Source: a virus. From it: a stretch of DNA of 28,112 bases. The notes below the pieces were generated by a model, which saw only the letters and a program-made list of their open reading frames with translations, had not been told where the DNA came from and did no database searches. Both the position numbers and the translations under genes were made by a program. Below are positions 1 to 28,112 of this stretch, in pieces; positions within the stretch are counted from its first letter, which is position 1; each line of letters starts with the position of its first letter. The stretch covers positions 1 through 28,112 of IMG/VR virus record IMGVR_UViG_3300017786_000098; one strand, 5' to 3'.

Positions 1-182
1 ATGAAAATTTGGAGGTTGCGTATCAGGAAGTTGTTTCCCGATGGCGCATTATACAGAATTTATTGAAGGCTGCCAACGGCTCATGGAAAAATCTTTTCGG
101 GCTAGTGTACCCAGACTTTCAACAAATATCACAGTGGCATGGCCCTGAGATACTTAAAATTGCAAAACATGAATGGAGTTAA
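1..182 (+). CDS. 3' end of an unknown phage protein (partial)
   Basis: An open frame enters from the left edge; the first whole codon is at 3 and the TAA stop is at 180-182. About 59 C-terminal residues are visible, rich in Trp and aromatics (SRWRIIQNLL, then NGSWKNLFG, and KIAKHEWS at the end). The frame has no internal stop. Its stop lies three bases before the next ATG, and that gene's GGAG ribosome site (175-178) lies inside this frame, as expected for consecutive genes of one operon. I do not recognise the family, and the missing N-terminus prevents a functional call. The neighbours suggest an early or DNA-metabolism gene. Confidence 0.7.
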   Translation, partial: ENLEVAYQEVVSRWRIIQNLLKAANGSWKNLFGLVYPDFQQISQWHGPEILKIAKHEWS

Positions 183-185
183 AAG

Positions 186-596
186 ATGCAAGAGCAAGTT
201 TATTCAGCTTTAGATTTAGCCAAGGCGCTAAACATAAATAGAAATAGTGTTTATTATCAGGTAAAGAATGGCAGTTTGCCAAAGCCTAGCATGAAAGTAA
301 GGACTAGAAAACGAGGCCCACATACATATGTATGGAAGCAATCTGACTTAGAGAGCAATCCTTACTTTAGCAAAGCTATTGTTCCAACTGTAGAAAGCTC
401 GACATTCATGAGCAAAGCAAAAGAGATGCGCGAGGAACTTGGGCTACCTGAAATAAAAGAAATAGTTACAGATAATGAGCTACTCAGAGATGCTATTGAG
501 ATGCGCGTAGACAAGTTAGAAGAGAACATGAAGCTAATAGAAAAGGTAGTAGATTTAATGAATGAAAGAAAGGAAAAGAAGTGGTGGCAGATTTAA
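186..596 (+). CDS. Small helix-turn-helix (MerR/AlpA-like) phage protein
   Basis: The protein has 136 residues. Residues about 4-33 (YSALDLAKALNINRNSVYYQ) read like the winged helix-turn-helix of MerR/AlpA/excisionase-type proteins, with a DLAKAL first helix and an RNSVYYQVKNG recognition helix and wing. A basic segment (KVRTRKRGPHTY) follows. The C-terminal half (about 75-133) is highly charged, predicted helical and coiled-coil-like, which would suit dimerisation. The ATG has a GGAG at 175-178 with good spacing. The 3' end overlaps the next gene by 16 bases, so the two are probably coupled. It may be an early regulator or a replication-associated DNA-binding protein. The fold is inferred by eye and the target is unknown. 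Confidence 0.65.
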   Translation: MQEQVYSALDLAKALNINRNSVYYQVKNGSLPKPSMKVRTRKRGPHTYVWKQSDLESNPYFSKAIVPTVESSTFMSKAKEMREELGLPEIKEIVTDNELLRDAIEMRVDKLEENMKLIEKVVDLMNERKEKKWWQI

Positions 597-1243
597 AGGA
601 AGCAATGGCAAAAGTTGCCGAGCTGAACAAATCGCATGGCGTTAAACAACGTGGCGGTAAAATGTACACGCAAGTTGTGCATAGGATGGAAGCATTCAGA
701 CAGGTATTTGGTACTGAGTTTGGGGTTGACACAACTATCCTAGTTGATGATGGTAATAAAGTTGTTATTAAAGCTATCATTACAAACTTAGATGGCATGG
801 TAATCGGCTCTGGAATGGCAGAGGAAATACGAGGACAAGGACACGTAAATACTACATCTGCTTTAGAGAATGCAGAGACATCTGCAATAGGCAGGGCGTT
901 AGCATCAATTGGACTAGCTGGCGGTGAGTATGCGTCTGCTAATGAGATGGAAGCTGTGCCACGCAAGGCAGAGGTAATAGCTAAAAAGGAGGACACCAAG
1001 CCAGCCAAAGCTATGGCTGATGCAATTAAGAACACAGATGACTTTGACGTAGCCAAAGACAAAAGGCTTTATGTAGAAATCAAAGCTAAGTTAGAGGCTT
1101 GCGTTAGTGTTTCAGACGTTAATTCAATTTACATAAAGAACAAAGCATTTCTTGAATCGCTTGCAAAGAGAGACCCAAGCAGGGCAAAGCACTTTAAGGA
1201 TATGTTTTTAAACTACGAATCTAAATTTTATAAAGGAAATTAA
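581..1243 (+). CDS. Candidate single-strand DNA annealing/recombination protein (ERF/Rad52-like)
   Basis: The protein has 220 residues and a GTG start at 581, preceded by AGGA (571-574) at six-base spacing; no ATG start fits as well. The recognisable block is residues 92-123, with TSALENAETSAIGRALASIG followed by ASANEME. The pattern AETxAIGRAL is common in phage proteins annotated as ERF/Rad52-type annealing or single-strand-binding proteins. A Lys-rich linker (about 125-150) leads to a separate helical C-terminal domain (about 160-220). The next gene encodes an SSB-like protein, which supports a recombination or replication role, because phage annealases usually sit beside their SSB. The annealase assignment is by motif resemblance and context only; a plain DNA-binding protein of unknown role is the alternative. 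Confidence 0.55.
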   Translation: MVADLKEAMAKVAELNKSHGVKQRGGKMYTQVVHRMEAFRQVFGTEFGVDTTILVDDGNKVVIKAIITNLDGMVIGSGMAEEIRGQGHVNTTSALENAETSAIGRALASIGLAGGEYASANEMEAVPRKAEVIAKKEDTKPAKAMADAIKNTDDFDVAKDKRLYVEIKAKLEACVSVSDVNSIYIKNKAFLESLAKRDPSRAKHFKDMFLNYESKFYKGN

Positions 1244-1244
1244 A

Positions 1245-1550
1245 ATGTCAGTAAGAGAATGGACAAAGGTAGCAACAATTAAGCTATGGAAAAACGATGA
1301 TGGTGGTAAAGCTCTAGCGAGTAACGCATCATTCAAGCCTTACAAAGATGGCGCAAACCAAGATATTACATTATATGGTGATGTGAAATACTACGCACGT
1401 CTATATGAAAACGATGACGGCACTTACTCTGTAGCACTTACAGCGCCAGCAGATGCGCTGCCTTCAGGTGGTGGCAGTAGTGGCGGCTTTGACATGAAAA
1501 AAGAAATGGCAAAGTCAGATGCAGAGCTAGTCGATGAAATTCCTTTCTAA
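1245..1550 (+). CDS. Single-stranded DNA-binding protein-like, with acidic DEIPF tail
   Basis: The protein has 101 residues. An N-terminal beta-rich part (about 1-68, alternating hydrophobic and charged residues such as KVATIKLWK and DITLYGDVKYYARLY) is compatible with one small OB-fold. A Gly/Ser linker (GGGSSGG, about 74-80) leads to an acidic tail ending VDEIPF. Bacterial SSBs end in DDDIPF or close variants, which recruit repair and replication enzymes; the IPF terminus and preceding acidic residues match that rule. Its AAAGGA site lies seven bases before the ATG, and the stop of the candidate annealase is one base upstream. The body is shorter than E. coli SSB (178 residues) and I cannot align its OB-fold with certainty, so the tail and the neighbour carry the call. 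Confidence 0.65.
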   Translation: MSVREWTKVATIKLWKNDDGGKALASNASFKPYKDGANQDITLYGDVKYYARLYENDDGTYSVALTAPADALPSGGGSSGGFDMKKEMAKSDAELVDEIPF

Positions 1551-1557
1551 TTCATGA

Positions 1558-1643
1558 GGTAGGCTTTCCTCCCATCGCTTCCCAAGGGGTGTGGCGAATC
1601 GCGTCTTAATGCAGTAAGCGACACTGTTAAAGCCAAGCCTACC
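1558..1643 (+). ncRNA. Candidate structured RNA (three-way-junction fold, possibly C4-like)
   Basis: This is the only sizeable non-coding gap (1551-1718). A perfect 9-bp closing stem joins GGTAGGCTT (1558-1566) and AAGCCTACC (1635-1643). It encloses two adjacent hairpins, each based on TCGC/GCGA: 1575-1578 with 1594-1597 (plus CCC/GGG inside) and 1599-1602 with 1618-1621 (or CTTA 1605-1608 with TAAG 1615-1618). An alternative closing pairing exists: GGCTTT (1562-1567) with AAAGCC (1629-1634). The 86-nt size and closed multi-hairpin form recall the C4 antisense RNAs of phages P1/P7, but I have no covariance evidence and no antirepressor gene is visible. It could instead be an mRNA leader or processing element for the next gene. 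Confidence 0.5.
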
Positions 1644-1644
1644 G

Positions 1645-1675
1645 AGCGCTTTTTCTCTCCGTTTTGGGCGCTTTT
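1645..1675 (+). terminator. Weak rho-independent-type terminator after the structured RNA
   Basis: AGCGC (1645-1649) pairs with GCGCT (1668-1672), extendable by two U-G pairs, and a TTTT run (1672-1675) then GTATT follows. The stem is short and the loop is large, so termination would be partial. It sits one base after the closing stem of the candidate RNA, as expected for a small RNA transcript end or for damping of read-through into the next gene. Confidence 0.35.
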
Positions 1676-1718
1676 GTATTGGTAAATTAAGACAACCCCT
1701 ACTAACTATGAGGTTAAA

Positions 1719-2021
1719 ATGAACAAAGAAGACTTACTAAAGGCAGCACTTGATGCTGTAACTGTACGAGGCTCTGCTTATGGCGATGCCTATACAAATC
1801 ATAAACGCATAGCAGATATCTGGTCTGTAATACTGCAAACAAAAGTACGCCCTGACCAAGTGGCTCCCATGATGATAGGTGTAAAACTAGCTAGGCTTAT
1901 AGAAACCCCTGACCATGAGGACTCATATGTTGATATGGCTGGGTATGCAGCGACAGGCTCACAAGTTAAGGATGATGAAAAGCTAATAGAGGTAGGTAGC
2001 TCAAGAATAATAGATGATTAA
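1719..2021 (+). CDS. DUF6378-type phage protein
   Basis: The protein has 100 residues. Two blocks match the pattern I know from small phage proteins annotated as DUF6378: RGSAYGDAYTNHKRIADIW (17-35) and, further on, KLARLIETPDHEDSYVDMAGYAA (56-78, with Lys, Arg, His, Asp and Asp as the polar positions). The family is all-helical and its function is not established; the helical, acidic and His-containing layout resembles MazG/dUTPase-type nucleotide hydrolases only loosely. GAGG at 1710-1713 precedes the ATG by five bases. It is the first gene after the structured RNA and terminator-like hairpin, so its expression may depend on read-through. The 3' end overlaps the next gene by eight bases. 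Confidence 0.7.
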   Translation: MNKEDLLKAALDAVTVRGSAYGDAYTNHKRIADIWSVILQTKVRPDQVAPMMIGVKLARLIETPDHEDSYVDMAGYAATGSQVKDDEKLIEVGSSRIIDD

Positions 2022-2235
2022 AAAGAAGGGGCCGACTAGCCGTGAGTTAGCAATGCGTCAGATTGCTTGTGACTATTGCGGCAAAAAACATTTCGTTAAA
2101 GATGGTGATTGGGTAATTACAGCAAGCAATAAAATACTGTGTGATTACAGCACAGACGATGATTGCTTTCATAAAAATAAGAGGGATGCAAATGAGCGCA
2201 GAAGAGTTCAAGAAACAACTAGAACAACTAAATGA
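2014..2235 (+). CDS. Small zinc-ribbon-like protein of unknown function
   Basis: The protein has 73 residues. A CDYC pair at about residues 19-22 and Cys residues at about 43 and 51 (ILCDYSTDDDCFHK) suggest a single zinc-ribbon or zinc-finger-like site, although the second pair is widely spaced and a His follows. The C-terminus is strongly basic (KRDANERRRVQETTRTTK). The gene overlaps the end of the DUF6378-type gene by eight bases and its last 44 bases overlap the next gene, so all three are probably translated from one message by coupling. No clear Shine-Dalgarno sequence is seen, which fits re-initiation. The family is unrecognised. Confidence 0.55.
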   Translation: MIKKKGPTSRELAMRQIACDYCGKKHFVKDGDWVITASNKILCDYSTDDDCFHKNKRDANERRRVQETTRTTK

Positions 2236-2353
2236 GAAGGTAGTAAATTTTCATAAATATGAAGAGAAAAAAAGAGGCGGCTATGTAGCCAGATGGGTGG
2301 GTGTATCTAACAAGTTTAAAAACGAAACTAGGAAAAAACGAGCTGGTTTGTAA
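2192..2353 (+). CDS. Small basic helical protein, unknown function
   Basis: The protein has 53 residues from an ATG at 2192. Longer in-frame starts exist at 2141 and 2186, but the purine-rich GAGGG at 2181-2185 lies six bases before 2192 and directly abuts 2186, so 2192 is the best start. The N-terminus is a charged helix (MSAEEFKKQLEQLNEK); the C-terminus is basic with a WVGVSNKFK segment. It overlaps the zinc-ribbon-like gene, and its TAA shares one base with the ATG of the next gene (TAATG at 2351-2355). The family is not recognised; it is supported by spacing and gene packing rather than homology. Confidence 0.5.
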   Translation: MSAEEFKKQLEQLNEKVVNFHKYEEKKRGGYVARWVGVSNKFKNETRKKRAGL

Positions 2354-2589
2354 TGGTAGTTAGAAACGGTATTCCCATCATGTTTAAAGACACATCTACT
2401 ATGAACCATGCAATGAAGACAACTCAGTATGGTGACTTGTACCAGACAGATGACGTTAAGCAGTATAGGTATTTATGTAAGCGTCTAGCTTATGCTAAGT
2501 TCTACTATGTGAAAAAAAGAGGACCTAATAATTCCCAATTCCAAATCAGGGTTTTGCCTGAAAACGTCTTCACTATGAAGCTATCCTAA
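2353..2589 (+). CDS. Small protein of unknown function, last gene of the + strand operon
   Basis: The protein has 78 residues and is Tyr- and Lys-rich (QYRYLCKRLAYAKFYYVKKR), with a probable beta-strand C-terminus (QFQIRVLPENVFTM). The start overlaps the previous stop by one base. The first in-frame Met (MVVRNG) and another at residue 9 (MFKDTS) are both possible; I chose the first because of the TAATG overlap. Its TAA (2587-2589) overlaps the stop of the convergent - strand gene, so it ends the early operon with no intergenic space. The high frequency of aromatic and basic residues may suit nucleic-acid binding, but no known family is recognised. Confidence 0.5.
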   Translation: MVVRNGIPIMFKDTSTMNHAMKTTQYGDLYQTDDVKQYRYLCKRLAYAKFYYVKKRGPNNSQFQIRVLPENVFTMKLS

Positions 2590-2870
2590 CATTTCCATCT
2601 TTTCCTTGCTTGTCGTAAGCGTGAGTTAGGGTCTTTGGCTGCCTTTGGAAACTTCTTCATTTGACCAGCAGACCTAGCGCAATATGATTTGCGTCTTTTA
2701 GCGTCCTTGCTACCCTTCTTTACTTTCCCTGTAACAGCAGTCTTTAACTTACTGCCAGGGTTTTCTTTTCTGTAACGAGCGACACCAGCCTTAGTCATTC
2801 CAGCTCCACTTTTTGTAGAGCGAAAATACTTCTTAGTCTTTGGTGGCTGTTTGTCTCGTTTGCGAGCCAT
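2586..2870 (-). CDS. Lys/Arg-rich DUF6321-type phage protein
   Basis: The protein has 94 residues and is extremely basic. The central pattern is AGVARYRKENPGSKLKTAVT (28-47), then KGSKDAKRRKSYCARSAGQM (52-71) and a C-terminal RLRQARKRWKC. An N-glycine/tyrosine block, PGSKLKTAVT, RRKSFCAR and a terminal (R)KW(N/K)C are what I associate with DUF6321, a family found in many marine phages beside packaging or tail genes. Its function is unknown; the charge suggests binding to DNA or RNA. It is the last gene of the late operon, and its ATG overlaps the stop of the 37-residue gene before it by one base. Its stop overlaps that of the + strand operon. Confidence 0.7.
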   Translation of the reverse strand: MARKRDKQPPKTKKYFRSTKSGAGMTKAGVARYRKENPGSKLKTAVTGKVKKGSKDAKRRKSYCARSAGQMKKFPKAAKDPNSRLRQARKRWKC

Positions 2871-2983
2871 TACTTTTTCTTCTTTTTCTTCATGGCTTTA
2901 AAGTCAGCGCCAGTAATCTTGTTACGTGGAGATGCTGCTTTAGCTAGTTTCTTTTGCTTTGGTGAATATTTTGAGCCTGGCAT
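2870..2983 (-). CDS. 37-residue Lys-rich protein
   Basis: This is a very short frame read from CAT at 2981-2983 to TTA at 2870-2872. It starts MPGSKYSPKQKKLAKAA, continues SPRNKITGADFKAM and ends in six lysines. Support comes from exact packing: its ATG overlaps the stop of the upstream gene by one base and its TAA overlaps the next ATG by one base (TAATG on both sides), leaving no gap. Small PGSKYSPKQKKLA-type proteins followed by RNKITGADFKAL and a lysine tail are familiar from marine phages, always unannotated. The function is unknown; the protein is almost entirely cationic and could bind nucleic acid. Confidence 0.7.
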   Translation of the reverse strand: MPGSKYSPKQKKLAKAASPRNKITGADFKAMKKKKKK

Positions 2984-3231
2984 TATGTGACCTTTCTATA
3001 CTTACGTGTTTTCTTTGCTATTTTTTTGGGCTGGGATACAAACTGCTTACCTTTTTTAGTTCCTCTTCGTTTAGCCGCAGTGGTGGCTGCGTACTCCTTC
3101 TTCGAGAGGCTCTTGATAGCTGCTGACGGTAGATACCGTTCTCCAGTCTCACTGGATTTCTTACCACTTTTAGTTCTCCACTTCTGTTTTCCCCATTGCT
3201 TGAGGCTTCTTTGTGATTTCTTTAACGCCAT
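2983..3231 (-). CDS. 82-residue Lys/Arg-rich protein
   Basis: It begins MALKKSQRSLKQWGKQKW and continues with TKSGKKSSETGERYLPSAAI, LSKKEYAATTAAKRR and GTKKGKQFVSQPKKIAKK. The pattern of a Trp-containing basic helix, a SGKKSSETGERYLP block and a TKKGKQF block recurs in small uncharacterised phage proteins; I do not assign a family number. About one residue in three is Lys or Arg. One-base TAATG overlaps occur at both ends with its neighbours, which are also cationic. A role in binding or condensing nucleic acid, or in interaction with the acidic late virion proteins, is inference from charge alone. Confidence 0.65.
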   Translation of the reverse strand: MALKKSQRSLKQWGKQKWRTKSGKKSSETGERYLPSAAIKSLSKKEYAATTAAKRRGTKKGKQFVSQPKKIAKKTRKYRKVT

Positions 3232-3407
3232 TATCTGTACCCACCGCCCTTAGATTTGTACTGCTTTGCAAGCATCTGGGCTTTACGAGCTGACCACTGA
3301 CCAGGCTTACCGCCCTTACCGCCAGACTTTATCTGTTGAAACAAACGCTTTCTCATAGTGGGTTTGGTATAGTTACCAGCCTTGTTTACAGTAGATTTCT
3401 TTTTCAT
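3231..3407 (-). CDS. 58-residue Gly/Lys-rich protein
   Basis: This is a short frame read from CAT at 3405-3407 to TTA at 3231-3233. The sequence is MKKKSTVNKAGNYTKPTMRK, then RLFQQIKSGGKGGKPGQWSA, then RKAQMLAKQYKSKGGGYR. The VNKAGNYTKPTMRKRLF start and the KPGQWSARKAQMLAKQYK end form a pattern seen repeatedly in marine and other phages as a hypothetical protein beside structural genes. The stop overlaps the next ATG by one base, and the start lies in an ATGA overlap with the stop of the lipoprotein gene. It is the first of four consecutive cationic microproteins at the end of the late operon. The function is unknown. Confidence 0.75.
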   Translation of the reverse strand: MKKKSTVNKAGNYTKPTMRKRLFQQIKSGGKGGKPGQWSARKAQMLAKQYKSKGGGYR

Positions 3408-3826
3408 TCTTTCATCTTTCCGACTTTTTCCACTAACTTAGATATAGCCTTTGCGTCTTCTGGACGTTGTCTCATCCTTCCTATCAGGTAAGAGAATAAC
3501 ATAGGTATGCCGATTATTGCAATGCTACCAGCAATCACAAGCTCAAAAGCATTGGCTAGTAATTGGTCAAATGCAACAAGCAGAGCTTGCCAGGGGTTTT
3601 CTACTTGTGCAATTTGTTCTGCGTTTAATGACTTATCTGTCTCGACTAATGCGCCAGCAGCGAGGCCACCAGTTACAGCAGACGCGACAAGAAACACAGG
3701 CTCTGGATATATCATTGAGCCAGCAAATACACCAGCGCCAGCACCGCCAGCAGTAGCAACGTCTGATAGCTCAAGAGATGAGCAACTTGTCGTAAGCAAC
3801 AAACATAAAGCGAATAACATACGCAT
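3404..3826 (-). CDS. Small lipoprotein/membrane protein, possible lysis factor
   Basis: The protein has 140 residues from the ATG at 3824-3826; an eight-codon longer frame is possible, but this ATG overlaps the upstream stop (TGATG) and gives a good signal peptide. The N-terminus MRMLFALCLLLTTSCSS has a basic start, a hydrophobic core and a Cys at 15 after TTS, a near-consensus lipobox (the -3 residue is Thr rather than Leu). A Gly/Ala-rich hydrophobic stretch lies at about 26-61 and a clearer membrane segment at about 93-116, followed by a charged tail. Outer-membrane spanin subunits of phages are also short lipoproteins, but this one has extra membrane helices and no Pro-rich region, so the spanin idea is weak. 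Confidence 0.5.
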   Translation of the reverse strand: MRMLFALCLLLTTSCSSLELSDVATAGGAGAGVFAGSMIYPEPVFLVASAVTGGLAAGALVETDKSLNAEQIAQVENPWQALLVAFDQLLANAFELVIAGSIAIIGIPMLFSYLIGRMRQRPEDAKAISKLVEKVGKMKE

Positions 3827-4029
3827 CAAACACCTTCTATCGGAACACATTTAAAGAAATAATCTGTGGGGGTTTTGCGTACATCGTCTATAATATACAT
3901 CATTTCCTCTACTCTGTACTCGCACTTTAGCTCTGTATTATAAGGGCCATACAAATCCTCAAAGACAGAACACTCTGGTGTGTTGAACGTGCCAGCGGCA
4001 CATGCCATTACAAGAGCTTGGAAAAACAT
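3826..4029 (-). CDS. Small four-cysteine protein, possibly exported
   Basis: The protein has 67 residues from the ATG at 4029. An ATG 18 codons earlier exists, but AAGGA eight bases before 4029 marks this start and the longer version would overlap the previous gene. The first 14 residues (MFFQALVMACAAGT) are hydrophobic, without the usual basic start. Cysteines are at 10, 20, 36 and 61, with a conserved-looking block DLYGPYNTELKCEYRVEEMM (25-44). Short phage proteins with GPY(A/N)T, Cys and RVxEM occur in marine phage late operons as hypotheticals. Paired cysteines suggest a disulfide-stabilised periplasmic protein, but this is inference. The stop overlaps the ATG of the lipoprotein gene. Confidence 0.6.
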   Translation of the reverse strand: MFFQALVMACAAGTFNTPECSVFEDLYGPYNTELKCEYRVEEMMYIIDDVRKTPTDYFFKCVPIEGV

Positions 4030-4040
4030 TTTAACAATCC

Positions 4041-4508
4041 TTACTTTGTAAATAAGTATAGCACAAAAAAGCCAAAGCCACACATAACTAGAACTAGAAA
4101 CAGTATAGCTGAAATTTCCATAAAATGATGACGAGCTTCGCGCTGTTTGTACAGAGTTTCTTTACGCTGTTTGCGTATGTCTGATTCCATCTTCACCAGC
4201 TCTTGCCATGCATTAGGTCCAAGCATACTACTTATAAGTTTACGCAAATCATCTCTCTGTGATTCGAGCTGTTTCTTTTGAGTGAACAACTCCATCGCTT
4301 CTTGTTCGACAGACTTGCCAGAAAATAGTTTCTTAAATATAGGTGGGTTTTTAGCTTCGTGGTGAGCGCGGTCTACGTCAGATACAGCAGACATCCAGCG
4401 AGACAAGTCTTGCCCCATTGCCTCTATGTCACGTCCTATGCTGACCCCCTTCTTTAAAGCATTAAATGCAGCACCAGCAATCGCCATGGCTGATACTGGG
4501 TCAACCAT
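4041..4508 (-). CDS. Coiled-coil protein with C-terminal membrane anchor
   Basis: The protein has 155 residues. It begins MVDPVSAMAIAGAAFNALKK, then has a long charged helical region (about 66-128, rich in Lys, Arg, Glu and Gln and coiled-coil-like). It ends in one clear transmembrane helix (about 131-153, AILFLVLVMCGFGFFVLYLF). Proteins starting MVDPISAMAxAxxAFN with a KNPPxFKKLF block (53-62 here) and a C-terminal anchor are common hypotheticals in marine phages. Topology (cytoplasmic coil, tail anchor) resembles no standard spanin, which has an N-terminal anchor. It lies between a small holin-like protein and a Cys-rich protein, so a role in lysis or membrane remodelling is plausible but unproven. 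Confidence 0.55.
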   Translation of the reverse strand: MVDPVSAMAIAGAAFNALKKGVSIGRDIEAMGQDLSRWMSAVSDVDRAHHEAKNPPIFKKLFSGKSVEQEAMELFTQKKQLESQRDDLRKLISSMLGPNAWQELVKMESDIRKQRKETLYKQREARHHFMEISAILFLVLVMCGFGFFVLYLFTK

Positions 4509-4736
4509 CTACCTACTCAGCGCTTTATCTAATTTGTCTTCTACTCTATGTAATGCGTCCATCACTTCTCGCATACCATCTTTTAGCTCCACCCTTGTGG
4601 CGTAGTCTTCTCTGGTTTTATTGAGCAGTATTTGTAGACGCTTTACCTCTGTAAACATCTGACGGAATGCCCAAAAGATAGGCGCAATCACAAGCGTAAG
4701 GATAATATTCCAGAATAACATTGCATCTAGTTCCAT
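4509..4736 (-). CDS. Holin- or spanin-like small membrane protein with coiled coil
   Basis: The protein has 75 residues. One N-terminal hydrophobic segment (about 5-24, MLFWNIILTLVIAPIFWAFR) is followed by an amphipathic charged helix to the C-terminus (EVKRLQILLNK, then VMDALHRVEDKLDKAL). A single N-terminal anchor plus coiled coil matches inner-membrane spanins and also some small holins. In T7 the holin gene lies directly after the tail fibre; here it follows the tail fibre and an accessory fibre protein, which supports a lysis role by position. The stop abuts the next ATG (TAGATG). No cognate endolysin is adjacent; the only lysozyme-like candidate in view is at 26412-27227. Confidence 0.5.
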   Translation of the reverse strand: MELDAMLFWNIILTLVIAPIFWAFRQMFTEVKRLQILLNKTREDYATRVELKDGMREVMDALHRVEDKLDKALSR

Positions 4737-4737
4737 T

Positions 4738-5796
4738 TCAGACCCATGACCTTTTTTCGTATTGCGCTAAACCTGATACCGCCATACTAATTGTTTTTGC
4801 TTTTCGTTGTTCATTGAACCAAATTGGATGATTTCTTCCATTGGTAAATGTGTACATAGTTGGAACGTTAGAAGCAGATGAACTTACTGCGGATAATGTT
4901 GTAATATCGTATGCAGTGGAAAGTGAACATTCTATTATTGTTCCCAAGTTAGAGTCTGGGTCAGTCCCAACCTCATTTGTTATGGGGTCATTAGGTAAAC
5001 CACTGTCATTTTGTCTCAGAGCAATCCAAACAGTTTTACCATCATATTGACTAATAAACATGTCCCCACCTTGAGGAGAAGCTGAATCAGCTAACACATT
5101 TTTACCCGTTAAAGTACCTAATCCATGAGGGCTATTTCTAGTGCCAGAGCCTAAATATATACTTTGCCTATTGGAAGCGGTTGACAAATCAAATGCAGTT
5201 GATAAATCAAATTGGCTAATAATACTTTCATGGCTATAAATATAGAGTTTTGTACCATCAGGTTTCATCGCATAACCTTGATGTACGCTTACGCTATCAG
5301 TAAATGTGCTTGTTGGACTTATGTTTGTGGTTGGAAGATTAAAATCAGTAATATCATACATACGTATGATATTGCTAGATACCGAAAATAAACCTTTTGT
5401 GCCATCTGTATTAATCCAAATTCCCTCTGGTCTATTGGTGGCATCGCGTGGGTTCCAAAATCCGCTTTCTATTGTCCCTCCTGATGCATCAACGCCTCCA
5501 ACACTTGTATCAACCGCCAATGTTGTCAAATCAAATGGTGTACTCATAGTCATTTGTGCGTAAAGAATTTTATTATCTGATACACCACTAATTCCGTTTG
5601 AATGTGCGGTATCATTTCTACCGCCTATAATCATCTTCTTACCATCTGGACTTACAAACATAGCTCTAACAGCGTCCATTCTGTCTAAAAGATTAGAAGA
5701 AGAACCATCAACCCTTGTAATTGTACTCGTTAAATCCTCTAAACTGCCAACATTCACGTAAGGATTTGGCATCATAGCCCCGACCATCCCAAACAT
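4738..5796 (-). CDS. Beta-propeller-like tail fibre accessory/receptor-binding protein
   Basis: The protein has 352 residues and contains at least four copies of a blade-like repeat. Each pairs a (S/T/K)PDG(T/K)K strand turn (SPDGKKMII at 49-57, NTDGTKGLF at 129-137, KPDGTKLYI at 178-186, QYDGKTVWI at 250-258) with a second strand ending in a variant of FDLSTAxDLST. The clearest pairs are at 87-93, 196-206 and 291-301. Repeats of the form SPDGTKMY followed by LSTAYDIST are known from predicted seven-bladed propellers in phage tail-tip proteins. It lies directly downstream of the collagen-like fibre, four bases away, so it may be a distal receptor-binding subunit or separately encoded fibre tip. 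No signal peptide or catalytic motif is seen. Confidence 0.6.
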   Translation of the reverse strand: MFGMVGAMMPNPYVNVGSLEDLTSTITRVDGSSSNLLDRMDAVRAMFVSPDGKKMIIGGRNDTAHSNGISGVSDNKILYAQMTMSTPFDLTTLAVDTSVGGVDASGGTIESGFWNPRDATNRPEGIWINTDGTKGLFSVSSNIIRMYDITDFNLPTTNISPTSTFTDSVSVHQGYAMKPDGTKLYIYSHESIISQFDLSTAFDLSTASNRQSIYLGSGTRNSPHGLGTLTGKNVLADSASPQGGDMFISQYDGKTVWIALRQNDSGLPNDPITNEVGTDPDSNLGTIIECSLSTAYDITTLSAVSSSASNVPTMYTFTNGRNHPIWFNEQRKAKTISMAVSGLAQYEKRSWV

Positions 5797-5799
5797 TAT

Positions 5800-10162
<4,363 letters not shown>

Positions 10163-10164
10163 AA

Positions 10165-11637
10165 TTAGTAATACTCCTCTACTATTACTATGCCGTCAGC
10201 TCCACTTCTTCCTCCAGCAAACCCATCATTATCTGAGTTTCCTCCACCGCCTCCCCCTATTGTCGGGGGGTTCGCTGTTGTATTAATGTTACCATTTGCA
10301 GTATTGTAAATTCTTGGAGTGCCGCCACTACCTAATAAACTGTCACCGCCCAGCCCCATTGTATCTCCTGCATTGTTGGTTTTTGTCATTTTTGGTGGAG
10401 TGCCGTCAGTATTTATATCGCCATTGCTTCCCACACCGCCAAAGATACCATTCGCATGTGCAATAGTCCTATCTGCGTTCCTACCACCATCACCACCAGT
10501 AGCGGAACAATGTGTGCCATATGAAGAGGTCCCACCAGCAGAACCATTAGTGGGGTTGCCACTGCCCCCTGAACCCCCTGAACCACCAGTGCCAACCGTA
10601 ACAGAAACAGAACTTATGGAGGTAACGTCAACAAACTTTATAGAAGCACCGCCCCCACCACCGCCAGTAGAGCCTCCTCTAGCTGATGTAATAGCATCAG
10701 TTCCACCACCACCACCACCACCGCCAACAACAGTGACCTTAACCTTTTTACAACCAGTTGGTTTTGTCCAAGTTCCAGAACTCGTAAATACTTGCATAGT
10801 TGGTGTTGATGGGGGCGTTATATAGCTAAAAGAGCCGTCACCATCAGAACCAACATATTGACCAGAAGTTCCATTGCCAGAAATATTTATTGCGGCAGCG
10901 CCTACTGAGTTATCTATTAGCTCATCTGCACCCACGCTATCATCTGCCATTTTAGCATTTGTTATAGCATTGTCATCTATGTTTGTTGTTGCTATAGATG
11001 AAAGGACGGCAACAGAACCCAGACCCAATGTTGTCCTAGCCGCGATTGCATCTGCGTCATCAATAAGAGATGCCCCAAATGTACTTGCTATAACGTCTGA
11101 GGTAGAGCCTTGCGCTGCTACAACATTGCCTTCTGCATCAAAAGCTAGATATTTATTGGCCCTTACAGAGGCAACAGGGATAGATGCTGTTCCTGCGTCA
11201 GTCTCAGCAAACTTGAAAGAACGGTCTATTTCTTCTTGTTGTTGTTGGCTCATAAAGGTAAGTTTGTCTAATGACTCTTCATGTACTTCAGCAGGGAATG
11301 GGTCATTTGGTGTGTAGTCTGTAAGCTGTGTTAAGCCTACCACACGCTTTATAACTAATGTCTCGCCTGTCTGTGGCCTAAAGTCTGTTACGCTATAATT
11401 AGGGTCGGATGGATTGCCTGTGTTATACTTAAACGTAACGTTACCGCCATTAGCATTATCAACACCATCAACAATGTAGGCTGTGTTCAGTGTCTCGGTT
11501 GTCTCTGCCCCAGTAGCATTAACACGGGTAATAACGACTAGCTCACTAGCATTAAACACTTTAAAGGTGTAAGCAAAAACAGCAGTGCTTGTGTCACCAC
11601 TGTAGCTAACCTTGGTTGTTGTGCTGCTAACTGTCAT
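10165..11637 (-). CDS. Second tail fibre: T7 gp17-type N-terminus with poly-glycine tip
   Basis: The protein has 490 residues. Residues 1-145 form a T7-fibre-type anchor clearly related to that of the 1335-residue fibre (SYSGDTSTAVFAYTF, then NDPFPAEVHEESLDKL). A linker region (about 145-280) has short repeats such as NIDDNAITNAKMADDSVGAD. Residues 282-490 form a glycine-rich C-terminal domain: SSGTWTKPTGCKKVKVTVVG, several runs of six to eight glycines, and GADGIVIVEEYY at the end. This is the Gly-rich fold of phage adhesins such as S16 gp38, where polyglycine helices carry variable receptor-binding loops. The gene has an AGGAG site five bases before the ATG after a 51-base gap, larger than usual here. 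Confidence 0.85.
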   Translation of the reverse strand: MTVSSTTTKVSYSGDTSTAVFAYTFKVFNASELVVITRVNATGAETTETLNTAYIVDGVDNANGGNVTFKYNTGNPSDPNYSVTDFRPQTGETLVIKRVVGLTQLTDYTPNDPFPAEVHEESLDKLTFMSQQQQEEIDRSFKFAETDAGTASIPVASVRANKYLAFDAEGNVVAAQGSTSDVIASTFGASLIDDADAIAARTTLGLGSVAVLSSIATTNIDDNAITNAKMADDSVGADELIDNSVGAAAINISGNGTSGQYVGSDGDGSFSYITPPSTPTMQVFTSSGTWTKPTGCKKVKVTVVGGGGGGGGTDAITSARGGSTGGGGGGASIKFVDVTSISSVSVTVGTGGSGGSGGSGNPTNGSAGGTSSYGTHCSATGGDGGRNADRTIAHANGIFGGVGSNGDINTDGTPPKMTKTNNAGDTMGLGGDSLLGSGGTPRIYNTANGNINTTANPPTIGGGGGGNSDNDGFAGGRSGADGIVIVEEYY

Positions 11638-11656
11638 GTTTACTCCTGTCTTACCT

Positions 11657-11685
11657 TTTATACCTTATTTTGACTATATATTAAA
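11657..11685 (-). promoter_or_regulatory. Weak candidate promoter before the poly-glycine fibre gene
   Basis: On the - strand, TTTAAT (11680-11685) and TATAAA (11657-11662) are separated by 17 bases in an AT-rich 51-base gap upstream of the fibre ATG at 11637. The -10 is good, the -35 poor, and the predicted leader would be only about 13 bases, so this may be chance AT richness. Confidence 0.2.
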
Positions 11686-11688
11686 GTG

Positions 11689-14208
11689 CTAGAAACGTAC
11701 CGCGCTTTGACTTGGTGATAGCCAAAAATCTTGCTCTTGTTCTCTACGCACCCTGCGCTCCATTCTTCTTAGGTAGCCTGGGTCATTCATCTCCATAAGG
11801 CCATATAATAATAAATAGTCCATTGCCGCTTGCGTCCAAAATATATTTGCAAATGGTGTATTGGCTTTAGCTACCCTCAAAAAATCACCAGCGTCTGCAT
11901 TTCCTTCTATAGCCTTCGCATAGATAGAGGCAACCCCCTGCAAAGTACCCACTGTTGGGCCAGCTAATGTTTCAGCTAGTGAACGTCCATACCTGTTGTA
12001 TTCACCAAACATAAAATCGCCATACAATCCTAGACCACCGCCTTGCAATAAGGCAGCTTTCATTGTGTCTGGTGAGCGAGGGTCACGAGGCTCTCTACCT
12101 TTTAAGACATCTTTTGCCATCATACTAACATATCCAGCGGCGGTTGCCGCTAATACTAGCCTAGATAGGTTCATAACACCGCCACTGCTCATTAAACCGC
12201 CCCCAGCAGCCGTTGTGGTCATCATTTGTTTTGTGATGTACGTAACAGGAAATGCCTTAAACTGAGCGAGGGTGCGTATTGCCTCGCCAGCAGCAGTGCC
12301 TCTTTGTGAGCCAAGCGTTAAAAAGTATTGCTCTCTAGCGCCTGGCGTTGGTATGGCTTCATCTGCTGTGTCAGAAAAGTAGGTAGTTATTTTGTCTGCT
12401 AAATCGTTTTTAAATTTATTTCTTAGCTCATCAGTCACATTTGTTGTCTGGTATTTTTTGGAAATTGCCGCATCAATCTGAGCATTTTCTAAAGACATAA
12501 CTGCGTCAGGCGTAATGTAGTCGACTCCATTTACATCCTCTGTTTCCATAAACTTTACTACACTCCAGTCATTCTCTGTAATGCCGTATAATTCTAAGGA
12601 ACGTTTTGTATTTGGTGGTATGTTTTTAAAAGATGTTTTTTTATAAAAACCTAAATCGGCGGCAAGTATAGCCGCTACTCCATTTTTACCGCTTTGTGTC
12701 CACCACTCCAATCCGTTTACTTTAAAAAACAGTTGCATAAGTTTGGATGTTTTGCCTGGAAAGCTATCATCTGAAGAAACCCTAGCGTGTATGTTTCCTA
12801 ATTTTGCTTCCATGCCAACCTTAGTCAGTAATCCTAACTTTTTCTTTTCTTTCGTAGGTAATAACGCTAATGATTGTTTGAAAGCCGTATAGTAAGAATT
12901 AAACACACCCCTATCTGTTCTTCTATTTAATGTCTCTGCTTTAGCCACAACGTCAGCAAAAGAAGATATAGTAGCAAAACCAAGTTTAGACATACTTTGC
13001 AAAGCTCTTGACATAAAACCAAGTTTAGCCAGGCTAACATTACCTGGAACATTTAAGCTATTACTGATAATGCCAAACTGACCCTCAATCTTTTTCCTGT
13101 TAAAACCAGACATAACTTTGTCGTTAGTTTTGTACTTTTGCTCTAAGTCATTCACCACCCTTGTAAGCATAGCTTCTGGGTTAGGCCCTAATGTTTCTAT
13201 TAAAGATAAGTTTCTAGCATCTCTTTCTAGGCCAGTCATAAACCTTTCGTTTAGGTTGCCCCTAGAATACTTTTGAGCGTACTCATACGCTGCATTTCCG
13301 TCTTTAAAATGTAACTTTCTTGACGCACTAAGTTTCCTAGCTAAATTGCTATATCCTGGCGTACCTATTAGTCCGACACCCTTGCCATCTATGCCGTAAT
13401 CTTGGTCTGCCCTAATGTGAACGCCAGTGACAAGACCATAATAAGACTCTTCTAAAAACTCATCAATAGATTGCCCAGGCTTTAAATTTTTAAATGTTCT
13501 TTCCGCGTCCAGCTTTGACTCTATAAAAGCTTTCCAATTTTCAACGCCATCTTTACGCATAAATATTGCGTCATGGTTTTGCGTCACAACATAATCATCA
13601 AGCTCACCAACATAAGCGCCAGCCGCATTTTTTCTTTGCAGTATAGCTTGCTGTACTTCTTCCATTGTGTCTGCAATTTGCTTTGCTTGTGGAGATGTAT
13701 TGGCCCCAACAGTGTCATCGCCATACCTATATAGGTATATCTCTCTGTCTAACGTGCCATCTCTAAATATTTTTTCTAAAGCTGGGTCTTTTTTATTTAG
13801 TGCTAACGCAAACGAACCAGAATAACGTAGCATCAACCCCTTTTGCTTTGCATCTATGCTATCCCTTGAGCCAGCCTTTAGCGTAGAATCGCCACCCAAC
13901 ATAGCTAATATAGCTTGAAAAGGGTTTTCTCCATAGTTTTCCATACGCTGCATCATCTGCCCGTATATCTTAGCTGATATAAGTTGTTCGCGTTTCTTTT
14001 GTGCAGCATTTATCTTGGCTTGTTTGTTTAGCTCTTGCGCTTCCTCTAAAACCTCTTGCAAGTCAGTTTGTGACTTTATTTTTCCAGGTCTGTTCCTTAG
14101 TCTTGCATCAAATAGTTTAGCAAGGTCTTGCGCTTCATCTGTAGTTATAGGTCTGCCAGCATCACTAGCAGTCCTTACCATTAAATCAATACATTCTTGA
14201 TACTTCAT
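11689..14208 (-). CDS. Large internal virion/ejection protein
   Basis: The protein has 839 residues and is the last of four consecutive candidates before the fibres, the position of T7 gp16. The N-terminal 75 residues are charged and helical. Most of the chain is predicted helical, without a transglycosylase motif such as ESGxNPxAxSxxGAxGLMQ. A hydrophobic, Gly-rich segment (about 668-697, TAAGGGLMSS then LVLAATAAGYVSMM) could insert in a membrane. The C-terminus (785-839, PFANIFWTQAAMDYLLLYGL, then NDPGYLRRMERRVRRE) matches a signature common to internal virion proteins of marine and gamma-proteobacterial podoviruses. T7 gp16 is 1318 residues, so this and the preceding 568-residue product may share its role. 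The 4-base ATGA overlap with the upstream gene supports coupling. Confidence 0.65.
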   Translation of the reverse strand: MKYQECIDLMVRTASDAGRPITTDEAQDLAKLFDARLRNRPGKIKSQTDLQEVLEEAQELNKQAKINAAQKKREQLISAKIYGQMMQRMENYGENPFQAILAMLGGDSTLKAGSRDSIDAKQKGLMLRYSGSFALALNKKDPALEKIFRDGTLDREIYLYRYGDDTVGANTSPQAKQIADTMEEVQQAILQRKNAAGAYVGELDDYVVTQNHDAIFMRKDGVENWKAFIESKLDAERTFKNLKPGQSIDEFLEESYYGLVTGVHIRADQDYGIDGKGVGLIGTPGYSNLARKLSASRKLHFKDGNAAYEYAQKYSRGNLNERFMTGLERDARNLSLIETLGPNPEAMLTRVVNDLEQKYKTNDKVMSGFNRKKIEGQFGIISNSLNVPGNVSLAKLGFMSRALQSMSKLGFATISSFADVVAKAETLNRRTDRGVFNSYYTAFKQSLALLPTKEKKKLGLLTKVGMEAKLGNIHARVSSDDSFPGKTSKLMQLFFKVNGLEWWTQSGKNGVAAILAADLGFYKKTSFKNIPPNTKRSLELYGITENDWSVVKFMETEDVNGVDYITPDAVMSLENAQIDAAISKKYQTTNVTDELRNKFKNDLADKITTYFSDTADEAIPTPGAREQYFLTLGSQRGTAAGEAIRTLAQFKAFPVTYITKQMMTTTAAGGGLMSSGGVMNLSRLVLAATAAGYVSMMAKDVLKGREPRDPRSPDTMKAALLQGGGLGLYGDFMFGEYNRYGRSLAETLAGPTVGTLQGVASIYAKAIEGNADAGDFLRVAKANTPFANIFWTQAAMDYLLLYGLMEMNDPGYLRRMERRVRREQEQDFWLSPSQSAVRF

Positions 14209-15911
14209 GGCCTAAACTTTCCTACCATACAGGTTGCCCCTGCATTTGTTACTTGCTCATATACCTCTGCTTTTGATACGTAACCATCAGCTTTAGCTAT
14301 GTCATTTAAGAATGATTGCGGTATCATACCTTGAGAAGCCATTGCGTCTACTTCAGCCTGTAATGTTAATATTTCAGGGTCTATATCCGCTTGCTTTTGC
14401 CTTGCAAATATTTGCGCCTCTATTTCCATTTCTTCTAATATTGGTAAAAACTCTTCTAAGTCTCCGTAATCTTCTTTTGCAGAATACACACGCTGTATTT
14501 CGTCATCCAACTCTTGTTGAGTGAAGCCGTCACCTTTTGTTCTATCTAACTCTAGTGCTTCGGATTGTGTTAAAGCGCCCTCTCTAGTCTGTATAGCATC
14601 GAACAGTTCTTCGTCTGTCATGCCCATGGGTTCTATGTTTAATTGAGATACTCTATCGCTTAACTCTAAGGATTCTTTGTACGCTTCAGCTTGAGGGTCA
14701 TTTATAGCAAAATAATTTTGGTTGCTCATTTCGTCTTTTCTAATGGCATCAGTCAAATCATCTATAGTTGCTCTATCGCTATAACTGTCCATCTTGTGAG
14801 GGAAAAACCCCTCTTCTTGTAGCATCAATATCATTTCGTCTATATCTTTGCCGCCCTTTTTTTGGACACTAAATTGCTTACCATCAAGCTCTGCTATCAC
14901 TTCAGCAGAGCCAATACTCTTGGGGTCTATTCTGCCATTCTGTCTAATAAAGTTAGTAATGTTAGTGGTAGGTTTTTTCTGAGCTGGGCGTAAAGCTGGT
15001 GGCAGTTTGTCAGGCTCTACCTTAGTTACAGCTAACGCACGTATTTTTTCGCCAACAGCCTCTGGTTTGTAATTAATAACATTATCAGCATCAAGGCCAC
15101 GCATAACAGGGTCTGCCTTGTAGACAGGCGTAGGGTCTATTGTCTTACCTTCTATAGCTTGACCTACACTAACTCTCATAGCTTCATTAACAGTTTGCGG
15201 ATTTGCCCTACGTAAAGCATCTCCTATCCTACCACTTACAGTAGCAATACCACCGCCTAAGATACCGCCAGCAGTTAAGTTTACAAAACTATCAAACAAA
15301 CCGTAGTTAGGGTCTTGCTGTATTTTAGAGCCAAGCAATGCTAGTGGCTCAAATGCAGCCGCACCTATTGCGCCTTCAGCAGCGCCAACTCCAAACCTTG
15401 CCGTACCTGTGCCATATCTTGTAGTTAATCCAGATGCAACCTTTGCAGCCGCTATTCTACCTGCTGCAGTAGCACCAATAGCGAATGGAGCCGCAAATGC
15501 TAAACCAATATTTACTGGGTCTAATATGCTGCCCATTAAAGATACACCTAACCTAGCGCTAGATGTGCCGATTGTGTTTCTGGCTCTTGATAAAACTAGG
15601 TCACGTTTGTAGCGCCTGTCATAAGATTCTGCTAAATCTTTTGCTGCGCTAATGTTTATTCCTTGGGGGCCAACTTCAACGCCTTGTCTAAAAAATGGGC
15701 TATTTTTATACTCTTCTAATGTTAATGTCTCTTCATCAGAAAACATCCTGCCTACAGCGCCACCAATGCTCCTTAAAGCATCAACGCCAAACCTTGCTGC
15801 TGACCTAAACTCTTGACCTAAAACAGCGCCTGTTTCGGCTGGTGTTGACTCAAAGTAGCTTGATACATGCCTAGTGGAGTTTGACAGTTTTGGGTAGAAA
15901 ACATCAGGCAT
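14205..15911 (-). CDS. Internal virion protein with hydrophobic N-terminal region
   Basis: The protein has 568 residues. After a polar start (MPDVFYPKLSNSTRHVSSYF) a large Gly/Ala-rich hydrophobic region (about 118-228; segments near 120-155, 173-193 and 206-226) could form membrane helices, as expected for proteins ejected into the host envelope. The rest is acidic and helical with several EExL-type segments. I see no peptidoglycan-hydrolase motif. The end is short and odd (NAGATCMVGKFRP), but the stop makes an ATGA overlap with the 839-residue gene, so it looks genuine rather than a frameshift. The function as an ejection-channel protein is inferred from position between the gp15- and gp16-like genes. 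Confidence 0.6.
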   Translation of the reverse strand: MPDVFYPKLSNSTRHVSSYFESTPAETGAVLGQEFRSAARFGVDALRSIGGAVGRMFSDEETLTLEEYKNSPFFRQGVEVGPQGINISAAKDLAESYDRRYKRDLVLSRARNTIGTSSARLGVSLMGSILDPVNIGLAFAAPFAIGATAAGRIAAAKVASGLTTRYGTGTARFGVGAAEGAIGAAAFEPLALLGSKIQQDPNYGLFDSFVNLTAGGILGGGIATVSGRIGDALRRANPQTVNEAMRVSVGQAIEGKTIDPTPVYKADPVMRGLDADNVINYKPEAVGEKIRALAVTKVEPDKLPPALRPAQKKPTTNITNFIRQNGRIDPKSIGSAEVIAELDGKQFSVQKKGGKDIDEMILMLQEEGFFPHKMDSYSDRATIDDLTDAIRKDEMSNQNYFAINDPQAEAYKESLELSDRVSQLNIEPMGMTDEELFDAIQTREGALTQSEALELDRTKGDGFTQQELDDEIQRVYSAKEDYGDLEEFLPILEEMEIEAQIFARQKQADIDPEILTLQAEVDAMASQGMIPQSFLNDIAKADGYVSKAEVYEQVTNAGATCMVGKFRP

Positions 15912-18266
15912 TTATTGTAGCCTTTTTCTATTTTCTGTGCTTGCTTCTCTAACAACTTTTGCAGGCTGAGTCGGGTCTGCCATTATTTTTCTTAGCTGTT
16001 CGGTACTCATTGCGCTAAAGTTTTCTGTGTCAATTAAATACTGTAACCCACCTTTTTCCTCTCTGTAATTAGCAAGGAAGGATATGTCCCTAACTACAGG
16101 CTGTATTGTGTCTGGCTCTACGCCCATACCGCTTACAACCTCAAAAACAACTCCTCCGTTTTTATCTACTAGCATAACATCCCCGTTAGCAGCAGAAACC
16201 CAACCGCCACCGTTCATCACTTCTGTAGCATATTGCCTTGATTGGGCCTCATGTTCTGGAGAATTTTCTACAGCGCCTAATTCTGGTGGCTTGTAAACAA
16301 CAATATTTTCCCCTACTGCGTCAAAAGACGAGCTAATGTCGTTTAGGCTTATAACCATACCAGCTTTAATAGCATTTTCATTCCCAGCAGTTACTCCCCT
16401 TGCTAACCTTAAAGAAACACTATTGTTTCTAGGGTTATCAAAGTACGAATACTTATCTGAAAAGATTTTACTAGCTTGCTCTATATATGGCCTCATTTTC
16501 TTAGGGTCTGTTGCATCAATTTCAACACCATTTTTATCCGCAAGGTAAATTGCGTAATCAACAATCATGTCGAAATGACTGTTCCTAGAAGTAACCATCT
16601 CATCAGTATCGCTTCCAGAAATAAAAGACATGTCTCCTTCAAAGTCAGCAAAAGTGCTACCTAACATCGATTGCTCATGTAACATTACTGTGTCGTTTGA
16701 AAGCGCCTCCATAGCAACGCTGTCTCTCTCTTTTTTAGTTACGTCTTGCCTCAATGCCTCTTTATTTAAAGATTGTATCAAGCCAGTGTTTCTTGGAGAA
16801 TTTGGGTTAGCATTTACAAACTGGTAAACAGGAGAAATGCCTGATTGGGCAAGCTGGCTCATTATAGAATTTTGCACTATTTCAGGATGTCTTGCTCCTG
16901 TTTCGTCAAACATTATTGAATTAAATGCAGACATTACATCATCGGCATTATCTGCATCTGTAATATTTGTTGTAAATGTTCCTAGCTCAGTAGCGGTCAA
17001 AGGACTTATTTGGTCATCAGTAAGCCCCATATTTTGCTGTATTCCAATTATCTCTGCTTTTGTAGGCTTCCTGCCATTATTTTTTCTTGAGTATTCGGCT
17101 TGTACAAAGCCTGCTGGGTCAGCGGTAAGTTGCTCGTTTCTGTTTTTAATAGCTTCGTTTAATAATTGCTGCTCTGTTGTAGCCTCTAAAATGTTCTCTC
17201 TTGTAGCGCTAAACACTTTTTGTCTGGCCTCTTCCTGAGCATTTGTAATGTCTTGACTTGTGCCAAAGGTGAGAGACTCCATTGTGTTAAACACGTTTTG
17301 CCCAGCAACAACGCTTCTTTCTAATGTTATAGCTAAATCTTCTCTGCCTAATTTTCTAAACTCCGCAACAGTATTAGCGGCTAAATCAACTCCGTTATCA
17401 TCAACAGACGTACCTGATGTAGCTATTAAACTTAAGGCTTTGCTTTGGTTTTCTTCAGCTTTCATTAAAGCTGTTGTTTCTAGTTCTGTTTGTTTTCCAC
17501 TAGCTATGTTGATAAGGGCTTGTCTTTCGCTAAAAGTATAATTAGCGTAATTGCCTTCTCCAGCGTTTATTTCAGCAATTTTTAAATCAATCTCTTCTAA
17601 AGAAGTTGCCTCATCATTAGCTAAAAGCCCTACCGATTCTTTATCTAGCTCAAAAACAAAAGAATCTTTATCATAACTCATCAAGTCACCAAATCCGCTA
17701 GTTACAGCGTTATCGTAAACTTGACTATATTTGGCTATAGCTATCTCTCTGCTTTCATCATTTAACTTACCGTCTGATATAAGAGATTGAGCAAGTTTAT
17801 TTGCTGTGTTTGATTTATTTACACGACCAAGATTAAACGCCTTTTGCTCACTTTGTAGTGTGTATCTTGAAATGTCTGGCTGTATTTGGTTAAATAAAAA
17901 CCTTTGTTGTCTGCTATTTAAGTTGGGATTATTCTGTATGATGTCTGCTTTTCTTGACGCAAAGAAAGCGTCCATCTCTGCTCTTGCTTCTTCTGTCGTG
18001 GAAAAATTTTGCTGCGCTATTTTATCTCTTGCAGCTCTGCCTAATTCTACAGTCTCGTCTTGTAAAACCCTATTTGCCTCTTGGTTTTGCTGTTCAATAG
18101 CGAAGTCTTTTGCCACATTGCCTATGTCGGATATTGTTTTCTGGAAACCAGCCATAGCCCTGCCAGGCGCAGTAAATGCAGACGTACTTGCTCTTGGCCC
18201 TAGACTGCCAGATGCCACACCAACTCTAGGCCCTGCTCCTTGATTATATAATGGTATTTTTGGCAT
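15912..18266 (-). CDS. Coiled-coil internal virion protein (T7 gp15 position)
   Basis: The protein has 784 residues. The N-terminus, GAGPRVGVASGSLGPRASTS then FTAPGRAMAGFQ, resembles the N-termini of internal virion proteins of many podoviruses. The chain is almost wholly helical, with long Gln/Asn/Glu/Ala-rich segments and no membrane segments. T7 gp15 is 747 residues, similar in size and also helical, and forms part of the DNA-ejection tube with gp14 and gp16. The gene follows the gp14-like gene by 24 bases, with AGGA seven bases before the ATG, and directly precedes the 568-residue gene (TAAATG). It is probably a periplasm-spanning component of the ejectosome; this is inference from size, order and composition. 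Confidence 0.65.
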   Translation of the reverse strand: MPKIPLYNQGAGPRVGVASGSLGPRASTSAFTAPGRAMAGFQKTISDIGNVAKDFAIEQQNQEANRVLQDETVELGRAARDKIAQQNFSTTEEARAEMDAFFASRKADIIQNNPNLNSRQQRFLFNQIQPDISRYTLQSEQKAFNLGRVNKSNTANKLAQSLISDGKLNDESREIAIAKYSQVYDNAVTSGFGDLMSYDKDSFVFELDKESVGLLANDEATSLEEIDLKIAEINAGEGNYANYTFSERQALINIASGKQTELETTALMKAEENQSKALSLIATSGTSVDDNGVDLAANTVAEFRKLGREDLAITLERSVVAGQNVFNTMESLTFGTSQDITNAQEEARQKVFSATRENILEATTEQQLLNEAIKNRNEQLTADPAGFVQAEYSRKNNGRKPTKAEIIGIQQNMGLTDDQISPLTATELGTFTTNITDADNADDVMSAFNSIMFDETGARHPEIVQNSIMSQLAQSGISPVYQFVNANPNSPRNTGLIQSLNKEALRQDVTKKERDSVAMEALSNDTVMLHEQSMLGSTFADFEGDMSFISGSDTDEMVTSRNSHFDMIVDYAIYLADKNGVEIDATDPKKMRPYIEQASKIFSDKYSYFDNPRNNSVSLRLARGVTAGNENAIKAGMVISLNDISSSFDAVGENIVVYKPPELGAVENSPEHEAQSRQYATEVMNGGGWVSAANGDVMLVDKNGGVVFEVVSGMGVEPDTIQPVVRDISFLANYREEKGGLQYLIDTENFSAMSTEQLRKIMADPTQPAKVVREASTENRKRLQ

Positions 18267-18290
18267 TAGACTTTCCTAAAAATAAATTTA

Positions 18291-18818
18291 CTAATTCATA
18301 GGGCGATTTGTAAAACCACCTGTACTGTTTACATTGCTTTGCCCAGGAGACGGGAACCCTGTAGAAGACATTGACTGAGCAGCTCCAGTGAAACCGCCTA
18401 GCAAAGATTGGGTGGCTTGCAGTCTGTATGAGTATGCTTGCGCTCTACCTTCTGCTCTCATCATGGCAGCTTCTGTTTGCTTCTGGACTTGCTGAATGCT
18501 AGAGGCATATTGTATTCTTGCGGCATCCCTTTCTCTGTTGAAATAAGTGTCTGCCAGCGCCTGTAGCGCACTTCCTGACATTTGTATGCCAGACTTTGCC
18601 ACAGCCACTCTCTGCGTTCCTATGAACCTCTCAGACTGCCTTCTAAGGTTAGCTTCTTCTGCTGTCTTTTCTCTCTGTAAAAGTATAGCCTCATTCTCTG
18701 CAACCTGTGCATTATACTCAGCTACTTGCTGTGCTGCCGCAGCTGCTTGGTTAGCGCCCTTTGCGCCTACTACGCCACTAAGAATTTGCGCCCCTGCTGC
18801 AAAAGCCTCAGCGCTCAT
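18291..18818 (-). CDS. Small internal virion protein (T7 gp14-like)
   Basis: The protein has 175 residues (T7 gp14 has 196). The N-terminal Ala/Gly-rich helix (MSAEAFAAGAQILSGVVGAKGANQ, 1-24 in sum) is moderately hydrophobic. A long helix follows (AEYNAQVAENEAILLQREKT, then RRQSERFIGTQRVAVAKSGI) with GIQMSGSALQALADT (77-91). The C-terminus is Gly/Ser/Asn-rich. The YNAxVAExxA ... RRxxxRFxGxQRVAxAKSGV(x)MxGSxLxxLADT pattern is a familiar gp14-type internal protein of podoviruses. In T7 this protein forms the outer-membrane pore through which the other ejection proteins pass. The order GNAT-like protein, this gene, then the gp15-like gene follows T7. The ATG overlaps the previous stop by one base. 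Confidence 0.75.
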   Translation of the reverse strand: MSAEAFAAGAQILSGVVGAKGANQAAAAAQQVAEYNAQVAENEAILLQREKTAEEANLRRQSERFIGTQRVAVAKSGIQMSGSALQALADTYFNRERDAARIQYASSIQQVQKQTEAAMMRAEGRAQAYSYRLQATQSLLGGFTGAAQSMSSTGFPSPGQSNVNSTGGFTNRPMN

Positions 18819-19240
18819 TACTGCACCCTAGCTACGCGATAGTAGTCTGAGCCATCTGGCCCGTACCTTCTCATTAGCCCTTCCATTTCAAATCCCATCC
18901 ACTTACCAAACCTAACAGCCTTTGCATCATTTACAGCAATACTAGCTTGTACTCTGTTTAATTTATTCTTATGCACTATAACATCAAACATAAGGTCTGC
19001 ATACTTCGCAACTGTGCGTGGCCTTGATTTAGCGTTCTTCCCCAACATAACCCAAGCTTCACCAACTTTATCCCAAAGCATATGCACACCGCCCATTGCT
19101 ACAATCTCGCCATCTTCTAATAAAGTGTACCCATGTATTGCGTAGGGGGCTTTAAAAGCGTCCTTATGGGATTGTAACATTTCGTAACCTAAATCTATAT
19201 TGTCCATGTCTTCTCTTATAAATTCACGCAACTCAAGCAT
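18818..19240 (-). CDS. GNAT-like protein in the T7 gp13 position
   Basis: The protein has 140 residues. The acetyltransferase-like pattern is visible: a central strand pair (DGEIVAMGGVHMLWD, 43-57), a helix (YADLMFDVIVHKNKLNRVQA, 80-99) and the characteristic C-terminal block INVxNxxAxRFxxxxGFExEG, here VNDAKAVRFGKWMGFEMEG (103-121). The pyrophosphate-binding Q/RxxGxG/A loop appears degenerate (LGKNAKSRPR, 66-75), so catalytic activity is doubtful. T7 gp13 (DUF2833) sits in the same position between tail tube B and gp14 and has a GNAT-like fold with an assembly role. The stop and start overlap both neighbours, eight bases with the nozzle gene and one base with the gp14-like gene. Confidence 0.7.
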   Translation of the reverse strand: MLELREFIREDMDNIDLGYEMLQSHKDAFKAPYAIHGYTLLEDGEIVAMGGVHMLWDKVGEAWVMLGKNAKSRPRTVAKYADLMFDVIVHKNKLNRVQASIAVNDAKAVRFGKWMGFEMEGLMRRYGPDGSDYYRVARVQ

Positions 19241-21425
19241 CGAATGTATTTGACCTTCTCATTACAGCAACGATTGTCATAGGCAATGGCTGACTTTGCC
19301 TTATAACAACTTGTGCATCATTCTCATAACCAGACGGGAAGAATATTTCCTTATCGCCATTAAACAATGGCACTGCTGTATCCATAGCCATGCTACTGTC
19401 TCTAAAAGGTAGCCTGTCTAGGTTGTTTGTGTCGGGTCCTAACTCAGCACCAACTGTGTCTAAGAACCTAGCAGTAATGCCGTGGATACGTTTAATCTTA
19501 CCCTGTGCTATTCCATCTTCAGCGCCAGCTTCTAAGCGTAGGGTTTCTACAAGCGAGTTATAAGAGTAACCTACATGCACCTTACTAGCGCTTCTGTCTA
19601 ATGTAATGCTGCCACCTGAAACGGTTTTGTCTGCATGTGTTGAGCCATCAGCAAGTATTTGCACTGTCTCACCCTCAAGATGGTCTAGCCCAGTTATAGA
19701 TGTAGTAGCAGAGCCACCATATGTAGTGCCGCTATCAACATAAAACGCGTCTTCTACATCTTGATTAAAATAAATAGACTTCATAAAGACAATATGTCTA
19801 ACAACAGAGCCGTCTATTGTTCTTTTAACAGACAGGTACACTTGGTCTTCTGTTCCACTTGGTATAGCTGTAATGCTTTCTACGACACCGTTACCGCCCA
19901 AAGGATGCTGATGCCAACCGATTGTGTTGTTTGCAGGGTCATAACTAAGCCCTATTAGGGTGCCATCGCCTCTCACAAACCATAAAACAAGTTCTGGCTC
20001 TTGCTGCCAAATCATGTCAGTTAGGCCGCCCCTTGCTAGATGCTCACCCAAAACAGTTAAGTCGCGGCCTACTAGTCCGTCTGTGTCTAAACTAAAGGTA
20101 ACTTCTTTTACTTTCTCGCCACCCTTTTGAATCATAATGGTACTAGCGCCAGCACGTAACGGTCTTACATCACCAGAGCCAAATGTAGTTTCTCGCAATA
20201 CGTTTACATTAGTTGGGGTAACGGCAGTAGTGCCTGTTCCTCCAGATAGTGTAAATTCAGAGCTGGTAGTCATAATCTGCAAGAAACGTCCTGGAACCAT
20301 ATGTTTAATGACATTAACTTGGTCAGATGCAATCGTTACGTTTATAGCCGAGTCATCTTCTGTGCCAGGCGTATAATTTTCAAAGTCTGCTGTAACTGAG
20401 CTAAATATTGTCTGTGGCTTTCCTGTTGTTCCTGCTAAATATAAACGCTCTTCATAAAATGCAATTGCTCTTGGAAACTTTTGAAGCCCCCCAAAAGCGC
20501 CCAAAGACCAACGTGTGTTTGCATTGCTAGAGCCAACAGAGCTATCGGGAAGTTTTGAGTTTCCGTATTGGTCATCATGTACGTCAGCAGTAACTTCTGT
20601 GCCAGAGGTATAGGCTGTAATTCTTACGTGACCGTGTTCATCGTGCAAGTATTCCCAATCTATCGAACCATAAGTTTCTGTCCCACTAAGATGGACTGGA
20701 GGTGTCTGTCCTGATGTTTGGGTCGAGCCTGTTACTTGCTCATAAACATGCCCGTTATAGCGTACAGTAGCGCCATTTGTATAAGATTTATTAGCAGCCC
20801 ATTCATCATGTTCAATCTCTAATATTTCTCTAAAACGTATATACCTTCCGACATCATCGCTTGTAAATACACTGTCAGAAGCTATTATTGTAATACCTGT
20901 CCCAGTAGCGGCAGAGGCATACATAGTTGTGTCGGTAATGTTTTCATCAAGCCAAGGGCCATCAACAAAATCTATGTCTGTAAGCGTAAAAGATGTCGCT
21001 GTTGTTCTTGTTAGTTTTGCTGGTGCATGGTCTTTATGCACTAAATATAAAACGTCAGCAGATTGAACAAAGTTAATCTCAAATATGTCCGTAACACTAT
21101 AAGTTGTAGCCACCTCAACAGGGCTACCCCCACTTTCTAGCGGAGCGCCATCTTGAAAGAAGCGTATATAGTTAGCGCCAAATTCAAGCACATAGGCTTG
21201 GTCATCGCTAAACTCAAAGTTTATTAACCTTACTTTACCACCACTCTTAGATGAGCCAGCATAGTAAGTACCAGGTCTTCTGGTTATCCCCCCTTGCGGA
21301 AACACAAGCATGTTCTGTAATGTTTGAGCGCCAGCGCTGTACTTCTGTAAATCAATCCTACCTTCAAGTCGAGGCGATAACTCACCAGCTTGGAAGTTGG
21401 TAACGATGGAGGATACTCGCGCCAT
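19233..21425 (-). CDS. Tail tube protein B (tail nozzle, T7 gp12-like)
   Basis: The protein has 730 residues; T7 gp12 has 794. The N-terminal signature FQAGELSPRLEGRIDLQKYS (11-30), then GGITRRPGTYY (45-55), is typical of nozzle proteins that form the distal hexameric end of the podovirus tail. A central beta-rich part (about 310-570) has the usual segments FPRAIAFYEERLYLAGT and LWFVRGDGTLIGLSYDP. Residues about 208-261 form an inserted module with EWAANKSYTNGATVRYNGHV, Tyr 228, Gly-Gln-Thr-Pro-Pro (239-243) and Trp 257. This spacing of aromatics matches small carbohydrate-binding modules of the CBM5/12 (chitin-binding) type. It directly follows tail tube A with one base between stop and start. 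Confidence 0.9.
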   Translation of the reverse strand: MARVSSIVTNFQAGELSPRLEGRIDLQKYSAGAQTLQNMLVFPQGGITRRPGTYYAGSSKSGGKVRLINFEFSDDQAYVLEFGANYIRFFQDGAPLESGGSPVEVATTYSVTDIFEINFVQSADVLYLVHKDHAPAKLTRTTATSFTLTDIDFVDGPWLDENITDTTMYASAATGTGITIIASDSVFTSDDVGRYIRFREILEIEHDEWAANKSYTNGATVRYNGHVYEQVTGSTQTSGQTPPVHLSGTETYGSIDWEYLHDEHGHVRITAYTSGTEVTADVHDDQYGNSKLPDSSVGSSNANTRWSLGAFGGLQKFPRAIAFYEERLYLAGTTGKPQTIFSSVTADFENYTPGTEDDSAINVTIASDQVNVIKHMVPGRFLQIMTTSSEFTLSGGTGTTAVTPTNVNVLRETTFGSGDVRPLRAGASTIMIQKGGEKVKEVTFSLDTDGLVGRDLTVLGEHLARGGLTDMIWQQEPELVLWFVRGDGTLIGLSYDPANNTIGWHQHPLGGNGVVESITAIPSGTEDQVYLSVKRTIDGSVVRHIVFMKSIYFNQDVEDAFYVDSGTTYGGSATTSITGLDHLEGETVQILADGSTHADKTVSGGSITLDRSASKVHVGYSYNSLVETLRLEAGAEDGIAQGKIKRIHGITARFLDTVGAELGPDTNNLDRLPFRDSSMAMDTAVPLFNGDKEIFFPSGYENDAQVVIRQSQPLPMTIVAVMRRSNTFDA

Positions 21426-21426
21426 T

Positions 21427-22023
21427 TTAGAACCTTGAGTTTATAAATGAATCTGCAATTATTTTGTCTGGCACACCTTCAGCAGCGTCCATAGAACGAG
21501 CCTCTGCTAATCTGGATTGATACAACTGGAACATTTGTTGTCCGATACTATTACTACCAGTGATTGCATAGGCTACTTCCGATGCTAACTTGTGGGCAAT
21601 GGTGCTAGAAAGCAAGCTATCATACTGCTCTGTGTCTGTTACTCTGCCTATGTAAATAATTTTGCAAGTAGATTCGTCTGTTAATATTTTGCGGCCTTCT
21701 ACTTTAAACATATTCTGTGAGTCATATGCGGCAATCTCGTTGTCTACATTTGCATTCCAGAAAGATAGAACTCTTAGGCAGTAAGGGTTAGTTGGCAGAG
21801 TGTATTGATAAGTAAAACCAAATGCAGGGGCTGCGCTATCTTGAGGTAATGCTTTTCTTGTGATAGCTGCATTCCAAGGATGCGCTCTTAACACTTGGTC
21901 ACGGACAGTTTCAAACCGTCTATTACATAATCTTGCTTCTTTTGAGTTTTCTGTTAGCGCTGTAATGGTTGCTGCACCGAGCAAATCCATAGCTTCATTA
22001 CATATATCAACTACCGATGGCAT
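21427..22023 (-). CDS. Tail tube protein A (T7 gp11-like adaptor)
   Basis: The protein has 198 residues; T7 gp11 has 196. The N-terminal block is familiar: VDICNEAMDLLGAATITALT (5-24), then ARLCNRRFETVRDQVLRAHP (30-49) and WNAAITRKALPQ. A central FTYQYTLPTNPYCLRVLSF follows, and a helical C-terminus (LASEVAYAITGSNSIGQQMF). In T7 this protein forms the twelve-fold ring joining portal and nozzle and holds the fibre trimers at the interface. Its start overlaps the end of the nuclease-like gene by 17 bases and its stop is two bases from the nozzle gene, so tail genes 11 and 12 are contiguous as in T7. Confidence 0.93.
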   Translation of the reverse strand: MPSVVDICNEAMDLLGAATITALTENSKEARLCNRRFETVRDQVLRAHPWNAAITRKALPQDSAAPAFGFTYQYTLPTNPYCLRVLSFWNANVDNEIAAYDSQNMFKVEGRKILTDESTCKIIYIGRVTDTEQYDSLLSSTIAHKLASEVAYAITGSNSIGQQMFQLYQSRLAEARSMDAAEGVPDKIIADSFINSRF

Positions 22024-22372
22024 GTTTAACTAACCTTTCAACCTTTACTAGCGCACCCTGGCTAACATTGCTATCACCGCCAGACATAACCCAGCCTTTT
22101 TCTTTGTGTAGCTCAACTATTTCTTTCAGGGCTTCTGTAGGCAATATTACCACATAACCAGTACCTATGACAAATGCCCAATAGTCTGCTTCTGTTCTAT
22201 CTATACCAGATGGCTTACCTCTACAAAAAAACTCCACAAACACTTTTCCAGTGCGTGAAGCTCTAAAATCTCTTTTGACTTCTATAGTTTTTCCAGACAG
22301 CAATTCACTTAACCACTTCTCAGCTAACTGCCCTACTTTCAAATCATATTTAAAATCGTTGTTGTATTCCAC
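22007..22372 (-). CDS. PD-(D/E)XK-like nuclease family protein
   Basis: The protein has 121 residues with a GTG start at 22372, preceded by a GGGGG tract; a longer frame to 22420 would begin inside the terminator hairpin, so it is rejected. The pattern is LKVGQLAEKWLSELL (11-25), TIEVKRDFRAS (29-39), VFVEFFCRGKPSGI (44-57) and TEADYW (60-65). The spacing of Glu 18, Glu 31/Lys 33/Asp 35 and Glu 47, with a GKPSG loop then (T/S)xADYW, is that of a PD-(D/E)XK-like family seen in marine podoviruses between capsid and tail genes. It may act in packaging or genome processing, or degrade competing DNA. Active-site residues are a best guess. Confidence 0.6.
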   Translation of the reverse strand: MEYNNDFKYDLKVGQLAEKWLSELLSGKTIEVKRDFRASRTGKVFVEFFCRGKPSGIDRTEADYWAFVIGTGYVVILPTEALKEIVELHKEKGWVMSGGDSNVSQGALVKVERLVKHAIGS

Positions 22373-22390
22373 GTCTTTTCCCCCGACAAG

Positions 22391-22418
22391 AAGTAGAAAG
22401 GGGCGGTATAACCGCCCC
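22391..22418 (-). terminator. Terminator hairpin after the major capsid gene
   Basis: On the - strand GGGGCGGT and ACCGCCCC (22400-22407 with 22411-22418) form an 8-bp, GC-rich stem with a three-base loop, followed by TTTCTACTT. The hairpin starts eight bases after the capsid stop. The U-tract is broken, so termination may be partial, as for T7 T-phi after gene 10, giving excess capsid mRNA. Confidence 0.8.
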
Positions 22419-22425
22419 AATCATC

Positions 22426-23301
22426 TTAGTCTGGAGACTCATCACAGTCGATTTTTACAACCTTGGCTTCTTCCATACGAACAGCGCCAATGCTCATGCA
22501 GTAATAAACTTGAGTTGCGTAGCTCTTGTCAGCGCGCTCATCAATTCTTGCAGAGATATCTTTGCCAAGTCCTAATGTAAGGCCGTCTTCTGCCCAAGCA
22601 AAGCAGTTACGGATGTCATTAGTTTCAGAACCATTGCTGGTTGTTAGGCGGTTAGTCATTATGAAGCGGAAGCCCATAAATGTGTCTAACTCACCCTGTA
22701 CAAGTGCTTTAACAGTGTTGAAATCACTTGATGTTACAGTTGTGTCAGCAAGCAAAGATTGAATCTGGCTTGGTCCAACAGCAATGTAGCGTGCGATTGA
22801 TGGGTCAACATCACCTGAGTCTAATGTAAACTTAGCTTCGCGTAGCTTTGCTAGAGTCAAGTTAGTGTTACCATTAGCGATAGTATTAGTTATCGCTTGT
22901 GTGCCAGAACCAGTTTCGCCAGTTGCAGCAGTTCCAAGAGCAGCAGCAATGATTACATCATCCATTGCACGTCCCATACCAGCAGCGGCTGCTTGGGCGT
23001 AAGAAGATGTTGGGTCAATCAACATGCGTACTTTGTCTTGGTCATCAATCAAATCGGCATACTCATAGTCAGCCAAAGTAAGTCTGCGTCTGCTATGTGG
23101 TGTGTCGGTTTGTGGGGTATCAGCGTGTCTGGTTGTTCTCACAGCAGCAGTAGCTGAACCTATTTGGTCTATGAAAGCATTTTTGCCAACAACATTCTCA
23201 ATACGCACCGCTTCACGTAGACGGGAACCCATCTGTTGTGAAAGCATCTGCACGTTTGCAGAATACTGTTGTACAAATGCTGTAGTTACTTGTGTAGACA
23301 T
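22426..23301 (-). CDS. Major capsid protein
   Basis: The protein has 291 residues. The pattern VTTAFVQQYSANVQMLSQQM (5-24) in the N-terminal helix, GKNAFIDQIGS (39-49), then TPHSRRRLTLADYEYADLID (67-86) and DQDKVRML matches the Phage_capsid_2-type major capsid proteins found in marine podoviruses and other phages; the fold is expected to be HK97-like. It is shorter than T7 gp10A (344). It sits right after the scaffold and a small gene, with a strong AAGGAG site seven bases from the ATG, and is followed by the only strong hairpin of the late operon. High expression is therefore expected. No frameshifted minor form is apparent. Confidence 0.88.
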   Translation of the reverse strand: MSTQVTTAFVQQYSANVQMLSQQMGSRLREAVRIENVVGKNAFIDQIGSATAAVRTTRHADTPQTDTPHSRRRLTLADYEYADLIDDQDKVRMLIDPTSSYAQAAAAGMGRAMDDVIIAAALGTAATGETGSGTQAITNTIANGNTNLTLAKLREAKFTLDSGDVDPSIARYIAVGPSQIQSLLADTTVTSSDFNTVKALVQGELDTFMGFRFIMTNRLTTSNGSETNDIRNCFAWAEDGLTLGLGKDISARIDERADKSYATQVYYCMSIGAVRMEEAKVVKIDCDESPD

Positions 23302-23308
23302 TTTAAAG

Positions 23309-23314
23309 CTCCTT
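23309..23314 (-). promoter_or_regulatory. Strong ribosome binding site of the capsid gene
   Basis: AAGGAG (- strand) lies seven bases before the capsid ATG at 23301 in a 32-base gap. It is the best match to the anti-Shine-Dalgarno consensus I noticed in the late operon, where many starts use coupled overlaps instead. This fits the high demand for capsid protein. Confidence 0.7.
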
Positions 23315-23333
23315 TATAGTCACACTATTGCAT

Positions 23334-23573
23334 TTATACACTTTGCGATGCGCTACCCTTACGGACGCTTCTAGGCTTTTTAGCTGCCGTAAAGCTATCG
23401 TCTGTCCGACTGTCTTTAGGACGGCAAGAGCATTGCTTGCCGCTACCCTGCATAACCAACTCCCAGTATTTATCGAAAAGTTGGTCTGGTTTTATTACGT
23501 CACGCTGAGTTCCAAACTCAAGTGCAACGCGCAAAACTTCAATTCTAAGTTGGCGATAATCTAGTTCATCCAT
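23334..23573 (-). CDS. Small protein of unknown function between scaffold and capsid
   Basis: The protein has 79 residues. The N-terminal part (1-45) is helical and conserved-looking (MDELDYRQLRIEVLRVALEF, then DQLFDKYWELVMQG). The C-terminal part is basic and Ser-rich with a CSC pair at about 48-50 and no clear fold. Small helical proteins of this form precede capsid genes in several marine phages and are annotated as hypothetical. It overlaps the scaffold gene by eight bases. A role in capsid assembly is suggested by position only; a head decoration protein is less likely because it precedes the capsid gene and has a disordered tail. Confidence 0.55.
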   Translation of the reverse strand: MDELDYRQLRIEVLRVALEFGTQRDVIKPDQLFDKYWELVMQGSGKQCSCRPKDSRTDDSFTAAKKPRSVRKGSASQSV

Positions 23574-24411
23574 TATAGACCATGCCGTATAGCTCGTTCA
23601 TCCTATCAATAGCCTTCTGTCTTCCTACTACGTTGGCCCTATCCCAATAAGCATGAGACTTGTCATTCATAATAACATCAATCTCATTCTGGGCTTCTGC
23701 TGGTGTCATAGCTCGGTTTACAGATGCTTCCGAAATGGTGTCTTCGCTGGTAACACTTTGCCTGAAATCCGCAATTTTTGCAAATGCTTTGATAAACTCA
23801 GGGTGATTGCCCACCTTAGTTCCGTCTGCAAGTTGCATCTCAAGCATGTCTTTGTTGCCAAACTCATTTATTATTTGAGCAGCGCCAGATACTTTCTGCT
23901 CATAGGCTTGGCCCCATTCTTTCTTGAGCGAATCTTCTGCTTGCGCCCTAGACTGCTCTGACTCTTGGGCCAAACTTTCTTGGCTGCCCTGCGCTACAGA
24001 CTTATAATATTCTAAAACACCACTAGCTTGGTCTGGTGTTAGTCTAAGTTTGTGCGCTATGTCTTTGTAATTACTTACTATTTCATCAGTAACTATATTG
24101 CCATCAGCAGCAATTTGATAACCATCTGCTGTCTCTGGCCTTCCTAAACGTCCATAAATCCTATCTAAATCTTCGTCACTAGGATTAACTGGCATTGGAA
24201 TTTTATCAGCGCCTATTAACTTTTGTGCGTTTACATATGACCTAGCTAAATTACCAACGTCCTTAATTGGTGATAGGCTAGGGTGTTCTCTTAACTCTTC
24301 TGGAATTAAATTTAAAAAATCGTTACCAGAACCGCCTTGGGCTGTTTCTGCTGGGGTTTCCAGCACAGTACCTTCAGACTGGTCTACCTGTTCGACAGTT
24401 TCTTCAGACAT
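23566..24411 (-). CDS. Scaffold (capsid assembly) protein
   Basis: The protein has 281 residues; T7 gp9 has 307. The N-terminus is acidic and disordered (MSEETVEQVDQSEGTVLETP), followed by FLNLIPEELREHPSLSPIKD and a central helical region (NLARSYVNAQKLIGADKIPM). The remainder is Glu/Gln/Ala-rich and helical. Low hydrophobicity, acidic start, absence of catalytic motifs and location between portal and capsid fit a scaffold. The LIPEELRxHPSL ... KDxxxLAxSYVxAQKLIG pattern is shared by scaffolds of marine podoviruses. It starts in a TAATG overlap with the previous gene and also has a GGAG site. In assembly it should guide capsid polymerisation and leave before DNA packaging is complete. Confidence 0.82.
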   Translation of the reverse strand: MSEETVEQVDQSEGTVLETPAETAQGGSGNDFLNLIPEELREHPSLSPIKDVGNLARSYVNAQKLIGADKIPMPVNPSDEDLDRIYGRLGRPETADGYQIAADGNIVTDEIVSNYKDIAHKLRLTPDQASGVLEYYKSVAQGSQESLAQESEQSRAQAEDSLKKEWGQAYEQKVSGAAQIINEFGNKDMLEMQLADGTKVGNHPEFIKAFAKIADFRQSVTSEDTISEASVNRAMTPAEAQNEIDVIMNDKSHAYWDRANVVGRQKAIDRMNELYGMVYNG

Positions 24412-24626
24412 TATGTCTCCTTAATTATCATTTGATGGATGTGTAATATTGTGGCACGTTTGCCCTCTTCAAATGTAGTGGCATTAGCATCGCCAGCTAC
24501 ATAACTTGTCCAGTGGTAGTTACACCGCTTTTCAAGGTCTTGTAACACCTTCTTCCCAGAATCGCTGCTGAAAACATCAGTGTACATTTGTTTGAGTTTT
24601 TCTTGTTCTTTAATAGGGTCAACCAT
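24411..24626 (-). CDS. Bbp19-like small phage protein
   Basis: The protein has 71 residues. The visible pattern is YTDVFSSDSGKKVLQDLEKR (15-34), an aromatic stretch NYHWTSYVAG and TTFEEGKRATILHIHQMI (51-68). The F(x)S(x)xGxxVLxDLxxR ... xxxxEGxRxxxLxI pattern is that of the Bbp19-like family of small proteins encoded between portal and scaffold or capsid genes. The family function is not established; a head-assembly or packaging-accessory role is inferred from position. Both ends make one-base TAATG overlaps with portal and scaffold genes, so its translation should track the portal's. Confidence 0.6.
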   Translation of the reverse strand: MVDPIKEQEKLKQMYTDVFSSDSGKKVLQDLEKRCNYHWTSYVAGDANATTFEEGKRATILHIHQMIIKET

Positions 24627-26215
24627 TACTTCTGAACCATCCTAACTGCTTGTGCTGCTTGAGCTGTATCTGATACATCTTGTGATAGAGCTTCACGCTC
24701 TGCCATCTGTTGTTGCATTTGCTCACGCTGTTGCCTTACCTGATTAACTTCGCGTTGTGACTTTAACGTAGTCTTAGGAACGCCAAGCGCCTCAGTGATA
24801 TGCCTTACTAAACCATCTGGGTCTATATGGTCCCCTACAGGTAATGCTTGTGATAATGGCATCAATACCTCAAGTGCTTTCAAGGTATTATTAAGACTGC
24901 TTGACTTTTGCGCTCTTGCTAGTGGTGATACATATTCTATGTCCACATCTTGCCCCTGTAGTATTTCAGGAGCTGGGGCTAATAAATTTTCTCTAACCAT
25001 TAGCGCAAACACTCTGTCTATAAGTGGGCGCAACATCTCATTCATCAACCTTCCAAGCACAGGGCCAATCACCCTCATTCGCTCTTCCTGCCTTTGGATA
25101 ACCTCTGTTGCTGTCATATTAGGGGAGCCGCCAACAAGTAACTGGTCTACATAAAAGGCAGAACGGATAGCCTGTCTTCTTTGGTCTTCCATAGAAAGGC
25201 CGATAGGTATGTTAGCGCCAGTATTTAGCGGTGTAATTGTGTCTCTTGAGCCAGCTCTATAGAAGTTTAGACCACCAGGTTGGGTTCTAATAGGTAGTAA
25301 GAAACCGTCATCTGGCACTAGCAACGGTGGGTCAATCATTTTTTGCGCTGCCTGAATGATTGTCTTAGACATCAGATTCAGCATCTTAACATCTGGTAGT
25401 GCAACCATTGCAGGGGAACGGCCCATAACTTCGCCTGTAGCCTTCAAGAAACGTGGCACAACGTATGGTAGCTCTTCAAAACCACCTTCTGCCATAACCA
25501 TTTTGGTCTTCATGCAAATGTAAACAGACATAAAAGGCATGTTCTTATTGTCTGCTTTACGTATATCGCGCTCTATTCTTGGTGTAACGCAATGTAGTAT
25601 TTCTACAAAGTCATCAGGATTTTTCTTATATACCCTTTGGATATGTTCACTAACATTATCAATGCCAAATCTTTGTATAGCTGACACTGCTGTGATTTCA
25701 TATTTTCTAAAAACGGTATTAACTATCCCATACTGGTCTTCTTGTACATAAAACTCAGAGATGTGTCTTGTGCTACAACGTAGCTGGCCTTTATCCATTT
25801 CGACAAACATACAGCCAGTGCCAAAGACAACTAGGTCTACGTACATCTCATGTACTTCTGTCTCAAAGTTAGACTGGTTAAAGGCTCTCATCATACGCAT
25901 ACTGGTGTCTTGTAACCATTCGCGCACATCATCGTCACGGTTTAGCTCTGTGTCTTTTACATCTAAGTGGAACCAAGGAGAAGCCCCACTTGTAAGCATA
26001 CCGTGTAGAGATGCTGATAAAAGGTCTACAGCTTGTAGCGCTGTGCCATCATAGATTTGCTCCATGCGCTTTTCACCGCGAGAACGCTTCTTAACAATGT
26101 CTGCCTTTCTTGGCAGCATGTAATCGCCTAGCTCTTGATAATGCGTATCCCAATTATCTCTTTGCGTTTGAATACTCTCAAAACGCTTTACGAGACCTTT
26201 AACATAGTCTTCCAT
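24626..26215 (-). CDS. Portal (head-to-tail connector) protein
   Basis: The protein has 529 residues; T7 gp8 has 536. The N-terminal block is characteristic of podovirus connectors: VKGLVKRFESIQTQRDNWDT (4-23), HYQELGDYMLPRKADIV, then GEKRMEQIYDGTALQAVDLL and SASLHGMLTSGASPWFHL. A middle stretch with GRSPAMVALPDVKMLNLM and a PPLLVPDDGFL segment, and a C-terminal Gln-rich helical tail (REVNQVRQQREQMQQQMAER), complete the Head-tail_con family layout. It forms the twelve-subunit ring at the packaging vertex and binds terminase. It is coupled by one-base overlaps to both neighbours. Confidence 0.92.
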   Translation of the reverse strand: MEDYVKGLVKRFESIQTQRDNWDTHYQELGDYMLPRKADIVKKRSRGEKRMEQIYDGTALQAVDLLSASLHGMLTSGASPWFHLDVKDTELNRDDDVREWLQDTSMRMMRAFNQSNFETEVHEMYVDLVVFGTGCMFVEMDKGQLRCSTRHISEFYVQEDQYGIVNTVFRKYEITAVSAIQRFGIDNVSEHIQRVYKKNPDDFVEILHCVTPRIERDIRKADNKNMPFMSVYICMKTKMVMAEGGFEELPYVVPRFLKATGEVMGRSPAMVALPDVKMLNLMSKTIIQAAQKMIDPPLLVPDDGFLLPIRTQPGGLNFYRAGSRDTITPLNTGANIPIGLSMEDQRRQAIRSAFYVDQLLVGGSPNMTATEVIQRQEERMRVIGPVLGRLMNEMLRPLIDRVFALMVRENLLAPAPEILQGQDVDIEYVSPLARAQKSSSLNNTLKALEVLMPLSQALPVGDHIDPDGLVRHITEALGVPKTTLKSQREVNQVRQQREQMQQQMAEREALSQDVSDTAQAAQAVRMVQK

Positions 26216-26412
26216 TACTTTATCACACCAGTTGTTTGCTGACCTTCTTGTAATGCACCAGCAACAATCGTAGAGCCTCTGCCTTTTCTTGATTTTCGCT
26301 GCGCCATCATTGCTTCTTCCGCTAATGTAGCAGCTCTTGCCTCATCAACAGGTGGAGGAGGTGGCGGTGGAGGTGGTGGCGGTGGTGGCGCTTTAGGTGT
26401 TAAAAAACTCAT
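26215..26412 (-). CDS. Polyproline small protein
   Basis: The protein has 65 residues: MSFLTPKA, then 13 consecutive prolines (codons at 26350-26388), an acidic-alanine helix (VDEARAATLAEEAMMAQRKS) and RKGRGSTIVAGALQEG. Similar proteins in marine podoviruses have a polyproline run followed by a KRRGRxSTIL-type motif and sit beside the portal gene, so it is probably genuine and virion-associated, although the function is unknown. Thirteen prolines in a row should stall ribosomes unless EF-P acts, which might limit translation of this gene and its coupled portal downstream. Both ends use TAATG overlaps. The + strand DNA here is a run of GG doublets. Confidence 0.7.
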   Translation of the reverse strand: MSFLTPKAPPPPPPPPPPPPPVDEARAATLAEEAMMAQRKSRKGRGSTIVAGALQEGQQTTGVIK

Positions 26413-27227
26413 TATCTTGCTCCTTGTTGCATTTCTTTTAATTTTTTGTCTTCTTTTATGGTTACATCCCTTGTAGTTCCCTCTGGTGAGGTAAATGTAC
26501 CCAAACCAATTTCAGAAGATTTATTGCGAAAACCAGCCATAACAGGTTCGTTTTGCAGTAAAAACATTTCTTGCGTTACAAATAACTTGGCTCTATTACT
26601 TTCATCTACTATCTTTTGATATGTTTCTTGCCTGTTCTCTGCTGTAGTTGAGCCTTGACCAGAATCTATCATGGTACTTTCTACGTTTAAATTGCCATCA
26701 AAAGTTTCTTTATGAGACTTAGTCCTGTTCATAACTCCATTACTTTGCTCTCCAAAAGCTCTTGTTAAGTCTATCAGGCCTTTAGCCGCTTCCATATACA
26801 GACCTAATTCAGAGTCATTCTTATTTCTTGCATTGGCGAGAAGTCGAAAAGCTTTTTGTGTTGTTGGATTTGCATCTAAGCCTGAGTTGTAATTCATCGA
26901 TAAAAATGCAACAGACTCCCCTACAGTTAAACCAGAAAAATCTACCCCAGATTCTTCCATCATATTTTCTAAATAAAGCTTTGCTAGTCTTTTCTCTTCT
27001 TTCGGCCCTTCTGCGCTATCAATCATAGCTGTGTAATCAGACTGCTGCATATTCCTGTACGTATCTGGGTCTAGTAACTTTGCTCTGTCAAGTTGTATAT
27101 GATATTCCCCTCTAGTTACTTCGCTACCATTTCTGTCTTTATCTATTCCTTTGTTTTGCCCACGCCTAGACTCATAATAATGTATATGGTCTAGCCCTAC
27201 TTCTAATATTTCATCTTTATTTGCCAT
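26412..27227 (-). CDS. Candidate lysozyme-like (GH24-type) protein
   Basis: The protein has 271 residues from the ATG at 27227. An ATG 12 codons earlier would overlap terminase by 26 bases; neither start has a strong Shine-Dalgarno site, and I prefer the shorter form because it avoids the overlap. Resemblance to T4-type lysozymes: HIHYYESRRG with Glu 19, then Asp 29/31 and Thr 38 (EVTRGEYH), a central SFxxNxG-like SMNYNSGLD (110-118) and a late GVMNRTKSHKETF (164-176) recalling GLxxRRxxExxLF. The Glu-Asp-Thr spacing is longer than in T4 lysozyme (+9 and +15), so activity is uncertain. About 95 C-terminal residues are unassigned. It might be an endolysin or a virion-associated muralytic protein. 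Confidence 0.4.
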   Translation of the reverse strand: MANKDEILEVGLDHIHYYESRRGQNKGIDKDRNGSEVTRGEYHIQLDRAKLLDPDTYRNMQQSDYTAMIDSAEGPKEEKRLAKLYLENMMEESGVDFSGLTVGESVAFLSMNYNSGLDANPTTQKAFRLLANARNKNDSELGLYMEAAKGLIDLTRAFGEQSNGVMNRTKSHKETFDGNLNVESTMIDSGQGSTTAENRQETYQKIVDESNRAKLFVTQEMFLLQNEPVMAGFRNKSSEIGLGTFTSPEGTTRDVTIKEDKKLKEMQQGAR

Positions 27228-27237
27228 AATTGCCCAA

Positions 27238-28112
27238 CTAATAGCTAAAAGGGTTGTAATCATTTACCGCCACTTGTTGCGGAGGCTTTGTATAATTTGT
27301 TCTATTCTCCAGCCCAGTAGCGAGATACCGAAACGCATCTGCCGCATGTGATGTAAAATCATGCCTTGGGTGGTCTCTAAAAGTTTTCTTACGTTCATCA
27401 TATTCCTGCCTGTACTGCCTCAACATATCCAGACCCTCAGTACACCTGTCTCTATCAAAGTAGCACTTAGGTAATAACATACGAGCCGCATTTATTCCAT
27501 CAGCAACTTTCATACGAGGAATAACTTTAAATCGTATGCCAAGGGAAAAGGCCGTTTCCAACCTCGACTTACCACTGCCAAGCTCCCTGACTTCAATGTC
27601 GTGCGGTGCAAGATGGTCCCCGTAAGTGTATTCCTTTCTGTTAAGAACATCGGCATAGTGCTGTAAGCCAACGCCACCATTCTCGTAATAATCAATAACA
27701 TTAATAGCGCCGCCTCTTAGTATCTGTGCAAACCAAATGGCTGTGCTATCGTTGATTCCTAAATCCCAGGCCGTATGCACTGGGTACATAGGGTCGTAAG
27801 GTACTTGCGTTATTCTACCATTATCGTCAGCATCTGCCAACAGCTTGCCATAATACGCTCCTATAATGGCGGCAGTAAAGGAACACTCATACTCTTGCTC
27901 ATACTGCTCTGGTGTCATCTGAGCTTTGGCAGCATCAAGTTCTAGTGGCTTTACAAGTTTACTCTCAGAAGCCTTTACTATCTTCCAGTACCACTGGTCA
28001 GAGCCTTCTTCTTCTTGTAGTTTAGCGGTTTCTAATAAATCGTAAAAATGATTATGACCAGCAGGAGTTCCCAGAAAAACAGCCGCCCCCTCTCTGTCAG
28101 ACAAGGCTGGTC
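27238..28112 (-). CDS. terL: Terminase large subunit, C-terminal part (partial)
   Basis: The frame is open to the window edge; the visible 290 residues begin PALSDREGAAVFLGTPAGHN. A TTG at 28102-28104 is internal (the family reads RPALSDRxGxAxFIGTPxG), so it is not a start. GTP at 14-16 marks the end of the packaging ATPase domain. The nuclease domain has WDLGINDSTAIWF (115-127, first metal-binding Asp), a second acidic site near HDIEVRELGSGKSRLETAFS (170-189), and RHDFTSHAADAFRYLATG (249-266, last Asp). C-terminus: NDYNPFSY. It packages and cuts concatemeric DNA. It is first in the visible late operon, ahead of portal, unlike T7 where it follows the fibre genes. Confidence 0.93.
   Translation of the reverse strand, partial: PALSDREGAAVFLGTPAGHNHFYDLLETAKLQEEEGSDQWYWKIVKASESKLVKPLELDAAKAQMTPEQYEQEYECSFTAAIIGAYYGKLLADADDNGRITQVPYDPMYPVHTAWDLGINDSTAIWFAQILRGGAINVIDYYENGGVGLQHYADVLNRKEYTYGDHLAPHDIEVRELGSGKSRLETAFSLGIRFKVIPRMKVADGINAARMLLPKCYFDRDRCTEGLDMLRQYRQEYDERKKTFRDHPRHDFTSHAADAFRYLATGLENRTNYTKPPQQVAVNDYNPFSY

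Follow-up and report, generated by a model that had tools for sequence, protein, structure and literature searches.

What occupies the unusually wide gap between two genes in the early operon of a marine phage? The DNA that we analysed (the window), a virus record of 28,112 bases, encodes a portal protein with 57% identity to its counterpart in HTVC010P-type pelagiphages. Its early operon lies on the + strand and consists of a possible regulator, an ERF-like gene, an ssb-like gene (1245-1550), a 168-nt gap, a DUF6378 gene (PF19905; 1719-2021) and small genes. The structural genes are on the - strand, on which positions 5800-9807 encode a long tail-fibre-like protein with collagen-like GPTGPT repeats. 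The gap (1551-1718) stands out, as elsewhere in the operon a single base separates the ERF stop from the ssb start. The ssb-like gene is labelled by its acidic DEIPF tail and its place after the ERF-like gene; its product has no match in Pfam or PHROG and, judged from these sequence features, is probably a single-stranded-DNA-binding protein. The original prediction placed a structured RNA candidate at 1558-1643. Strong covariation over 19 relatives bears this out. The place and half of the stems were right, but the RNA is larger, reaching ~1700, and its fold differs. It is a real, conserved and uncatalogued structured RNA.

The comparison set comprised 19 distinct sequences, with relatives from IMG/VR. 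These range from near-identical ones to L020/L021, in which the ssb-like and ERF-like proteins are 44% and 61% identical to those of the window. Comparative analysis showed that ~1558-1700 (~143 nt), between the ssb-like and DUF6378 genes, encodes a conserved + strand RNA with the stem P1, the hairpins P2, P3 and P4 and two long-range helices, PK1 and PK2. The long-range complementarities came from reading the relatives L020 and L024 against the window and are outside the reach of a nested fold. The neighbouring PK1 and PK2 cross P1 and P2, so the molecule is compact and doubly pseudoknotted, and its single-stranded core is conserved.

The closing stem P1 (1558-1565 with 1636-1643) starts 7 nt 3' of the ssb-like stop codon in the window and directly at the stop codon in L020. 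It had been predicted as a perfect 9-bp stem (1558-1566 with 1635-1643); the ninth pair, 1566 with 1635, is present in the window itself, but eight of the nine pairs are kept in the relatives, with compensatory change. Six of these eight are invariant, and the outermost is G-C in most sequences and A-U in L020/L021. Just 5' of P2, the sequence CCUCC (1568-1572) is found in all relatives and is single-stranded in the model. It is part of the conserved unpaired core and resembles the anti-Shine-Dalgarno sequence. P2 (1575-1597; 1575-1581 with 1591-1597) corresponds to the first of two tandem hairpins in the original prediction, and it is kept, with compensatory change. Its second pair switches between C-G and U-A at least four times on the tree, the window itself has one U-U mismatch, and pair 5 is U.G in 17 of the 19 sequences. 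The P2 loop carries the 5' strand of PK1, GGGGU (1586-1590), whose partner is ACCCC (1695-1699). PK1 is paired in all 19 sequences and never varies, so it is without covariation support.

PK2 pairs GUCUUAAU (1603-1610) with AUUAAGAC (1686-1693), and a single A separates its 3' strand from that of PK1 within 1686-1699. All eight pairs form in 19 of 19 sequences, although four of the eight show double changes; the strands are GCCUUGAU/AUCAAGGC in L020 and GUUCUGAU/AUCAGAGC in L024. As a null comparison, we took about 60 unrelated contigs in which the P1 arms and CAACCCC occur together by chance. None of them is a covariance-model match and none forms 8/8 pairs, the best being 7/8 inside P1. P3 (GCAGU/ACUGU; 1611-1615 with 1623-1627) has two covarying pairs (CAAG/CUUG in L004, L010 and L024) and is lost in L020/L021. 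P4 (1644-1651 with 1666-1673) lies directly 3' of P1 and is conserved in position. Its arms are AGCGC/GCGCU in most sequences, UUUUGUGU/ACACAAAA in L020, where the sequence is wholly replaced, and UAGCG/CGCUA in L024, where it is partly replaced; a helix is predicted in each.

P3 takes the place of the second tandem hairpin of the original prediction (TCGC/GCGA, 1599-1602 with 1618-1621) and shares bases with it. That hairpin is present in the window, but it is broken in 10 of the 19 relatives. The relatives also spoke against two mutually exclusive conformations, which had been proposed from a competing pairing of GGCTTT with AAAGCC (1562-1567 with 1629-1634): this pairing is fully formed in only 4 of 19. 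Neither it nor the second hairpin covaries clearly beyond shuffles.

The pair statistics cover P1-P3, PK1 and PK2, with P4 left out of the count. Over the 19 sequences, 98.1% of 617 cells are paired. Double changes occur in eight pairs and 27 cells; shuffles gave 7.1 ± 2.0 cells and none of 500 was as high. The covariation score is 0.163, compared with 0.099 in shuffles (again 0 of 500 as high). When the structure was slid along the alignment as a control, 33-50% of cells were paired, with at most four double-change cells. On the ERF-gene tree, double changes from one Watson-Crick pair to another must have arisen independently at least 16 times (P1, 1; P2, 4; P3, 6; PK2, 5), a number that recombination between these phages could inflate. 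Aligning the homologous intergenic regions and looking for compensatory changes had been suggested as a check, and it shows covariation in the P1 and P2 stems. In addition, 57 paired cells are G.U on the + strand and become A-C mismatches if read from the other strand, which points to an RNA of the + strand.

Folding energy and family searches gave it no support. The nested fold of 1540-1690 has a z-score of -0.72, with 49 of 200 shuffles at least as stable; energy alone is therefore no proof of structure. A search against Rfam, suggested with C4 especially in mind, matched no family. The window as a whole has no match at gathering score, and the elements of the window, L022 and L024 gave only chance-level matches at E ≤ 10. 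With an ordinary energy and no Rfam match, neither test would have supported the candidate; the comparison of relatives does. No tRNA or tmRNA was found by ARAGORN or Rfam, and none of the known riboswitch aptamer models in Rfam matched the window, L022 or L024.

The supposed likeness to the phage C4 antisense RNA was not supported. RF01695 was unmatched both at gathering score (window) and at the permissive E ≤ 10 (window, L022 and L024). The two share being phage intergenic RNAs, and the size of C4 is close to that of the part first noticed. However, the RNA described here is pseudoknotted and folds differently, and no antirepressor gene was found. C4 precedes an antirepressor (ant) message and is complementary to it; the neighbour here is DUF6378 or an HNH gene. 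It had also been remarked that this phage shows no lysogeny genes. In the early region of the sister genome L282 we indeed found no integrase or antirepressor, but two small XRE-type helix-turn-helix regulators are encoded there (14196-14420, - strand; 12406-12579, + strand), one of them divergent from the exonuclease-ERF-ssb operon. The pair hints at a Cro/CI-like switch without a visible integrase.

The RNA appears confined to one group of phages. Searches with the two neighbour proteins found it in ~25 contigs of a single viral lineage, in one copy per genome. A DNA-pattern search of viral contigs revealed no further lineage. The same kind of search over 84,980 bacterial and archaeal genomes gave three chance matches, with a pattern that finds close copies only, and blastn against cultured phages did not find the RNA. 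Covariance models detected no copy in 56 loci from remoter ERF relatives and gave only weak matches in 16 whole records, nine cultured phage genomes being among the targets. We considered these weak matches as possible further members and rejected them; they lie antisense inside coding genes and were taken as chance. Where ERF relatives lack the RNA, 0-10 nt often separate the ssb stop codon from the gene that follows; the operon is tightly packed, and the RNA is therefore an extra piece in it. Within these collections, it is an element that one phage lineage either acquired or alone retained. A literature search returned no report on it.

What might the RNA do? The likeliest reading, to which we give about an even chance, is that it controls translation of the next gene in cis, in the manner of the T4 gene 32 operator or of a riboswitch, an idea that comes from its placement and from analogy. 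In every relative the RNA lies between the ssb-like stop codon and the Shine-Dalgarno (SD) sequence and start codon of the next gene. This includes relatives in which an HNH gene (~130 aa) is inserted exactly at that start codon and shares the RNA leader, the SD and the start position. The constant placement, the single copy, and the lack of a visible + strand promoter or terminator were counted in favor of cis control. No usual (sigma-70-type) + strand promoter was seen at the RNA locus. The terminator scan found no intrinsic terminator; P4 is A/U-rich and is not followed by a U-run in L020, and the tail after P4 has no conserved U-run. The DUF6378 gene has a ribosome-binding site GAGG at 1710-1713 and a start codon at 1719 (together 1710-1721). 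PK1 is separated from the SD by 9-10 nt in 10 of the 11 relatives examined and by 16 nt in L020, among the most distant. The 3' edge of the RNA thus lies ~10 nt before the next SD, where the state of PK1 and PK2 would affect 30S entry. This is within the expected 30S footprint on the next start codon, and a knotted leader edge inside that footprint suggests translational control.

In the proposed mechanism, the RNA would act as a cis-acting control element within the polycistronic early mRNA. It would fold once the ribosome has cleared the stop codon of the ssb-like gene, and access of the 30S subunit to the following start codon would then be impeded or allowed by the folding or unfolding of PK1 and PK2. 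The trigger could be the binding of a small ligand or of a protein made by the phage, for which the ssb-like product is a candidate. The controlled gene would be DUF6378, or HNH in the genomes that carry that insertion. The neighbours themselves allow no guess at a ligand, since their predicted structures are of low confidence (mean pLDDT 72 for DUF6378 and 62 for the ssb-like protein) and a fold search with both models gave no significant match. Several observations count against cis control. In the relatives we found no conserved alternative pairing that would mask the SD, and hence see no expression platform. Masking of the SD by CCUCC or P2 was considered and rejected, as the predicted partners vary among relatives and none is conserved. 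The invariance of PK1, the wider spacing in the most distant relatives and the absence of UUAAA repeats weigh on the same side.

These repeats belong to the closest studied parallel. In T4, the pseudoknot that the phage Ssb recognises lies 5' of the SD of gene 32, and the homing endonuclease gene segG overlaps it (PMC535899). The RNA described here resembles the T4/RB69 operator in being a phage-mRNA pseudoknot 9-16 nt 5' of GAG(G), with PK2 supported by covariation and PK1 by complementarity, in its link to an Ssb gene and in its endonuclease neighbour, here HNH. However, the T4 operator is ~28 nt long, precedes gene 32 itself and has UUAAA/UAAA repeats on its 3' side, which are not conserved here, whereas this RNA, at ~143 nt, has two long-range helices besides P1-P4. 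It also follows the ssb-like gene and precedes DUF6378 or HNH, and is not in an ssb leader. Among translational riboswitches, preQ1-II and SAM-II are pseudoknotted. They share with this RNA a compact pseudoknot ending near the SD and a conserved unpaired core, but no Rfam model matches and the SD itself is outside the pseudoknot here. STAXI is also a pseudoknotted RNA near ssb, and near other DNA-binding-protein genes; it is a repeated, simple pseudoknot, unlike this RNA, which has no Rfam match. It is possible, though we hold it only tentatively, that the RNA represents a new ligand- or protein-sensing class of riboswitch or ribozyme complexity, specific to marine phages, that regulates the operon between the ssb-like and DUF6378 genes.

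Other functions could be served from the same place. The RNA could be a trans-acting small RNA or RNA sponge, either processed out of the operon mRNA or transcribed from a promoter of its own, in which the single-stranded CCUCC would serve as a seed for pairing with the ribosome-binding sites on mRNAs of the host or the phage. The unpaired state of CCUCC in the model and its presence in all relatives are consistent with this, as is the compactness of an element confined between the ssb stop and the leader that follows, and an antisense role is near the C4 idea of the original prediction. We nevertheless regard it as unlikely: there is no promoter or terminator-like site of its own, the operon position is always the same, the conserved nucleotides reach far past the seed, and the two long-range helices suggest a tertiary core. 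Literature searches for C-rich anti-SD small RNAs returned unrelated papers only. Since the RNA keeps its link not only to the next start codon but also to the ssb-like gene, a role as a 3'-UTR element of the latter fits too. It would then be a knotted barrier against 3'-5' exonucleases, or a processing site that uncouples ssb. In the relatives, 0-7 nt separate the ssb stop from P1, and the ssb-like gene is constant while the downstream gene varies between DUF6378 and HNH. Such elements, however, need stability and not a conserved single-stranded core, and the energy of the nested part is ordinary; we rank this explanation next, and also as unlikely.

A self-cleaving ribozyme of a new class, processing the polycistronic message, seems improbable to us. 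Two pseudoknot helices, a conserved unpaired core and a setting among phage genes are what one expects of a candidate, but no Rfam ribozyme family matched and the sequence names no cleavage site. Small ribozymes are expected to be 50-80 nt (PMC10085705), a length that this RNA exceeds. Least probable is that the RNA and the HNH gene form one mobile endonuclease unit, with a guide- or intron-like RNA and HNH lost in some genomes. HNH does directly follow the RNA, before DUF6378, in 8 of the 18 relatives on the tree, the most distant branch included (carriers: L004/L050, L005/L056, L008, L016/L051, L018, L019/L046 and L020-L023). Nevertheless, HNH is scattered on the tree and the RNA is universal, and another phage, L200, has an HNH relative and no such RNA. 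The HNH gene is therefore the visitor and the RNA the resident, and we rejected the joint unit. The HNH protein is short and matches ordinary phage HNH families.

To our knowledge, few regulatory RNAs have been described from small marine podovirus-like phages. This one sits in a recombination operon (exonuclease-like, ERF-like and ssb-like genes) and has stayed intact through at least 16 compensatory changes. Together with its complexity, this suggests that these phages control DNA metabolism post-transcriptionally. The covariation permits exact tests, as single and compensatory PK2 variants occur naturally and are directly comparable.

A different RNA gene was seen at the same junction in one of the more distant ERF relatives. 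In L253, a tRNA gene (2363-2446; RF00005, 32.9 bits, above gathering score) lies right after the ssb-like stop codon. It was not called by ARAGORN, and the close sibling L258 is without it. The junction between the ssb-like gene and the next gene may be a landing site for RNA genes.
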